Shown piece after piece: positions 1-64,000 of a stretch of DNA of 64,000 bases (positions are counted from its first letter, which is position 1; each line of letters opens with the position of its first letter). The notes beneath the pieces were generated by a model. That model did no database searches. It worked only from the letters and a program-made list of their open reading frames with translations, and was not told where the DNA came from. Source of the stretch: Bacteroidota bacterium (lineage in GTDB: Bacteria; Bacteroidota; Ignavibacteria; UBA10030; SZUA-254); NCBI GenBank assembly GCA_020056225.1, contig JAGVIE010000048.1, forward strand, positions 37,352 to 101,351. Direction: 5' to 3'. The position numbers and the translations under genes are program-made.

Positions 1-472
1 GTCCATAATCCGTTATATCCAATGGTGGATTCCAATTTATACCTCCATCAGTTGATTTAGTCAGACGAACTTTCCAATATGGAATGATAGCATCGTAATA
101 CTGTAGATAATTGTAATAAGCAGTACCATTAGAGCCGAATGCTACTACCGGATCGCTCCCCCAGTTAACATCAGGCAATTGACCACCGCAAGACCATGAT
201 TTGCCAGCATCGTTTGAATAATGATACGTTACACCAAAATGACTATTGTTGCACCCTATTAGCATGTTTTTTTCATTAGCCGGATTTATACAAATAGACA
301 TTTCAGTATTCCAACCTGAGCATTTTTCCTCAAATGGATTCATATTCATCAATTGAATGGAACTCGAATCAGAAGGAGGTGGAACTATAGTAAGAAATTG
401 ATTTTGGGCTTCAATTAAGCCAACATAGAGTGAGATAAGTAACAATAACGTGATCCAATTATACGATTTCAT
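1..472 (-). CDS. Secreted BNR/sialidase-like repeat protein (partial, C-terminus outside window)
   Basis: The frame is open from an ATG at 472 to the window edge, giving the first 157 residues. It starts with an export signal (MKSYNWITLLLLLISLY followed by a cut near IEAQ). The mature part has the BNR pattern of secreted beta-propellers: YSNDAGKSW and later KSTDGGINW, each an Asp-box-like S-x-D-x-G-x-x-W. A purine-rich ribosome site (agagagg) lies a few bases upstream of the ATG. It follows another BNR protein gene on the same strand, with a structured repeat element between them. The C-terminus is not visible, so a T9SS sorting domain cannot be confirmed. The ligand or substrate is unknown; these propellers are usually surface or secreted proteins. 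Confidence 0.75.
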   Translation of the reverse strand, partial: MKSYNWITLLLLISLYVGLIEAQNQFLTIVPPPSDSSSIQLMNMNPFEEKCSGWNTEMSICINPANEKNMLIGCNNSHFGVTYHYSNDAGKSWSCGGQLPDVNWGSDPVVAFGSNGTAYYNYLQYYDAIIPYWKVRLTKSTDGGINWNPPLDITDYG

Positions 473-534
473 TTTTGTACCTCTCTTTTTTAGAAATTTG
501 ATTTTGTCACTTAAAAAATCGTAAATTTATATAA

Positions 535-612
535 GAAGCCCTCAGAGGATATTAATCCTTTAGTATCATTCTCTGCAGTAGACTATATTATTGGAGCCCT
601 CGAGGGTTTTGT
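535..612 (-). repeat. Structured intergenic element, copy A
   Basis: Read on the minus strand, the element has a 5' block CCCTCGAGGGCT, about 40 bases of unconserved sequence, GAAT, and a 3' hairpin AAAGGAT-loop-ATCCT followed by TGAGGGCTT. The same arrangement is found on the plus strand at 30977-31060. The two outer blocks can pair (CCCTC with GAGGG). It sits 38 bases after the stop of one secreted protein gene and about 60 bases before the start of the next. It may be a terminator, an attenuator or a small RNA motif. Confidence 0.55.
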
Positions 613-649
613 ATTTTTAGTAATAAGAAATATCGATGTTTTTTAACTA

Positions 650-1969
650 CTATTTTATAAAGATTGCTTTTCTTGTCTGGCTGAATCCACCGACTTTCAG
701 ATTATAAAAATATATGCCGCTGGAGTACTTCGATGCATTCCATGTTGCATCATGATAACCCTCACCCTGTTCCCTGTCAACTAATGTTTCTATTGTACGT
801 CCAAAGAGGTCGAAAACCTTTAACGAGACAAACGATGCTTTCGGAATTTGGTATTTTATTATCGTTGTTGGATTGAATGGGTTAGGGTAATTCTGTTCTA
901 AAGTGTATGCCGTTGGTACTCCTACTGGATTCTCAGCTACGCTCGTAGAAAAATCATATATATATATCCCATGTCCATTCACCGATGATACAGTTATGTA
1001 TGTTTTATCATAGACCGTATCAACGACCATGCTTCTGATATAACCAGGACTTGGCAATCCATCGCTGAATTCAATCCAGCTATCTCCTCCATCAGTTGTT
1101 CTGTAAATTAACTTATTCTCAATTTTACCGCTTTCTAAACCGATGTATATCTCGTCTGGTCTTTCCGGATTTATTACAAAGTTTATTATCCCCTTATAAT
1201 TCAAACCGTTATTTTTTTCAATCCAGGTAGATCCCCTATCGGTCGATTTATACATACCGATACCCGATACTCCGGCATAAACAATGTCTGGATTTTTCGG
1301 ATGAGCGCGGACCACCGATGGATAGGATAGAACCGGTAACTCTTCCCAGGACGAACCAAGATCAGTGCTTCGCAATACTACATTTCCTGCAAGATATATT
1401 ATGCTATCATTCACTGGTGAAACAGAAAGTGATTTTGGGTAGTCATACGCAAGACTATCGTAACTCCATGTCTCGCCCCCATCTGTTGAGCGGCTCAATC
1501 TTCCAAATCCTGTTATTACATAAACGATTTGTGTGTTAATTGGATCAATCTCGATAACGGGTACACGAAAACAGCAGCCATAAACTAATGTTGTCCAATG
1601 CTCTCCGCTATCATAAGTCTTATTAACATAGCTGTAGAGATTACTAAAAGGATGTTCAACTGAGATATACATTGATTGTGATTTTTTTGGGTCAATCGCA
1701 ATGGAATAAATCCCGGAAGACCATTGTGCAATACTGTCCCAACTCTCACCATGATTAGTGCTTCGCAAAAACATTCCCGGGTACATCCCGGTATCTACAC
1801 GATCACCAAAAGCATAAAGTGTATCAGGACTTGAACGGCATATGTCCATTGCATTGATAGCAATGTTTTCCGTCCCTTGTGCAATATGCCATTGCGGTGT
1901 TTGTGAGATCGCGAGGCAGCTAATCCAAAAAAATAAGAATATGTTGATAAGTATTTTCATCATGTTCAT
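650..1969 (-). CDS. Secreted BNR-repeat protein with T9SS type A sorting domain
   Basis: 439 residues. Residues 1-22 are a signal peptide ending in CLAISQ. Residues about 60-300 carry at least six Asp-box/BNR units (RSTNHGESW, KTYDSGEHW, RSTDGGETW, RSTDLGSSW, KSTDRGSTW, RTTDGGDSW), predicting a sortilin/sialidase-type beta-propeller. The last 80 residues are a T9SS type A sorting domain: NYPNPFNPTT, the V-x-L-x-V-F-D-x-x-G-R core, a Y-S-S-G-I-Y-F-Y strand and a lysine-rich end. The protein is therefore expected to be exported by Sec, moved through the outer membrane by T9SS and secreted or anchored there. A purine-rich ribosome site (aaagg) precedes the ATG. No catalytic residues can be assigned, so the function is unknown. 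Confidence 0.85.
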   Translation of the reverse strand: MNMMKILINIFLFFWISCLAISQTPQWHIAQGTENIAINAMDICRSSPDTLYAFGDRVDTGMYPGMFLRSTNHGESWDSIAQWSSGIYSIAIDPKKSQSMYISVEHPFSNLYSYVNKTYDSGEHWTTLVYGCCFRVPVIEIDPINTQIVYVITGFGRLSRSTDGGETWSYDSLAYDYPKSLSVSPVNDSIIYLAGNVVLRSTDLGSSWEELPVLSYPSVVRAHPKNPDIVYAGVSGIGMYKSTDRGSTWIEKNNGLNYKGIINFVINPERPDEIYIGLESGKIENKLIYRTTDGGDSWIEFSDGLPSPGYIRSMVVDTVYDKTYITVSSVNGHGIYIYDFSTSVAENPVGVPTAYTLEQNYPNPFNPTTIIKYQIPKASFVSLKVFDLFGRTIETLVDREQGEGYHDATWNASKYSSGIYFYNLKVGGFSQTRKAIFIK

Positions 1970-2310
1970 TATTACCTTTCAGCTTTGCCTGGTAAATTAA
2001 GTTATCCTGACAAAAAAAAAAAACAATAAACATTTTCCTCCTAAGTTGCATGCTTAAAAATTATTATCCTTTTAAAACAGATCGAGTAAGTTTATTAACA
2101 ATTATTATACTGATTGGAAGCCTTTGATCATGGTATCCCGGTGAAGTTTCCAACAAGAGAATCAATTTATATTTCCCAAAGTGTCAATAGATATCTCCAT
2201 ATCGTTGCCGATAAAATACACAAATATTAATCTAATGTCAATAATTTTTTGCGTACTCTACCCGATTTCCCACAAAAACATCCAATTCGGATCGAATAAG
2301 CAAAGATTTT
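1970..2310. other. Intergenic region between two leftward genes
   Basis: There is no credible reading frame here. It contains a run of 12 A at 2012-2023 and a promoter-like pair on the minus strand (2213-2241). I see no tRNA and no strong hairpin with a T-run. The region probably holds the 3' end of the upstream transcript and the leader of the BNR gene. Confidence 0.5.
2213..2241 (-). promoter_or_regulatory. Putative sigma-70-like promoter for the BNR gene
   Basis: On the minus strand TTGACA (2241-2236) is followed after 17 bases by TATTTT (2218-2213). This predicts a leader of about 240 bases before the ATG at 1969. Confidence 0.4.
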
Positions 2311-3264
2311 TTAATGCTTAACGGATAGTTTATTTTTCTCTGCAATCGCTTCAATGTGTCTTCCATCCGTCCCACAACAGCCGCCTAAAATTTTCATCCC
2401 GAATTTTTTATTCAAACCAATCATCAGCTTGCCAAAAACCTCCGGGTCTTCGGTGTCGAGTGCGGCGCTACCATCCAATTCTTCGGGTCGTTTCTTGGAA
2501 GTGTTTGCCTGCAAACCAAGTATGCGGTCTCTAACAAGCTCGGAAGAATTTTCTTCGCTGGAGATTGCTTGCTGAAAAACAGAAGGATGAACACAATTCA
2601 CCATGAACCCTAACGGCTTGGAAGAGATGGAAGAATCTATTTTCAAGATTGCTTCATGAAGTGGAGAGTCGTCGAGAAGTGTTCCTTCGGCTCGCACTAC
2701 GAAACTGATAATATATGGAATACCGGTCTTTGACATCGCCTTAGACATACCGAGCGCTTCCGAGAATGCTGGAAGCGTTGCCGCAAAAAGAAAATCAACT
2801 CCCGCTTGTGCAAGCGTACGGCTTTGTGTTTGATGAAAGATAGCCGCTTCATCACTGCTCAATGCCTCGCCCGGCTTGTATGCATCCCCCTTACAACCCA
2901 TAAGTCCGCCTATATATATCCGGCGCGCATACGGTCCATATTCTTTCCTGATCTCATCGAGGAAACGATAACAATCGCCGTTCACATCTTTCTTATCGAG
3001 TCCGGCTAATTTTAAACGCTCCGGGTTAGCACGCCATGTCGGCGTGAAGATAATCATCGGCAGATTTTTTTTCCGACCGATCTCGATATATTCAGTATAG
3101 ATTTTTTTTAGAGCAGTTTTTTGCTCCGGCTTGTAAATGAAGCCGGCGTTTACAATGTGCGGATCGAGAGGGAATAAACTATCCCTCCTTAACCGTTCAA
3201 CAACCGAACCTTCGGTAATAACAATGGGGGATTCTTTGAGACACTGAGGAAAATTCATAATCAT
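2311..3264 (-). CDS. Homocysteine S-methyltransferase family protein
   Basis: 317 residues, matching the zinc-dependent S-methyltransferase fold (Pfam S-methyl_trans) used by MmuM-type enzymes and the N-terminal domain of MetH. These move a methyl group from S-methylmethionine, betaine or methyl-folate to homocysteine. The zinc ligands are visible: C224 in NCVHP and C296/C297 in GGCCGTDGRH. The N-terminus ITEGSVVERL takes the place of the usual LDGG-type start, which is seen in some branches. It overlaps the preceding acetyltransferase gene by 4 bases, so the two are probably translated together. The methyl donor cannot be told from sequence alone. Confidence 0.8.
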   Translation of the reverse strand: MIMNFPQCLKESPIVITEGSVVERLRRDSLFPLDPHIVNAGFIYKPEQKTALKKIYTEYIEIGRKKNLPMIIFTPTWRANPERLKLAGLDKKDVNGDCYRFLDEIRKEYGPYARRIYIGGLMGCKGDAYKPGEALSSDEAAIFHQTQSRTLAQAGVDFLFAATLPAFSEALGMSKAMSKTGIPYIISFVVRAEGTLLDDSPLHEAILKIDSSISSKPLGFMVNCVHPSVFQQAISSEENSSELVRDRILGLQANTSKKRPEELDGSAALDTEDPEVFGKLMIGLNKKFGMKILGGCCGTDGRHIEAIAEKNKLSVKH

Positions 3265-3761
3265 TTTGGGATGTACTTTAAATCCAATTCCATAAAAATC
3301 GCACCCTCAACCGGATTTGAACGATATGGTTTTATCTCCTTGAAACCTAACAACCGATATAACTGAATTGCCTCTTTCATCGAAGGCACCGTATCTAAGC
3401 GCATTGATGAATACCCAAGTTTGCGAGCTTCATCTATTAAAGCAACAGCGAGTCGTTTGCCTAAACCCATACCGCGGAATTCCGGTCTTACATATAACCG
3501 CTTCATCTCGCAGATCGTATCTTCAACCTTACGAAGAGCAACACACCCAGCGGCTTTACCCTCAGAAATTGATAGAAGTAACAAACCCGACGGCGGCGCA
3601 TACCCGCCCGGCAACTCCGCAAGCTCCCGTTCGAAATCTTGAAAGCATAAATGAAAATCGAGCGATTGTGCATACTCTAGAAATAATTCCTTTACAAGTT
3701 TTAAATCCTTTATGGATACAGCTTTAAGTATGTTTAGATTATTAATTCCGTTCATAGTCAT
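3261..3761 (-). CDS. GNAT family N-acetyltransferase
   Basis: 166 residues, a single GNAT domain using acetyl-CoA. Motif A is clear: VRPEFRGMGLGKRL with the pyrophosphate loop R-G-M-G-L-G-K at residues 96-102. It is followed by the usual beta-alpha segment ending YRLLGFKEIKPY. The class is close to the small bacterial acetyltransferases with a C-terminal M-E-L-D-L strand; the substrate is unknown. It is the second-last gene of a leftward cluster and its stop overlaps the start of the methyltransferase gene. Cytoplasmic, no signal peptide. Confidence 0.8.
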   Translation of the reverse strand: MTMNGINNLNILKAVSIKDLKLVKELFLEYAQSLDFHLCFQDFERELAELPGGYAPPSGLLLLSISEGKAAGCVALRKVEDTICEMKRLYVRPEFRGMGLGKRLAVALIDEARKLGYSSMRLDTVPSMKEAIQLYRLLGFKEIKPYRSNPVEGAIFMELDLKYIPK

Positions 3762-3779
3762 CTGCGGATGATTTCTCGA

Positions 3780-4397
3780 TTACAGTCTGCCGGCTCTCAA
3801 CGCTTTCAACATCAATCCTTCTAATCCCGAATCGAATTTAGCCTGCCACCTGCCGATGAAGAGTGGCTTGATGAACCAGCTAACCGATCCCTGAAGAATA
3901 CCGACATGAATGACCCTGGTTTTACCTCCGGGTACATCTTCGAACAGCCAAACCTGACCTTCGTTATTACTTTCCGTTTTACTTTGCCACCCAATCGCTA
4001 AACCCTGCAACACAGTAGTCACTGTTTCCACCGATTCAGTTTGCCCGATCGGAAAACCTAAATCGGTAACTAACCGGAACTGCGCATCTCTTTTCCACCC
4101 CGGTGATCCAATCCATTCTGCCGATTTAATCAATTGCGGAGACCACCTTTGCCAGTCTTCTAACCGTGACCATGCTTCCCATACAGTCTGACGCGGCAGA
4201 TTTATTTCGCGCGAAGAACAAACAATGATAGTCTGCCAGTTGGGAATATCAACGCCGATATTATGAAGCGCCACGCCAATCGCCCTGTTTTCGTCGGAAT
4301 TTTTTCCTTCAATCGGTGGCTGCATGAAAGAATACAGACATAATCCGCCGAAGAAAAGAAATACAATCAGCACAATTGAGAACAAGAATTTTTTCAT
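3780..4397 (-). CDS. Membrane-anchored SRPBCC (polyketide cyclase-like) protein
   Basis: 205 residues. One hydrophobic helix at residues 5-25 is followed by an SRPBCC/START-like domain: REINLPRQTVWEAWSRLEDW at the first strand-helix, a central SAEWIGSPGWKRDAQFRL, and a C-terminal helix. Such domains bind lipids or other hydrophobic ligands in a deep pocket. No catalytic residues are evident. It lies between the rluD-like gene and the acetyltransferase gene with short gaps, so it is likely in the same transcript. Ligand and role are unknown. Confidence 0.6.
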   Translation of the reverse strand: MKKFLFSIVLIVFLFFGGLCLYSFMQPPIEGKNSDENRAIGVALHNIGVDIPNWQTIIVCSSREINLPRQTVWEAWSRLEDWQRWSPQLIKSAEWIGSPGWKRDAQFRLVTDLGFPIGQTESVETVTTVLQGLAIGWQSKTESNNEGQVWLFEDVPGGKTRVIHVGILQGSVSWFIKPLFIGRWQAKFDSGLEGLMLKALRAGRL

Positions 4398-4426
4398 TCG
4401 TTAATCCCCTTCAATAATTTGATCAC

Positions 4427-5428
4427 TTATGAGACCATATTGATAATTGAACCTTTGAGCAATTTTCGCATCGACATCATATCCTGCGGCAGATCGGAAT
4501 CAAACCTCATAAATTCCTTAGTCACCGGATGCATGAACCCGATTGTTTTAGCGTGCAGTGCTTGTCGTGTTATAATTTTTAAGAAATTCTGGACTTCTTC
4601 TTTTTTCTTTTTCTCAGTACCGCCCCATGCAATTCGCCTGCCGCCGTATGTAGGATCGCCAAATACCGGATGACCTATATGATGAAGATGGACGCGAATC
4701 TGATGAGTACGTCCTGTCCGCAGTTTTAATCTTACAAGAGAAAGATACTCGAATTCTTCAAGAACTTTATACTCGGTGATCGCCGCCTTGCCGATTGCGC
4801 TGACAGCGAATTTCTTTCTGTCGGATTTACTTCTGCCGAGCGTTGCTTCTATGATTCCCTCTCTGTCTTTCTTTTCGAATCGTCCCCACACAAAAGCCCA
4901 ATATTCACGCTCGGTCGTTCTGCGTGAAAATTGTTTTGCCAGATGAGCATGTGTTGTATCATCCTTTGCGACAACCATTAAGCCCGATGTATCTTTATCG
5001 AGCCTGTGAACAATTCCGGGTCTGGTTAAATCGTTGACGGTTGACAGCCGATCGTTGCAATGGTAGAGCAGTGCGTTAACCAGCGTGCCCGAATAATTCC
5101 CGTACGCAGGATGTGTAACCATCCCCGCAGGTTTATTTACTACAAGCAGATAATTATCTTCGAATAAAATTTCCAGCGGAATATTTTCCGGAACAACATC
5201 GGGGGAAGGCGGCTTTGGAATAGTGACGGATATTACTTCACCGGGAGAAATCTTATGGCTCGGTTTAACAATTTTTCCATCGACTGTAACGAATCCTTCG
5301 TTGATAGCATGCTGAACTTTAGAGCGGGTCGCGTTTTCCACATGATGAGTTAGAAAGACATCCAATCTTTCACGGATTTTGCCGGCAGGGACTAAGATTG
5401 TAAATTCACGAGACGACATAGTCGTCAC
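4427..5428 (-). CDS. rluD: RluA-family pseudouridine synthase (RluD-like)
   Basis: 333 residues. An N-terminal S4 RNA-binding domain (residues about 18-80, RLDVFLTHHV...GFVTVDGKIV) is followed by the RluA catalytic domain. The active-site aspartate is D144 in HRLDKDTSGL, preceded by NKPAGMVTHP and followed by RTGRTHQIRVHL. These enzymes isomerise uridine to pseudouridine in rRNA; RluD acts on helix 69 of 23S rRNA. The S4-plus-catalytic layout and the position beside lspA match the RluD branch, but the target uridine cannot be proven. The ATG overlaps the lspA stop by 4 bases. A lysine/glutamate-rich insertion (TEKKKKEEVQ) lies near residue 270. Confidence 0.85.
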   Translation of the reverse strand: MTTMSSREFTILVPAGKIRERLDVFLTHHVENATRSKVQHAINEGFVTVDGKIVKPSHKISPGEVISVTIPKPPSPDVVPENIPLEILFEDNYLLVVNKPAGMVTHPAYGNYSGTLVNALLYHCNDRLSTVNDLTRPGIVHRLDKDTSGLMVVAKDDTTHAHLAKQFSRRTTEREYWAFVWGRFEKKDREGIIEATLGRSKSDRKKFAVSAIGKAAITEYKVLEEFEYLSLVRLKLRTGRTHQIRVHLHHIGHPVFGDPTYGGRRIAWGGTEKKKKEEVQNFLKIITRQALHAKTIGFMHPVTKEFMRFDSDLPQDMMSMRKLLKGSIINMVS

Positions 5429-6072
5429 GATTTAGATTGTTCACTTTGGATAGATGGATTATTTGCCTCTGGAGTAATTTCCGGCATATTAATAACGCTC
5501 GCATCCGCGCTTCCAGTCGGCGGGAGCGCCGGTTCTTCCTTTTTGTGCGCATTGTGAGTAAACATCAACAAAATAACTCCGCATGTAACAGAAGCATCGG
5601 CAATATTAAAAACGGGCCAGCGGTTAAGGTGATACCCGAAGAGATTAATATTGAAAAAATCGGCATCGATAAAATCCACGACCTTACCGTAAAACAACGG
5701 ACCTTCATTGAACAGGACTCCGTAAAACACACGATCGATTAAGTTACCAACCGCACCGCCAAGGATTAATGCCAGCGAAATTCTAAAAGCAACACTCTCA
5801 TTGCGCGCTTTGTATAAGTACAGTAAAATACCTATACTTGCCAGGATAGAGAAAATTGAAAAGAATAATTTCCCGCCCAGATCGATACCGAAAGCCATTC
5901 CCGGGTTTTCGATGTATGTGAGCCGAAGAGCATCGCCCATGATAGAGAAACTGCTTCCAAGCTGGAATCCGGGGACATTGATACCTAATGCGGGTATCGC
6001 AAACCCTTTGACGAATAGTTTTGTAAGCTGATCGGATATTACAACAGCAAGACTGAGATTTAAAATACGCAC
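5425..6072 (-). CDS. lspA: Lipoprotein signal peptidase (signal peptidase II)
   Basis: 215 residues. An inner-membrane aspartyl protease that removes signal peptides from diacylated prolipoproteins. The catalytic pair is present: D113 in GNLIDRV and D159 in FNIADAS. The family signature YIENPGMAFG and four membrane helices are recognisable. It has an unusual hydrophilic, proline- and acid-rich C-terminal tail of about 40 residues (from HKKEEPALPP) compared with typical LspA of 150-170 residues. It is clustered with ileS and rluD, as in many bacteria. A substrate is likely present in this window: the lipoprotein gene at 14928. Confidence 0.93.
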   Translation of the reverse strand: MRILNLSLAVVISDQLTKLFVKGFAIPALGINVPGFQLGSSFSIMGDALRLTYIENPGMAFGIDLGGKLFFSIFSILASIGILLYLYKARNESVAFRISLALILGGAVGNLIDRVFYGVLFNEGPLFYGKVVDFIDADFFNINLFGYHLNRWPVFNIADASVTCGVILLMFTHNAHKKEEPALPPTGSADASVINMPEITPEANNPSIQSEQSKS

Positions 6073-6094
6073 GACTGATTATACCGTTTAATCT

Positions 6095-6631
6095 TTATTT
6101 ATGAGAATGTAATTTACACTGCAGACATTGTTGGGCATGCGGTACAGCTTCGAGCCGTTCTTTTTCGATTAACTTGCCGCATATCGAACATTTTCCGTAA
6201 TCGCCTTTCTCAATCCGTGCGAGAGCATCTTCAAGATGATTTAAGAATTTCCCTTCACGCGATGCAAATAAAAATGTCTTCTCTCGCTCCATAGCATCCG
6301 TTCCCTGTTCCATGTGCGTAGAATACGTAGAGTTCTCCGTCGCATACTCTCCGGTCGTCGAGTCCATCATTGTATCTCGCAGTGTTTCCAGTTCCTCGAG
6401 GATTTCTTTTTTCTTCTCGAGGATGATTGTTTTAAAATAAGCTAATTCCTCTTTGGCATAACGGAGTTTTCCAGTCGGAACTTTCACAATTTCGGGCTTA
6501 ACCGGTTTAGCTATTTTCAGTTTAACCGGCAGTTTCTTTTTCTTTGGCGCGAGTTTCCGCCCTTTCGCTTTTTCTTTAAGAAGATTGATTGTTTTATCTG
6601 CTATTGCCGAATTCTTCTTTAATTTTGCCAT
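6095..6631 (-). CDS. TraR/DksA-type zinc finger protein
   Basis: 178 residues from the ATG at 6631, chosen because it has a ribosome site (gaaaggga) and starts after the ileS stop; a longer in-frame start would overlap ileS. The N-terminal 70 residues are very basic (KKKKLPVKLKIAKPVKP). A coiled-coil segment follows, and the C-terminus has a C4 zinc finger with spacing C-x2-C-x17-C-x2-C starting at CSICGK. DksA/TraR proteins enter the RNA polymerase secondary channel and modulate rRNA and stress transcription. The position between ileS and lspA is a known arrangement. A direct regulatory role is inferred only. Confidence 0.82.
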   Translation of the reverse strand: MAKLKKNSAIADKTINLLKEKAKGRKLAPKKKKLPVKLKIAKPVKPEIVKVPTGKLRYAKEELAYFKTIILEKKKEILEELETLRDTMMDSTTGEYATENSTYSTHMEQGTDAMEREKTFLFASREGKFLNHLEDALARIEKGDYGKCSICGKLIEKERLEAVPHAQQCLQCKLHSHK

Positions 6632-6657
6632 AGTGCTATTCCCTTTCGTTGATAAAT

Positions 6658-9600
6658 TTATTTCGTTATACGCTCGATACTGATCGAACATTGTTCGCCG
6701 TTAATGTCCCATTCGGCAGTGTATCCTCCTTCGACAAGAATTTCGATCATGCCAGTTGCAAGCGTTTCGTTCTTCACATATTCCCCAAGTGAACTTAATG
6801 CTCTCGATAATTTTTCCTTTGCATCATATGAGATACGAATTCTATCGGTAACATCAAAACCTGCATCCTTCCTCATATTCTGAATGCGGCTTATAAATTC
6901 ACGCGCGAATCCTTCGTCAATCAATTCCTGTGACAGTTCTGTATCGAGTGCGACTGTAACCGTGTTATCCGATTCGACTACCCATCCTTTTAACTCTTCA
7001 TGCAGTATTTCAACATCCTCGCGAAGGATGACAGTTCCTGAGCCGTTCAACTGGATGGTAAGACTTCCTCTTGTCTCGATCTCTTTGATTTCCTTTGATG
7101 TAAAATTTCTGATCGCGGCGGCAACAGGCTGAACCGACTTTCCATATTTTGGACCGAGCGATTTAAAATTAGGTTTTACCGTTTTATGAACGATGCCAGA
7201 ATCATCATCTACATATTCAAGCTTTTTCACGTTTATTTCATCGAGGATAACATCTTCCATCCGCGCAATCTCTTCACGGTCGCGTTCATTGAAAACCGGA
7301 ACTATGATGCGCTTCAACGGCTGGCGTACTTTAAGGTTAGATTTGTTCCTTATCGCGCGAACGAGTGATACAATTCTCTGCGCTTTCTCCATTCTCGATT
7401 CAAGCGCATGATCGATTGCTTTTTCATCGGCTTCAGGTATCATTGCCAGATGTACGGATTCGTCGGCTTCCCGCTTCGCGACTGAATTGAGATTCGAATA
7501 AATCGATTCAGCAAGAAACGGCGCGAATGGCGCCATCAATTTTGATATGACGATTACGCACTCGTACAATGTTTGATAGGCGGCAATCTTATCGGCGCCT
7601 TTTTCATTTTTCCAGAACCGGCGTCTGTTTCTTCTTACGTACCAATTCGATAACTGGTCGATAGTAAAATTGCTGATTGCACGCGCGGCTTCGGTTACAT
7701 TATAATTATCCATCGCTGATTCATAGGTCTTGATCAAAGAATTTAATACCGAAATAATCCAGCGATCTATCTCGGGCCGTTTGTCAACCGGTACATGTGT
7801 TTCACTAAAAACAAATTTATCGATATTCGCATATAAGCTGAAGAAGGCATAAGTGTTCAACAGCGTTCCGAGGAATTTCCTTTGAACTTCAACAAGACCT
7901 TCTTCATCGAAAAGCGTAGGCCGCCACGGCGGACTCGTTGCCACTAAATACCATCTGGATGTATCCGCGCCGTACTTCTCGATGATACCGAATGGGTCAA
8001 CGGTGTTTCCCTTCGACTTCGACATTTTCTGTCCGTCCTTATCGAGGATAAGATCGTTGACAAGGATATTCTTGTATGCCGGTTTATCGAACAAAAACGT
8101 GCTGATAGAATGCAACGAATAAAACCATCCCCGTGTTTGATCGACACCTTCACAAATGAAATCCGCCGGATGCTGTTCGCCGGAATCAATCAACTCTTTA
8201 TTCTCGAACGGATAATGCCATTGCGCAAACGGCATCGCGCCCGAATCGAACCACACATCGATGAGTTCGGGTGTGCGTTTCATCTCGCCGCCGCATGAGC
8301 AATCGAATGTTACAGCATCAACATGCGGTTTGTGAAGATCGAGCGGCTCCTGAATTCCTTTCCCTTGTTTATACTCTGCAACACTTCCGACACATTTTAG
8401 CTTGCCGCATTTTTCACAAACCCAGATCGGGAGCGGCGTGCCCCAGAAACGGTCGCGAGAGAGCGACCAATCTTTATTATCTTCCAGCCAATTTCCAAAA
8501 CGACCCTCACCGACTTCGGGCGGAAACCAATTGATTGTTTTGTTCAGCTCAACCATCCGGGCGGCGTACTTCGTTGTAGCGATATACCACGACTCACGCG
8601 CATAGTACAACAACGGCATCTTGCACCGCCAGCAATGTGGGTAACTGTGCGTGATCATTTCCTTTTTGTAAAGGATATGACGTTCCTTTAGATTTCGGAT
8701 GATATCCGGATCGGCATCTTTTACAAACTTACCGTAAAACTCGGTAACTTCGGGACCGAATTCTCCGCTTTTGTTTACCGGATGGATTGTCGGGAGACCA
8801 TACTTCTTCGAAACTTGATAATCGTCTTCACCGTATGCCGGTGCGATGTGAACAATTCCGGAGCCATCTACAGTTGTAACAAAATCTCCTTCAATTACAT
8901 ACCACGCCCGTTCTTTTGCAGGATGATAACTGTAAAGACGCTCGTATTCTTTACCGGTCAACGCCTTACCTTTAAATTTCTCAATCACCGCATATTCACC
9001 ATCAAGCACACCAAGTCGCGCCTCGGCAAGAATTAATTTTTCACCTTTGTGTTCAACCTTCACATAATCGACATCGGGATGAATTGCAAGAGCAACATTC
9101 GATATCAACGTCCATGGCGTTGTAGTCCAGACGAGGAAATAGGTATTCTCCTCTCCTTTTGCTTTCATCTTGATGTAAATACTCGGGTCTTTCACATCTT
9201 CGTAACCGAGGGAAACTTCGTGCGATGACAATGGAGTTTCACATCTGGGACAATACGGTTGAATCTTGTATCCTTTATAAATCAAACCCTTATCGAAGTA
9301 CTGCTTCAACGCCCACCAGATTGATTCGATATATTCATTCGTGAATGTAATATACGGATCATCGAGATTGACCCAATAACCCATCCGCTCTGTCATTCTT
9401 TCCCAATCGGCCTTGTATTTCCAAACTGACTTCCTGCATTCGTCATTGAACTTCGAAACACCGTAACGAACGATATCTTCTTTGTGCTTGAAGCCGAGCA
9501 TTTTTTCGACTTCAATCTCGACCGGCAAGCCGTGTGTATCCCATCCCGCCTTACGATGTACCTGAAATCCTCTCATCGTTTTATACCGGCAGACTAAATC

Positions 9601-9810
9601 TTTCAACGTGCGGCTCATAACGTGATGGATCCCCGGACGTCCGTTTGCGGTCGGCGGACCTTCGTAGAATGTAAAGCCCGGTTTACCGGCGCGGAGGGAA
9701 ATACTTTTCTCGAAAATTTTGTTCTCTTTCCAGAACTTTAGAATTTCCAGCTCGAGCTGAGAGTAATTTATTTTATCTGTGAGTTCTTTGAACACTATAT
9801 TATTATTCAC
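6658..9810 (-). CDS. ileS: Isoleucine-tRNA ligase with swapped HIGH signature (GIHH)
   Basis: 1050 residues, class I synthetase charging tRNA-Ile. The ATP-binding HIGH motif reads G60-I-H-H63 within ANGRPGIHHV, with first and third residues swapped relative to H-x-G-H. KMSKS is intact at 595-599. The editing domain, zinc-cysteine clusters (CPRCETP, CEKCGKLKC) and anticodon domain are present. The eukaryote-like (IleRS2) architecture matches Bacteroidetes enzymes; IleRS2 is naturally less sensitive to mupirocin, and the GxHH swap has been described in hyper-resistant IleRS2. The start is GTG at 9810, overlapping the DUF2905 stop by 4 bases (GTGA), so translation is coupled. Essential housekeeping gene. 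Confidence 0.96.
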   Translation of the reverse strand: MNNNIVFKELTDKINYSQLELEILKFWKENKIFEKSISLRAGKPGFTFYEGPPTANGRPGIHHVMSRTLKDLVCRYKTMRGFQVHRKAGWDTHGLPVEIEVEKMLGFKHKEDIVRYGVSKFNDECRKSVWKYKADWERMTERMGYWVNLDDPYITFTNEYIESIWWALKQYFDKGLIYKGYKIQPYCPRCETPLSSHEVSLGYEDVKDPSIYIKMKAKGEENTYFLVWTTTPWTLISNVALAIHPDVDYVKVEHKGEKLILAEARLGVLDGEYAVIEKFKGKALTGKEYERLYSYHPAKERAWYVIEGDFVTTVDGSGIVHIAPAYGEDDYQVSKKYGLPTIHPVNKSGEFGPEVTEFYGKFVKDADPDIIRNLKERHILYKKEMITHSYPHCWRCKMPLLYYARESWYIATTKYAARMVELNKTINWFPPEVGEGRFGNWLEDNKDWSLSRDRFWGTPLPIWVCEKCGKLKCVGSVAEYKQGKGIQEPLDLHKPHVDAVTFDCSCGGEMKRTPELIDVWFDSGAMPFAQWHYPFENKELIDSGEQHPADFICEGVDQTRGWFYSLHSISTFLFDKPAYKNILVNDLILDKDGQKMSKSKGNTVDPFGIIEKYGADTSRWYLVATSPPWRPTLFDEEGLVEVQRKFLGTLLNTYAFFSLYANIDKFVFSETHVPVDKRPEIDRWIISVLNSLIKTYESAMDNYNVTEAARAISNFTIDQLSNWYVRRNRRRFWKNEKGADKIAAYQTLYECVIVISKLMAPFAPFLAESIYSNLNSVAKREADESVHLAMIPEADEKAIDHALESRMEKAQRIVSLVRAIRNKSNLKVRQPLKRIIVPVFNERDREEIARMEDVILDEINVKKLEYVDDDSGIVHKTVKPNFKSLGPKYGKSVQPVAAAIRNFTSKEIKEIETRGSLTIQLNGSGTVILREDVEILHEELKGWVVESDNTVTVALDTELSQELIDEGFAREFISRIQNMRKDAGFDVTDRIRISYDAKEKLSRALSSLGEYVKNETLATGMIEILVEGGYTAEWDINGEQCSISIERITK

Positions 9811-10031
9811 TTTCTAGTAAGAAACGATATCAACCAAAATACTATGCTTAGCAGAAAACTTAGAATTAAGCTCGATGTAATTGGAAAATAAAACTGAAAA
9901 TTATCTTTCTTTATGTTTATATCCCCCGGCAGTTTGCCAAGCAGAGGAATTTTATCAAAAAACATCAGCACAATACCAACACCGGTTAGAACTAAACCGA
10001 ACACAATCAACAATTTTCCGATGGTCTGCAT
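9807..10031 (-). CDS. DUF2905 small membrane protein
   Basis: 74 residues with two membrane helices (about 4-24 and 50-71) and the family hallmark GKLPGDI at the start of a short loop. This family of small inner-membrane proteins is widespread and of unknown function, often found beside ruvB, queA or translation genes. Here it lies between the purine nucleoside phosphorylase and ileS genes; its TGA overlaps the GTG start of ileS. Confidence 0.8.
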   Translation of the reverse strand: MQTIGKLLIVFGLVLTGVGIVLMFFDKIPLLGKLPGDINIKKDNFQFYFPITSSLILSFLLSIVFWLISFLTRK

Positions 10032-10076
10032 AATCGAACAGGTATCATTAATTTTAATTATGGGTTTTAGTTCGGT

Positions 10077-10907
10077 TTATAGTTGCTTTACTATCTCTTT
10101 CATTATTTTCGTCAGTTTAGGCTCGGCTTTGTTCGCAACTGAGATTATTTCATCGACCGAAACCGGTTTAAGAGTATCCGGGAAGCATTCATCTGTAATG
10201 ATTGAGATGCCAAGAACATTCATTCCCATATGCACCGCAACTATGTTTTCCGGAACTGTAGACATACCTACCGCGTCTGCCCCTATATTGTGCAGGAAGC
10301 GGTACTCGGCACGGGTTTCCAAATTTGGACCCTGAACAGCAACAAATACACCGCGCTGTACTTTGATCTTCGCTTCGGCGGCTATCTTTTCCGCCAGCTT
10401 AATTAATTTTTTGCTATACGGCTCAGACATATCAGGAAAACGAGGACCAAAGTCATCATCGTTCGGACCGATAAGCGGATTAGTGCCCTGAAGATTGATA
10501 TGATCGGTTATCAACATGAGATCACCGCGATGAAATTGCGGATTCATCCCGCCAGCCGCGTTTGATATGAGCAGTGTCTTCACGCCAAGGCCAAATCTTC
10601 GGGACATCACACGTACAGGAAACGTCACCTGCTGTAATGAATATCCTTCATAATAATGGAAGCGTCCCTGCATCGCAACGACCTTCTTTCCGGCAAGCGT
10701 TCCGAAAATCAATTTGCCGTGGTGCGATTCAACAGTCGATATGGGGAAATGAGGAATTTCATCATAATCTAATACTATCTCCTTCCTGATTTCTTTCACC
10801 AAGCCGCCGAGACCCGTTCCTAGAATGATACCTATTTCGGGCATCATCTTTGTATGCTTACGGATGTACTTAAGCGATTCATCAATCTGTTCACGAAGCG
10901 ATATCAT
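10077..10907 (-). CDS. punA: Purine nucleoside phosphorylase
   Basis: 276 residues, trimeric PNP family. It splits purine (deoxy)nucleosides with phosphate to base and (deoxy)ribose-1-phosphate in purine salvage. Visible motifs are the phosphate-binding GTGLGGL at 30-36, SHHGKLIFG at 61-69, [11 protein letters not shown] around 79-89 and SNAAGGMN. The C-terminal TDECFPD has Asp where human PNP has its specificity Asn; many bacterial members read this way, so preference for 6-oxo against 6-amino purines is open. It starts 4 bases after the stop of the divIVA-like gene, so it is co-transcribed. Confidence 0.9.
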
Positions 10908-10911
10908 AAGA

Positions 10912-11451
10912 TCATTCTAAATTTTTTATTATTTCTTCGATCTCTGTTTTTTCTTTGGATGTCTCTCTGCTAAGTTCGTCCTCATTCTGAGAGGGAAATG
11001 CTTCATCAAATTCAAGTGTCTTTATTAAGTCGAGTTCCGAATTCAACAGCATCTTCAACCTGACAACGATAGAGTCTTTTCTCGCTTTAAGAATTGTAAT
11101 CTGTTCTTTTATCGCAGTTAAATTTGTTCGAGATTTATCAAGTATCTGTGTTGCCTTCAATTCAGCTTCATGGATAATTAGCTGCGCTTCCTTCCGGGCG
11201 TTCTCAACCGCCTTCCCGCCGGTCTCTTGAGCCTGCATGAAAGTTTGCTGTATCGCTTTTTCCATAGACGTATAGTCTTGAAGTTTTGTTTCAAGTTCGA
11301 CAACCCGCTCTCTTAACTGAGAATTCAATTTGTTTATTTCCTCAAACTCAGCCGCCATACTTTCGAGGTAAGAAGTGACTTCAGCCGGATCGAAGCCGCG
11401 CATTTTTGTTGCAAATTTTTTATTCTTCATATCGAGCGTTGTTAGTTTCAT
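10912..11451 (-). CDS. DivIVA-domain coiled-coil protein
   Basis: 179 residues from the ATG at 11451, preceded by gaaggtg; a longer frame runs back into yggS and is not needed. The N-terminus ([20 protein letters not shown]) is the DivIVA membrane-curvature domain. Residues about 35-150 are heptad-rich coiled coil, and the tail is acidic. DivIVA-type proteins mark cell poles and division sites in Gram-positive bacteria; in Gram-negative relatives the role is less clear. The order yggS, divIVA, ileS, lspA, rluD resembles the ylm-divIVA-ileS-lspA cluster near division genes of Firmicutes. Confidence 0.82.
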
Positions 11452-11455
11452 AATT

Positions 11456-12142
11456 TCACCTTCGAGTAACCCGGCTGCCGAATATTGCCGTTCCGATCCG
11501 AACCATCGTAGCACCCTCTTCTATGGCAACTTCAAAATCATGCGACATTCCCATCGATAGCACCGGCATTTTTAATCCTTCATCTTCTAAAGACTTTTTC
11601 AACCGAGCCAGCGCTCTGTACGCAGGCCGGGAATCTTCAGGGTTCGAAAGAAACGGTCCGATTGTCATCAATCCCTTCAGATTGATATTCGGGAGCTTAC
11701 TTAAATCCTTCACAAACTTTTCCGTATCTACAAGTGAAACTCCGAATTTACTCTCTTCGTCACCGGTATTCACTTCCACCAGAACATCGATCTTGCGCCC
11801 TGTCTTACCAGACCATTTCGATAACTGCTCACCAAGGGATAACGAATCAACCGCATGAATCATGTGAATCCAATCTCCGATGTACTTTATCTTATTCGAC
11901 TGAAGATGCCCGATAAAATGCCATCTAACTCTCTCATCGGGAACTTCACCGCGCTTTTGCCGAAGCTCCTGTACATAATTTTCCCCAATGTCATAAAGAC
12001 CAGCTTCGACAACCTTTTTGATGTCACCGGCGCCGAAAGTTTTCGAAACTGCAATCAGAGTAATCTCTTCCGGATTTCGGTGAACTCGGCGGCAAGCGTT
12101 TATTATTCGCTGGCGTATATTTTTAACATTTTCAGCGATCAT
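11456..12142 (-). CDS. YggS-family PLP homeostasis protein
   Basis: 228 residues from ATG at 12142 (MIAENVKNIRQRI). An in-frame ATG at 12178 also exists but lies between the -35 and -10 boxes of the apparent promoter, so it cannot be in that transcript. Fold-type III PLP protein (PROSC/YggS): the PLP lysine is in LIAVSKTF, with HFIGHLQSNK and the signature GMSHDFEVAI...GATMVRIGTAIFG. Such proteins carry PLP and influence vitamin B6 and amino-acid balance but have no known catalytic activity. First gene of the leftward cluster. Confidence 0.9.
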   Translation of the reverse strand: MIAENVKNIRQRIINACRRVHRNPEEITLIAVSKTFGAGDIKKVVEAGLYDIGENYVQELRQKRGEVPDERVRWHFIGHLQSNKIKYIGDWIHMIHAVDSLSLGEQLSKWSGKTGRKIDVLVEVNTGDEESKFGVSLVDTEKFVKDLSKLPNINLKGLMTIGPFLSNPEDSRPAYRALARLKKSLEDEGLKMPVLSMGMSHDFEVAIEEGATMVRIGTAIFGSRVTRR

Positions 12143-12160
12143 CGGGTCTTGTAGACAGTA

Positions 12161-12189
12161 AATATACCTGATTTTCATGTAAAAAACAA
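12161..12189 (-). promoter_or_regulatory. Promoter of the yggS-ileS-lspA cluster
   Basis: On the minus strand TTGTTT (12189-12184), 17 bases, TATATT (12166-12161). The predicted transcript start lies a few bases downstream and so excludes the ATG at 12178 as the yggS start. Confidence 0.55.
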
Positions 12190-12211
12190 TGTGCGGGAAT
12201 CATTCACATAC

Positions 12212-12241
12212 TTGACTTCCGATAAATTTTTTCTTTATATT
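12212..12241 (+). promoter_or_regulatory. Promoter of the TPR protein gene
   Basis: TTGACT (12212-12217), 18 bases, TATATT (12236-12241). It stands about 30 bases before the ATG at 12270 and is divergent from the yggS promoter. Confidence 0.55.
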
Positions 12242-12269
12242 TCATTAACACTAATTTTGAGAAGTTGGA

Positions 12270-13694
12270 ATGGATAGTTTTTATTTTGATAATATGGATG
12301 ATGAGCAGGAAGAACCGACCGGTAACGGCGAGCATATCGAAGACGAGATAAAGAAAATATCGGAACGAATTCGTGAAGGCTCCCACGGTTCAATCAGCTC
12401 TGAAACACTTGAGGAAATTGTAAGCTATTTTTTTGAAAACCAAAAATTCGCCGATGCCCTACCGTTCATTAATCTGCTGATTGAGCAAAGTCCTTACAGT
12501 TCAGATGCCTGGCTTAAAAAGGGAATGATTTACAACCACCTTCAGCGATATCAGGATGCCCTCGAATACTTTGAGGAAGCATTGAAATTAAATCCTGTCG
12601 ATGCGGAATTGCTTACCGGTTACGGCTTTTCACTGGATAATCTCGCGCGTTACGAAGAAGCCCTCCGAAGTTTTGATAAAGCGTTGGAGATCGATCCCGG
12701 AAATGAAGATTCGCTCTTTGCAAAAGCGATCTCTCTTGAAAAAATGAACCGGTACGAGGAATCGGTGCGAATTTTCAAATTTATCCTCAATGTGAAACCG
12801 GATCATAAAGAAGCTTTATATGAATTAGGATTTTGCTACGATTGCCTCGATAAATTCAAAGATGCCCTTGAATGCTACGATAAACATTTATCTCTTGATC
12901 CGTATAATTACAACGCCTGGTATAACAGGGGAATTCTTTTCAACAGGATGTCTGAATACAGCCGCGCCATCGAGAGTTACGATATTGCTATTGCCATAAA
13001 GGAAGATTTCATTATTGCATGGTATAACAAAGGAAATGCGTACGCGAACATGGGCAGGTTATTCGATGCGATTGAGTGTTATAAAGAATCAATTAGGGTC
13101 GACGTAAAAGATGTCCCATCCTGGCACAATCTCGGTAATGCGTATGAAGAATTGTGTAACTTCCGGGACGGGATAAAATGCTTTACTCAAGCCATCAAGC
13201 TGGATCCAAAACATTACGAATCATACTACGGGCGCGGTTGCTGTTACGATTCTCTCGAACAATACTCGAAAGCGTACGACGATTATAATTCTGCAATCGC
13301 CCTGTGCAGAAATTATCCTGAACTTTGGCATGCAAAGGGAGACGCCGCATATAACCTCGGGAAATGGCGCGAGGCATTGTTCAGTTATAAGATGACTGTC
13401 AGAATGGATCCGCTCAATCTTGAAGCATGGTTAGACCTCGGTGAGACGCTTCTTGAATATGGCTACTTCAAAGAAGCGCTTAAAGCATTCAACAAGTGCA
13501 TCGAGTTACAGCCGAAATGGGCTGAGCCATATTACAGCAGAGCTAAAGTTTTACTGCTCATGCGGAAAACATTCGATGCTATCGAATCGTTGAAAACATC
13601 TTTCCGGCTCGATCCGGAAAAGAAAAAAGCTTTTGAAAAAGAATTCCCCGGCGTCCGGACAATCAAAGAATTTACAAATCTGTTAGAGCAATAA
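12270..13694 (+). CDS. Tetratricopeptide repeat protein
   Basis: 474 residues. An acidic N-terminus (DNMDDEQEEPTGNGEHIEDE) is followed by about eleven 34-residue TPR units from roughly residue 55 to 450. Typical unit ends include AWLKKGMIYNHLQRYQDALE, AWYNRGILFNRMSEYSRAIE and SWHNLGNAYEELCNFRDGIK. There is no signal peptide or membrane segment, so it is probably a cytoplasmic protein-protein scaffold. It has its own promoter and is followed by a hairpin terminator at 13720. Specific partners are unknown. Confidence 0.88.
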   Translation: MDSFYFDNMDDEQEEPTGNGEHIEDEIKKISERIREGSHGSISSETLEEIVSYFFENQKFADALPFINLLIEQSPYSSDAWLKKGMIYNHLQRYQDALEYFEEALKLNPVDAELLTGYGFSLDNLARYEEALRSFDKALEIDPGNEDSLFAKAISLEKMNRYEESVRIFKFILNVKPDHKEALYELGFCYDCLDKFKDALECYDKHLSLDPYNYNAWYNRGILFNRMSEYSRAIESYDIAIAIKEDFIIAWYNKGNAYANMGRLFDAIECYKESIRVDVKDVPSWHNLGNAYEELCNFRDGIKCFTQAIKLDPKHYESYYGRGCCYDSLEQYSKAYDDYNSAIALCRNYPELWHAKGDAAYNLGKWREALFSYKMTVRMDPLNLEAWLDLGETLLEYGYFKEALKAFNKCIELQPKWAEPYYSRAKVLLLMRKTFDAIESLKTSFRLDPEKKKAFEKEFPGVRTIKEFTNLLEQ

Positions 13695-13719
13695 TCAACC
13701 AGATGTATGAATTAATATA

Positions 13720-13745
13720 CCCGATCAGCTATCGGGCTTCTTGAC
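13720..13745 (+). terminator. Hairpin terminator after the TPR gene
   Basis: CCCGAT-CAGCT-ATCGGG (13720-13736) followed by a mixed pyrimidine tract. The stem is short (6 base pairs) and the T-run imperfect. Confidence 0.4.
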
Positions 13746-13752
13746 ATTTTCT

Positions 13753-14574
13753 ATGACCCCTGAACTTGAATCCAAATATATCCGGCTGCAATCTATTCTC
13801 CGCGAGATGGGGAATTTAGTCATCGGATACTCCGGCGGCGTGGACAGCACTCTTCTTCTTAAAGTAGCTGTGGACGTACTGGATAATAATGCACTTGCTG
13901 TGATTGGAAAATCGGAGACCTATCCTCTTCACGAATACGAGGAGGCAATCCGAATTGCCAAATCTCTTGGAGCGCGATGGGAAGAAATCCGGACAGAAGA
14001 AACAGATAATTTAAAATTCAAAGAAAATCCGATCGACAGATGCTACCATTGTAAAACCGAATTATTTTCCAAGTTGCATCTAATCGCAAAAGAGAAGGGA
14101 TTCAACTGGATTGCCGATGGCGCAATTACCGACGACCTTGCTGATTTCCGCCCCGGCATGAAAGCCGAGAAGGAACAAAACGTCCGCTCTCCTCTGCTTG
14201 AAGCAGGTTTTACTAAGGTTGATGTAAGAGAGCTATCAAAACATTTGGGATTACCTACCTGGGATAAGGGTTCATTCGCTTGTCTCTCATCCCGCTTTCC
14301 TTACGGCACCTCGATTACCAAGGAAGCTCTTCAAAAAATCGACGCGGCTGAAAATACATTACGGGAATCTGGCTTCAAGTATTATAGAGTGCGTTATCAT
14401 GACGAAAAAACCGCTCGAATTGAAGTAGGGACTGAAGAAATAGGGCGCCTGCTCGATAACGAACTTCGAGCTAAAATCGTTGACAGATTCAAGCAACTGG
14501 GTTTTATTTACATTACACTCGACCTGCAGGGTTATCGCACCGGTTCGATGAATGAGACATTACCGAACAAATAG
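13753..14574 (+). CDS. larE: LarE-type ATP-dependent sulfur transferase
   Basis: 273 residues from ATG at 13753; a TTG 12 bases upstream is a weaker alternative. PP-loop ATP pyrophosphatase: GYSGGVDST near residue 25-33. LarE thiolates the carboxylates of pyridinium dicarboxylate mononucleotide to build the nickel-pincer cofactor of lactate racemase-type enzymes. Three cysteines are seen: C97 and C100 in CYHC and C177 in FACLSSRFPYG. The three-cysteine pattern matches LarE proteins that use a [4Fe-4S] cluster rather than sacrificing a protein cysteine (family knowledge; not shown here). No larB, larC or larA is in the window. The 3' part from 14104 is duplicated at 16385. Confidence 0.88.
   Translation: MTPELESKYIRLQSILREMGNLVIGYSGGVDSTLLLKVAVDVLDNNALAVIGKSETYPLHEYEEAIRIAKSLGARWEEIRTEETDNLKFKENPIDRCYHCKTELFSKLHLIAKEKGFNWIADGAITDDLADFRPGMKAEKEQNVRSPLLEAGFTKVDVRELSKHLGLPTWDKGSFACLSSRFPYGTSITKEALQKIDAAENTLRESGFKYYRVRYHDEKTARIEVGTEEIGRLLDNELRAKIVDRFKQLGFIYITLDLQGYRTGSMNETLPNK
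14104..14557 (+). repeat. Direct repeat, copy 1: 3' part of larE
   Basis: About 454 bases also present at 16385-16838. I count about 25 mismatches by eye (near 94-95% identity), nearly all at silent codon positions. Here the segment is part of the intact larE. Confidence 0.9.
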
Positions 14575-14652
14575 ATGTAATATCATCTAAAAAACTCAAA
14601 AAACACAAAAAAAAGGGAAATGGGCAACCTGATATTTACGTATAAGGTTGAG

Positions 14653-14681
14653 TTGCTTTAAAGAAAAATAGGATTTATATC
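14653..14681 (+). promoter_or_regulatory. Putative promoter for the lipoprotein gene
   Basis: TTGCTT (14653-14658), 17 bases, TATATC (14676-14681). The inverted repeat CAACCT/AGGTTG ends three bases upstream of the -35 box and could be an operator. The predicted leader is about 240 bases. Confidence 0.4.
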
Positions 14682-14854
14682 GCTACTGTTCATTCCCCCA
14701 TACTAATACCAGAAATGAGGATAGTAAAAGTAAGATAGAAATCTAATTGATAGTTCTCAGCAATTTGTTGAGAAGAAAAATAAAAATAATTTATTGCACA
14801 AAGAGGTGTCATATAATGACAGAGGAACGTGTAAAGATAAGAGAATTTAACATA

Positions 14855-14895
14855 ACCCACTTGCATTCTAATAGAATTAGAATGATGTGGGTTTT
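14855..14895 (+). terminator. Terminator-like hairpin in the lipoprotein gene leader
   Basis: ACCCAC-tt-GCATTCTAAT, loop AGA, ATTAGAATG-at-GTGGGT followed by TTT. The inner 9-base arms pair perfectly and an outer GC clamp is followed by a short T-run. It ends 33 bases before the ATG at 14928, so it could attenuate that gene or mark the end of an upstream transcript. Confidence 0.5.
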
Positions 14896-14927
14896 GTGCC
14901 GAACATTTCAAAAAGAATAATAGAAGA

Positions 14928-16085
14928 ATGAATATGAAAATGTATATTACCATAATTCTGACATTACTTCTTTTTGCGAGTTGTAAACAAGAGGGACCAG
15001 TGGATAGCATTAATAATGGGTTGCCAGAAACTATACCTGCATTGTTTGCTTCTGTCGATGGAAATTGGAATGGGATTTGGGTGTTCGATACTGATTCTCT
15101 CAAAATTATCGATAGTATGTATACTGGTCCGGTGGGAGTTCCATTCTTTTTAGAATTTTCACCTAATTACACTGTATGGTACTCAATATGGGAATCATCA
15201 CTACATAATTATGAACTTTTTGCAGTTGACGCAGGAACAAAAACAATTCTACGTAGGGTGAAAACCGAAGAAAGATCTATGACATTTCTGAAAACAAGAG
15301 GCCTGTTAGTAACATACGATCGAAAAATTCAATTTTTTAACGATGAAACATTTTCATTAGTTCACAAAGATTCGATTGGTATTCTTTGGCGATTAGTTCG
15401 CGCGCCCGGTGAAAGAAAACTTTGCGCAATGTATTGCAATTATAATGGAGGAGGATTTGCCGGTATTATAGTTTATAATCTCGAGACGTTAAGTATTGAT
15501 CGGAAATTAAGGGTGGCCGATAGCTTAAGGCAAAGGGGAATGGCACCAGCCGACCTTAAAATCTCGCCCGATGGAAGATATCTTTTCCTTACGGTTTTTA
15601 ATTGGATCGGTGGTGGCGGATTCGGTTCATTCCATGCAATAGATTTGACTACTGACAGCGTAGTCGCAGAGTACCCGTGCGGAAAATATTCACAGATGGG
15701 CGTTAGTCCAGATAGTCGGTATGTTTATATAAGTGATCCTGCAGGTTATCTATATGAAATGAATCCTACAGGTCATCTTTTACGCTATGATGTCCATGCT
15801 CGCACGATGGAACTCTTTATTGATTGGGTACCATACAATTTGACCGGTGGTGCGCATGGAAGCCGTTTGATAACAGATCAAATAGTATTAATGCCGGATA
15901 ATAAAACAATGTTTCTAACAACCCTCAATGGTGAAACACCCGAAGGTAAGAACATAGCAATAATGAAAGTTGATTTAAATACAAAACAGGTGCTAGGTGT
16001 GTACTCCATCCCACTTGATCATCGTGGGTATATTACTGAACAAATTCGGAGATTAAAACTTGGTATGTACGTCATGAAAAAATAA
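14928..16085 (+). CDS. Lipoprotein with YncE/WD40-like beta-propeller
   Basis: 385 residues. The start has a lipoprotein signal with lipobox LLFASC (cysteine near residue 20), so it should be lipidated and processed by LspA. The mature part has beta-propeller blades of the YncE/surface-antigen type: FSPNYTVWYS, LKISPDGRYLFLTV, MGVSPDSRYVYISDP, LMPDNKTMFLTT. No catalytic residues are evident. The gene is AT-richer than its neighbours and lies between an intact larE and a truncated larE copy, which suggests it arrived with the insertion that made that duplication. Function unknown. Confidence 0.75.
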   Translation: MNMKMYITIILTLLLFASCKQEGPVDSINNGLPETIPALFASVDGNWNGIWVFDTDSLKIIDSMYTGPVGVPFFLEFSPNYTVWYSIWESSLHNYELFAVDAGTKTILRRVKTEERSMTFLKTRGLLVTYDRKIQFFNDETFSLVHKDSIGILWRLVRAPGERKLCAMYCNYNGGGFAGIIVYNLETLSIDRKLRVADSLRQRGMAPADLKISPDGRYLFLTVFNWIGGGGFGSFHAIDLTTDSVVAEYPCGKYSQMGVSPDSRYVYISDPAGYLYEMNPTGHLLRYDVHARTMELFIDWVPYNLTGGAHGSRLITDQIVLMPDNKTMFLTTLNGETPEGKNIAIMKVDLNTKQVLGVYSIPLDHRGYITEQIRRLKLGMYVMKK

Positions 16086-16110
16086 ATATTAGCAATAAGA
16101 GGTGATAATT

Positions 16111-16170
16111 ATGAAATTGTATAGCAAGGCTCCTTCGAAAAGATACCATAGCTATATTGATCTGGCGTGA
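16111..16170 (+). CDS. Possible 19-residue peptide
   Basis: ATG at 16111 follows a good ribosome site (aagaggtgat) and runs MKLYSKAPSKRYHSYIDLA to a TGA, just before a terminator-like hairpin. It is basic and unlike its neighbours. It may be a small peptide, a leader peptide or the remnant of a gene cut by recombination; chance cannot be excluded. Confidence 0.2.
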   Translation: MKLYSKAPSKRYHSYIDLA

Positions 16171-16171
16171 T

Positions 16172-16219
16172 CGTTTGATGGCAGGGACAATCTCTGTCAA
16201 ACGAAACCATTTCTTTTTT
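16172..16219 (+). terminator. Rho-independent terminator
   Basis: CGTTTGA ... CAGGGA-caa-TCTCTG-TCAAACG (16172-16203), then a T-rich stretch to 16219. It probably ends the lipoprotein transcript. Confidence 0.6.
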
Positions 16220-16276
16220 AAGTTGTTATAAATTAAACAATTTGTTCAATAATTTCAAGAAAGGAGTTTTTATAAA

Positions 16277-16870
16277 GTGAAACTCATTCTTATTATCCTC
16301 AACAGCCTCCTGATTACACTAACGATGTATGCACAGGATTATTACTATTCGGACGATCGTAAGATATACATCACGAAATCGGATAACTGGATTGCCGATG
16401 GCGCAATTACCGATGACCTTGCTGATTTCCGCCCCGGCATGAAAGCCGAAAAGGAACAAAACGTCCGCTCACCTTTGCTTGAAGCAGGTTTTACTAAGGT
16501 CGATGTAAGAGAGCTTTCAAAACATTTGGGATTGCCTACCTGGGATAAGGGTTCATTCGCTTGTCTCTCATCCCGATTTCCTTACGGTACACCGATTACA
16601 AAGGAAGCTCTTCAAAAAATCGACGCGGCTGAAAATACATTGCGGGAATCAGGCTTCAAGTATTATAGAGTGCGTTATCATGACGAAAAAACCGCTCGAA
16701 TAGAAGTAGGAACCGAAGAAATCGAACGCCTGTTCGATAACGAACTTCGAGCTAAAATCGTTGACAGATTCAAGCAATTGGGTTTTATTTACATTACACT
16801 CGACCTGCAGGGTTATCGCACCGGCTCAATGAACGAGATCTTCCCGCAGCACGAAAAACTTGCGAAGTAA
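16277..16870 (+). pseudogene. Chimeric 5'-truncated larE fused to a signal peptide
   Basis: 197 codons from a GTG with ribosome site aaaggag. Residues 1-36 are a signal peptide plus a short mature segment (MKLILIILNSLLITLTMYAQ, then YYYSDDRKIYITK) resembling the start of a secreted protein. From residue 37 the sequence is LarE from its residue 118 to near its end. The PP-loop and the CYHC pair are missing and only the C-terminal cysteine (FACLSSRFPYG) remains, so it cannot be a working LarE and would be exported in error. Only three residues differ from larE across 151, while about 20 codons differ silently. The last residues (EIFPQHEKLAK) differ from those of larE. Confidence 0.8.
16385..16838 (+). 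repeat. Direct repeat, copy 2: larE fragment
   Basis: Matches 14104-14557. The left junction falls at aactggattgcc, which both copies share; upstream of it the sequences are unrelated. Confidence 0.9.
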
Positions 16871-16938
16871 CCTCATGAACATTGCATTTGCTCTCGTTGT
16901 TTCGTAATTTTAAGTACAGAAACGGAGAAGACAGTCCA

Positions 16939-19900
16939 ATGAAAGTATTCAAAATATTCTTTGCTGTTATCATATTTCAATTCACAATTGGGATTTCTTC
17001 TCTTCATGCGCAGGATATTCAATTCGGAAAGAATAAAGTCCAATACAAAAACTTCGACTGGTACTACATCCAGACGACACACTTCGATGTTTACTTTACT
17101 CTGGGTGGAGAAGCAGTTGCCAACTTCGCCGCAGACGTTGCCGAATCGTCTTACTACTCAATCAGCAAATCGTTCCGGTATCAAACCATAAACCGTATTC
17201 CGATAATCGTTTACAACTCACACAACGAATTCCAGCAGACGAATGTAGTAAGCGATTATCTTGAAGAAGGTATCGGCGGCGTAACAGAGCTGTTCAAAAA
17301 TCGCGTCGTCGTGCCTTTCGAAGGCGATTATAAAAAATTCCGGCATGTCATCCACCATGAACTGGTGCACGGCGTCATCAACGATATGTTTTACGGCGGT
17401 TCAATCCAATCGATTATTACTAACAACATCACGCTACAACTTCCGCTCTGGTTTAACGAAGGATTAGCTGAATATGAAGCGCTAAAATGGGATACCGATT
17501 CCGATATGTTTCTGCGTGATGCTACTATCCATGAATATCTTCCGAAGATCGACCAGCTTTACGGTTACTTCGCGTATCGCGGTGGTCAATCGGTTTGGAA
17601 TTATATCGCGACAAAATATGGCGACCAGAAAATCGCCGAGATACTCAGCAGGATTAAAGGAACACGCAGTGTTGATCAGGGACTACGCAGTGCGATTGGT
17701 TTATCGTCCGAAGAACTTTCGGAACGCTGGCAGAAAGAGCAAAAAATCCTTTACTGGCCCGATATTGCTAAACGAAGCGAGCCGGGCGACTATGCAAAGA
17801 AGCTGACCGATCACACCAAGGATGGAAGTTTCTATAATACAAGCCCTTCAATCTCGCCGCAGGGTGATCGGATCGCGTTCATATCGAACCGTGATGATTA
17901 TTTCGATGTCTTTATCATGGATGCTATTGACGGAACAATTATAGATAAATTAGTGAAGGGACAGCGCACTGCCGATTTTGAAGAGCTTCACTTGCTTACC
18001 CCCGGAATGTCATGGTCACCGGATGGTAAATTTTTGGCTCTTGCCGCAAAAAGCGGGGATCAGGATGCTATTATTATCATCGAGGTTAATTCGGGTAAGG
18101 ACCAGAAATTAGAATTCGGGTTGGATGGAATTTTTTCGGTACAATGGTCATTTCTTGATTCCTCGCATCAACGCGGAAGATTAGCGTTTGTCGGAATCAA
18201 GGGAAATGAATCCGACATATACATCTACGATTTGGATTCGAAAACACTCGAGAATCTTACGAACGATATTTTCACGGACGCGGATCCTGCATGGTCTTCA
18301 GATGGTAAGGCAATTTATTTTTCATCCGACCGGAAGAATTTTACCGACCAGGCAACCATTCCCGCGGATTTTAAAATTCAACGATTCGATTATAAACAGC
18401 GCGACCTTTATTCGGTAAATGTCGGTTCAAGAATAATCGAGCGTATTACAGATCTGCCGAACAGCGATGAAACATCACCTACTGCCGCGCCAGACGGAAA
18501 ACATTTATATTTTATCTCCGACATGAACGGAATCAATAACATCTTTATCAAGAACCTCGATAGCGATTCCGTGTACGCGAGAACAAACTCATTGAGCGGG
18601 GTTTATCAGCTATCAATTTCCGGCGATGGCAACAAGATGGTATTCAGCTCTCTGAATAATGCAGGATTCGATATGTTCTTGATGAGAAACCCTATGGATC
18701 GTGATAAAAAAATTACCGCACTGGAGCTTACCGAATTCTTCAAACGATTAACAGCTCCTCCCACTCATGTAGACACGGGCGAAGTTAAAAGCGAAGAGAT
18801 CGCAATCAGTCATGACGTCGTCATCAAACTTGAGAATAAAGATTCGATAAATGTTTCAATCGATGATGGGCGGGTTGACCTGAAAAACTTCATCTTTAGT
18901 GACGAATTCAAGCAAAAACCGGCATCGAAATCCGATTCTTCCGCTTCTATCGCAATCGCCAACAACATCGATGAACACGGCAATTATAAGGTGAATAAAT
19001 ATAAATTAAATTTCTCGCCCGATATCATCTATGGAAATGCAGGTTATAATACTCTGTACGGTATTCAAGGCTCGACTATAATGGCATTCAGCGATATGCT
19101 GGGCGATCATCAGATATTTTTGCTTCTGGATTTGATCTTCGATCTGAAGAACAGCGATTATGCCCTTGCCTATTTTTATTTACCAAAACGAATCGACTAT
19201 GGCATCCAGGGATTTCACAGCGTCCGTTTCATCAGTATGTTCGACAAGAATGATCTAGACTCTGTCGACTACAGATTCAGAAACTACGGACTTAGTTTAA
19301 TGGCATCATATCCAATAAATAAATTCAATCGATTGGATTTCAACCTTGCCTGGATAAATCTTTCCCGCGATAATCTGACGTATGTTGACGAGCCACCGCA
19401 GAGACGCAACCTGATCACGCCATCATTGAGTTATGTACACGACACAAGTTTGTGGGGGTTAATCGCACCGGCAAACGGCGAAAGATATAGTATTAATATT
19501 TTAGGAAGTCCGAAATTTAACGATCAATCACTCGGGTTCACGACAATCACTTTCGATTACCGACGGTATTTTAGATTATGGAAAAATTATACTCTCGCTT
19601 TACGTTTTGCGGGTGGTGGAAGTTATGGAAAGAATCCGCAAAGGTTCGTTATCGGAGGAATGGATAACTGGATCAATCGCCGTTTTGAAAACAACCGCAT
19701 ACCGGTAGAGAACGCGGAAGACTTCGTTTTTTTAACTTCGGGATTACCGCTGCGGGGGTATAACTACGGCGCACGTATGGGAACCAAGTATGGTTTGTTC
19801 AATACCGAATTCCGGTTTCCTTTGCTTGGCTACTTTGCCGCAGGACCGCTTCCTATTTTCCTGCAAAGTTTTAACGGTGTTTTATTTCTGGATATGGGCG

Positions 19901-20106
19901 GCGCCTGGTATTGGAGAAAAGATTTCAGAGCGTTTGCAAAGGACGAGAACAACACAACTTACATGCGAGACTTGCTGACAGGAACCGGATACGGAGTCAG
20001 AATGATTTTTCTAGGCTTTTTGCTGAAGATGGATATAGCATGGGCTTACGATCTGAGAAGTTTTTCTACGCCGAAATATTATTTCTCACTCGGCGCGGAT
20101 ATCTGA
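16939..20106 (+). CDS. Secreted metallopeptidase-PD40 propeller-outer membrane barrel protein
   Basis: 1055 residues from ATG at 16939, chosen for its ribosome site (ggagaag) and signal peptide (MKVFKIFFAVIIFQFTIG...LHAQ); a longer frame upstream lacks these. Residues about 25-250 are a gluzincin-like (peptidase MA) domain with HELVH (H140, E141, H144) and the third ligand in NEGLAEYEA. A TolB/PD40 propeller follows with repeats such as SISPQGDRIAFISNRD, WSSDGKAIYFSSDR and TAAPDGKHLYFISD. From about residue 670 the C-terminus looks like an outer-membrane beta-barrel of the bacterial surface antigen type, ending in YYFSLGADI. Likely an outer-membrane protein with a periplasmic or surface protease-like domain. 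Confidence 0.8.
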   Translation: MKVFKIFFAVIIFQFTIGISSLHAQDIQFGKNKVQYKNFDWYYIQTTHFDVYFTLGGEAVANFAADVAESSYYSISKSFRYQTINRIPIIVYNSHNEFQQTNVVSDYLEEGIGGVTELFKNRVVVPFEGDYKKFRHVIHHELVHGVINDMFYGGSIQSIITNNITLQLPLWFNEGLAEYEALKWDTDSDMFLRDATIHEYLPKIDQLYGYFAYRGGQSVWNYIATKYGDQKIAEILSRIKGTRSVDQGLRSAIGLSSEELSERWQKEQKILYWPDIAKRSEPGDYAKKLTDHTKDGSFYNTSPSISPQGDRIAFISNRDDYFDVFIMDAIDGTIIDKLVKGQRTADFEELHLLTPGMSWSPDGKFLALAAKSGDQDAIIIIEVNSGKDQKLEFGLDGIFSVQWSFLDSSHQRGRLAFVGIKGNESDIYIYDLDSKTLENLTNDIFTDADPAWSSDGKAIYFSSDRKNFTDQATIPADFKIQRFDYKQRDLYSVNVGSRIIERITDLPNSDETSPTAAPDGKHLYFISDMNGINNIFIKNLDSDSVYARTNSLSGVYQLSISGDGNKMVFSSLNNAGFDMFLMRNPMDRDKKITALELTEFFKRLTAPPTHVDTGEVKSEEIAISHDVVIKLENKDSINVSIDDGRVDLKNFIFSDEFKQKPASKSDSSASIAIANNIDEHGNYKVNKYKLNFSPDIIYGNAGYNTLYGIQGSTIMAFSDMLGDHQIFLLLDLIFDLKNSDYALAYFYLPKRIDYGIQGFHSVRFISMFDKNDLDSVDYRFRNYGLSLMASYPINKFNRLDFNLAWINLSRDNLTYVDEPPQRRNLITPSLSYVHDTSLWGLIAPANGERYSINILGSPKFNDQSLGFTTITFDYRRYFRLWKNYTLALRFAGGGSYGKNPQRFVIGGMDNWINRRFENNRIPVENAEDFVFLTSGLPLRGYNYGARMGTKYGLFNTEFRFPLLGYFAAGPLPIFLQSFNGVLFLDMGGAWYWRKDFRAFAKDENNTTYMRDLLTGTGYGVRMIFLGFLLKMDIAWAYDLRSFSTPKYYFSLGADI

Positions 20107-20122
20107 TTTATTTCAATAAAAT

Positions 20123-21604
20123 TTATATGGGAAGATAAACGGTGAACACACTTCCCTTCCCCAACTCGCTTTCGACTTCAATTTTGCCCTGATGCTGTTC
20201 GGCAATCAATTTCGCTATCGACAATCCGAGACCGCTTCCGCCCTGCTCACGCGCGCGCGCTTTATCAACACGATAGAACCTGTCGAATATTTTCCTCTGC
20301 TCATCTTTTGAAATTCCTATACCGGTATCCTTAACCATTATTTTCGCGTAACCATTATCCCGTTCTAAAGAAAGGGAAACGCTCCCACGCTCCGGTGTGT
20401 ACTTAATAGCATTGTCGGCAAGATTAAGAAGAAGCCGGCGTAACTTCAATCTATCGCCGCAAACGACGAGATTCTCTTTCCTCAGGAGATTTATTACAAT
20501 TTGTTTTTTCTCGGCTATGATAACCATATCCTCAAATAACTCATCGATCAGATTCGCAAGATCAACTTCGTCTGAATAAACCGCTTCATGCTGGATGCCG
20601 TCCGATTTTGATAAAATTAAAAGATTATCGATAATGGCTGACAACCGGAGGATTTCTTCAAGATTGCTCACGAGTACCCGCCGATATTCTTCGCTTTCTT
20701 TAGGATTGCGTAATGCAAGTTCGACCTCACCGCGCATAATGGTTAATGGTGTCCGAAGTTCGTGCGATGCATCTATTGAAAATTGTTTAACCTGTTCGAA
20801 TGAATGCTGAAGACGCGAGATCATATTGTTGAACGTAGATATCAATCTGCCGATCTCATCATTTACGCCGCGGCTCGGTATTTGCCGATCTAAATTATGC
20901 GCGGTTATTTGCTGCGCCGTTTTGGTAATCTCATCGACAGGCTGCAACGATTTGTTCGCAAGGAACCATCCGCCTACGACCGATAATGCCAAAGCTATAG
21001 GTACGAGAATTATGAAAATGGAAAAAAGATTATCAAGCACATCGCGGAGTTCTGCCAGCGGATATGCGACGTAGATATGAATGTTTTTCGTGGAGGTAGA
21101 CGCGACACGCATATCTTCCCCGCGTTCGTTCTTGACGGTACTCATCATAATAGTATCGAGCGGCGCATGCCCGATCATCAAACTTTCTTCACCTACGGTG
21201 AATGAACGAAAAACAATCGCGCCTTTTTTATCGGTAACCTCTATCATTGTTTTTTTAGGATTGACTAAGGCGTGCTCATAAATCTGATTCCATATTTCGT
21301 CGTCGGCTTCACTCATCCCGGAGCTGTCGGGGGCGGGCGGCATCGCCTCGAAGATAATCTGCTGCTTTTTTTTCTTTGAGGCGAACTTTTTGCTCGGTTT
21401 TACCTTTGCCGCTTTCGGCTCGATGAAATTCTTAACCCACTTTACCTCGTTCGTGAGCGATAGATCGAGATTATCTGCAAGCTGTCGAGTGGAATATGTG
21501 TAAGCGATCAATCCGAACGCGATAAGAGTTATCAGAAGAACGAAGGAATACCAAAGTGTGAGTTTCGCCCGAATAGATTTTAATGCCATTAACATCTTAT
21601 TCAT
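20123..21604 (-). CDS. Two-component sensor histidine kinase
   Basis: 493 residues. Two membrane helices (about 14-36 and 190-212) flank a periplasmic sensor region of about 150 residues that includes a basic stretch (KPSKKFASKKKKQQ). A HAMP linker follows, then HisKA with the phospho-accepting histidine in DASHELRTPLTIM, and a HATPase with N-box LADNAIKYTP, G1 DTGIGI and G2 GGSGLGLSIA. The layout resembles CusS/ArlS-type kinases. It overlaps the response regulator gene by 8 bases and is surely its partner. The signal is unknown; metal or envelope stress would be a guess. Confidence 0.9.
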   Translation of the reverse strand: MNKMLMALKSIRAKLTLWYSFVLLITLIAFGLIAYTYSTRQLADNLDLSLTNEVKWVKNFIEPKAAKVKPSKKFASKKKKQQIIFEAMPPAPDSSGMSEADDEIWNQIYEHALVNPKKTMIEVTDKKGAIVFRSFTVGEESLMIGHAPLDTIMMSTVKNERGEDMRVASTSTKNIHIYVAYPLAELRDVLDNLFSIFIILVPIALALSVVGGWFLANKSLQPVDEITKTAQQITAHNLDRQIPSRGVNDEIGRLISTFNNMISRLQHSFEQVKQFSIDASHELRTPLTIMRGEVELALRNPKESEEYRRVLVSNLEEILRLSAIIDNLLILSKSDGIQHEAVYSDEVDLANLIDELFEDMVIIAEKKQIVINLLRKENLVVCGDRLKLRRLLLNLADNAIKYTPERGSVSLSLERDNGYAKIMVKDTGIGISKDEQRKIFDRFYRVDKARAREQGGSGLGLSIAKLIAEQHQGKIEVESELGKGSVFTVYLPI

Positions 21605-22268
21605 CCTTCAAAACATAACCGATACCGCGAACAGTATGCAGTAGTTTTTTTTCAAAACCGTCATCTATTTTACTTCGCAGATGGTTGATATAAACATCGA
21701 TTACATTGGTGCCGGTATCGAAGTTATAATTCCATATCTGTTCCGAGATCAACGCGCGGGTTAAGACGCGGTTTACATTTCGCATGAAATATTCAAGGAG
21801 CGCGTATTCTTTCCCGGTCAATTCAATAATTTTTTCGCCGCGCTTGGCTTTGTGCGCGACCGTATCGAGGTGCAAATCTACAACCTTCATCGTCGTCGAC
21901 TTTTCCACTGTCCCCCGTCTTAACAGCGAGCGAACACGTGCCAGCAGTTCCGCAAAGGAGAATGGTTTTGTTAAATAGTCATCCGCCCCTGCGTCTAAAC
22001 CTTCTACCTTATCATCGATTGAACTTTTGGCGGTCAACATTAGTACCGGCGTATTTATTTTCTTCGACCTGATTTCTTTCAGCACGGTTATTCCATCTTT
22101 CTTAGGAAGAAGAATGTCGAGGATAATTAGGTCGAATGTTTCCGATAGAATTAGCTGAGATCCGGATTCTCCATCGTATGCAACATCTACAGTGTACCGC
22201 TCTTCCTCCAATCCTTGCTGGAGTAATTTAGCGACTTTCTTCTCATCTTCAATAATCAATATTCTCAT
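21597..22268 (-). CDS. OmpR-family response regulator
   Basis: 223 residues. The receiver domain has the acidic pair (EDEKK), the phosphorylated Asp in LIILDILLPKKDG and the lysine in MLTAKSS. The C-terminal winged helix (LTGKEYALLEYFM, RGIGYVLKDE) binds DNA as a dimer. It is first in a two-gene leftward operon with the histidine kinase. A promoter (22289-22317) and ribosome site (aaaggaaat) precede the ATG. Target genes are not evident. Confidence 0.93.
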   Translation of the reverse strand: MRILIIEDEKKVAKLLQQGLEEERYTVDVAYDGESGSQLILSETFDLIILDILLPKKDGITVLKEIRSKKINTPVLMLTAKSSIDDKVEGLDAGADDYLTKPFSFAELLARVRSLLRRGTVEKSTTMKVVDLHLDTVAHKAKRGEKIIELTGKEYALLEYFMRNVNRVLTRALISEQIWNYNFDTGTNVIDVYINHLRSKIDDGFEKKLLHTVRGIGYVLKDE

Positions 22269-22288
22269 CTGTCGATTTCCTTTATGCT

Positions 22289-22317
22289 AAATTAGTTGGA
22301 AAACCCGATTCGGTCAA
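22289..22317 (-). promoter_or_regulatory. Promoter of the two-component operon
   Basis: On the minus strand TTGACC (22317-22312), 17 bases, TAATTT (22294-22289), about 20 bases before the start codon of the response regulator. Confidence 0.55.
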
Positions 22318-22409
22318 GCTAACAACAAATTAAAACAATTTAAGCCAACATTCAATATTAGCGCTTTCACTTCTGAACAACTTTTTGTATATTTACAGCA
22401 TAATCGACT

Positions 22410-23270
22410 ATGAAAATATTTAACATATTGATTCTTTTTTCTCTCGTTGTTTTCTCGGGCTGCTTCCAAACAATTGCCGTTAAATCACTTGGAGGCATAA
22501 TGGATAACGGCTTCGAGGTGCTGAACGAGGAACAAGACCTCGGCATCGCCGAAATCAGTGTCGCTTCAAATCTAAAACTTCTGGAAACAATTATTAAAAG
22601 CGATCCCGATAATCAGCATTATCTTTTGCTCGCATCGCTGGGATACGCGAGCTACGCGCTTGGTTTCGTGGAAGATGATAGTATAGAGCGCGCAGGCTTT
22701 TTCTACCATCGGGGCAAAGAGTACGGCATGAAAATCCTCAACAGTAACAGAGAATTTGCCGATGCACAGGAGAAGGGAATAGAAGAATTCAACCGGGCGC
22801 TCAATTCTTTTTCAGAAGACGATGTCCCTGCTGTTTTCTGGGCTGCAACAGGCTGGGGGAGTTACATCAGTTTAAATCTAACAGACCCTTCGGCAATTGC
22901 CGATCTTCCGAAAGTGGAAGCGATGATGAAATGGGTAATCCGGAAAGATCCACTTTACTTTTATGGCGGGGCTTATTTCTTTTTAGGAACGTTATACGGA
23001 AGCAGACCGACGTTGCTTGGCGGAAATCCCGATTCATCCAAAGAGTATTTTGAAACATGCCTTAAAATCAATTCACGTAAATTCCTTCTCACATATGTTT
23101 ATTACGCCCGCTCGTATGCCGTTCAAACACAAAACCGGGAGTTGTTTGAAGAATGTTTAAATAGAGTCGATACAACATCAATCGATATATTACCCAAAGC
23201 CCGTCTCTCAAATGCAATAGCTAAAAAAAAATCTAAATTGCTGCGAGACAAAATAGATGAGTTGTTCTAA
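22410..23270 (+). CDS. TRAP transporter TatT-family lipoprotein
   Basis: 286 residues. A lipobox VVFSGC predicts a lipidated N-terminal cysteine. The remainder is alpha-helical and TPR-like, matching the TatT component (PF16811) found beside TRAP transporters, where it forms a trimeric periplasmic lipoprotein thought to work with the DctP solute-binding protein. Typical parts are HYLLLASLGYASYALGFVE, FYHRGKEYG and AYFFLGTLYGSRP. It is the first gene of a four-gene operon. A possible -10 box (TATATT, 22388-22393) lies upstream, without a clear -35. Confidence 0.85.
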   Translation: MKIFNILILFSLVVFSGCFQTIAVKSLGGIMDNGFEVLNEEQDLGIAEISVASNLKLLETIIKSDPDNQHYLLLASLGYASYALGFVEDDSIERAGFFYHRGKEYGMKILNSNREFADAQEKGIEEFNRALNSFSEDDVPAVFWAATGWGSYISLNLTDPSAIADLPKVEAMMKWVIRKDPLYFYGGAYFFLGTLYGSRPTLLGGNPDSSKEYFETCLKINSRKFLLTYVYYARSYAVQTQNRELFEECLNRVDTTSIDILPKARLSNAIAKKKSKLLRDKIDELF

Positions 23271-23288
23271 ATTACTACGGAGTCCAAA

Positions 23289-24308
23289 TTGAAACTGTAC
23301 GCTTTATTGTTCGTTATAATTATTATACTTTGCCCGCCATCCTCATTACTCTCCCAGCAGTACATCATCAAATTTGCCACCGTGGCACCCAATGGTAGTA
23401 CATGGATGAATGTTATGAAAGAATTCGATCAGACAATCAGGAAAGAAAGCGGCGGAAGGCTCGGCTTTAAAATATACGGCGGAATGGTTCAGGGTGACGA
23501 AAAAGATGTTTTAAGGAAAATAAAACTGGGCCAACTGCACAGCGCCGGAATCACCGGTGTCGGAATGACGAACATTGCATCAAAAGTCAGAATACTCGAT
23601 TCGCCCTTTCTCTTCAGAAACTACGACGAAGTAGACCTTATCTACAAGACATTCGGCGATGAATTCAATAAAGCGATTGAGGACGGCGGGTTTGTTAATC
23701 TGGGCTGGGCTGAAGTTGGGTTCGTCTATGTTTTCACGAATACTCAGGTCAAGACACCCGACGATCTGAAAAAAGTTAAAATGTGGATGTGGGAAGGCGA
23801 CCCGATTGCCGAAGCGGCATTCACTGCCATGAATATCAAACCGATCCCGCTCACAATAAACGATGTGTTGACATCACTTCAAACCGGACTGATAGACGGA
23901 GTTTATTCTCCGCCGCTCGCTTCAATAGCGCTGCAATGGTTTTCCCGGGTCAAGTATATGCTGAAGACATCGCTTGCGAACTCTATGGGCGCTGTTATCA
24001 TTTCGAAGAAAAAATACGACGAACTCCCCTCCGATCTTCAGGAAATTCTTAAACGCAACGGGAAAAAATACATGGAGAAGCTAACAACTCTTAGCCGCCA
24101 GGATAACGAAAAATCTATTGAGACCTTAAAGAAGAACGGCGTTACAATCGTGGAACCTCCATCGGATAAAGTCAATGCTTCGTATGAGGAAATAGGGAAG
24201 AAAGCCCGCCGGCTTCTTGCCGGAAAATTGTTCCCGGAAGATCTTTTAAACAGGATTGAAAAAACATTGGATGATTACCGAGCCAGCCATCGCGCAGGGT
24301 CTAAATGA
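23289..24308 (+). CDS. dctP: TRAP transporter periplasmic solute-binding protein
   Basis: 339 residues. Signal peptide (residues 1-22, ending LLSQ), then a DctP/TAXI-unlike P-type binding protein: KFATVAPNGSTWMNVMKEF at the start, GGMVQGDEKDVLRKIKLGQL, and the segment KVKMWMWEGDPIAEAAF, which holds the position of the usual ligand-binding arginine. It delivers a ligand, usually a carboxylate, to the DctQM permease. In this TatT-linked subgroup the substrate may be lipophilic; this is family knowledge, not visible here. The stop overlaps the dctQ start by 4 bases. Confidence 0.92.
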   Translation: MKLYALLFVIIIILCPPSSLLSQQYIIKFATVAPNGSTWMNVMKEFDQTIRKESGGRLGFKIYGGMVQGDEKDVLRKIKLGQLHSAGITGVGMTNIASKVRILDSPFLFRNYDEVDLIYKTFGDEFNKAIEDGGFVNLGWAEVGFVYVFTNTQVKTPDDLKKVKMWMWEGDPIAEAAFTAMNIKPIPLTINDVLTSLQTGLIDGVYSPPLASIALQWFSRVKYMLKTSLANSMGAVIISKKKYDELPSDLQEILKRNGKKYMEKLTTLSRQDNEKSIETLKKNGVTIVEPPSDKVNASYEEIGKKARRLLAGKLFPEDLLNRIEKTLDDYRASHRAGSK

Positions 24309-24850
24309 AGTTTCTCAATTCAATAAGCGATGCGCTTTCATTCATCGAGCGCGTGATTGTAGTAAGTTTGCTCGGAGGGATGGTTGTATTGGCATTCACA
24401 CAGGTAATCCTGAGAAATTTTTTTTCTTCCGGCTTCCTCTGGGCTGATCCGTTTCTAAGACATATTGTTTTATGGATCGGTTTTCTTGGCGGATCGCTCG
24501 CTACCCAGCAGGAGAAACATATCAATCTCGATATCGTTACCCGTTTTGTAAGCTCGCGGCACAAACATTTAATTCGCATTGCAACAAATTTATTTGCGGC
24601 AACCGTTACGTTTATGCTTGCCAAAGCAGGAGTAACTTTCCTGCTGAATGAATTGGAAACGGCTGAGACCTTGATTACAATCGGCTCGGTGAATTTTCCA
24701 GCATGGTGGTTTCAAATTATCATTCCGGTTGGTTTCGGATTGATGACATTCCGATTTATTATTCGATCAATCGAACACACTCTCAAAGCGGTCCATCCGA
24801 CATTAGAGGCTGATCATCCGACAAATATTCCAACAATAGAACGACCATGA
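24305..24850 (+). CDS. dctQ: TRAP transporter small permease
   Basis: 181 residues with four predicted membrane helices. The family signature around GFLGGSLATQQEKHINLD is clear. DctQ pairs with DctM in the inner membrane to form the sodium-driven importer. It overlaps both neighbours by 4 bases (ATGA), implying coupled translation. The last 20 residues are a hydrophilic tail with a short near-repeat (HPTLEADHPTN). Confidence 0.9.
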   Translation: MKFLNSISDALSFIERVIVVSLLGGMVVLAFTQVILRNFFSSGFLWADPFLRHIVLWIGFLGGSLATQQEKHINLDIVTRFVSSRHKHLIRIATNLFAATVTFMLAKAGVTFLLNELETAETLITIGSVNFPAWWFQIIIPVGFGLMTFRFIIRSIEHTLKAVHPTLEADHPTNIPTIERP

Positions 24851-26160
24851 GTACTATACTTTTCGGATTACTTCTTATCGTTCTGGCATTTCTCGGTTCA
24901 CCGCTATTTTCAATCATCGGCGCGATTGCTTTACTTGCTTTTACTGCCGTAGATATAGATACATCCGCCATCATCGTGGAAATGTATCGACTTGCAAGCC
25001 AACCGACGCTCATTGCTATTCCTCTATTCACATTTGCCGGATATATCCTCGCCGAAAGCAACACGCCGAAACGACTTGTAGCATTATCGCAGGCATTTTT
25101 CGGCTGGATTCAAGGAGGTCTTGCGATAGTGGCTCTTGTCTCTTGTGCAATCTTTACTGCGTTCACAGGCGCATCAGGGGTTACGATTATTGCATTGGGC
25201 GGATTACTTTACCCCATCCTTCTCAAGGAAGGATATAATGAAAAATTCAGTTTGGGATTGTTAACTACTTCCGGAAGTCTCGGACTTTTATTTCCACCGA
25301 GTCTGCCGCTGATTTTATATTCGATGGTAGCATCTAACTCACGAACGATTGGCGGGATGACCCCCGACGTCACTATCGACAAATTGTTTGTTGCCGGAAT
25401 CGTACCGGGCATCTTGCTTGTGACAATTCTCTCGATCTACAGCATCAGACAGGGAAAAAGAGCGAAGGTGCAAACAATTCCATTCAATTGGCAAAGGGTA
25501 AAGAGCGCAGTAAAAGATGCCGCATGGGAAATACCGCTTCCCTTCCTGATTATCGGCGGGATTTATGGCGGGTTTTTCACCGCAACCGAAGCCGCCGCAG
25601 TGACTGCTTTCTACGTGCTTATAGTCGAGGTATTCATATACAAAGATCTTAAACTTTTTTCAGATATACCGCGCATCATGCAGGAGAGTATGGTTTTGGT
25701 CGGGGCAATCCTCGTCATCCTTGGCTGTGCGATGGGCTTGACAAATTATCTCATCGACGAAGAAGTGCCAATGAAATTATTTGCCTTGATCCAGCAATTC
25801 ATTTCGAGCCGGGTAGTATTCCTCATCCTGCTGAATATTTTTCTACTTATTGTCGGAATGATGATGGATATCTTTTCAGCTATAATAGTTGTAGTACCGT
25901 TAATCATTCCGATTGCAACAGCGTATGAAATTAATCCGGTTCATCTTGGTATTATTTTTTTAACAAACCTCGAAATCGGCTACCTGACTCCGCCCGTGGG
26001 CTTGAATTTGTTTATTTCCAGCTTCAGATTTGAGAAACCTGTCTCACAGGTCGTACGTTCCGTGCTGCCTTACATTGGTGTGCTGTTGATAGCCCTGATA
26101 TTAATCACCTACATTCCCGAGCTTAGTCTGTTTATGGTAGATTTCTTCGGAGTTAAATGA
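24847..26160 (+). CDS. dctM: TRAP transporter large permease
   Basis: 437 residues, about 12 membrane helices, the transport subunit of a TRAP system. Recognisable stretches include FAGYILAESNTPKRLV, TGASGVTIIALGGLLYP, GLLTTSGSLGLLFPPSLPLI and LTPPVGLNLFISS. It completes the TatT-DctP-DctQ-DctM operon. It is slightly longer than typical because of a central loop (TIPFNWQRVKSAVKD). Confidence 0.93.
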   Translation: MSTILFGLLLIVLAFLGSPLFSIIGAIALLAFTAVDIDTSAIIVEMYRLASQPTLIAIPLFTFAGYILAESNTPKRLVALSQAFFGWIQGGLAIVALVSCAIFTAFTGASGVTIIALGGLLYPILLKEGYNEKFSLGLLTTSGSLGLLFPPSLPLILYSMVASNSRTIGGMTPDVTIDKLFVAGIVPGILLVTILSIYSIRQGKRAKVQTIPFNWQRVKSAVKDAAWEIPLPFLIIGGIYGGFFTATEAAAVTAFYVLIVEVFIYKDLKLFSDIPRIMQESMVLVGAILVILGCAMGLTNYLIDEEVPMKLFALIQQFISSRVVFLILLNIFLLIVGMMMDIFSAIIVVVPLIIPIATAYEINPVHLGIIFLTNLEIGYLTPPVGLNLFISSFRFEKPVSQVVRSVLPYIGVLLIALILITYIPELSLFMVDFFGVK

Positions 26161-26194
26161 TCAATATTCCGTATGATATATTAAAGGAACCCAG

Positions 26195-26713
26195 ATGAAA
26201 AAGATTTTCATACTCGTCATCATCATTACATCAAATCTTTTCGCGCAAGAGGGCCGCCTGATCCCGAATCCGATAAGAAATATTCCGCGATGGGTGCGAA
26301 CGGAATTCGCGGCACGGCATCTCGATAATAATTACACCGTGAACTATCAGCTATATCCGTACTATCTTCGTGCCGATTTTAACGGCGACAACCGCCGCGA
26401 TGTCGCTATTCAAATAGTGGAAACGAACAGCGGTAAAACAGGTTATGCAATCTTCCATGCTAAAAAAACGCAGGCGCTGACAATTCCGATTTCAATTATC
26501 GGCGCGGGCACTTCACTTACAGGTATCGGTGACGATTTTAAGTGGGTGAATTTCTGGAATGTCATCAAACGGAAGCAGGCATTCGATGATAAATCGCTCC
26601 CTCTATTTGACGGGGATGCAATCTCCATAGGAAAACGGGATTCGACCAACGGTTATATCTTCTGGGACGGCAAAAAGTATGCGTGGCGAAGGAATCAGGA
26701 ACAGCTTCAGTAA
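26195..26713 (+). CDS. Secreted protein of unknown function with FG-GAP-like calcium motif
   Basis: 172 residues. Signal peptide (MKKIFILVIIITSNLFAQ), then a small domain with LRADFNGDNRRDVAIQI, a D-x-N-x-D-x-x-x-D pattern like calcium sites of FG-GAP and VCBS repeats. It starts 34 bases after dctM and may be the last gene of the TRAP transcript, although periplasmic proteins of this kind are common and a link to transport is only positional. I do not recognise a family. Confidence 0.7.
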   Translation: MKKIFILVIIITSNLFAQEGRLIPNPIRNIPRWVRTEFAARHLDNNYTVNYQLYPYYLRADFNGDNRRDVAIQIVETNSGKTGYAIFHAKKTQALTIPISIIGAGTSLTGIGDDFKWVNFWNVIKRKQAFDDKSLPLFDGDAISIGKRDSTNGYIFWDGKKYAWRRNQEQLQ

Positions 26714-26720
26714 CCCCGGA

Positions 26721-28472
26721 TCAATTATCCACCCTGAATATTTTCTTCTCCGAAAAACTTCCCGCTATTAACATATAGCTGTACATTCCATCCTTCAATT
26801 TTTCTATGTTCGCCGCGGCAATGTACCGTCCCGGCTCCCGAACCGCATCTACAACGTTTATTAATTCCTTGTTTCTCTCATCCAGGATTATTAAAAATAC
26901 AGGAGTTCTCTCTTTAATCTCGTAAGGTATGTAAACAACCGATGAAGCGGGCAACGGAAAGTTTTGTGCGAGCCTGAATTCAAACGAAAACCGTTTCGCA
27001 AGCTCTACAATTTCCGGCATGACAACGCTTTCTACCGCAGGAACGCTTTCATTATTTCCTTTATCGATAGCTGTTACGGCATAATAATATTTTGAAGAAG
27101 CGATACGATTGATTGTATCGACAAAGTTGGTCGTCTGATTAGAAACTTTACCGATAAGATAAGCAGGCTCTTCGATGTCAATCGGTTTTACGGGTGAACG
27201 ATAAATATTGAAACACTTTGCGCCATCACCATCGGGGGCAAAAGCAGGCTGTGCCCAACTGATACTGAATATCCCGTCATTTATATTTTGAACCTGCACA
27301 TTCATCGGAGAATTAGGCGGAAACGGATCCTTCCACTTCATCGGCGGTATCATCGCTGAATAACGAAACTGCCCTCCTATATCGAGAGCTTTGCTGATAT
27401 TTTCATATCGGAAAAAAGATACTCCTCCCAATCCTGCTGTACGGGTTGTATCAATCAGTTGTGGGATCTCATCGAGTATGTTGGATTTGTAAGCGCCTAT
27501 CCCGATATAAATTTGCCTGTTATAAATGTAGCTCGACCAATCTCTCACGACTATCGCAAAATCGGGATCTCCCGGTGTATTTCCGAGCGTCCAATATACC
27601 TGAGGCACGATATAATCGATTATTCCTTCCCGCAACCAACACCGTGAATCCTGATAGAGTTCAGTATAACTCTGCTGACCTCTCGCTCCGTTGAAATTTG
27701 TATAAATTCCAATAGGCGTCGCGCCGATTTTAAGCATCGGCTTAACGGCTATCGCTGAAGCATAAAAAGATCGAACGAACATGTTTATATTTTCTCTGCG
27801 CCAATCGCTCTTTGTAAGATTTTGTCCGTACTTTTTGTATGTTGCTTCATCGGGGAAGGGTTTACCTGGGTAGCGGATAAAATCGAATTGAATACCATCG
27901 ATATTATAATTCCGAATAACATCCATAGCAACCTTCAGATTGTAATCGCGCACTTCCGGAACTCCGGGGTCAAACCACCACTCACCGTTAACCTGCTGCA
28001 TCCATTCAGGATGTGAGATGATGACATGACGGGGATTTGATTCCGGAGGTTTCGGACCGCCGCTCTTAACAAGGAACGTGTTGAACCATGCATGCAGCTC
28101 CATCCCTTGCGCATGTGCTTCCTCGATAATGAACGCAAGCGGATCCCAGCCCGGATCCTCGCCAAGTGTTCCGGTTAACTGCTGAGACCACGGCTCAAAG
28201 TGTGAACGGTACATAGCGTCGGCTCTGCCGCGTATCTGAAAATAGATTGTGTTGAAATTAGCTGATTTAAGTTTAGCAACAATCTCGCGAAGCGAACGTT
28301 GCTGTTCTGCGGGGTCGAATGATTTGGGCCAATCCAATCCCATAACGGTTGCAATCCAGACAGCGCGCACTTCCCGCTTTGGAATCGGGACGGTTGAATT
28401 ACCGACCTGCGATGTTGCCGATGTAACTATTAACGCCGCAGCTAAAAAACCATAGAATAAACGGGAATTAAT
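26721..28472 (-). CDS. GH10-like (GHL10/DUF187) glycosidase, exported, apparent ATT start
   Basis: The core begins at a GTG at 28370, but the frame stays open upstream and encodes a clear signal peptide (N-S-R-L-F-Y-G-F-L-A-A-A-L-I-V-T-S-A-T-S-Q). No ATG, GTG or TTG exists there in frame; ATT at 28472 has aaagg seven bases upstream and gives 583 residues. The catalytic domain (residues about 35-380) is a YngK-like TIM barrel: REVRAVWIATVMGLDWP, NFNTIYFQIRGRADA, ELHAWFN, GIQFDFIRYPG. A fibronectin III-like domain follows. The C-terminus (AQNFPLPASSVVYIPYEI ... GMYSYML) is a degenerate sorting-type domain. Probable periplasmic or surface polysaccharide hydrolase. Confidence 0.8.
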   Translation of the reverse strand: MNSRLFYGFLAAALIVTSATSQVGNSTVPIPKREVRAVWIATVMGLDWPKSFDPAEQQRSLREIVAKLKSANFNTIYFQIRGRADAMYRSHFEPWSQQLTGTLGEDPGWDPLAFIIEEAHAQGMELHAWFNTFLVKSGGPKPPESNPRHVIISHPEWMQQVNGEWWFDPGVPEVRDYNLKVAMDVIRNYNIDGIQFDFIRYPGKPFPDEATYKKYGQNLTKSDWRRENINMFVRSFYASAIAVKPMLKIGATPIGIYTNFNGARGQQSYTELYQDSRCWLREGIIDYIVPQVYWTLGNTPGDPDFAIVVRDWSSYIYNRQIYIGIGAYKSNILDEIPQLIDTTRTAGLGGVSFFRYENISKALDIGGQFRYSAMIPPMKWKDPFPPNSPMNVQVQNINDGIFSISWAQPAFAPDGDGAKCFNIYRSPVKPIDIEEPAYLIGKVSNQTTNFVDTINRIASSKYYYAVTAIDKGNNESVPAVESVVMPEIVELAKRFSFEFRLAQNFPLPASSVVYIPYEIKERTPVFLIILDERNKELINVVDAVREPGRYIAAANIEKLKDGMYSYMLIAGSFSEKKIFRVDN

Positions 28473-28576
28473 GAGAATACCTTTGGAGTAGTTTAATGGA
28501 TTTACATTACAATATAAACGTAGATATTTGAAGAATCAAGTTTATCAAGCTTTATATAAATAATCGCAGAAAATAC

Positions 28577-28607
28577 TTGACAAACAAAAAAAAAAAAACG
28601 TTATATT
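28577..28607 (+). promoter_or_regulatory. Promoter of the LVIVD-repeat protein gene
   Basis: TTGACA (28577-28582), 19 bases including an A-tract of 12, TATATT (28602-28607). The A-tract spacer may affect strength by slippage or bending. Confidence 0.5.
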
Positions 28608-28758
28608 ATAAAAGCATTAGTTTAGTGGATGGATAACGTTATGAGTGGATGGCAAGCGTATTGAACTTATGGAAGTAAGATTTAGATCGAGGAGTCTCGG
28701 CGGTAACTAAATAAGCCTCCGGGAAAAATAGAATTTTCATATTGGAAGGGCATCTGTT
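28608..28758 (+). other. Leader region with possible RNA structure
   Basis: The leader contains a palindrome ATAACGTTAT, CGAG-gagt-CTCG, and a pair GGCGG / CCTCC separated by TAACTAAATAAG. A ribosome site (ggaaggg) precedes the ATG at 28759. The piece AAGCCTCCGGG recalls part of the c-di-GMP-I riboswitch core, but the rest does not fit. No function can be assigned. Confidence 0.3.
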
Positions 28759-30921
28759 ATGAAGAAATTTATTCTGTTACTCTTAATCTCTCCTGTTATT
28801 CTTTTCTCTCAAGAAAAATTATTTCGTTTGAACGAAGATGAATCTCCGCCTGAATATATAAACGAGAATAGCTACACAAAATCTCTCACCGACAGCAACC
28901 TGACGCTCGTTGGCGAGTGGCCCTGGGGACAATGCAAAGCAGTGGCAATACGCGATAGCTTGGCAATTATAGGTAATGGAAAGTTAATACAGTTTATGGA
29001 TATCTCCGACCCAACATCACCTAAGGTTGCAGCTGAGTATAACACGGGGGGGTTAGTAAGGGGACTTGCGCTACGCGACTCGCTTGCATTCATCTGTTCG
29101 GGTGGTAATTTAATAATACTTAATATTTCCAATATCTTTTCTCTTGTACAGGTTGGATATATTTCATTAGGAAGTCCTAAAGAGGTAGTTCCAACAGATT
29201 CCTTTGCGTATGTTCTAGAAGATCCCCTCCATGCACCATGGGTAACAATAGTAGACATAACGGATCCGAGCAATCCGCGCATTCGTTCAAGCGCGGGCGT
29301 AGCAGCCGATTGGCCCGTGCATATAGCTGTGAGAAACCGATACATCTATGTAACCGGTTACAACTGGCCCTTCCTTACCATTATCGATGCACGCGATCCG
29401 GATTATCTCGTGCATCAAGACGCGTGGCTGGGAACAAGCGCGATATGTATTCGGGATACTTTTATATACGTCGGGGTAGGTTCGAGCTTAGGTATTTACA
29501 GCATCTCTGATCCTATTCAACCTATTTTCCTCGATACTGCTTATAGCGGTGTACTCCATTCGCTTCATACAATAGATGTTATAGGTCATTACGCGTACGC
29601 ATCTAACGATTCCGGTGTATTTGTATATAATATTTCCGATCCGTATAACGCTTTCTTTGTAAGCCGTCTGGCAACAATTAGCGGTACATGGTTAGCGGGT
29701 AACGATACCTTACTTCACATTGCAAGTGAGAGCGGATACAACATTGTCAGTACATCTAATGTCGATTCTATGTACGAAGTTGGAAAATTTTATACAGGTG
29801 GTAAACCATATGATATTGCTATACAGGGAAACTTAGCATATGTAGCAACGGGCAGACCTGGATTGACAATACTTGATCTATCAAACCCAACCGTGCCGGT
29901 AAGGATTGGAGCGTTGGACTTTGGAAAAATGACATACAAAATTTTAATTAAAGACACGACAGCTTATGTTGGAAGCGACAGTGCTGTAAACATCATTAAT
30001 ATTTCCTCTACTGTAAATCCTATTTGGATTAATCAAACAATAACACCGGCGTCGTATGGACCATCCGGCATGTATATCGACGAGCAGAGATTATACTGTT
30101 TAATTGCAAGCACTGGTACAGCCATATATGATATCTCAACTCCTTCACAACTCCAATATCTGGGATTTAATAATTTTGCTGGTCGCCAAATCATAGTGAG
30201 AGATAAAATAGCATATCACGCTGGGGGCACAGGGGGTTTTGTAATTGTTGATGTACACGACCCGAACAATTCAACAGTGCTTTCAACATTTCCCTGTTAT
30301 GCAAAATCGATCTGCTTAAAAGACTCTTTTGCATTTATTGCTGATGCGATCGGATTGTATAGTATCAATATCAGTAATCCAAGCACTCCTGAATCATTAA
30401 GCTATATTTCAACTCCAACAAGTGATTATTCCACAAATATTGTTCTATCTGGAAAATATCTATACTTTGCCTCCTCAACATTGAGCATAATAGATGTATC
30501 CGATCCGTACTCTCCCAAAATTGTCGGTATCTCATCAATAGGCGGATATAAATTCGCAGTGTATGATAAATATATTTACATAACTGGGGATCTCAATATC
30601 GCCATATTTAAAAATGAATTGATTACTTCTGCTTTTAACGAGAAAGATCCAATTTCTAATGAATTTCAATTATATCCTAACTATCCAAATCCATTTAATA
30701 GCACGACAATGATTAAATACTCAATACCGAGGCCCGACTACGTTAGCATTTCAATTTACGATGTAATAGGTAGAATTATAGAAACATTAGATATTGGATT
30801 TCAATTTCAAGGAGACTATGAATATCAATGGAATCCAGAAAATATCTCGGCGGGGTTGTACTTCATCAAGCTAACCGTTGGCAAGTTTACAATCATAAAG
30901 AAAGCACTGTTAATAAAATGA
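28759..30921 (+). CDS. Secreted LVIVD-repeat protein with T9SS sorting domain
   Basis: 720 residues. Signal peptide (MKKFILLLLISPVILFSQ), then about 13 repeats with LVIVD-type blades such as LAIIGNGKLIQFMDISDP, AYVATGRPGLTILDLSNP and AYHAGGTGGFVIVDVHDP, predicting one or more beta-propellers. The final 80 residues are a T9SS type A domain (NYPNPFNSTTMIKYSIP ... ISAGLYFIKL ... KKALLIK). LVIVD proteins are secreted or surface proteins without known enzymatic activity. It has its own promoter and an unusually long leader. Confidence 0.85.
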   Translation: MKKFILLLLISPVILFSQEKLFRLNEDESPPEYINENSYTKSLTDSNLTLVGEWPWGQCKAVAIRDSLAIIGNGKLIQFMDISDPTSPKVAAEYNTGGLVRGLALRDSLAFICSGGNLIILNISNIFSLVQVGYISLGSPKEVVPTDSFAYVLEDPLHAPWVTIVDITDPSNPRIRSSAGVAADWPVHIAVRNRYIYVTGYNWPFLTIIDARDPDYLVHQDAWLGTSAICIRDTFIYVGVGSSLGIYSISDPIQPIFLDTAYSGVLHSLHTIDVIGHYAYASNDSGVFVYNISDPYNAFFVSRLATISGTWLAGNDTLLHIASESGYNIVSTSNVDSMYEVGKFYTGGKPYDIAIQGNLAYVATGRPGLTILDLSNPTVPVRIGALDFGKMTYKILIKDTTAYVGSDSAVNIINISSTVNPIWINQTITPASYGPSGMYIDEQRLYCLIASTGTAIYDISTPSQLQYLGFNNFAGRQIIVRDKIAYHAGGTGGFVIVDVHDPNNSTVLSTFPCYAKSICLKDSFAFIADAIGLYSINISNPSTPESLSYISTPTSDYSTNIVLSGKYLYFASSTLSIIDVSDPYSPKIVGISSIGGYKFAVYDKYIYITGDLNIAIFKNELITSAFNEKDPISNEFQLYPNYPNPFNSTTMIKYSIPRPDYVSISIYDVIGRIIETLDIGFQFQGDYEYQWNPENISAGLYFIKLTVGKFTIIKKALLIK

Positions 30922-30976
30922 AAATCAGCATGATACACGAGCGTTCACCGCCCTAAATTGGTGGTTAAATAAAACA

Positions 30977-31060
30977 AGCCCTCGAGGCTTCTAACCCATC
31001 AATAATCTCGCGCCACGAGAATCAATCGAAGGATAGAAAATCCTTTGAGGGCTTTTCTTT
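30977..31060 (+). repeat. Structured intergenic element, copy B
   Basis: AAGCCCTCGAGGCTT, about 38 variable bases, GAAT, then AAGGAT-agaaa-ATCCTTTGAGGGCTT and a T-rich run. The outer arms AAGCCCTC and GAGGGCTT pair, and the inner hairpin pairs perfectly. The same arrangement occurs in reverse at 535-612. Here it lies 56 bases after one secreted-protein gene and 70 before the next. As drawn it can work as a rho-independent terminator. Confidence 0.6.
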
Positions 31061-31129
31061 TTATAAACTGTCAATTTTTAATTGCTAACTAACAACTATC
31101 AATCTACAAAAAAAGAAAGAGAAATTAAA

Positions 31130-33595
31130 ATGAAAATATTTCAAATTATAATTGCTATACTTGCTATGTTGTTTATGAATGCAAATGTTTTTGCACAATA
31201 TCCAAACACGCAGGTTACAAATAATCCTAACGACCAAAGCGAAACCGCTATTGCAGTGAGTCCAGTGAACAGCATGAACGTTATAGGTGCGTGGAACGAT
31301 TATCGGTACCCACCATACGTCTATAAACCAGCATTTGGAATATCGACAGATGGAGGTTCTACGTGGAGAGAAGATACACTCTCGGCAGATAGCGTTCTCA
31401 CTGGCTATGTATACGGTACTAATCCCTCCGTTGCATACGATAGGTATGGGAATGTTTTTTATTGCTATGTTGCAATGGATGGCAGTGATGATGGTTCGGC
31501 AATCGTTGTTGCAAAAAGCAGTAATTTAGGAATAAACTGGACATATAAAAAGGTAAGTACACTAATAGTTGGACAGGATAAACCATGGATTACCATCGAT
31601 AACAGCGGCGGTACGTATGATGGAAGGATTTATGTGAGTTGGACTGAAATTACAAGCGGTGATCAGGTTACCACCTACAAAATTCTTACTTCATATTCCT
31701 CCGATCATGGAGGAACTTTTAGCACACCATCTCAATTTGAGGCTGTGACTACCAGCTCCAGCGAGCCAATCATGCGCTTAATACCTAGCACGGATCGGAG
31801 CACTTTATATCCGGGCAGAATTTTACAGGGGTCAATGCCTGCTGTCGGACCAGATGGTGAAGTATATATTGTCTGGTTATATGCTTACTCAGAAGTAAGT
31901 AATTACAGATTAAGCAAATCGACTGATGGAGGTACTTCTTGGTCTACTCCAATCAATGGTCCAACTTATACTTCCTTGTTCAAAAACTATGTTGGAAATG
32001 CAAGAATACTTCCGCTTCCATCTCTAACTGTTGCACCGAACGGAGATTTGCTTCTTGCTTATACTGACTATAAGTCGTCATCCGATCATAGTTATCGCAT
32101 CAAGTTCTCTCAATCAACTAACAGCGGAGCAAATTGGTCAACGCCGGTTATCGTAGGAGAAGCAACTGGATGGCAATACTTTGGCTGTGCTTCAGTAAAT
32201 CAGTCGGGAAGAATTTCCCTTGGATATATGCATTGCCCTAACCCAACTGGTTATCAACCTGAACAAGAAACCTGGCTTGCAACTTCAGACGATAATGGTG
32301 CTACTTGGAATAATGAAAAAATTTCTAACGCATATTCTTATCCGCCTGGACTGGGGCACTATACGTATGAATATATGGGCATCGCATCAATTGCACAAAA
32401 TAGTCAAGTATTTCAGCTTTGGACCGACCATAGGAGCAATAATGATGACCCATATTTCACCTCTCTGATGGATATAAATTCTAACGTAACAACCGATTGG
32501 AATCTGTTGAGTACACCATTGAGTGTAAACTGTGATAATGTAGATTGTATGTATTTCGATAGAATTGGAGGTGCATGGATTTACAACAATGGTCAGTACC
32601 AAGACGAGGGTAACCTTGGAAGTGGTCTTGGATATTGGGTAAAATTTATGGAGGACAATCAACTGACATATCGGGGTGTACCGGTATATAAATGTACTTT
32701 ATCTGTTGCAGCTGGATGGAATATGATCGGGTCATTATCTAAAGAGATACCCGCATCAAAGATAACTTTACAAAACACCAGCTATGCATCAAAATATTTT
32801 GATTATACTGCTATAGATTATTATTCTGAGGTTGATACATTAAAACCCGGCAAGGGATACTGGATAAAAGTCGAGCAGAATGGCAGCCTGATACTTGATA
32901 TTTTTTCAACATCTAACACCTCTCGCTCACTGGCAACTATAGAACCTCCCCCACCGCCATCACCACCGCCAGCTCCAACACTTTACGGCACGACGATTCT
33001 TCAGGGCGGAACAAGATACCCGAAGCTGAGATGGACGAGGAGCGAAACCGCAACATCGTACAAACTGTATACATACCTTTGCGAAGGAACGCTCGATTGT
33101 TTCGACGGTGCTCAAATAAGTGTTGTCTATGAAGGATCTGACACAACATTTATCGATGACAGCGTCCCCGTAGGTACCAAATACTCACAAAACCGAGAAC
33201 GATATTACGTTACTGCATCTAACTACATCGGTGAATCGAATAAATCCAATAAGGTAATTTATAGCACCGATCTGGATTTTCAATGGAAGCAGCACGATGG
33301 TGAGAATAGTGAAACTAACGTTGCAATTCCAACATCAACCGGATTGCAAGGGAATTACCCTAATCCGTTTAATCCACAGACAACAATATACTACGCAATT
33401 GCGGAAGACAATCGTGTTAGGCTTACTGTAACGAACATATTAGGGCAAGAAGTGAAACTGCTCGTTGATGAGTACCAAAATGCCGGGTACAAGTCGGTTA
33501 CATTCGATGCAGGCAATTTGCCCAGCGGCATTTATTATTATCGTCTCCAAACCGGAGAGTACACTGCTATTAAGAAAATGTTATTGCTAAAATAG
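31130..33595 (+). CDS. Large secreted BNR/sialidase-like protein with T9SS sorting domain
   Basis: 821 residues from ATG at 31130 (MKIFQIIIAILAMLFMNANV signal), which has the purine-rich upstream site; a longer frame starts 48 bases earlier. Residues about 25-440 form a BNR propeller: GISTDGGSTWR, KSTDGGTSWSTP, STNSGANWSTP, TSDDNGATWNNE. A second module (residues about 440-590, GWNMIGSLSKEIP, GKGYWIKVEQNG) follows, then a proline-rich linker (PPPPPSPPPAP), a fibronectin III-like domain and a T9SS type A domain (NYPNPFNPQTTIYYAIAED ... KKMLLLK). Secreted through T9SS. No full sialidase catalytic set is visible; function unknown. Confidence 0.85.
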   Translation: MKIFQIIIAILAMLFMNANVFAQYPNTQVTNNPNDQSETAIAVSPVNSMNVIGAWNDYRYPPYVYKPAFGISTDGGSTWREDTLSADSVLTGYVYGTNPSVAYDRYGNVFYCYVAMDGSDDGSAIVVAKSSNLGINWTYKKVSTLIVGQDKPWITIDNSGGTYDGRIYVSWTEITSGDQVTTYKILTSYSSDHGGTFSTPSQFEAVTTSSSEPIMRLIPSTDRSTLYPGRILQGSMPAVGPDGEVYIVWLYAYSEVSNYRLSKSTDGGTSWSTPINGPTYTSLFKNYVGNARILPLPSLTVAPNGDLLLAYTDYKSSSDHSYRIKFSQSTNSGANWSTPVIVGEATGWQYFGCASVNQSGRISLGYMHCPNPTGYQPEQETWLATSDDNGATWNNEKISNAYSYPPGLGHYTYEYMGIASIAQNSQVFQLWTDHRSNNDDPYFTSLMDINSNVTTDWNLLSTPLSVNCDNVDCMYFDRIGGAWIYNNGQYQDEGNLGSGLGYWVKFMEDNQLTYRGVPVYKCTLSVAAGWNMIGSLSKEIPASKITLQNTSYASKYFDYTAIDYYSEVDTLKPGKGYWIKVEQNGSLILDIFSTSNTSRSLATIEPPPPPSPPPAPTLYGTTILQGGTRYPKLRWTRSETATSYKLYTYLCEGTLDCFDGAQISVVYEGSDTTFIDDSVPVGTKYSQNRERYYVTASNYIGESNKSNKVIYSTDLDFQWKQHDGENSETNVAIPTSTGLQGNYPNPFNPQTTIYYAIAEDNRVRLTVTNILGQEVKLLVDEYQNAGYKSVTFDAGNLPSGIYYYRLQTGEYTAIKKMLLLK

Positions 33596-33609
33596 TATCC
33601 ATCCTAATG

Positions 33610-33646
33610 GAGAGCCGGTCCATGGATATAGGGTCGGCTCTCTAAT
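33610..33646 (+). terminator. Hairpin terminator
   Basis: GAGAGCCG (33610-33617) pairs with CGGCTCTC (33635-33642), followed by a weak T-rich stretch. It separates the secreted-protein gene from secD. Confidence 0.55.
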
Positions 33647-33650
33647 TTGA

Positions 33651-33679
33651 TTGACTTTCATCCAAATTTACGTTATATT
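33651..33679 (+). promoter_or_regulatory. Promoter of secDF
   Basis: TTGACT (33651-33656), 17 bases, TATATT (33674-33679). The transcript start should fall near 33686, giving a leader of about 60 bases. Confidence 0.65.
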
Positions 33680-33747
33680 TTCAATTCAGAATCTATAAAA
33701 CTGTCCTTTTTATTTCAAATTCTCGATTTAGGAGTTAATAAGAGTAA

Positions 33748-35649
33748 GTGAAAAAAAATCGTGGTAAATTAATCCTCATTGGTATTACGGTACTCCTCTC
33801 CTTCTACTTTCTGTATCCAACCTACAAAGACTACAAGTTCACAAAAGAACTTCGCAGTCTGGTCGGCGATGACAGCTTGAAGTACCTGGAGCAGAATGAG
33901 ACGGATATCCGTGATGCGCGAATGAAACGCATAAAACTGGGTCTGGACCTGCAGGGCGGTATGCGGGTTGTCCTTGAAGTGAACGTTCTCAAATTACTTG
34001 AAGACGTTGCAAAGAACAAAGACTCTCTCTTCGAATCAATAATGAATGAAGTGAAGGCTGAAGCTTTCAGTACCGATCAAGACCTTATGACTTTAGTCAA
34101 GACGAAGTTCAAAACGAAAGAAGTCCGCATTAGCCGTTATTACGGAAGCATTCGCGATAGCGATGATGACATCATAAATAAATTATCGGATGAATCTATA
34201 AATGCAATAGACCGTGCGATGGAAATCGTCCGCAACCGTGTCGACCAGTACGGCGTATCCGAACCATCCATACAGAAGTCCGGCGGCAATCGCATCATCG
34301 TTGAATTGCCTGGCGTTAGTAAAGAGGCTGAAGTTCGCCAACTGCTTCAAGGGACGGCATTGCTCGAGTTCAAACTGCTTATCGATCCCGAGATCGCACT
34401 GAAAGTCTATCAATCCATAGATAAAACATTAGCCGGCAATCCTATTGTAGATTCAACCGCGGCTGACACATCTAAGCAAGCCGCAGTTAAAAAAGATGTA
34501 GCAAAGGCCGACACTTCTTTAAGCGCAATCGATACTGCGCTTGCCGAGCTTCCTGAAGATCAGATGAAAGCGCGAGAGCAAGCCGAGAAAGAGCACCCGT
34601 TCTTTGCACTTGCTAATTCGTTTTCTGATGAAAAAGGATGGAACGGCGAACTCTACACCGCCGAAGAGAGCCGCGCTAAGGTAATGCGTATTCTCAACAA
34701 GCCTGATATTAAACGATTGATCCCTTCCGAAATGGCATTCGTTTGGAGCGGTAAGCACAAATTTATTTCTGAAGGAAAAAAATTCTACACGCTATACGCT
34801 GTAAAGAAGACAGCCGAATTAACAGGCGGCGTCATCGTTAATGCGCGCGCAACAATCGATCCTACATATAACCAGCCAATCGTGACAATGGAGATGAATA
34901 ATGAAGGATCGCGCGATTGGGCGCGCATCACCGGCGCTAATGTGAACAAGCGCATCGCCATCATTATGGATAACGGATGTTTCTCCGCTCCTGTCGTTCG
35001 CTCGAAGATTACCGGCGGTAATTCACAAATCGAAGGAATGGAAAACATCGAGGAAGCCAAGCTTCTCGAGATTGTTTTGAAAGCCGGCGCACTTCCGGCA
35101 CCGGTCGATATCATTCAGCAGACAAGCGTTGGACCTTCGCTTGGAGAAGACTCTATCCGCCAGGGTGTCTATTCTTCAATGCTTGCATTCGGGTTGACAA
35201 TATTCTTCATGATCATCTATTACCGTACGGGTGGAACAATGGCAGATTTAGCATTACTGCTGAATCTTCTCTTCGTCCTCGCGGTGCTGGCAGGTTTCAA
35301 GGGAACATTAACGTTACCCGGCATAGCGGGAATTATTCTCACGATGGCTGTAGCAGTTGACGCAAACGTTCTTATATTCGAGCGTATTCGTGAAGAATCC
35401 GTAACCGGAAAAACGCTATCTGCCGCTATCGATGTCGGGTACAGTAAAGCATTCACTGCAATTTTCGACTCGAATCTTACTACTTTTATAACAGGCGTGA
35501 TTCTTTACCAGTTCGGAGCCGGTCCTATTCAAGGATTCGCCCTCACACTGATGATCGGTATCGTAGCAAGCATGTTCAGTGCAATCGTTATAACCCGCGT
35601 TATTTTCGACATAATGACCGAGCGCGGCAAAGTAATTCATTTTGGATAA
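33748..35649 (+). CDS. secD: Protein translocase subunit SecD
   Basis: 633 residues from a GTG preceded by taggag. SecD and SecF form the inner-membrane RND-type subcomplex that uses the proton gradient to pull proteins through SecYEG. One N-terminal helix, LGLDLQGGMRVVLEV, the large periplasmic P1 domain (RNRVDQYGVSEPSIQ), then five C-terminal helices with GGTMADLALLLNLLFVLAVL, VDANVLIFERIREE and ALTLMIGIVASMFSA. An Ala/Asp/Lys-rich insertion (residues about 230-275) is characteristic of the Bacteroidetes-Chlorobi group. This system matters for the many T9SS and Sec cargo proteins in the window. Confidence 0.95.
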   Translation: MKKNRGKLILIGITVLLSFYFLYPTYKDYKFTKELRSLVGDDSLKYLEQNETDIRDARMKRIKLGLDLQGGMRVVLEVNVLKLLEDVAKNKDSLFESIMNEVKAEAFSTDQDLMTLVKTKFKTKEVRISRYYGSIRDSDDDIINKLSDESINAIDRAMEIVRNRVDQYGVSEPSIQKSGGNRIIVELPGVSKEAEVRQLLQGTALLEFKLLIDPEIALKVYQSIDKTLAGNPIVDSTAADTSKQAAVKKDVAKADTSLSAIDTALAELPEDQMKAREQAEKEHPFFALANSFSDEKGWNGELYTAEESRAKVMRILNKPDIKRLIPSEMAFVWSGKHKFISEGKKFYTLYAVKKTAELTGGVIVNARATIDPTYNQPIVTMEMNNEGSRDWARITGANVNKRIAIIMDNGCFSAPVVRSKITGGNSQIEGMENIEEAKLLEIVLKAGALPAPVDIIQQTSVGPSLGEDSIRQGVYSSMLAFGLTIFFMIIYYRTGGTMADLALLLNLLFVLAVLAGFKGTLTLPGIAGIILTMAVAVDANVLIFERIREESVTGKTLSAAIDVGYSKAFTAIFDSNLTTFITGVILYQFGAGPIQGFALTLMIGIVASMFSAIVITRVIFDIMTERGKVIHFG

Positions 35650-35672
35650 TTCAAGATAAACGGAGTTTTTTA

Positions 35673-36635
35673 ATGCGATTCTTTGGCAAAACAAATATTG
35701 ATTTCATGGGAAAGCGTAAAACCTGGTACACTATTTCACTTGTTGGAATAATTATAGGCATGCTTTCAATCCCGATAAAAGGCGGGCTTGATTATGGTCT
35801 CGATTTTACCGGCGGTACCGAGATCATCGTACAGTTTCAAACGGCGCCAGACATCGGTGATGTTCGTACAATGATGGACAAAGCCGGCTTCCCGAAATCT
35901 GAACTTAAAACATTCGGCGACCCGAATAAAATCCTAATTCGCACACAGGCATTTGGTGAAGGTACCGTTGTAGGCGATAAAATCCGTACCGCGCTGACGC
36001 AAACATTTCCGACGCTGAATCCCCATGTTATTGAAGAACAAAAAATCGGGGCGAAAGTCGGAGCGGAATTGCGCAAAGACGCATTCCTCGCTATCATCTT
36101 TTCACTCATCGCAATGTTGATATACGTCGGCTTCCGTTTCAAATTTATCTATGGTGTCGGCGCAGTAACAGCATTGTTCCACGATGTTCTGATGACACTT
36201 GGAGTTATCTCTATCGTGGATGGGTTGACGCCGTACACGAATTTTGAAATCGATCAGAACATGATAGCGGCATTCCTCACTCTCGTCGGTCTCTCCGTAA
36301 ACGATACAGTCGTTATCTTCGACCGCATGAGAGAAAATCAAAAAATACACCGCTCTATGGGATTGATGGAATTGATGAACAAGAGCTTGAATGAAACTCT
36401 CAGCAGAACGATCATCACTTCAGGCACGATCTTCATCGTTACCGTAGTGTTGTTCTTATTTGGCGGAGAAGTGAACCGCGGATTTGCGTTCGCGATGACA
36501 TTCGGCATCATCACCGGCACATATTCTTCGATTTACATCGCCAGCGCGGTTGTGCTTGATTATACAAACTATAAACAACGCAGAAAATTAAAACCAGCAG
36601 CAGCAGAAAAGCCAAGCTATGAAACTCTCCACTAA
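35673..36635 (+). CDS. secF: Protein translocase subunit SecF
   Basis: 320 residues, partner of SecD. GLDFTGGTEIIVQF, the periplasmic region, and the membrane part with VGLSVNDTVVIFDRMREN and FGIITGTYSSIYIASAVVL are typical. A good ribosome site (cggag) precedes the ATG. The C-terminal 17 bases overlap the start of the STAS gene, so the two may be translationally coupled. Confidence 0.95.
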   Translation: MRFFGKTNIDFMGKRKTWYTISLVGIIIGMLSIPIKGGLDYGLDFTGGTEIIVQFQTAPDIGDVRTMMDKAGFPKSELKTFGDPNKILIRTQAFGEGTVVGDKIRTALTQTFPTLNPHVIEEQKIGAKVGAELRKDAFLAIIFSLIAMLIYVGFRFKFIYGVGAVTALFHDVLMTLGVISIVDGLTPYTNFEIDQNMIAAFLTLVGLSVNDTVVIFDRMRENQKIHRSMGLMELMNKSLNETLSRTIITSGTIFIVTVVLFLFGGEVNRGFAFAMTFGIITGTYSSIYIASAVVLDYTNYKQRRKLKPAAAEKPSYETLH

Positions 36636-36957
36636 AGAAATCGATGGCATAACGATCGTCGAGCTTGATGGAAACGTCCTCGGCGGTCCCGACGCAACAG
36701 CGTTAAACGATTCACTGCACAAATTCATCGAAAAGAAAAAGAAGAAAGTTGTAGTGGATTTATCCGGCGTGCAGACGATGAACAGCTCCGGCTTGAGCAT
36801 GTTAATCAACGGACTGACGGCAATGAGAAATGCCGGCGGGGACTTAAAAATTGCCGCTGCATCGAAGAAAATCGAAAGTTTGCTGGTTATTACGAAATTG
36901 ACGACTGTATTTGAATTATTTCCAACCGTAAAAAAGGCTGTCAGCAGTTTCAGTTAA
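36619..36957 (+). CDS. STAS-domain anti-anti-sigma factor-like protein
   Basis: 112 residues, a single STAS domain. The phosphorylatable serine is in TMNSSGLSMLINGL, with the preceding strand KKVVVDLSGVQ. In partner-switching systems an unphosphorylated STAS protein binds an anti-sigma kinase. No RsbW-like kinase or PP2C phosphatase is in the window, so partners must be elsewhere. It overlaps secF by 17 bases and is likely in the secDF transcript. A terminator follows at 36984. Confidence 0.85.
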   Translation: MKLSTKEIDGITIVELDGNVLGGPDATALNDSLHKFIEKKKKKVVVDLSGVQTMNSSGLSMLINGLTAMRNAGGDLKIAAASKKIESLLVITKLTTVFELFPTVKKAVSSFS

Positions 36958-36983
36958 TCATACAAGTGTCAGGGCTATTCATG

Positions 36984-37018
36984 AACTCCGATGTAGTTGT
37001 TTTCCATCGGAGTTTTTC
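36984..37018 (+). terminator. Rho-independent terminator of secDF-STAS
   Basis: AACTCCGATG (36984-36993), an 11-base loop, CATCGGAGTT (37005-37014) and a T-run. The stem is a perfect 10 base pairs. Confidence 0.8.
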
Positions 37019-37163
37019 ATTTATTAACAGATGTTACACAGAAATACTCATCCCTCTCCCTGCCCTGGGTTTGGGTGGGGGTTGAGTTCAATAGAGGTAG
37101 TATTTCCAGCAGCCAAATTGTAATGGTACACCAAGTGCGAAACATCATTTATTAGTATCGCTT

Positions 37164-38435
37164 ATGCCAGTTAAAATAATAGTCGGCGCCCAATGGGGCG
37201 ATGAAGGAAAAGGTAAGATTGTCGATCATCTCAGCGAGAAGATCGATATCGTTGCACGCTATCAGGGCGGCGCTAATGCCGGGCATACGGTCGTTATCGG
37301 CGATCAGCAATACGTCCTTCATCTCATTCCTTCCGGAATATTTCATCATCAGGTTACATGCGTAATCGGCAACGGTGTCGTTATCGATCCCATCGCTTTA
37401 ATGGATGAAATCAATCAACTCAAACAGCTCAATATCGAAATCAGCGGCCGCTTGCTGATTAGCCACAACGCGCACCTCATCATGCCTTACCATAAATTGC
37501 TGGACACGATACGGGAACAATCTACCGAGAAGATCGGAACAACCGGACGTGGAATAGGTCCTGCATACATCGATAAATTTATGCGTGTCGGAATTCGAAT
37601 CGTCGACCTTTTAGATCGCGATGTCTTCGTTGCGAAACTCACACGCAACATCGAAGAGAAAAATCAAATACTGAAAAAGATTTACGGCAACCCTGAGCTT
37701 GACGTAGATAAGATTGTAGCTGAATACGAAGAATTCGATAAACTGATCGATGAATATGTAACCGATGCCGCTTTGTTTCTCAATAAAGCATTGAGAGAAG
37801 GAAAACAAATCTTAGCCGAAGGCGCTCAGGGCGCTTTGCTCGATGTCGATCATGGGACATACCCGTTTGTCACATCTTCAAATCCCACAAGCGGCGGCGC
37901 CTGTACGGGACTCGGCATTCCACCCACATCGGTGACTTCCATACTTGGTGTCGTGAAAGCTTATACAACGCGCGTTGGCAATGGTCCCTTTCCTACAGAG
38001 CAATCGAATGAGATCGGCGAGACAATGAGAAAAACCGGAGGCGAGTACGGCGCAACAACAGGCCGCCCGCGCCGGTGCGGCTGGTTCGATGCTGTTGCAT
38101 TACGTTATTCTGCAATGATCAACGGGATAACTCATATTGCAGTGACGAAACTCGATGTCCTCGACGAGTTCGATCATCTCAAAGTTTGCACAGGCTACAT
38201 ATTAGATGGAAAGATGCTGAAATCTTTCCCGACAAACATCCGCTCATTGGAAAATCTTACCCCTGTTTACGAAAGCTTTGAAGGATGGAAAAGCGCCACG
38301 TCATCAATACGATCTTTCAACGATCTTCCCGCTAAAGCAAGAAATTATCTTAACGCGCTCGCATCGTTTACAGGCACAAAACTACAAATCGTATCCGTTG
38401 GACCGCGGCGCGATCAAACCATCTTCATCGCCTGA
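37164..38435 (+). CDS. purA: Adenylosuccinate synthase
   Basis: 423 residues. It makes adenylosuccinate from IMP, aspartate and GTP in AMP synthesis. The N-terminal P-loop GAQWGDEGKGKIVD has the catalytic Asp, QGGANAGHTV follows, and the signature GTTGRGIGPAY is intact, as are the C-terminal TGRPRRCGWFD and GPRRDQTI. Length is typical (about 425). It is separated from secDF by a terminator and followed closely by a histidine kinase gene (8 bases), an unusual neighbour that suggests co-transcription. Confidence 0.96.
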   Translation: MPVKIIVGAQWGDEGKGKIVDHLSEKIDIVARYQGGANAGHTVVIGDQQYVLHLIPSGIFHHQVTCVIGNGVVIDPIALMDEINQLKQLNIEISGRLLISHNAHLIMPYHKLLDTIREQSTEKIGTTGRGIGPAYIDKFMRVGIRIVDLLDRDVFVAKLTRNIEEKNQILKKIYGNPELDVDKIVAEYEEFDKLIDEYVTDAALFLNKALREGKQILAEGAQGALLDVDHGTYPFVTSSNPTSGGACTGLGIPPTSVTSILGVVKAYTTRVGNGPFPTEQSNEIGETMRKTGGEYGATTGRPRRCGWFDAVALRYSAMINGITHIAVTKLDVLDEFDHLKVCTGYILDGKMLKSFPTNIRSLENLTPVYESFEGWKSATSSIRSFNDLPAKARNYLNALASFTGTKLQIVSVGPRRDQTIFIA

Positions 38436-38442
38436 TTGACAA

Positions 38443-39657
38443 ATGTCCTCTCCCCGCTCGGCAAATATTAAAATACTGCTGTTGGTCATCGCAGTCGTGA
38501 TAGTGATTGCAACACTCTTCTACACCCGGATAATCGTTCAACAACTTCTGGAAAAAGAACGGAAAATTGCCGACCTGTACGCGAACTCGCTTGAATTTAT
38601 CGTCAGCCGATCTACCGATCAGGGAGATTACAGTTTTATCTTCGATGAGATAATCAGATCGATAGACTTCCCGATGATTTTATCCGACGGAGACAACCAG
38701 CCGATACCTGACTACCGGCTTAACTCACAAAATATAGATTTCGACACTACTTTAACCACCGATCAGCAAAAGATATATTTACAGAAAGTCATCATCGAAC
38801 TCGATAAGGAAAATCCGCCCATCAGAATCGTTCTGAAGATGACACTGCAGGATTCGATTCTGCAATATCTCCACTACGGCGAATCGAATTTAATAACCAA
38901 ACTGCGGTGGCTCCCCTACATTGAAATCATCGTGGCGGGGATGTTCATACTTATCGGCTACATCGGATTCAGTTACATCAAACGGAGTGAGCAAAGTAAT
39001 ATCTGGGTCGGGATGGCGAAGGAAACCGCCCACCAGCTCGGCACGCCTCTTTCCAGCCTGATGGGGTGGATCGAGATGATGAAAGATTTCGCCGTCGAGA
39101 ACCCAAAACAGCTCACAACTATCTCCGAAATGGAACACGATTTACATCGATTAGAAAAAGTAACCGATAGATTTTCCAAAATCGGATCGAAGCCGAACTT
39201 AAAGGAAGAAAACCTAAACGAAGTCATCAACTCAGTCATCAATTATTTCAAACAGCGCCTCCCCTCTCGTTTTGCCCAAGGAAAACAGATCGATATTGAA
39301 ATTGAAACTACAGAGCAAATCAATGCAGACATCAACCGTGAGTTGTTCGAGTGGGTCATCGAGAATTTAATCAAGAATGCGCTCGATGCCATGGAAGATA
39401 ACATAGGCAAGATTTCATTTACAATGACGACAAAAGGAAACGCAATCTTCATAGATGTGAAGGATACAGGCAAAGGCATCGATATGAAGTATAGGAAGGA
39501 TATCTTCCGACCGGGCTACAGCACGAAACGGCGCGGCTGGGGACTCGGCTTGAGCTTATCGAAACGCATCATAGAAAGCTACCACAAAGGGAAATTATTC
39601 GTCAAAGAAAGCAAACTGGGAAAAGGAACAACGTTTAGAATAAAGTTGGTGAAGTAG
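38443..39657 (+). CDS. Membrane histidine kinase
   Basis: 404 residues. A helix at about 9-29, a periplasmic domain of about 120 residues and a second helix near 148-170. There is no recognisable HAMP domain; the kinase core follows directly with H-box KETAHQLGTPLSSLMGWIEM, N-box ENLIKNALDAME, G1 DTGKGID and G2 GWGLGLSLSKRI. The AHQLGTPLSSL box differs from the common SHELRTPL and is characteristic of the Bacteroidetes/Chlorobi NtrY-like kinases. No response regulator is adjacent, so it is an orphan. It starts 8 bases after purA. Confidence 0.88.
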   Translation: MSSPRSANIKILLLVIAVVIVIATLFYTRIIVQQLLEKERKIADLYANSLEFIVSRSTDQGDYSFIFDEIIRSIDFPMILSDGDNQPIPDYRLNSQNIDFDTTLTTDQQKIYLQKVIIELDKENPPIRIVLKMTLQDSILQYLHYGESNLITKLRWLPYIEIIVAGMFILIGYIGFSYIKRSEQSNIWVGMAKETAHQLGTPLSSLMGWIEMMKDFAVENPKQLTTISEMEHDLHRLEKVTDRFSKIGSKPNLKEENLNEVINSVINYFKQRLPSRFAQGKQIDIEIETTEQINADINRELFEWVIENLIKNALDAMEDNIGKISFTMTTKGNAIFIDVKDTGKGIDMKYRKDIFRPGYSTKRRGWGLGLSLSKRIIESYHKGKLFVKESKLGKGTTFRIKLVK

Positions 39658-39722
39658 TTTTAGTAAAGTTTCGTTCAGTAGATTTTATTCAGTGCTACTG
39701 ACCTATCCCCCCAAATCAGGTT

Positions 39723-40205
39723 TCAAAATGTCCATTTTTCTTTTCTCATAAGTTTGAGAAATTCGATGCATTCTATACTCATTGATCGGCACACATCTGG
39801 AATATACATCTTACGATCAGGTTTCTTCTTCTTCTTAAATGGTGTCTCATGAGTTACGACAATCCAGTGATCTTGGGAATGCAGCTTTGCTAACGCTATA
39901 ATCCAACGATCTGCTTCATCTTCAAGCGTTGTATTATCAATGAGGTCCGGATAATCAAATTGGATTTTATTTGCAATTTCTTGTAATTCCTCTTCATGTT
40001 GAACAAAGATAGTTTTATTCATCTTTGCCCATTGCTTAAGTTCAGGTGAACCAACATCATTTATCTCTTCTCTCACTCGCATAGGTGCAAAGAGTTTCTT
40101 GGATATTATAAGCTGTTCCATAGCTTTCTGTACTGAAGGAAATACATCTGGTGGATACCGCCTTTCCCACCAATCGATAAAAACATTTGTATCTACAGAA
40201 TACAT
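39723..40205 (-). CDS. DUF4411 PIN-like protein (probable toxin)
   Basis: 160 residues. DUF4411 is a PIN-domain-like family. Acidic residues in the places expected for a PIN nuclease are seen: D5 in SVDTNVFIDWW, E44-region REEIND, and D-rich LEDEADRWIIALAK near the middle. PIN proteins cut RNA with Mg2+. It begins one base overlapping the end of the ImmA/IrrE-XRE gene (TAATG), so the two are one operon. The pair DUF4411 and ImmA/IrrE is recurrent and is best read as a toxin-antitoxin or defence module. A basic stretch KKKKKPDRK lies near the C-terminus. Confidence 0.8.
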   Translation of the reverse strand: MYSVDTNVFIDWWERRYPPDVFPSVQKAMEQLIISKKLFAPMRVREEINDVGSPELKQWAKMNKTIFVQHEEELQEIANKIQFDYPDLIDNTTLEDEADRWIIALAKLHSQDHWIVVTHETPFKKKKKPDRKMYIPDVCRSMSIECIEFLKLMRKEKWTF

Positions 40206-41410
40206 TATTCTCCCTTCCTCCTATATGTTGGTAATGGTTCTCCAAAAGCAATGTGAAGCCGTAATTCTTCAACGTAAGGGTAATTTACATTTAAATATTT
40301 AGATGCAGAAACAGGTGTTATCCTTTCCATATTTAATGCATCGATAACGAGCGTAGTGTATGTTAAGCCGTTACGGTTAAGAGATTTCTCAGCCGGTGTT
40401 GCAATGCCACCCTTCTTCGATGGATGTTGATCTAAATATTCTTTCCATGCATCCTTCCAATTACGGTAAGATGCTGGATTCATCCTCCCGAGAATTAGTA
40501 GACGTGTTGCAAAAGCTAAAGGTGTGACTTTGTACTTACGTGCCAATCTTTGAATTTCATTTATATTCCAGATTGATGATGGCACTCTTGTTTGTATCAA
40601 GTGTTCTTGTTTGAGTAATTCTTCCGGCATCAAAATTCCACCTGCTACTCGTTCGGTGAACTCTTCGATTTTTTTCCATTCGGCACTCGTGCGTCTTTCA
40701 TCAATAGCAGGTTTTTCTTCATTTCCATTCGCTAATAGAATGTGAATGAATTCGTGCATTAATGTAAACGGCCGAGATGCTGATATTTCTTTTGTGTTGA
40801 TTCCAATAACAGGTATCATTGAGTGAAATAATGATACGCCGCGTACTTCTTCATGTGCAACGCCTGAGAATAATAACACAAGAATACCCTTTGCTTCAAC
40901 TGCATTCCTCCATGCTTTCCATGCCTGAGAGTCGTTCTGCCAACTATATTGATTCACGGCAGTAATTTGTAATAGTTTTCTAATACGTTTAGATAACTCT
41001 TCAGTCTGTTCAGATAGCTTTGCTTGTAAAGAAAATTTTTCAGGTATGTCACCAATCTCTTCGAAGAGTTCTGATGCTACATGCCTACGATACAGCAGGT
41101 CGCGTAATGCAAACCGAAGCTCAGGCGATTCTTTACCCGGTGTAACATTAGGTAAACGACGATATTCTGTTGCTAGTGGAGTTGTTTTCGGAGGTTCTGA
41201 AAGTGTAAAAACAGAGTAAGGTTTTTTATATATCTTGGCTAATCTTTCTGCTTGGCGTAATGTTGGTTTTTCTTCGCCTGATTCCCAAGCCCGAAGTTCA
41301 TTGACAGAACGTTTAAGTTGTTCAACTACTTCCTCATCAGTAAAACCTGCTTCATTCCGTGCCCACGCGAGCATTTGTGGATTAACTAATGCTGGTATTG
41401 ACCGAGCCAT
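40205..41410 (-). CDS. XRE-ImmA/IrrE metallopeptidase (antitoxin/regulator)
   Basis: 401 residues. An N-terminal XRE helix-turn-helix (about 14-66, WARNEAGFTDEEVVEQLKRS) is followed by an ImmA/IrrE-type zinc peptidase with HEFIH (residues 219-223). ImmA cleaves a repressor in ICEBs1, while IrrE relieves DdrO repression. Fusion with an HTH means it can bind its own promoter and react to a signal. The promoter lies at 41454-41483. Together with the PIN-like gene this is a compact two-gene module next to a restriction-modification gene. Confidence 0.85.
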   Translation of the reverse strand: MARSIPALVNPQMLAWARNEAGFTDEEVVEQLKRSVNELRAWESGEEKPTLRQAERLAKIYKKPYSVFTLSEPPKTTPLATEYRRLPNVTPGKESPELRFALRDLLYRRHVASELFEEIGDIPEKFSLQAKLSEQTEELSKRIRKLLQITAVNQYSWQNDSQAWKAWRNAVEAKGILVLLFSGVAHEEVRGVSLFHSMIPVIGINTKEISASRPFTLMHEFIHILLANGNEEKPAIDERRTSAEWKKIEEFTERVAGGILMPEELLKQEHLIQTRVPSSIWNINEIQRLARKYKVTPLAFATRLLILGRMNPASYRNWKDAWKEYLDQHPSKKGGIATPAEKSLNRNGLTYTTLVIDALNMERITPVSASKYLNVNYPYVEELRLHIAFGEPLPTYRRKGE

Positions 41411-41453
41411 TTTTCAAGTACTTTATAATTGTTTTTTGTTTAGATCCCATAAT

Positions 41454-41483
41454 AATATAAATAAAGATTTACTTTTTTGCCAA
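41454..41483 (-). promoter_or_regulatory. Promoter of the ImmA/IrrE-DUF4411 module
   Basis: On the minus strand TTGGCA (41483-41478), 18 bases, TATATT (41459-41454). Autoregulation by the XRE domain is likely but no operator repeat is obvious. Confidence 0.5.
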
Positions 41484-41521
41484 GAGTATTATTCTGCACA
41501 TAAAATAGAACAATAAGCTCC

Positions 41522-44500
41522 TCAAAACTCCTCAAACGGTCCTGTGCCTTCTACGCCGTATAGCATTTCGACTTCCCACTGTACAGCAAGCTCGATGGCA
41601 TGAAGACATTCTTCTGACGAATCGAGCAATAACAACTGTGGGCGTGGCTGAAGATACTTTGGCGCATGTTGTTGTTCTTTGACTAACTCTCGGGAGTATT
41701 TTATTAACTCTATTGATGGGTCTTGTTTTCTAAGCGTAAGCTCTTTTGCTTCGACGGCTCGCTTGGCAAGCGTCTCAAGTTTGGTAGCTTGGTCTTTAGA
41801 AGGGATGACAAATGGAGCCATTCGTAGGTCGTTAATTTCGTATGCGGCTGTGTTCTTGATAAACTTTCTGATGATGAAACTAAAAATGTTGCTGTTCAAG
41901 ACAGCTAAAAACGTGTAAGCAGAAATTCCCTTGACAATTGGTGTAAGGCGAGAAGCACCTGCATCGAACACACATTTGGGTTGAAGTTTTGCTTTTAGTT
42001 CAACGTGATTGCCAAGTAAAGTATAAGTCACACCTTCAGTCAAAAATAGATTTTGACCTTGCCATCGTGCTTCTGGGCTTGTGGAGAGCCATCCAACATT
42101 TTCAATAGACCATTTAATGTATAGCGGTTCAATATCCGTCCATTTATTTCCTTCGGGATCACCTTTTCGGAATGGAACCCAAACTCGTTTACCATCTAAA
42201 CCATTATAGATAGTTGCAATACGTGGGGCATCTTCCTCGTCTAAATAATATTCATCGGAATGAACACCAAGGCGTGTAATAGCAAGCTTCTTTTTCTTTA
42301 GTCGGGTTGCAAGAGTATGAAAAATCTCACAAAACCTATCGCCGTGTATTTTCTTCAACTCTTCGTAAGGAGCTTTAAAATCCTTTGATTCTTTCCATCG
42401 TTCTTCAAGCTCCGCTTTTCTCAATTCGTAAGCACGATTAAAATTTTCTTGGGTAGCTATTAATTTGTTTTGGACGGTTCTATAAATTTCTCCCCGCTTT
42501 AATCCCAATATACGGAGAGGATCAAACTGATTCTTTAATGGTTCAACAATAGCTTCAAAGTCACTTTCATTTTCTTCAAGCAGTTTCGCAAAAGGTACTT
42601 TGACTTGTGGGTTCATATTCCAGAGGTGCGTAAGTTCTTTCCTGCGTTGCTGTATATCTTTTGCCTGTTCAGTTTCCTCAAGAAAACCAAGGAATCTGCC
42701 GTTGTTTGCCGTTCTCATTCCCTGCCCACCATCAGCAATTAAACCGACGAGCGATATATCTCCCGGCTTCAGCGTTTGATGATAGCGAAATATTTCTTCT
42801 CGATTATCTTCATACCTTTTCGATGTCTCAACTTTCTCCCACCAGTCTGCAACCAATTTCTTGAGTGGTTCATTAAATTTGTTGTACAACAGAGTGATCG
42901 CTTCTGTCGGTTCAAAGAACGTTGACTTCACTGCTGAGCAGTATGCATCCACACCTACTCTGTACAAACGTAAACAACCCTGATTTCCATGAAGAACATG
43001 ATGTTGTTCTCCGTCTATCTCTATTGGTGTTGTGCCGTTTATAAGAAGCGGCATTGGCTTCGTGGCAAGCTCAACAAGTTCTTTGTCGGGTGTGCTACTT
43101 TCTGTTTTATAACGTGCCTGTATGAAATGCACATCGTAATTTTCTTTTTCATCTTTTTTCTCCGCAACGAAGATAGCCGCATCTACCGTTGCTTTGAATG
43201 GATCGCATTGCCCAAGATAGAACAATCGGTTACGTTGGAGAAGCTCGCGCATACGCAGTTTTGTAGCGAGCGTAAAAAATGTATCAGAGACGATGTATCC
43301 GAACGTTCCACCGTTACGGAGGAGATTAAATCCTTGAAACACAAAGTGAACGTAAAGATCGTCAACGAAACCGAAGCGTTGGTCAAGCGCATTTCTGTAC
43401 TCAAACCCACTCGATGTTTGCGTTGAGATGTATGGTGGATTGCCGAGGATAGCATCGAACCCGGGATTGCCTTTTATGGTTCCATCATCATGAAAAAACA
43501 CGTCCGGGAATTCTAACTCCCAGTGAAACGGCATCAAGTAGTTAGTAATGCGCCTGTATTCATCTTTAAACTTATCAAACGTAGATTTGAATTCTTGGAA
43601 TTCCTTTGAGCGCGGTTTTGGTGAAGAAACAAATCCCGAGGCGAGGAGGGTGTATTCCGACTCATTTAACTCCAACCCTGAAGCAGCAGAAATCCACATG
43701 TTTGCAATTTCTCTGAAAGGATCGAGTCGTTTGATAACTTTATCCCGCCAGCGTTCTTCCTTTTTCTTCACAATATCAATCTCGGTCGAAGCTTCTTCCT
43801 CGATCGCTTCAATTTCTTTTATCGCGTCGCATACTGCCTCAGTAAGACTTGTTCCGAATGAAAAATGTATCTGCTCTGCTTTTTTGTGAATTGGCAACAC
43901 AGCTAACTCGTGAAGCTTCGCACCGATCAAAGAGTTGCCAAGGCGGAGATGATGATCTAGGAAATTTAGCGGTTCGTTTGAAGCAATACACGTAAGCCAT
44001 AGTGAAAGTTTAGTCAGCTCAACTGCCAAAAGATTTGAATTTACACCGTAAATGCACGCCTCAACAACACGCCGTCGCCAGTAGGCAACTTCGGCTTGCT
44101 CTTGGGAAATTCCCGGCGATACTTTCTCAATCCGGAATTGTGTTGTCGGATTATATACGATTTGATCGGCAAGCCATTCAGTGGCACGAACAAGAAAATG
44201 TCCGCTTCCCATCGCATTATCGAGAATGTTAAGCTTTAATACTTTGAGCGCGAATGAGTTATCTTTCTTTTTCTTCTTCCGTGCGCTCTGGACTTCTTCA
44301 CTATTTTCTATTTCATCAATTAACGGTTTGAGTGTCTTCTCGACAAGAAAGCGAACGACCCAATCCGGAGTATAGAATGTACCTGATATTTGGAGTTCCC
44401 CTTTTTCACTACGAAGAACAAGTTTATCGTTTAGAAGTTCTAGATGGCCCCCAAGTAAACCTTCATATATATCGCCGAGTTGTCGAACTTCCAAGTCGGC

Positions 44501-45802
44501 ATAATCAATTGCACCCCATTCGAATTCACATTGCTTACTGCGCTCAGTATGTCCGGCACTAAAAATCAAATCGCGTAATACCTGTGCAAGGGCTTTTTCG
44601 CCAACACGCCATTGTTCAAGCTTTGAATGGTTCCCGGAATTAAAAAGTCCGCCGTTATATCTTGGAACATCGCATTCTTTATTTAGTTTAGGTTTATCGC
44701 CGTTGATAAGATGGAAAAGCTTTAGAAGTTCTTCGTACAAATCTGTGAAATTATCGGAATGGAATTCAGTTGCCTTCTTTAGACGGATGTTGAATCTTTG
44801 TAATGAATATCTTTCTCGATAATTTTTATTAGAACCGGCGCCGGAAAGCTTTACAGGTAACAAACCTCTTCCCTCTGCATAAAGAATGAATAACAACCGG
44901 TAAAGGAAAATCAAGCAATTGTTATAGAGGTCAGGAAGATCTTTTTCGGTAAGTTTGTTTTCTTTAAATTTCCAAAACCCGTTCGCAAAATCAAGCACAA
45001 CAGTAAAAATACGCCGCCTTAAATCTTCTTCCAGACTTGTTTGAAAACTAATTGCCTCTTCACGTATCTCATCAAGGGCACAACGCCCATCTTTTTTTAC
45101 AAAGACTTGTGGCTGGAAAAGGGTGATAAAGATTTTAAAGTCATCAAAAGTGCAAAAATATTCTTCAGGTCCGGCAAGATGAAATTCGAAATACGATGAG
45201 GGGTGAGCATCGCGACAATATAATCGCTACACATTACCATTTGATAAAATTCCCCACCGAAAATATGCCTCTCCCGTTTTGTTGGTTGCTTGACTCAGAT
45301 AATCCTTCATCTGTTGGTGTGGAAAACGTCCGGGTGTTTCCTTCTTTGAAACTTGATCAAGTGGGTGATGGACTTTTTTCGCTTCCATCAAACCAATTGC
45401 CGACTGATATTTTACTTCGTTATCTTCGTTGAAAACCCGATTCTTAGTATCCTCATCTTCGAAAAGAAGATAATCTGGTGTTTGTGCACGCTCCGACTCA
45501 GGTAATCCGAGATTTGAATAAAATGAAAGACCTAACTTCTCAAGAATCTTCTCAAGGAATTCACGCCGCGTTGTTTCCTCGTTTCCTTTTCCAAGTCCGA
45601 CATATCGTTTCTTCCATAACTCAGAAACAAAATCGTAGATCGGTCGTGCATAATCATCTTTGGGCCAATAGTGAGATTCCCTCAGCCGAATTTGTAGATA
45701 ATGCTCAGAGAAGATTCCTTTTGTTTCCCATCGCCGTTCATTATCAAGGATGGGGAATAAGGATTCCGATTGATGAATATGCTTTGTTTTTATTTTTCCC
45801 AA
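41522..45802 (-). pseudogene. Type IIG restriction-modification enzyme interrupted by one amber codon
   Basis: The frame runs 1426 codons from ATG at 45802 to 41522 with one internal TAG at 45227-45229 (codon 192). The N-terminal part has a PD-(D/E)xK nuclease motif: TPDYLLF (D110) and LMEAKK (E140, K142). After the stop, the protein continues in the same frame as RLYCRDAHPSSYFEFHL without any shift; homologues usually read ...NG-x-x-W-R-L-Y there, so the stop replaces Trp (TGG to TAG). The methyltransferase part keeps motif I (DNAMGSGHFL) and the m6A motif IV (ILGNPPYIS), plus a target-recognition C-terminus. The split leaves a nuclease fragment of 191 residues and a methylase fragment lacking its own good start. 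Confidence 0.8.
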
Positions 45803-45826
45803 TTTTCTCTTATTTAAGTTGCCAAT

Positions 45827-45854
45827 AATATACCAAATTCTTATTAAGTTTCAA
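45827..45854 (-). promoter_or_regulatory. Promoter of the type IIG gene
   Basis: On the minus strand TTGAAA (45854-45849), 16 bases, TATATT (45832-45827). The promoter is intact although the gene is broken. Confidence 0.45.
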
Positions 45855-45870
45855 TAACAAATTATACATA

Positions 45871-47964
45871 TCACTTTATCTCCACAACCAAATCTTCATC
45901 CTTCACCTCCCAGGTACCGGAAGAAATCTCTTCTTTTCCTTTCAGCAATATCCACGATGCATCGTATGGTAGTAACTCTGGTGTAGATTTCTCGCTGAAC
46001 GGTGCAATCCATGTCATGGTTCCGTTGGCAACAAAAGGATTGTCTATTACCTGTATTAGTGTCAACGTGCTGTCAGAGATAATTTCTCCGTTTATCTCAA
46101 CAGAATCATTGCGAAAACAGAAAGGAAATTTCTTTTCAAGTTCGGCGGCAACGCGGTTTTCCTCCGGCTTGCCGTAAATGAAAACCCGCTCCTGCTGAAG
46201 ATCGGCAAGCGTAACGCTCGTATCATATTTCATAGTAATCGACCAGCCGCCTTTGTCCATCTCAACCGAATCGCTCTTCGCAAGCTTGAGCAGATGTTCA
46301 CGGTTCCTGAGCGTGCCTATAATCATCAAACCGAATGAAGGATCGCGAAGATCGCTTAACTTGGAGGACAGCTTCTGGATTTTTAGAATATCACCGTCGG
46401 GATCGAGCATAACTCTCAGCGGTTTTTCTTTAGTTGCAATTTCAAACGGGACGTCATTACGATAAATGCCTGTGCTGTCGGCGCCAAGCCGGAAATATTT
46501 TTTCTCAAGTCCGCCTGCCGTTTTCACTCCGACAAAACCTGCAATCGTGAATTTATCATACCCTGCAATTCTTACTCTCCCACGTGTTATCCACTCCTTC
46601 TCTCGCTCCGATGATTTCACATTATAAATTTTCAATCGAGGGATACCGGGGTTTATCACCCACTCATCAAAAAACCAATCAAGTTTTTTATGAGACAGCT
46701 CTCCGGCAAGTTTTTGGAAGTTGTTCATATCAACATACTTTAACGAGAATCTCCGGGCATACTCACGGTATAGATCGAGGAAAACAGTGTCACCGATAGT
46801 ATTTCTAAGCATATGATGAACATAAGCCGCCTTCAGGTAATGCGTGAGAAGCGAGCGCAAGTCTGCCTTTTTCCTGAGAGGGACATCCTTCCCCTGCTGG
46901 ATTCGCATCAACAGCGGACGCAATAAAGGATGACGGTTGAGCGAATCGCGCAAGGTCATAGTGCCGTGCGATTCATTGTAGAGGTGCGCAGAATACTCGC
47001 ACATACCCTCGGAAAGAAACGCCGCATCCGAATCATTCACAAAAACCGTGTGCGACCACCACTGGTGTGCGATCTCGTGCGCAAGAATAGACTGAACCTT
47101 ATTGAACTTATCGTCCGTGGTGAACGCCTGCTTTTTCACCATGATAAACGAAGGCGCCGCAATTGCAAGAACATTTCTTCCGGCTACCCAATCTTCCACC
47201 TCAACGATATCCAATTTTGGAAACCGGTAAGGCGAAAACTTTTCGCTGTAGAATTTTAAGACATCGGCAGTATATGGAATTACATTCGGCGCCGAGCTTG
47301 AATCCTCCTCGAACAAATGAATCGCAATGTTTCCATTTTCACTCTTGATGCCGTTGCTCTTAAACTTTCCGGCGCAAATCCAGCCCATCGTTGCAACCGG
47401 CATGTTCGATCCCCAGACGAACACAGAAGAATCTTGAGTCGTATTTCTTAGAAGAAGTTCGCCCAACGCGATTGTCTCCCAATTGCCCGGAACGATGAGT
47501 GTAAGTTGAACAGATTGCAGAGCGCTCTTTGTGTATGGAAAAATTTCTTCGGCACGAAGAACTGCACGTTCAGGTGTAATTTTACTGAATTCCGACTGAT
47601 AACGCAGCGATCCCGAATAAGATATTACAACCGAAGCGAGCGAATCGCCGTCTATATCTTTTATTTTAAGAATCTCTTTATCCCTTGAGTAATCTGCCTG
47701 CCGCCCATCAACAGAAATATTCTCAATCGAAAACCATGGAAATAATCTAACGTTGATTTCCTGCGGGCGAGGTTCGCTTAACTTCAGCACAAGTGTATCG
47801 ATGCATGAGATAGAATTTGATGAAGGATAGATACGCAGTGATGCGTTGTGCGATACGATTTCAAATCCAGTTTTCTCATCTGCTAATCCGCAAGTGAGTA
47901 AACAGAAAGAGGCAGTCCACAAAATGAACCACCTCTTCAAGATTTTAGATTGCAGAACATTCAT
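45871..47964 (-). CDS. M1-family metallopeptidase-like exported protein
   Basis: 697 residues. Signal peptide (residues 1-27, LWTASFCLLTCGLADE), a long beta-rich N-terminal domain, then the M1 gluzincin core with HEIAH (296-300) and the second-ligand glutamate E319 in LSEGMCEY. The GAMEN exopeptidase motif expected about 30-40 residues before is missing: the equivalent region reads AGRNVLAIAAPS. It may therefore be a modified peptidase. The C-terminal 250 residues are beta-rich. No sorting domain, so likely periplasmic or outer-membrane facing. It ends a transcript that may include the two membrane protein genes upstream. Confidence 0.8.
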   Translation of the reverse strand: MNVLQSKILKRWFILWTASFCLLTCGLADEKTGFEIVSHNASLRIYPSSNSISCIDTLVLKLSEPRPQEINVRLFPWFSIENISVDGRQADYSRDKEILKIKDIDGDSLASVVISYSGSLRYQSEFSKITPERAVLRAEEIFPYTKSALQSVQLTLIVPGNWETIALGELLLRNTTQDSSVFVWGSNMPVATMGWICAGKFKSNGIKSENGNIAIHLFEEDSSSAPNVIPYTADVLKFYSEKFSPYRFPKLDIVEVEDWVAGRNVLAIAAPSFIMVKKQAFTTDDKFNKVQSILAHEIAHQWWSHTVFVNDSDAAFLSEGMCEYSAHLYNESHGTMTLRDSLNRHPLLRPLLMRIQQGKDVPLRKKADLRSLLTHYLKAAYVHHMLRNTIGDTVFLDLYREYARRFSLKYVDMNNFQKLAGELSHKKLDWFFDEWVINPGIPRLKIYNVKSSEREKEWITRGRVRIAGYDKFTIAGFVGVKTAGGLEKKYFRLGADSTGIYRNDVPFEIATKEKPLRVMLDPDGDILKIQKLSSKLSDLRDPSFGLMIIGTLRNREHLLKLAKSDSVEMDKGGWSITMKYDTSVTLADLQQERVFIYGKPEENRVAAELEKKFPFCFRNDSVEINGEIISDSTLTLIQVIDNPFVANGTMTWIAPFSEKSTPELLPYDASWILLKGKEEISSGTWEVKDEDLVVEIK

Positions 47965-47976
47965 CCAGTGATCCCG

Positions 47977-48498
47977 TTACGCAGACGGCGGCATAGGCAT
48001 CGGCGGCATTACCTGATGTTTCGGTTTATACACACTGTATGCTATTAATCCTCCTAATAGACCGAATAGAGTATCTATAGCCAGACTTGCAAAAAGCTGT
48101 ATGAACATTGTCAAGAATGTCAATGGTGAATTCAGCGATTCCTGCATTGCATCCCATGCTTCGGTCGGGAGGTCGATATTCATATTGCGCATCATATTGA
48201 AAATCATTTCCCCCATAACATTTCCAAAGAGCGACAAAAATACGAGTGACAGTAATGTACCTATGATAGCTCCAAATACACCGGAGAGTGCGCCCACTGC
48301 TATACAATCACCGGAAGTGAACGGCGGTGTATCGGGTGTAAAATTATTTTTATAGAAGAACACTCCAAGAAATCCGCCAAGCATCACGCCGGCGCAACAC
48401 AGACAGTTAAGCATGCTGAGAAAAGGGATCGATGAAATAAGCGCCATGATAACACCGCCGTAGAGCGCCGGAATAAGTTTGTCAGGTTTTGAGTTCAT
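47977..48498 (-). CDS. Four-helix membrane protein of unknown function
   Basis: 173 residues, with four hydrophobic helices (about 10-30, 33-50, 64-92 and 127-158) and a hydrophilic C-terminus (VYKPKHQVMPPMPMPPSA). A cysteine pair (NCLCCAG) lies in the second helix. It resembles short inner-membrane proteins of Bacteroidota with glycine-rich helices; I do not recognise a family with confidence. It overlaps the DUF2085 gene by 17 bases, so the two are co-expressed. Confidence 0.65.
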   Translation of the reverse strand: MNSKPDKLIPALYGGVIMALISSIPFLSMLNCLCCAGVMLGGFLGVFFYKNNFTPDTPPFTSGDCIAVGALSGVFGAIIGTLLSLVFLSLFGNVMGEMIFNMMRNMNIDLPTEAWDAMQESLNSPLTFLTMFIQLFASLAIDTLFGLLGGLIAYSVYKPKHQVMPPMPMPPSA

Positions 48499-48985
48499 TT
48501 GTTGCTCCTTTAAGAATATTTTTAGTGTATATGATTTCTGATAAGCCTGAGATAAGAAACGGCAAGATAATCGCCGCCGCGCCGTAACCGAAGAATAATC
48601 CCGTAGCCAGCCGCGTTATGATAGTACTCGCATGAATACCGGTAACATCGAAAAAAACATCCAGTGCCATCGGCAAACCGATAAGACACCAGCCTGACAG
48701 TCCATGAAATTTCTGTCTTTTGAATATAAGAGGATACAATAAACATCCGGCGAAGAATCCGGCATAGATACCGAAGCACCTGGCACATACTGCAATCTTA
48801 TATCCGAAAATGTGCAATGATCTTGTTTCATACTGATGACAGATAGTCGCATAAAACCTGTAGATGGGTTTCGATACCGAGCTTGACGGTGCTTCGATAG
48901 CGGCGGTTAGCGGCGGGAGAAACAGCATCAGGCACCAAAGGGCGGCGGCGGCGAGTATGATATAATAAGTAAACGATTTCTTCAT
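48482..48985 (-). CDS. DUF2085 membrane protein
   Basis: 167 residues, four membrane helices. The family signature is visible: ATICHQYETRSLHIFGYKIAVCARCFGIYAGF, with conserved CHQ and CARC-x-GIY elements. The histidine and cysteine residues could bind a metal or form disulfides. Function unknown. It is first in a leftward operon with the neighbouring membrane protein and the M1-like gene. Confidence 0.82.
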   Translation of the reverse strand: MKKSFTYYIILAAAALWCLMLFLPPLTAAIEAPSSSVSKPIYRFYATICHQYETRSLHIFGYKIAVCARCFGIYAGFFAGCLLYPLIFKRQKFHGLSGWCLIGLPMALDVFFDVTGIHASTIITRLATGLFFGYGAAAIILPFLISGLSEIIYTKNILKGATNELKT

Positions 48986-49006
48986 ATCGGATAATTAAGT
49001 TGAGGA

Positions 49007-49035
49007 AAGTTATGAGAAAAATAAATGAGAAGCAA
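49007..49035 (-). promoter_or_regulatory. Promoter of the DUF2085 operon
   Basis: On the minus strand TTGCTT (49035-49030), 17 bases, TAACTT (49012-49007). It is divergent from the speB promoter, 4 bases away. Confidence 0.4.
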
Positions 49036-49039
49036 GAAA

Positions 49040-49068
49040 TTGATTTTCATTTCGTATTGGATTATATT
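49040..49068 (+). promoter_or_regulatory. Promoter of speB
   Basis: TTGATT (49040-49045), 17 bases, TATATT (49063-49068), about 35 bases before the ATG. Confidence 0.6.
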
Positions 49069-49103
49069 CGAATGGTCAAAGAATAAAATCAGGAAATGTT
49101 ATT

Positions 49104-50003
49104 ATGTTTAAAACACTTGGCATTGAGGATAATTTTCTCGGAATTGAAGACGAGTTTTCAACTTTTGAAAATTCGAAAGCCGTTATACTCCCCGTTCCCT
49201 ACGAGCGTACGGTAAGCTATGGCGGTGGCACAAAGGATGGTCCTAATGCGATCCTTAATGCTTCTCATTATGTGGAGTTCTATGACGAAGAAACCCGCAG
49301 GGAGATTCACAGGGAGTTAGGCGTCGCAACTCTCCAGCCGTTATCGTTCATCGACCGGACGGATGAAGAATCGCTCGAACAAATTTATACAACGGTCACG
49401 GCATTGCTCAATGAAAAAAAATTCATGGTCATGCTCGGAGGCGAGCATACCATATCGCAGGCATCTATTGCCGCCTACGCGGAAAAGTACCGCAATCTTT
49501 CGGTGCTTCATTTCGACGCCCACTCAGACTTGCGTTCAGATTATCTGGGATCGAAGTACAGCCACGCTTCCGTTATGGCAAGGGTTTGCGAGTTTGTCGA
49601 TCCGCGCCGTATTGTACAAATCGGCATCCGCGCGCAGTGCATTGAAGAAGCTGAGTTCATTCAGGAGAACGGAATCACTACTCTTTATGCGCACGAAATC
49701 CAGTCAGGTAAGTACACGAAACTTCTAAAAAACTGGAATGACTTTGCTATTGACCGGTTGACGGATACAGTGTATGTTACATTTGATGTGGATGGATTCG
49801 ATCCTTCAATAATGCCCGCGACCGGTACTCCGGAGCCTAACGGACTCCTTTGGCACGAGACAACGAAGTTATTATATCAACTCGGCCAACGAAAACGTGT
49901 AGTGGCATGTGATGTTGTTGAACTCGCTCCGCTTCAAGGTTTGCATCACCCTAATCTTACGACAGCGAAATTAGTTTCCAAAATGATTAATTATTTTATC
50001 TGA
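49104..50003 (+). CDS. speB: Agmatinase / ureohydrolase
   Basis: 299 residues. A ureohydrolase binding two Mn2+: GGEHTIS, HFDAHSDLR and DVDGFDPS supply the ligands, and GGGTKDGPNAI near the start is typical. SpeB converts agmatine to putrescine and urea in polyamine synthesis. The length and motifs fit agmatinase better than arginase. No other polyamine gene is in the window; an arginine decarboxylase would be needed elsewhere. Confidence 0.88.
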   Translation: MFKTLGIEDNFLGIEDEFSTFENSKAVILPVPYERTVSYGGGTKDGPNAILNASHYVEFYDEETRREIHRELGVATLQPLSFIDRTDEESLEQIYTTVTALLNEKKFMVMLGGEHTISQASIAAYAEKYRNLSVLHFDAHSDLRSDYLGSKYSHASVMARVCEFVDPRRIVQIGIRAQCIEEAEFIQENGITTLYAHEIQSGKYTKLLKNWNDFAIDRLTDTVYVTFDVDGFDPSIMPATGTPEPNGLLWHETTKLLYQLGQRKRVVACDVVELAPLQGLHHPNLTTAKLVSKMINYFI

Positions 50004-50037
50004 TGAATGAGCGGTCCGGTTGATTTTCCATAAGACT

Positions 50038-50066
50038 TGACATTCTCCTTCCAAACTATTACTTTG
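50038..50066 (+). promoter_or_regulatory. Promoter of the 86-residue membrane protein gene
   Basis: TTGACA (50038-50043), 17 bases, TACTTT (50061-50066). Confidence 0.5.
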
Positions 50067-50117
50067 TTCCCGACAGTAGCATAATTCACTAATTTCCTAA
50101 CAAATTGAGGTAGAATT

Positions 50118-50378
50118 ATGGAACAGCACAAAGGTTTAAGAAACGCAGCTTATGTTTGCCAGAAGCTCGCGCTTTTTGGTGGTGTCCTGTGGATCATTAA
50201 CGTAGTATTATTCTTCGTTCAATATTTTTCTGCGGGAATGCAGTGGCCCAATTTCAGGGTGTTCGTCGAGGGATACGGCGGCGGTATCATCGCAGCCATC
50301 ATACCGATTCTTCTAATCTACGCGTCTGGCGGAGTGATTAATTTATTGCTGAAGATCGAGGAGAATACCCGCAAGTAA
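50118..50378 (+). CDS. Small two-helix membrane protein
   Basis: 86 residues with two hydrophobic helices (about 18-38 and 53-75) joined by a loop with MQWPNFRVFVEGYGGG. The N-terminus is charged (MEQHKGLRNA) and the C-terminus ends in a lysine- and glutamate-rich helix (KIEENTRK). A clear ribosome site (gaggtag) and its own promoter and terminator support expression. No family is recognised. Confidence 0.7.
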   Translation: MEQHKGLRNAAYVCQKLALFGGVLWIINVVLFFVQYFSAGMQWPNFRVFVEGYGGGIIAAIIPILLIYASGGVINLLLKIEENTRK

Positions 50379-50409
50379 AACACAACGTAATTTATGTTTG
50401 ATTTATGGA

Positions 50410-50439
50410 AGAGGTGACTACTATCAGTTGCCTCTTTTA
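50410..50439. terminator. Terminator between convergent genes
   Basis: AGAGGTGACT (50410-50419) pairs with AGTTGCCTCT (50426-50435) including G-T pairs, followed by TTTT. It probably ends the small membrane protein transcript. Confidence 0.65.
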
Positions 50440-50447
50440 GTTTAAAG

Positions 50448-51308
50448 TTATTTAACTTTTTTGTAGAATAGATATCTTTGCTCCGATGGATAGCTTACCT
50501 TATCGTTAAACTCCTGAGTTGCAAATATTTCTTCGAAATCATTCGCATCGATATTCTTCGCGAACTTTATCTGAAAATAGTTCTGCGCTCCCCATTCAGT
50601 AATCAGTGAACATTGCTGAGCGAAAAGATATTGACGATTGATCGACACCCAGAGTATGTACACCTTACCGCCTGCCGCCTGCGGCAGATTATCGACATGC
50701 AGCACTGCTGTCTGTGCGGCGGGATCCCAAATAAGTTGCCCATAACCGTCTGGATTGAATTCTGTTCCATGTAATTGAATTAATTTAAGATCACGCGAAT
50801 TGAAAACATCCAGAATTATATTTTTCCTCTCAAGCTCTTCGACTGCTTTTACCAGCAAGGCTTGTGTTCCAACACCTGCATTTTTCTGATCCTCCAGCGT
50901 TCGGAACAAAGAGTAAATATAAACACTAAAGCCGATGAGCATAACAATCATCGCGATTAGCATCCCCATTACTATCGCGCTATGTTTCGCTTTCACAGCA
51001 GGTTTGATATCTGGATGCTCGTCCGGTTGTTCAACCTGCTCTTCTTCAGTTTTGTCAATATCTTTTCTCACGATCTGTGAGAGCCGCGCAGAAAATTCAA
51101 TGCGCTCTTTTAATTCAGGCGAAGGGTTAAGTTGAGGTATAGTAACCGGCAATAATGCAGAGGCTTCTTTAAGGATCGATAATTCCGAACCGCAGGATGC
51201 ACATCCTTCCTTCAGATGAGCCTCGAACTCCTGTAAATCCTTCCCATCCAGCGCGCCGATTGCATACCCGGCGCAAGACCCTGAATATTTTTCATCGTGA
51301 CTGCTCAT
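50448..51308 (-). CDS. RskA-type anti-sigma factor
   Basis: 286 residues. An N-terminal zinc-binding anti-sigma domain has H31, C36 and C39 in HLKEGCASCGSEL. One membrane helix is at about 113-136 (IVMGMLIAMIVMLIGFSVYI). The C-terminal part matches the anti-sigma-K/RskA domain (KLIQLHGTEFN, GYGQLIWDPAAQTAVLHVDNLPQAAGGKVY). Such proteins hold a partner sigma factor at the membrane until cleaved. The sigma factor gene is 3 bases upstream, so they form an operon. Signal unknown. Confidence 0.88.
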   Translation of the reverse strand: MSSHDEKYSGSCAGYAIGALDGKDLQEFEAHLKEGCASCGSELSILKEASALLPVTIPQLNPSPELKERIEFSARLSQIVRKDIDKTEEEQVEQPDEHPDIKPAVKAKHSAIVMGMLIAMIVMLIGFSVYIYSLFRTLEDQKNAGVGTQALLVKAVEELERKNIILDVFNSRDLKLIQLHGTEFNPDGYGQLIWDPAAQTAVLHVDNLPQAAGGKVYILWVSINRQYLFAQQCSLITEWGAQNYFQIKFAKNIDANDFEEIFATQEFNDKVSYPSEQRYLFYKKVK

Positions 51309-51311
51309 CGT

Positions 51312-51914
51312 TCACGACCTCCTCTGCAATTGCGAACTAATTGTTCTCAGCGCATCATCTATTCGAAATTTAATAACATCGATAGGCAGATTTACAATTC
51401 TCCCAATTTCCGATTGGCTGTAACCTTCGTAATAAGCTAATATCAAAACTTGCTGTTCTTCTCCATTCAATTTGTTGATCGCGCCCAGCACACTATCCCG
51501 GTACTCATCGATGAGAGAACTTGAAGAAGCCCCCCCGTGATGTGTTTCCGTATGAAACGATAATGAATTCAGTTCAGCCATATGAGATTGCTTATGCATA
51601 CTTCTTGAACGCTTCCTCGTAAGCGAACGGTTACGTGTCATGTTCATCAGCCACGAAAAAAAACTGCCTTTGTTAGATTGATAATCATTGGGTTTGTTCC
51701 ATACCTCCAGGAATATATCATGTATAATACCTTCAGCATCATCGACCGATTTAAGTATCCGCATCGTCAAGCTGTAGAGTATTTTTGAATACTTATCATA
51801 AAGAGATGTTAATGCAAGCTCGTCTCTATCACCGATACGTTTTAATAAGAGTATATCTTCTTCATTACGACCGGATGATTCAGCCGGGGGTGCTAACTCA
51901 TTATTTAGATTCAT
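51312..51914 (-). CDS. ECF-family RNA polymerase sigma factor
   Basis: 200 residues. Region 2 (LTSLYDKYSKILYSLTMRIL, EGIIHDIFLEVWNKP) and region 4 with a helix-turn-helix (LNGEEQQVLILAYYEGYSQSEIGRIVNLPIDVIKFRI) match group 4 (ECF) sigma factors, SigK-like. It is co-transcribed with its anti-sigma factor. The start at 51914 is preceded by gtaatg-type sequence without a strong ribosome site. Its own promoter (51955-51983) is of the housekeeping type, and no obvious second promoter of a different type is seen. Confidence 0.9.
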   Translation of the reverse strand: MNLNNELAPPAESSGRNEEDILLLKRIGDRDELALTSLYDKYSKILYSLTMRILKSVDDAEGIIHDIFLEVWNKPNDYQSNKGSFFSWLMNMTRNRSLTRKRSRSMHKQSHMAELNSLSFHTETHHGGASSSSLIDEYRDSVLGAINKLNGEEQQVLILAYYEGYSQSEIGRIVNLPIDVIKFRIDDALRTISSQLQRRS

Positions 51915-51954
51915 TACCTATGATCCTGATTTATAAATCAATTATGACTGTGGA

Positions 51955-51983
51955 AAATTACAGAGACTTTCTGCAAAATGCAA
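51955..51983 (-). promoter_or_regulatory. Promoter of the ECF sigma/anti-sigma operon
   Basis: On the minus strand TTGCAT (51983-51978), 17 bases, TAATTT (51960-51955). Confidence 0.45.
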
Positions 51984-51992
51984 GCCGCGCAA

Positions 51993-52021
51993 TTGATTTA
52001 GGCTCAGATATTCTGTAAATT
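51993..52021 (+). promoter_or_regulatory. Promoter of the phosphofructokinase gene
   Basis: TTGATT (51993-51998), 17 bases, TAAATT (52016-52021), divergent from the sigma-factor promoter. Confidence 0.5.
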
Positions 52022-52067
52022 AACATTGTTTGTTAGTATTTCATCTAAATATTTTGAAAGTACACAT

Positions 52068-53225
52068 ATGAAAATTGGTATTCTAACCGGCGGCGGTGAC
52101 GTCCCCGGATTAAATCCATGCATAAAAGCGGCAGTAACCCGTGCAACAGATGAAGGTTGTGAAATGGTCGGACTGCGCCGCGGCTGGGCGGGGCTTCTTT
52201 ATTTCAACCCTGATGATCCAAGTACACATGAAGAAAACATTATACCCCTTACGAAATCGAATACGAGAACTATCGATCGTACAGGCGGAACATATTTACA
52301 CACATCCAGAACGAATCCCGCAAAGGTAAAACCGGGCGAAGTGCCTGAATTTTTAAAATCATCATTACCGCAAAACGAAAACGGAAAGACAATTGACTGC
52401 ACAAAACACTCGCTCCGTGTCTTGCAGCATCTCAAGATAGATGGATTAATTGCTATAGGCGGCGATGATACTCTGAGTTATGCAGTTCGTCTCCATAAAG
52501 AAGGATTCCCGGTCGTCTGCATACCCAAGACAATGGATAACGATGTACACGGTACAGATTACTGCATAGGTTTCTCTACGGCAGTAACACGGAGCGTCGA
52601 GTTCATACATGCGCTCCGAACCCCAACCGGCTCACACGAACGTATCGCTGTAGTAGAACTTTTCGGAAGATATTCCGGCGAGACTTCTCTTATCTCTGCT
52701 TACTTAGCCGGTGTTGATCGTGCGATTATTTCGGAAATTGATTTTGATATTGACAAGTTAGTTACGATGTTAGTTGATGACCGGAATAATAATCCGAGTA
52801 AATATGGGATTATGACTATCTCCGAAGGCGCTAAACCGATTGGCGGGGAAATGTTTATGAGCGGCGAAGCAGATGCATATGGTCATAAAAAACTTGGCGG
52901 CATAGGTGACTACGTTGCTCGTGAAATTGAGAAACGGTCAGGTGTAAGAACTGTTTATCAACAGCTTGCATATCTTATGCGTAGCGGCGCACCAGACGCA
53001 CTCGATCTTATGGTCTCGACAAGCTACGGGTACTTAGCAACCGATTTACTGCTGAAAAAACAGTCGGGAAGAATGGTGGCATTACGCGACGGGAAATACA
53101 CAACGGTCTCGGCTAATTTAATCACTGAGGGAAGGAAACGCGTTGATGTTGACGAGTTGTACGACATAGAACAGTACAGACCCAAAGTAGCTCACCTTCT
53201 CGGCAAGCCGATGTTTTTGTATTAA
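52068..53225 (+). CDS. pfp: Phosphofructokinase, probably PPi-dependent
   Basis: 385 residues from ATG at 52068 ([16 protein letters not shown]); an in-frame ATG 42 bases upstream is less likely. It phosphorylates fructose 6-phosphate at C1. The phosphoryl-donor motifs read GGDDT (131-135) and PKTMDND (153-159). ATP-dependent enzymes have GGDGS and PGTIDND; Asp and Lys at these positions are the established marks of PPi-dependent enzymes, so PPi is the likely donor and the reaction is reversible. It stands alone with its own promoter, beside but divergent from the sigma-factor operon. Confidence 0.88.
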
Positions 53226-53310
53226 AAACTGACCGGTCTCTTGATAATGAATCAATGGTTAGTTATATTTTCTATGAGAGACTTCCCTAACTTATTGGTG
53301 TTGAGCGGCA

Positions 53311-54597
53311 ATGAAGAAACTATTTGTTGTACTTGCAATTATGCTTTTTAGTTGCTGGGGATTAACTTTTCCTCAGGTATTGCATTCAGAAAATGGGTCA
53401 ATGAATAACTTAACTGCAAACATTACCTATACTCTCGATCCAAATCCAAATTCTGCACAACCTATCATTCCATCTGATAATTCTGAATTTGGTACTCCAA
53501 TAAAATTTACACTGCGTTCAATCCCTGGCTCTCGATGGAGAATTAGTTTTAACCTGCCATCTACACTCAAAGGTAATTATTATTTTAGTGACCAGCCAGT
53601 CAATTGTTCTTTTAACGATACTTCTGCATTTTACGAGGAAGAACAAAAGTTTTGGAATCCTCACAATACAAATATTATCACGACTGATACGTCCGGAACC
53701 ATGCACTTCTACCTTGGGATGACGATACTTATTCCAAGTGTACCTTGCGTATCAGAATACAATGGGAATGTACTCTGTACAGCACAAAACCTTGATACTA
53801 GTTTGACGTTAATCGATTCGGCACAGTATTCCACTGCTCTAATTTCCAACTGGGGTCTATTATTTCCAACTGGTCATCTCTGGGATTTATCAAGAGGTCA
53901 AACCTACACTCTAAATGTTGAGTCTCATGAAGTATATCCAATCTTAACCGGGAAAGAAAAAGGTGAAGTGTTAAGCTATTCCTATAATTGTCTTGAGCCG
54001 GGTGCGAAATTATCGATCACTTTTAACCTGCCAACATCTTTATTTAATGTATTGGGAGATTCGATACCATGTTCATTCTCTTCTCAGAGTGCGTATGATA
54101 AAGAGATGGGCACTAAGTGGAATCCTCACAATGGATATATATTTACCACAAGCAACTCAGGATCAGTAAAATTTGATTTAGGCATTACTGTTTCTGTCCC
54201 CGAGAGTGCGCACGTCGGTGATTATGTTGCAACCATTCCGTTTGTTTTGACATATGTCGGAAATAAAATCAATGCAAAGCAGGCAGTTGAGGATCTTGAG
54301 TTTGATATTAGAGTTACAGATTTCGATATTCCAAAGAAATATTCACTTTACCAAAACTATCCAAATCCGTTCAACGCATTTACAATCATTCGTTATGATC
54401 TTCCTGAGCCGGTGACTACTTCGCTGAAGGTCTACGATTTATTATGCCGCGAAATCAGCACACTCGTGAGCGGATTCAAACATGCTGGAGAACAATCTAT
54501 TGAATGGAATGCAAGTAATCTCCCCAGCGGCGTTTATTACTACCGCTTGCAAGTTGGTAGTTACATTGAAACCAAGAAATTAATTTTGATGAAATGA
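53311..54597 (+). CDS. Secreted protein with duplicated beta domain and T9SS sorting domain
   Basis: 428 residues. Signal peptide (MKKLFVVLAIMLFSCWGLTF). Two homologous segments, about 72-150 and 230-305, each read P-G-x-x-x-x-I-x-F-N-L-P, then C-S-F, then W-N-P-H-N and x-S-G-x-x-x-F-x-L-G. They look like tandem beta-sandwich modules from an internal duplication. The C-terminus is a T9SS type A domain (NYPNPFNAFTIIRYDLPEP ... GVYYYRLQVGS). Expected to be exported through T9SS. No catalytic motif and no recognised family for the repeated module. Confidence 0.8.
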   Translation: MKKLFVVLAIMLFSCWGLTFPQVLHSENGSMNNLTANITYTLDPNPNSAQPIIPSDNSEFGTPIKFTLRSIPGSRWRISFNLPSTLKGNYYFSDQPVNCSFNDTSAFYEEEQKFWNPHNTNIITTDTSGTMHFYLGMTILIPSVPCVSEYNGNVLCTAQNLDTSLTLIDSAQYSTALISNWGLLFPTGHLWDLSRGQTYTLNVESHEVYPILTGKEKGEVLSYSYNCLEPGAKLSITFNLPTSLFNVLGDSIPCSFSSQSAYDKEMGTKWNPHNGYIFTTSNSGSVKFDLGITVSVPESAHVGDYVATIPFVLTYVGNKINAKQAVEDLEFDIRVTDFDIPKKYSLYQNYPNPFNAFTIIRYDLPEPVTTSLKVYDLLCREISTLVSGFKHAGEQSIEWNASNLPSGVYYYRLQVGSYIETKKLILMK

Positions 54598-54631
54598 TTA
54601 ATGTGAAAGTAGTCGTGGGTTAAGCATTTCT

Positions 54632-54697
54632 ACCCTCACCCTATAATCCCTCTCCAAATTTGGGAGAGGGATGTCACGTAGTGACAGGGAGAGGGTG
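54632..54697. repeat. REP-like nested palindrome
   Basis: CCCTCTCC-AAATT-TGGGAGAGGG forms a strong hairpin (54648-54670); TGTCAC-GTA-GTGACA forms a second (54672-54686); the flanks CACCCT and AGGGTG close both. Similar CCCTCTCC palindromes occur as dispersed repeats in many bacteria. A related but partial sequence is near 37045. Confidence 0.6.
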
Positions 54698-54735
54698 AAA
54701 AGTTACGACCTCCAATAGTTTTTTTGATTAAACAC

Positions 54736-54767
54736 AACGGCTCGCGCAACAACGTGAGCCGTTTTTA
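54736..54767 (+). terminator. Rho-independent terminator
   Basis: AACGGCTCGCG, loop CAACAA, CGTGAGCCGTT, then a T-run (54736-54767). Confidence 0.8.
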
Positions 54768-54955
54768 TTTTCTACTAGACTGGGACAGATAACTATTATA
54801 ATGAAGGTCAATAACTCGACCCGTCGAGCGGACAAGTTACTCTCTATACCACATCAAGCAACCTTGTGTAAAGTCCGTTCCTAAAATTGATTTTCTCTCC
54901 ATTTTTCCTCATATTTTACTCAACTACTTAATACTCATTTACTCAAATACTCAAT

Positions 54956-57613
54956 TTGTCGACTCCCTTGATGAAACAATACGCCCAGGTGAAGGCGAAG
55001 TATCCCGATACGATACTCCTCTTTCGCATGGGCGATTTCTACGAGACTTTCGATGAAGACGCTAAAACCACTTCAAAAATTTTAGGGATTGTTTTAACGA
55101 AACGTTCCAGCGGCGCCGCCGGGGAAACACCGCTTGCTGGCTTCCCGCATCACGCGCTTGAGTCGTACATGCCCAAGTTATTGAAAGCCGGTTACCGTGT
55201 TGCGATATGCGAACAGCTTGAAGACCCGAAATTTGCTAAGGGAATCGTTAAGCGTGATGTCATCGAGGTCGTTACTCCCGGTGTTGCATTCTCGGATAAA
55301 GTTCTGGAACAAAAACAGAACAACTATCTTCTCTCTATCGTACTCCCCTCTCCTCTTGCTACAGGTGATGATCAGATTGGAATCGCTTTCGTTGATGTAA
55401 CGACTGCAGAGTTTAGTGTGAGCGAGTTTCCTCTAAGACAATTGCCGGAACAGATTGCTTCGCTACAGCCATCGGAAATTCTTGTGCAGAAGAGAGATCG
55501 GGAATCAATCCAACAAATTCTTAAAACTAGTTACAGCGGGTTATATTCTAAACTCGACGATTGGATTTTCAACTACGACTATGCCTACGAACTTCTCATC
55601 AATCATTTCAAAACACAAACACTTAAAGGATTCGGGATTGAGGATTTAAGATTGGGGATTGTTGCCGCAGGGGCAACAATGAATTATCTCCAAGAGACAC
55701 AGAAGGCAAATCTCCTACATATAAAAAAAATCTCACCGTATAACATCAGTGAGTATATCAATCTCGATCAATCGACAAAACGGAATCTTGAAATAACAAC
55801 ATCAATCGAAGGACATCTGGAGGGAACACTTTTCTGGGTACTCGATCGCACGCAAACCCCTATGGGCGGACGATTGCTGAAGAAGTGGATTAACTTCCCG
55901 CTCCGAACGATTGAACCGATCAACGCACGACTTGAAGCAGTTGCAGAACTCTTTGAGAAACACGATGTGCGAAAGAAAGTTGTGACGACGCTTTCTGATA
56001 TCGGTGATCTTGAGCGGCTCATCTCAAAAATCTGCACTAACCGCGCTAATCCACGTGAAGTGATATCATTGAAATCAATGTTATCCGAAATCGGAAATCT
56101 TCAATCCGAAATCGGGATGCTACAATCAATTACCCTCTCTAAACTCCATAACGGTTTAGAACCTCTTCCAAACGTTATCAGTCAAATATCTAATGCGCTG
56201 ACCGATGATCCTCCGCTTTCTCTCGCCGATGGCGGTGTTATAAAGAAAGGATACAATAAGGAGCTTGATGAGATCAGGGAACTGACATTCAGCGGCAAAT
56301 CCTGGATTGCAAATCTTCAAAAAACCGAGCGTGAACGAACCGGCATCTCATCGCTGAAGGTTGGTTTCAACAATGTCTTCGGTTACTACATCGAGATAAC
56401 GCACACGCACAAAGAGAAAATCCCGCAAGATTATATCCGCAAGCAGACGTTGGCAAACGCGGAACGGTTCATCACTCCTGAGCTGAAAGAATACGAAGAA
56501 AAAATCCTCAACGCCGAAGAGAAGATGCTCGCACTTGAAACAAAACTCTTCAATGAGCTGCGAATGACGATTGCCGAACATGCGGAAGCGATTCAGCGGA
56601 ACGCCAGGCTGATCGCGATGCTTGACTGCTTCATATCGTTAGCAGATGCGGCGGTTGAGTACAGCTATGTCCGACCGGAAATCAATGATGGGACAAGGAT
56701 TGAAATTGTCGAAGGTCGCCATCCGGTTATCGAGCGGCTTCTCCCGCCCGGTGAGCAATACACTCCGAATGATACAATCATCGATAACGATAACAATCAG
56801 GTAATGATCATCACCGGTCCGAACATGAGCGGTAAGTCAAGTTACCTTCGGCAAGCCGGATTGATTGTGTTGCTTGCTCAGATCGGCAGTTTCGTCCCAG
56901 CAAAGAAAGCTTCGATTGGAATTGTTGACAGAATTTACACTCGTGTTGGTGCAAGCGATAATATTGCATCTGGTGAAAGCACGTTCCTCGTTGAGATGCA
57001 CGAAGCGGCAAACATCGTGAACACTGCAACGCCGAAAAGTTTGATATTGCTTGATGAAGTCGGGCGCGGCACAAGCACATTCGACGGCATCAGCATTGCA
57101 TGGGCGCTCACGGAGTATATTCACAACCGTATCGGCGCGAAGACGCTTTTCGCTACCCACTATCATGAGTTGAACGAGCTTGCCGATCTCTTCCCGCGCA
57201 TTAAAAACCTGAAGGTAGAAGTTCGCGAGTACGGTGACAAAGTAATTTTCCTGCATAAAGTTACACCCGGTTTTGCAGACCACTCTTACGGTATACAGGT
57301 TGCGCAGATGGCAGGTCTACCCGATGAAGTAACTGAGAGAGCGAAGAAGATTTTAAAAAATTTAGAGGGTTCGGAGCTAACGCTTCACGAAGATACAAAG
57401 AAGCAACAGCTAAAAGCTAAGAGTCTCGCTATTCGCGGGATAAACTCCGAGCATAGAGCCGTCGGTCGTATTGCTCCTGCTGAAATACAAATGACATTGT
57501 TTGAAATGAAAGATGATAAACTCCGCGAAGAGATAAAGAAGCTCGATCTTGAAAAGATGACACCGCTTGAGGCATTGCAGAAGCTGGCAGAGTTTAAAGA
57601 AAAATTAAAATGA
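54956..57613 (+). CDS. mutS: DNA mismatch repair protein MutS
   Basis: 885 residues from a TTG at 54956, chosen because the N-terminus STPLMKQYAQVKAKYPDTIL aligns with the conserved start of MutS; the next in-frame start (ATG 54971) would lose only five residues. The mismatch-binding F-x-E is in MGDFYETFDED-type context (residues about 27-36). The ATPase has Walker A GPNMSGKSSYLRQ, Walker B LILLDEVGRGTSTFDG and TLFATHYHEL. It recognises mispaired bases and recruits MutL. There is no mutL in the window. A 32-residue frame overlaps its stop. Confidence 0.95.
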   Translation: MSTPLMKQYAQVKAKYPDTILLFRMGDFYETFDEDAKTTSKILGIVLTKRSSGAAGETPLAGFPHHALESYMPKLLKAGYRVAICEQLEDPKFAKGIVKRDVIEVVTPGVAFSDKVLEQKQNNYLLSIVLPSPLATGDDQIGIAFVDVTTAEFSVSEFPLRQLPEQIASLQPSEILVQKRDRESIQQILKTSYSGLYSKLDDWIFNYDYAYELLINHFKTQTLKGFGIEDLRLGIVAAGATMNYLQETQKANLLHIKKISPYNISEYINLDQSTKRNLEITTSIEGHLEGTLFWVLDRTQTPMGGRLLKKWINFPLRTIEPINARLEAVAELFEKHDVRKKVVTTLSDIGDLERLISKICTNRANPREVISLKSMLSEIGNLQSEIGMLQSITLSKLHNGLEPLPNVISQISNALTDDPPLSLADGGVIKKGYNKELDEIRELTFSGKSWIANLQKTERERTGISSLKVGFNNVFGYYIEITHTHKEKIPQDYIRKQTLANAERFITPELKEYEEKILNAEEKMLALETKLFNELRMTIAEHAEAIQRNARLIAMLDCFISLADAAVEYSYVRPEINDGTRIEIVEGRHPVIERLLPPGEQYTPNDTIIDNDNNQVMIITGPNMSGKSSYLRQAGLIVLLAQIGSFVPAKKASIGIVDRIYTRVGASDNIASGESTFLVEMHEAANIVNTATPKSLILLDEVGRGTSTFDGISIAWALTEYIHNRIGAKTLFATHYHELNELADLFPRIKNLKVEVREYGDKVIFLHKVTPGFADHSYGIQVAQMAGLPDEVTERAKKILKNLEGSELTLHEDTKKQQLKAKSLAIRGINSEHRAVGRIAPAEIQMTLFEMKDDKLREEIKKLDLEKMTPLEALQKLAEFKEKLK

Positions 57614-57708
57614 AAAAGAACATCTTTGATAATGCTCCACTCACCCATGATCTTTTCGGAAAAGACATGGTATTATTCGATTCACTGAACGAGCTATTTG
57701 ATTCTTGA
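57610..57708 (+). CDS. Possible 32-residue protein coupled to mutS
   Basis: ATG at 57610 overlaps the mutS stop as ATGA, and the frame reads 32 codons (MKKNIFDNAPLTHDLFGKD, then MVLFDSLNELFDS) to TGA. It is acidic with D-L-F and L-F-D-S repeats. It may be a real coupled peptide or the 5' remnant of a gene replaced by the restriction-modification pair that follows. No family is recognised. Confidence 0.35.
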   Translation: MKKNIFDNAPLTHDLFGKDMVLFDSLNELFDS

Positions 57709-57764
57709 CCTTGGATACCTTAAATTTAGATGAACCCAATTGCAATCTATAACAAAGTCAGTCA

Positions 57765-59153
57765 ATGCTAACAAAAGACTACATAAACGAAGTCAAAACG
57801 AATGGAAACGGAGCGCTTGCCAAAGCAATCGAAGGGTTGAAGAACACTAGTAGTCTAAGCTACTTTCTAGAGAATCTAGGCTTTTTACCTGATGACTTCG
57901 ATGGCGCAGTTCTTTTGCCGTTCATCAGCCATGAGAACAGTAATGTGAGGTTTTGGGTTGTCAAGAATCTTGGCAAGCTAGGAGATATTAAGTACATCGA
58001 ACCTCTTTCCAAGATTGTCAACGAAGACACCGACTCGATGGTAAGGCGTGAGGCGGTCTCATCACTCGGGAGAATGCGCAATGCGAAGAATATCCCGACT
58101 CTTCTCAGCTTACTGATTGACCCTGACCCGAAAATTCTTGCTCAAGTTATCCGTGGACTTCTGGTTTTCAAAGGCAACGAATCGGTCGACACAAAACTTA
58201 AGCAGCTTGCAAATCATCCCAATGAGTTAATTCAGCAAGTAATTCAAAAAGAATATTTCCCTAAAGAGATAAAAGGTTCGCATCTCCCCCACTCCCAATC
58301 GTATGATTACTTAAAAAACGTTGTAGTCAATGGAGATGTCAGAGAGATTCTTCAAATTGTTCCCGAAGACTCGATTCATCTCACCTTCACTTCTCCACCT
58401 TACTACAACGCAAGGGATTACTCGATCTACCCGAGCTACAAAGCCTACCTACATTTCCTTGCAGACGTTTTCGAAAAAGTTTACAAAGTAACAAAGGAAG
58501 GTCGGTTCTTTATTCTGAATACTTCGCCTATTATCATTCCACGAGTGAGCCGTTCACATTCTAGCAAACGCTATCCAATTCCATTTGACATCCACCCTTT
58601 ATTAGTTGAGATGGGCTGGGAATTCATTGACGATATTGTTTGGCTCAAGCCAGAAGCAAGCGTGAAAAATAGAAATGCTGGATTCCTTCAACATCGCAAG
58701 CCACTGGCATATAAACCAAATCCTGTAACCGAGTACTTAATGGTTTATCGTAAGAAGTCTGATAAACTTATTGACTGGAATATCGGAGAGTACGAATGGA
58801 AGACCGTGAAGGAAAGCAAAGTACTCGGAGATTATGAAACCTCAAATGTTTGGCGAATTGATCCGACCTTCACTAAAAATCATTCAGCTGTTTTCCCAGT
58901 CGAACTATGCAACCGGGTTATTACATTCTACTCTTTCAAAGGCGATGTGATCCTCGACCCATTTGCAGGCAGCGGAACCGTGGGCATAGCCGCAAATGCT
59001 CTAGAGCGTCATTTCTTCCTGACTGAAAAGGATGAGAAATATTTCGAAGTCATCAAGAATAACCTTGGCAACAAATCTCTTTTTTCAAAGAATGAACCAA
59101 GGTTTCTCGCTCTGAATGAATTCACTGAACTTACTAAACTTACTAAAATATGA
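57765..59153 (+). CDS. HEAT-repeat/DNA methyltransferase fusion (N4-cytosine type)
   Basis: 462 residues. The N-terminal 165 residues carry about four HEAT-like repeats (VRFWVVKNLGKLGDIKYIEPL, VRREAVSSLGRMRNAKNIPTLL). The methyltransferase domain follows with motif IV TSPPYYNARDYS (SPPY at 210-213) before motif I DPFAGSGTVGIAANAL near the C-terminus, so it is of the beta class. SPPY is the mark of N4-cytosine methylases. It is the modification partner of the nuclease gene that starts 4 bases before its end. A HEAT scaffold fused to such a methylase is unusual and may aid DNA binding or protein partners. Confidence 0.85.
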   Translation: MLTKDYINEVKTNGNGALAKAIEGLKNTSSLSYFLENLGFLPDDFDGAVLLPFISHENSNVRFWVVKNLGKLGDIKYIEPLSKIVNEDTDSMVRREAVSSLGRMRNAKNIPTLLSLLIDPDPKILAQVIRGLLVFKGNESVDTKLKQLANHPNELIQQVIQKEYFPKEIKGSHLPHSQSYDYLKNVVVNGDVREILQIVPEDSIHLTFTSPPYYNARDYSIYPSYKAYLHFLADVFEKVYKVTKEGRFFILNTSPIIIPRVSRSHSSKRYPIPFDIHPLLVEMGWEFIDDIVWLKPEASVKNRNAGFLQHRKPLAYKPNPVTEYLMVYRKKSDKLIDWNIGEYEWKTVKESKVLGDYETSNVWRIDPTFTKNHSAVFPVELCNRVITFYSFKGDVILDPFAGSGTVGIAANALERHFFLTEKDEKYFEVIKNNLGNKSLFSKNEPRFLALNEFTELTKLTKI

Positions 59154-60052
59154 CTCTCACTGATTCTGTAACTCAGCGTATCATTACAAAACTCATTAAG
59201 GGGCAAGATTATCGAATCGAAATCGTTACTCTCATTGACGCTGAGTTTCTCCAGTATGTCATGGATTTTTTCAAGCGGATCATTGATGCCAAACTCAAGA
59301 ACCAAAACGTCACCATCGACTGGTACAAAAAAGAACTTCTTGACCCCAATCTCTCCTCCAATGACATTTCCATAAACTCAGGTCTGAACAAAAAGACGAT
59401 TTCCAATATGTACAATAGTGCCACGAAGAAAATTGTCCTCGAAGCATCTCTTGAGCATTACGATACTCTCTATGAATCCATCAACACCTTGATTGAAAAC
59501 GATGGTGACATCAATATCACCCTCACCATCAAGCTAAGAAGTGTGAGTGTTGAACTCAACATCAACGAAACCCTAATAATCATCAATACCCTTGCGGTCA
59601 AACGGGCTGCGCTTCGTGGTGGTTTATGGAGCACCGCTGGCAAACAAGTCGAGAAGCCATTGATGATGACACTATGCAAACTATTCAATGTACCTGTAAA
59701 GCACTATGATCAAAGCAGTTTGCCTGTTTCAATGCGAGAAGTAGACTTCTATATCATTGGGGACACCGACAAAGAGCTTCACCGTTGCGAAGTTAAACTG
59801 ATGGGCAAAGGAAATCCCGAAAGTGCTGATGCTGTCATCGCTCGTGACAGCAGAGTTTTCATCGCCGACAAACTTTCTGACTTAAACAAGAAACAACTTA
59901 CTCAGCTTAGAATTGAGTGGGTCGAACTCCGGAACAGTGACGGCTTCAAGAGATTTACAACGGTCTTGAAGAATCTTGGAATTCCATACAAAGGCTTCTC
60001 TGGAAATATTGATGAACGACTTCCTCAAATTTTCAAAGAAGTATTCCGATAG
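59150..60052 (+). CDS. CfrBI-like type II restriction endonuclease
   Basis: 300 residues. A PD-(D/E)xK site is visible: D199 in REVDFYIIG, then E214 and K216 in HRCEVKLMGKGNPESAD. The sequence around it resembles the CfrBI family (CCWWGG cutters with an N4-cytosine methylase), and the methylase type agrees, but the recognition site here is not known. An N-terminal helix region with a possible helix-turn-helix (SINSGLNKKTISNMYNSATK) may read DNA. It overlaps the methylase gene by 4 bases; the order, methylase first, suits safe establishment in a new host. Confidence 0.75.
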   Translation: MTLTDSVTQRIITKLIKGQDYRIEIVTLIDAEFLQYVMDFFKRIIDAKLKNQNVTIDWYKKELLDPNLSSNDISINSGLNKKTISNMYNSATKKIVLEASLEHYDTLYESINTLIENDGDINITLTIKLRSVSVELNINETLIIINTLAVKRAALRGGLWSTAGKQVEKPLMMTLCKLFNVPVKHYDQSSLPVSMREVDFYIIGDTDKELHRCEVKLMGKGNPESADAVIARDSRVFIADKLSDLNKKQLTQLRIEWVELRNSDGFKRFTTVLKNLGIPYKGFSGNIDERLPQIFKEVFR

Positions 60053-60115
60053 CAAGACTTACATTTGGAAATTAAAGAAAGGCTCCTTAGGTTCCAGTAA
60101 AAAAGGAGAACTGTG

Positions 60116-60343
60116 ATGTCTTTAAAAGTTGAGCAAAGACTTGATGATTTCTTTTTCACTGAATCAGAGCCCAAAATATACACAACGGGAGCACATCTGG
60201 TCCCGATGGAAATCAGGAGAGGAAAAAAAATACGCTACGTTTGGGTTGTGGACCAGTTCGATGACGATACATATATCGATGGAGATTTATGTTCTCCAAA
60301 TGTCTACGCAAATATTAAGGCAAACCTCTTAAACAAAACTTAA
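60116..60343 (+). CDS. Small acidic protein of unknown function
   Basis: 75 residues from ATG at 60116, chosen over a GTG at 60113 by the ribosome site aaaggag. Predicted soluble: MSLKVEQRLDDFFFTESEPK, a central VPMEIRRGKKIRYVWVVDQF and an acidic loop DDDTYIDGDL. It lies between the restriction endonuclease and the SDR gene and does not look like a controller (C) protein. I do not recognise the family; it may be the last gene of the restriction-modification cassette. Confidence 0.55.
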   Translation: MSLKVEQRLDDFFFTESEPKIYTTGAHLVPMEIRRGKKIRYVWVVDQFDDDTYIDGDLCSPNVYANIKANLLNKT

Positions 60344-60361
60344 TGAAAGTTGAAATATAAT

Positions 60362-61153
60362 ATGGACCTTTGTCTCAAATCTAAAATCGCACTCGTTACT
60401 GCTGCAAGTCAAGGACTTGGCAAAGCGGCGGCAACATCGCTTGCACAGGAAGGCGCAATCGTAGTCATCTGCTCGCGCAAGAAAAAAGCAATCGAGCGGA
60501 CGGCAAAAGAAATTCACAAACTCACGGATGCCGAAATTGTGCCGTTCGTTGCGGACGTTTCTCGATTGCAAGACATTAAGAAATTAGTCTCGTTTGTGAA
60601 GAAACAATTCGGCACGATTCATATCCTCGTAAACAATGCGGGCGGTCCTCCAACCGGCGACATTCTGACAATGCCGGAAGCTGAGTGGGAAAAAGGAGTC
60701 GATCTAACACTCAAAAGCATGATCCGACTAAGCCGGGAAGTTCTGCCTTTCATGATCAAACAAAATTGGGGAAGGATTATTACAATTACTTCGATTTCCG
60801 GCAAGCAACCCATCAACGATCTGATAATCTCCTCCACGCTGCGACCTGGAATTCACGGACTCACAAAAGTTCTCTCGAATAAATTTGCAAAAGAGAACAT
60901 CACCATAAATACAGTTTGTCCCGGGAACACACTCACGAATCGCCAAAAAGAACTTATGATAGCACGCTCTGCCAAGCGCAAAATATCTATCGCAAAATAC
61001 TTAGCGGAAGTTACTAAAGATATTCCCGCCGGTCGGTTAGGCAAACCCGAGGAGATCGGCAATGTTATCGCTTTCCTCGCATCTGAAAGAGCAAGCTATA
61101 TTAACGGAGTGAATCTGTTGGTCGATGGCGGAATGGCTAAGGGAATATTTTGA
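60362..61153 (+). CDS. SDR-family oxidoreductase lacking the canonical catalytic tyrosine
   Basis: 263 residues from ATG at 60362; a TTG upstream is less likely. The Rossmann fold is evident: KIALVTAASQGLGKAAATSL with the NAD(P)-binding glycine pattern, and NNAGG near residue 90. The usual Y-x-x-x-K motif is replaced: aligned with FabG by the following G-L-x-K-x-L and T-I-N-T-V-C-P-G segments, the positions read S and R (SSTLRPG). A group of SDRs has this substitution, so it may be a divergent enzyme. Substrate unknown. No co-transcribed pathway genes are visible. Confidence 0.8.
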   Translation: MDLCLKSKIALVTAASQGLGKAAATSLAQEGAIVVICSRKKKAIERTAKEIHKLTDAEIVPFVADVSRLQDIKKLVSFVKKQFGTIHILVNNAGGPPTGDILTMPEAEWEKGVDLTLKSMIRLSREVLPFMIKQNWGRIITITSISGKQPINDLIISSTLRPGIHGLTKVLSNKFAKENITINTVCPGNTLTNRQKELMIARSAKRKISIAKYLAEVTKDIPAGRLGKPEEIGNVIAFLASERASYINGVNLLVDGGMAKGIF

Positions 61154-61174
61154 AGGATGAAGGATGAAGGATGA
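61152..61174 (+). repeat. GGATGAA heptamer repeat, with inverted match at 61639-61658
   Basis: Three tandem GAAGGAT units stand immediately after the SDR stop codon. Their reverse complement appears as a 20-base perfect match inside the downstream M1 aminopeptidase gene (61639-61658), where it encodes part of S-I-L-H-P-S-S. The segment from 61175 to 61260 continues as a degenerate G/T-rich, roughly 7-base pattern. Confidence 0.7.
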
Positions 61175-61330
61175 GTTGTGAATTATTAATGATTAGTAAA
61201 AATATTTAAATAGTTGGAGTATTGGATTGATGGAATGTTGGATGATTGACGATGGAAGAGTGGTAAATGGTATTAAATTTCTTTACGAGATTTTTTACTT
61301 TTTAATTTTGACTTTTGAATTGATTCTAAT

Positions 61331-62968
61331 ATGACAAATAAAATATCAATTATTATCCTATCCCTGTTTCTTATTCTTTGTAATGCCAGCGTGATAGGTC
61401 AAATAGATTCATTCCTAATCAATTACAACGTTACACACTACAATTTATCAATCGGATTGGATCTCGCAAAGAAATCGTTTTATGGTAATGTCGAAATAAC
61501 TGCCGATTTTCTCCAGCCCACAAATGAATTTACCCTTCACGCATCTAACGTTACACTTACTATCGATTCAATATTATTTTCAGAAAACAAACTCGTTTTT
61601 CAACATAATTCCGATCTCCTGACAATTCAATTAGCCTCCATCCTTCATCCTTCATCCTCCATCAAATTGAAGATATTCTATCACGGCATTTCCGATTTCA
61701 CCGGAAATTACGATGGCGGTGGTATATACTTTGCATCCCCCGATAGAGCGGCGACTATAAGTGAACCCAGTTTTGCTCGTAATTGGTGGCCCTGTAAAGA
61801 TGTTCCGTCAGACAAGGCAACAGCAACCATTTCTATTACTGTACCCGATAGTTTGACAGCAGTATCGAACGGTCTGCTAAAAAATATTGAGCGTCACGAC
61901 GGCAAAGCAACTTTTCACTGGTCGACAGAATATCCGATGTCAACCTACCTCCTTTCTTTCGCTGTTGCAAGATACAATGAATCATCCGAGGAATACACAG
62001 GTTCGGGCGGTAAAACGATGAAAATATATTATTATGTTTTTCCGGAAGATACAGGGAAAGCAAAAATCGATTTTCAGAATATTGCGAAGATCATGGAGTA
62101 TTTCAGACAAACTTTTGGCGAATATCCTTTCGTGAACGAAAAGTTGGGGTTTGCAGAAATCGAAGGTGATATGACGATGGAAAACCAGACTATCTGCAGT
62201 ATACAAAAAAACTTCTTTACTGGAGATCGCCAGTATGAACTGACATTCGCTCACGAGATCGCTCATCACTGGTTCGGCAATATGCTTACTCCACAAGACT
62301 GGCATCACACCTGGCTGAACGAAGGCTTCGCTACTTATGCTGAAGCTCTATACCTTGAACATAGAAGAGGTCCCGAAGTATATCAACAGTACATTAATAG
62401 TATGATGGCTATGGACAACGGCACATATGCCGGTTCGGTCATCGGCAAGAGCGATACTGCATTCTGGGATTCTTTTTCGCCCGCGCAATCTTACAAGGGC
62501 GCAATTGTACTGCATATGTTAAGAAGAATGCTCGGCGATAGTACCTTCTTTTCTTGTTTAAGTAATTACGTTACGAGTCCTAACCTCCGTTACCGCAATG
62601 TCACAACCGAGGATTTCATTGATGTCTGTGAAAAGATCAGCGGTCAAAATCTACGCTGGTTTTTCAACCAGTGGGTATATGCCTCAGCCGATTCTGTCGA
62701 TCGTCCGGTGCTCGAATACGAATGGAGTTCTTCCGAAGGAACTTCACAGAAAGAAATTACAGTTTCAATCGAACAAAAAACCGCCGGCAAGATTTTATAT
62801 CGCCTGCCGCTTACCGTCAGTTTAACTACAATGAACTCAATCATAAATTTTAATGTTATTGATAGTGTTGCTGTACAATCATTCAAATTCCCTGTTAACA
62901 ATCAGCCCGACACTGTTGAAATTGATAAAGAGAATCGAATATTTAAAATCATTCAAAAGAAGAAATAA
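61331..62968 (+). CDS. M1-family aminopeptidase, exported
   Basis: 545 residues. Signal peptide (MTNKISIIILSLFLILCNASVIG). The N-terminal beta domain (residues about 28-215) is followed by the catalytic domain with M-E-N of the GAMEN-type motif (GDMTMEN, 279-285), HEIAHHWFGN (H308, E309, H312) and the glutamate ligand E331 in LNEGFATYAEAL. It removes N-terminal residues from peptides. It is shorter than aminopeptidase N (about 870) because the C-terminal helical domain is missing, which is usual for this subfamily. No T9SS sorting domain, so probably periplasmic. Confidence 0.88.
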   Translation: MTNKISIIILSLFLILCNASVIGQIDSFLINYNVTHYNLSIGLDLAKKSFYGNVEITADFLQPTNEFTLHASNVTLTIDSILFSENKLVFQHNSDLLTIQLASILHPSSSIKLKIFYHGISDFTGNYDGGGIYFASPDRAATISEPSFARNWWPCKDVPSDKATATISITVPDSLTAVSNGLLKNIERHDGKATFHWSTEYPMSTYLLSFAVARYNESSEEYTGSGGKTMKIYYYVFPEDTGKAKIDFQNIAKIMEYFRQTFGEYPFVNEKLGFAEIEGDMTMENQTICSIQKNFFTGDRQYELTFAHEIAHHWFGNMLTPQDWHHTWLNEGFATYAEALYLEHRRGPEVYQQYINSMMAMDNGTYAGSVIGKSDTAFWDSFSPAQSYKGAIVLHMLRRMLGDSTFFSCLSNYVTSPNLRYRNVTTEDFIDVCEKISGQNLRWFFNQWVYASADSVDRPVLEYEWSSSEGTSQKEITVSIEQKTAGKILYRLPLTVSLTTMNSIINFNVIDSVAVQSFKFPVNNQPDTVEIDKENRIFKIIQKKK

Positions 62969-63007
62969 TTAAATGATTTTAATGGCATTCACGCGTCCGG
63001 ATAGCAC

Positions 63008-63036
63008 TTGAATTTCAACGGGGACTTTGATATATT
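63008..63036 (+). promoter_or_regulatory. Promoter of the DUF1573 genes
   Basis: TTGAAT (63008-63013), 17 bases, TATATT (63031-63036), about 38 bases before the ATG at 63075. Confidence 0.6.
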
Positions 63037-63074
63037 TTTAATAACTAAATTTTTACCACTCTGGAGTTATTACA

Positions 63075-63764
63075 ATGAACAAGAATATTTCTTTAATCAT
63101 CGGATTATTATTTTTATTAACATCGGTAACGTTAGCCCAGCCAAGAATTAAGATCATTCCGAGTACTGCATTCGATCTCGGCGATCTGTATAAAGGACAA
63201 AAAGGCGAACGCATCGTAATGGTAAAAAATGTCGGAACCGACACTTTATGGATCAATCAGGTGAAAGCTCAATGCGGCTGTACTGCAACTTTATTGAAAG
63301 AAAGAGCGGTAGGACCTTCAGATTCAACCCAATTGTCCATCAGCTTCGATACTCAGAGTCAAGGCGGTAAAGTTACGAAACAAGTCTATATATCTTCCAA
63401 CGATACTACAGAACCAAAAGTTACCATTCAATTTACTGCAAACGTTATTGAAGTTCTTAAATTCTCTCCGCGAAGCTTCCTATTCGATCGTGCTATCGTT
63501 GATTCGACGTATTCGAAAACCATGACTATTTCTAATCCATCCAAAGAGAAGGGAATAAAAATTTTATCGGTCGAAACAAAATTCGACAATTTAAAAGTGA
63601 CGTTAATGAAAAACACTCTACTGCCAGGCGAGGAGACACAACTTCAGGCTGTATACCATGCAACGAAGCCAGGCTCGCTGCAAGGCACAATTCAACTTAC
63701 AACCGATCATGCTCTGCAAAAATCATTCGATCTTAATGTTGTTGCATGGATTAACAGAAAATAG
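63075..63764 (+). CDS. Secreted DUF1573 protein
   Basis: 229 residues. Signal peptide (MNKNISLIIGLLFLLTSVTLAQ), then two Ig-like beta domains of the DUF1573 type. The first has FDLGDLYKGQKGERIVMVKN and QCGCTAT, a conserved C-G-C-T motif that suggests a disulfide or metal site. Members are abundant in Bacteroidetes and often found with export systems; the function is unknown. The stop (TAG) is directly followed by the ATG of a paralogue, so the two are in one operon. Confidence 0.85.
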   Translation: MNKNISLIIGLLFLLTSVTLAQPRIKIIPSTAFDLGDLYKGQKGERIVMVKNVGTDTLWINQVKAQCGCTATLLKERAVGPSDSTQLSISFDTQSQGGKVTKQVYISSNDTTEPKVTIQFTANVIEVLKFSPRSFLFDRAIVDSTYSKTMTISNPSKEKGIKILSVETKFDNLKVTLMKNTLLPGEETQLQAVYHATKPGSLQGTIQLTTDHALQKSFDLNVVAWINRK

Positions 63765-64000
63765 ATGAAAAGAATGAATCCCTTAAAAATAATTTCATAT
63801 CTAATTGTTTTCGGGTGGCTTTTCGACTGTTCGTTGATTAGCCAGCCAAAATTCTATATCGCGGAAGGAAAACGAATCGATTTTGGCGATGTGCCGAACT
63901 TTGCACCGACCAAGCGGACTCTTGTCATCAAGAATATTGGAACAGATACCCTCATACTATCCGAAGTTGGCGCAAGCTGCGGCTGTACCGCGACTCTTTT
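63765..64000 (+). CDS. DUF1573 protein, second copy (partial)
   Basis: The frame starts at ATG 63765 (or 63774), immediately after the stop of the previous DUF1573 gene, and runs to the window edge. A signal-like N-terminus (MNPLKIISYLIVFGWLF) is followed by RIDFGDVPNFAPTKRTLVIKN-like sequence and a SCGCTAT motif, parallel to the QCGCTAT of its neighbour. Tandem paralogues of this kind probably arose by duplication. The C-terminus lies outside the window. Confidence 0.8.
   Translation, partial: MKRMNPLKIISYLIVFGWLFDCSLISQPKFYIAEGKRIDFGDVPNFAPTKRTLVIKNIGTDTLILSEVGASCGCTATL

What the first reader, a model, noticed from the sequence alone, without database searches (positions are those of the whole stretch)
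9622..9633. IleRS active-site signature HIGH changed to GIHH
Codons 60-63 read G-I-H-H, so the first and third residues of the class I H-x-G-H motif are exchanged, while KMSKS (8014-8028) is normal. I recall published work describing GxHH as a hyper-resistance feature of eukaryote-like IleRS2 against mupirocin. The gene is the only visible ileS in the window and is embedded in a conserved operon, so the trait would be intrinsic and not acquired.
Basis: partly seen in the sequence, partly recalled or inferred. Interest (0 to 1): 0.7.

Follow-up and report, generated by a model that had tools for sequence, protein, structure and literature searches.

The report
Isoleucyl-tRNA synthetase with swapped HIGH motif
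The only isoleucyl-tRNA synthetase gene found in this bacterium's assembly reads GIHH where most enzymes of its class read HIGH, a published natural variant that is predicted to make the enzyme almost insensitive to the antibiotic mupirocin; the relatives that were read carry it too, so it is ordinary for this lineage.

Summary
ileS (9810-6658, minus strand) reads G60-I61-H62-H63 at 9633-9622 and a normal KMSKS at 8028-8014. The protein is a type 2 IleRS: PmIleRS2 chains score 1017-1030 bits, IleRS1 chains at most 408. One ileS was found in the assembly. Here the swap is the lineage's default: GXHH in 30 of 30 loci read from the genome and its relatives; in 296 phylum genomes the GXHH pattern matches 192 and the HXGH pattern 0; 20 of the 104 non-matching genomes were read, and all 19 with a readable motif were GXHH. 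Mupirocin insensitivity of this enzyme is inferred, not measured. Less expected is a side observation: the genome's only ValRS hit reads TMGH, without the first His, and Thr and His alternate 9 times (6 forced by well-supported branches) on a 59-row tree of the phylum.

The parts
6658..9810 (-). ileS, type 2 isoleucyl-tRNA synthetase, 1050 aa, GTG start
   Evidence: TIGR00392 1008.8 bits against a cut-off of 621.4; best solved relatives PmIleRS2
9622..9633 (-). GIHH, residues 60-63: HIGH signature with first and third residues exchanged
   Evidence: gap-free alignment; 30 of 30 loci
8014..8028 (-). KMSKS signature, residues 595-599, canonical
8050..8052 (-). Leu587, at the place of His582 of PmIleRS2 (reoriented in its mupirocin complex) and Phe586 of PmIleRS1
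   Evidence: gap-free alignment; residue roles from PMC10485003
6670..7257 (-). C-terminal PF19302 (DUF5915) region, residues 852-1047; no zinc-finger family matched
9807..10031 (-). small membrane-protein ORF (labelled DUF2905 in the script from recall, no model run) whose end overlaps the ileS start
6095..6691 (-). dksA/traR-type zinc-finger gene downstream (longest ORF; an in-frame ATG at 6631, just after the ileS stop, is the likelier start)
   Evidence: PF01258; sequence; hit on the ileS strand in 49 of 80 related loci
5425..6072 (-). lspA, signal peptidase II
   Evidence: PF01252; hit on the ileS strand in 45 of 80 related loci

Best explanation
It is the housekeeping type 2 isoleucyl-tRNA synthetase of this bacterium, carrying the published GXHH form of the HIGH motif, which likely lets the third histidine do the catalytic work of the missing first one while blocking the antibiotic mupirocin. 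Shown here: the motif, the IleRS2 type, the single copy found, and the presence of the motif in all relatives read. [quoted passage not shown] The trait would be chromosomal, inherited and old, not an acquired resistance gene.
For: IleRS2 by score and coverage: PmIleRS2 chains 1017.5-1029.9 bits over residues 13-1015, IleRS1 chains 280-408 bits ending by residue 827. No C-terminal zinc-finger family, only Cys751 and Cys1041 after residue 553. KMSKS intact. One ileS found in the assembly. GXHH in 30 of 30 loci of the genome and relatives, 66 of 77 readable named-genome loci, 192 of 296 phylum genomes by pattern against 0 of 296 for HXGH, 19 of 19 readable in 20 of the 104 pattern-negative genomes. 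PMC10485003: D. radiodurans IleRS2 (ALHH) Ki 6.6 mM, 8.1 uM when its motif is made canonical; structural argument.
Against: No enzyme of this lineage was assayed here or in the parts of the paper that I read. The pocket differs in places: Leu587 stands where PmIleRS2 has His582. The structural argument rests on an engineered PmIleRS2 variant; the paper says hyper-resistance itself could not be seen by crystallography.
Confidence: 0.87

Rival explanations
1. Same enzyme and same biochemistry, but the motif persists for reasons unrelated to mupirocin: an old, near-neutral state of IleRS2 fixed in the lineage, with drug insensitivity as a by-product. It differs from the best explanation only in why the motif is kept, so the two confidences need not add to one.
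For: The motif is found in every sampled phylum member that could be read, whatever its relation to mupirocin producers; the paper reports no clear catalytic cost in the natural AXHH enzyme.
Against: The paper infers at least two gains and one reversion and proposes antibiotic selection; nothing here tests selection.
Confidence: 0.4
2. The enzyme is a GXHH IleRS2 but is not hyper-resistant, because other pocket residues (for example Leu587) restore mupirocin binding.
For: Pocket residues are not identical to those of the characterised enzymes.
Against: The published effect is a steric clash with the third His itself.
Confidence: 0.08
3. GIHH marks a broken or duplicate ileS, and a second canonical ileS does the work.
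For: None found.
Against: Open frame of 1050 codons, no second ileS in an assembly listed as 100% complete, the same motif in all 29 relatives whose loci were read.
Confidence: 0.01
4. It is an acquired mupirocin-resistance gene of the MupA/MupB kind.
For: It resembles both models because they too describe type 2-like IleRS: 936.2 and 941.9 bits.
Against: Both scores are about half the curated cut-off of 1900 bits; it is the only ileS found and sits among genes that recur beside ileS in relatives.
Confidence: 0.005

Closest known systems
G/AXHH-type IleRS2 (Brkic et al. 2023, PMC10485003), e.g. Deinococcus radiodurans IleRS2 (ALHH) and Streptomyces griseus IleRS2
   Same: Type 2 IleRS, first and third motif residues exchanged, KMSKS intact, housekeeping copy
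   Different: Only in lineage; no kinetics for this enzyme. The main text read and searched has no mention of Chlorobi or Bacteroid; the supplementary tree was not seen
Canonical IleRS2 (P. megaterium IleRS2, T. thermophilus IleRS2)
   Same: Closest solved relatives over the whole length
   Different: HXGH motif; mupirocin Ki 1.08 and 0.20 uM in the paper
IleRS1 (P. megaterium IleRS1, S. aureus IleRS1)
   Same: Same enzyme activity and catalytic fold
   Different: At most 408 bits, aligned to residue 827 at most; canonical motif in all IleRS1 of the paper
MupA / MupB
   Same: Type 2-like IleRS that resist mupirocin
   Different: Scores about half the curated cut-off; here chromosomal and the only ileS found

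Membership tests
G/AXHH-type IleRS2 | Type 2 rather than type 1 sequence | tested here: met
   1017.5-1029.9 bits with PmIleRS2, at most 408 with IleRS1 chains
G/AXHH-type IleRS2 | Type 2 C-terminal region without the zinc-binding motif of IleRS1 | tested here: met
   PF19302 at 852-1047 and no zinc-finger family; only Cys751 and Cys1041 after residue 553; the paper states that IleRS2 lacks that motif
G/AXHH-type IleRS2 | G/A-X-H-H in place of H-X-G-H, KMSKS kept | tested here: met
G/AXHH-type IleRS2 | Displaced helix alpha-1 tip with the third His at the place of the first | not testable with these tools
   Needs a structure with an intermediate analogue; no structure prediction was run
G/AXHH-type IleRS2 | Millimolar mupirocin Ki with normal catalysis | not testable with these tools
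   Needs a bench assay; published for other enzymes
MupA/MupB acquired resistance gene | Score above the curated cut-off of the NCBIfam exception model | tested here: not met
   936.2 and 941.9 bits against 1900
IleRS1 | Best similarity to IleRS1 chains and IleRS1 C-terminus | tested here: not met

The most novel reading that the evidence does not exclude
The HIGH motif of class Ia synthetases is evolvable beyond IleRS2: this organism charges both isoleucine and valine with enzymes that lack the first, supposedly catalytic His (GIHH in IleRS, TMGH in ValRS). In ValRS, Thr and His exchange again and again within one phylum, which would make the first His of ValRS dispensable and TXGH a second natural signature variant, not yet described in the papers my searches reached.
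Probability: 0.4. Interest if true: 0.45.

Novelty: new member of a known kind. Interest (0 to 1): 0.22.

Why it matters
It adds a lineage to the IleRS2 with a swapped catalytic motif and shows that there the swap is the default form, not a rare resistance mutation. Mupirocin insensitivity, if it holds, would be intrinsic in these bacteria and say nothing about drug exposure. The more useful lead is ValRS, where loss of the first His recurs in the same phylum and can be tested directly with purified enzymes.

Tried and rejected
Second ileS: sought with PF00133 and with the protein, none found. Acquired mup gene: below cut-off. Misalignment or sequencing error: excluded. Positions that go with GXHH: 22 positions besides 60 and 62 separate the 115 GXHH from the 11 HXGH rows (for example Cys74 in 115 of 115 against Pro in 11 of 11; Asn585 in 110 of 115 against Leu in 10 of 11), but all 11 HXGH rows are Bacillota on one branch, so this is no evidence of coupling. 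Covariation with Thr52 of ValRS: the best other column is Val567, ten residues after KMSKS (97% of Thr rows, 8% of His rows), same direction in 4.8 of 6 independent pairs on average, sign test median p 0.0625 before any correction for the many columns looked at; not claimed. Repeats around ileS: one weak two-copy direct repeat and one weak inverted pair, nothing of note. A search for ValRS homologues among 5.8 billion proteins listed only the best 120, all at least 64% identical, and did not widen the census. Rows dropped before counting: for IleRS L016 (the alignment runs out of frame at the motif) and L022, L056, L168 (no N-terminus); for ValRS L144 (no N-terminus). The motif columns were left in both trees. 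No structure prediction was run.

Full report
Observation. The window's minus strand holds an ileS gene at 9810-6658 (GTG start, 1050 aa). Residues 60-63 are G-I-H-H (9633-9622) and residues 595-599 are KMSKS (8028-8014). phmmer against the PDB aligns this stretch without gaps to HVGH of the Priestia megaterium IleRS2 chains 8c8v and 8c8u and to GVHH of 8c8w.

What it is. The protein passes the NCBI ileS model (1008.8 bits, cut-off 621.4). Against solved structures it scores 1017.5-1029.9 bits with the four PmIleRS2 chains, 953.5 with 1ile (T. thermophilus IleRS2 according to the paper), 649-818.7 with five chains of which three are labelled cytoplasmic, and 280-408 with five further IleRS chains that match at most to residue 827. 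That 8c9e, 8c9f and 1ffy/1qu2 are IleRS1 follows from PMC10485003; for 8wnf and 8wni I infer it from score and coverage. The C-terminus matches PF19302 and no zinc-finger family; after residue 553 only Cys751 and Cys1041 remain. It is therefore an IleRS2. The MupA and MupB models match at about half their cut-off.

Copy number and setting. In the window's assembly (3.5 Mb, 62 contigs, listed as 100% complete) PF00133 gives 8 matches: this ileS, a ValRS, a LeuRS (two stretches), a MetRS (two stretches), a second MetRS-like gene and a CysRS (translations). ileS and valS have model support; the other names are my reading of the translations. LeuRS reads HVGH, the MetRS-like genes HLGH and HIGH, CysRS HIGH. 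No second ileS was found with the protein as query. Around ileS lie an alanine-racemase-domain gene (yggS-like), divIVA, a phosphorylase-family gene, a small ORF whose end overlaps the ileS start, then a dksA/traR-type gene, lspA and a pseudouridine synthase gene. Among 80 related loci, many cut short by contig ends, a hit on the ileS strand was found for dksA in 49, lspA in 45, the phosphorylase gene in 27, the pseudouridine synthase gene in 26, yggS in 25, divIVA in 23 and the small ORF in 4; adjacency itself was not scored. The nearest named loci (up to 73% identity) are MAGs titled Ignavibacteriales, Ignavibacteriae or Bacteroidetes.

How it works. From PMC10485003 I read the abstract, introduction, discussion and four of the five results sections plus passages; not the section on modelling, the methods or the supplements. 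It reports, among 379 prokaryotic IleRS, 86 G/AXHH IleRS2, 77 HXGH IleRS2 and no IleRS1 with the swap. D. radiodurans IleRS2 (ALHH) has a mupirocin Ki of 6.6 mM, which falls to 8.1 uM when the motif is made canonical; its catalytic efficiency is like that of canonical IleRS2. The proposed cause is a shifted helix tip in IleRS2 that lets the third His take the place of the first and clash with mupirocin. Applying this to the present enzyme is inference. Leu587 stands where PmIleRS2 has His582, so the pocket is not identical. Three literature searches listed no other paper on the GXHH motif; I read none of the other papers listed.

Is it special here? No. Of 80 IleRS loci from titled genome records, 77 had a readable motif: 66 GXHH and 11 HXGH, the latter all Bacillota. 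All 30 loci read from the window's genome and 29 relatives are GXHH; the call searched 40 genomes and returned loci for 30. In 296 genomes of the phylum the pattern A-N-G-x-P-(G/A)-x-H-H matches in 192, and the same pattern with H-x-G-H in 0. Of the 104 genomes without a match I read 20: 19 had a readable motif and all 19 were GXHH, with TVNG for TANG; 84 were not read. On a FastTree tree of 126 IleRS the two states are separated by one branch; unrooted, this does not say which is older. It neither confirms nor contradicts the paper's two gains and one reversion, since my sample lacks its other clades.

A side observation. The same genome's only ValRS hit (one match at E 1e-100 or better) reads TMGH: Thr in place of the first His. 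Of 30 ValRS loci from the order, 29 were readable: 23 TXGH and 6 HMGH; the six are the six members of family f5 in the sample. Of 30 read from other families of the class and phylum, 10 are TXGH and 20 HXGH. On a tree of 59 rows (33 T, 26 H) the state needs 9 changes, 6 of them forced by well-supported branches. The one ValRS among the solved relatives (1gax and two more entries of the same sequence) has LHMGH here. Four literature searches found no paper holding 'TMGH' with their other terms; they cover open-licence PMC papers only, and I read none of those listed. PMC10485003 says that loss of the first His costs about 1000-fold in several class I enzymes, so this deserves its own look.

Verdict.

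Noticed in passing
L001:1456-4218 (G000:C4:21550-24309, outside the window): The genome's only ValRS hit reads TMGH: Thr for the first His of HIGH, with KMSKS normal. In 59 ValRS of the phylum 33 are TXGH and 26 HXGH, with 9 changes on the tree, 6 forced by well-supported branches.
   Followed up: partly
L005:1519-3231 and L006:1-1683 (G000:C27 and C39): Two MetRS-like genes in the genome, one with HLGH and KFSKS, one with HIGH and KMSKT (names from reading the translations, no family model run).
   Followed up: no
G148 (C1:44012 and C10:603), G041 (C1:2029842 and C1:2203204), G214: Each of these three phylum genomes has two matches to the GXHH pattern, possibly two ileS genes or a chance match.
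   Followed up: no
L078 and L084: Two Bacillota (FC7 and Peptoniphilus asaccharolyticus) carry GIHH and group with Cloacimonadota IleRS (support 99), apart from the 11 HIGH Bacillota: possible gene transfer.
   Followed up: no
L073 and L082: IleRS of two MAGs titled Gammaproteobacteria carry GIHH and group with Rhodothermota (support 99): transfer or binning error.
   Followed up: no
G004: A same-family genome listed as 96% complete gave no ileS-like match, its best hit being ValRS-like; probably an assembly gap.
   Followed up: no
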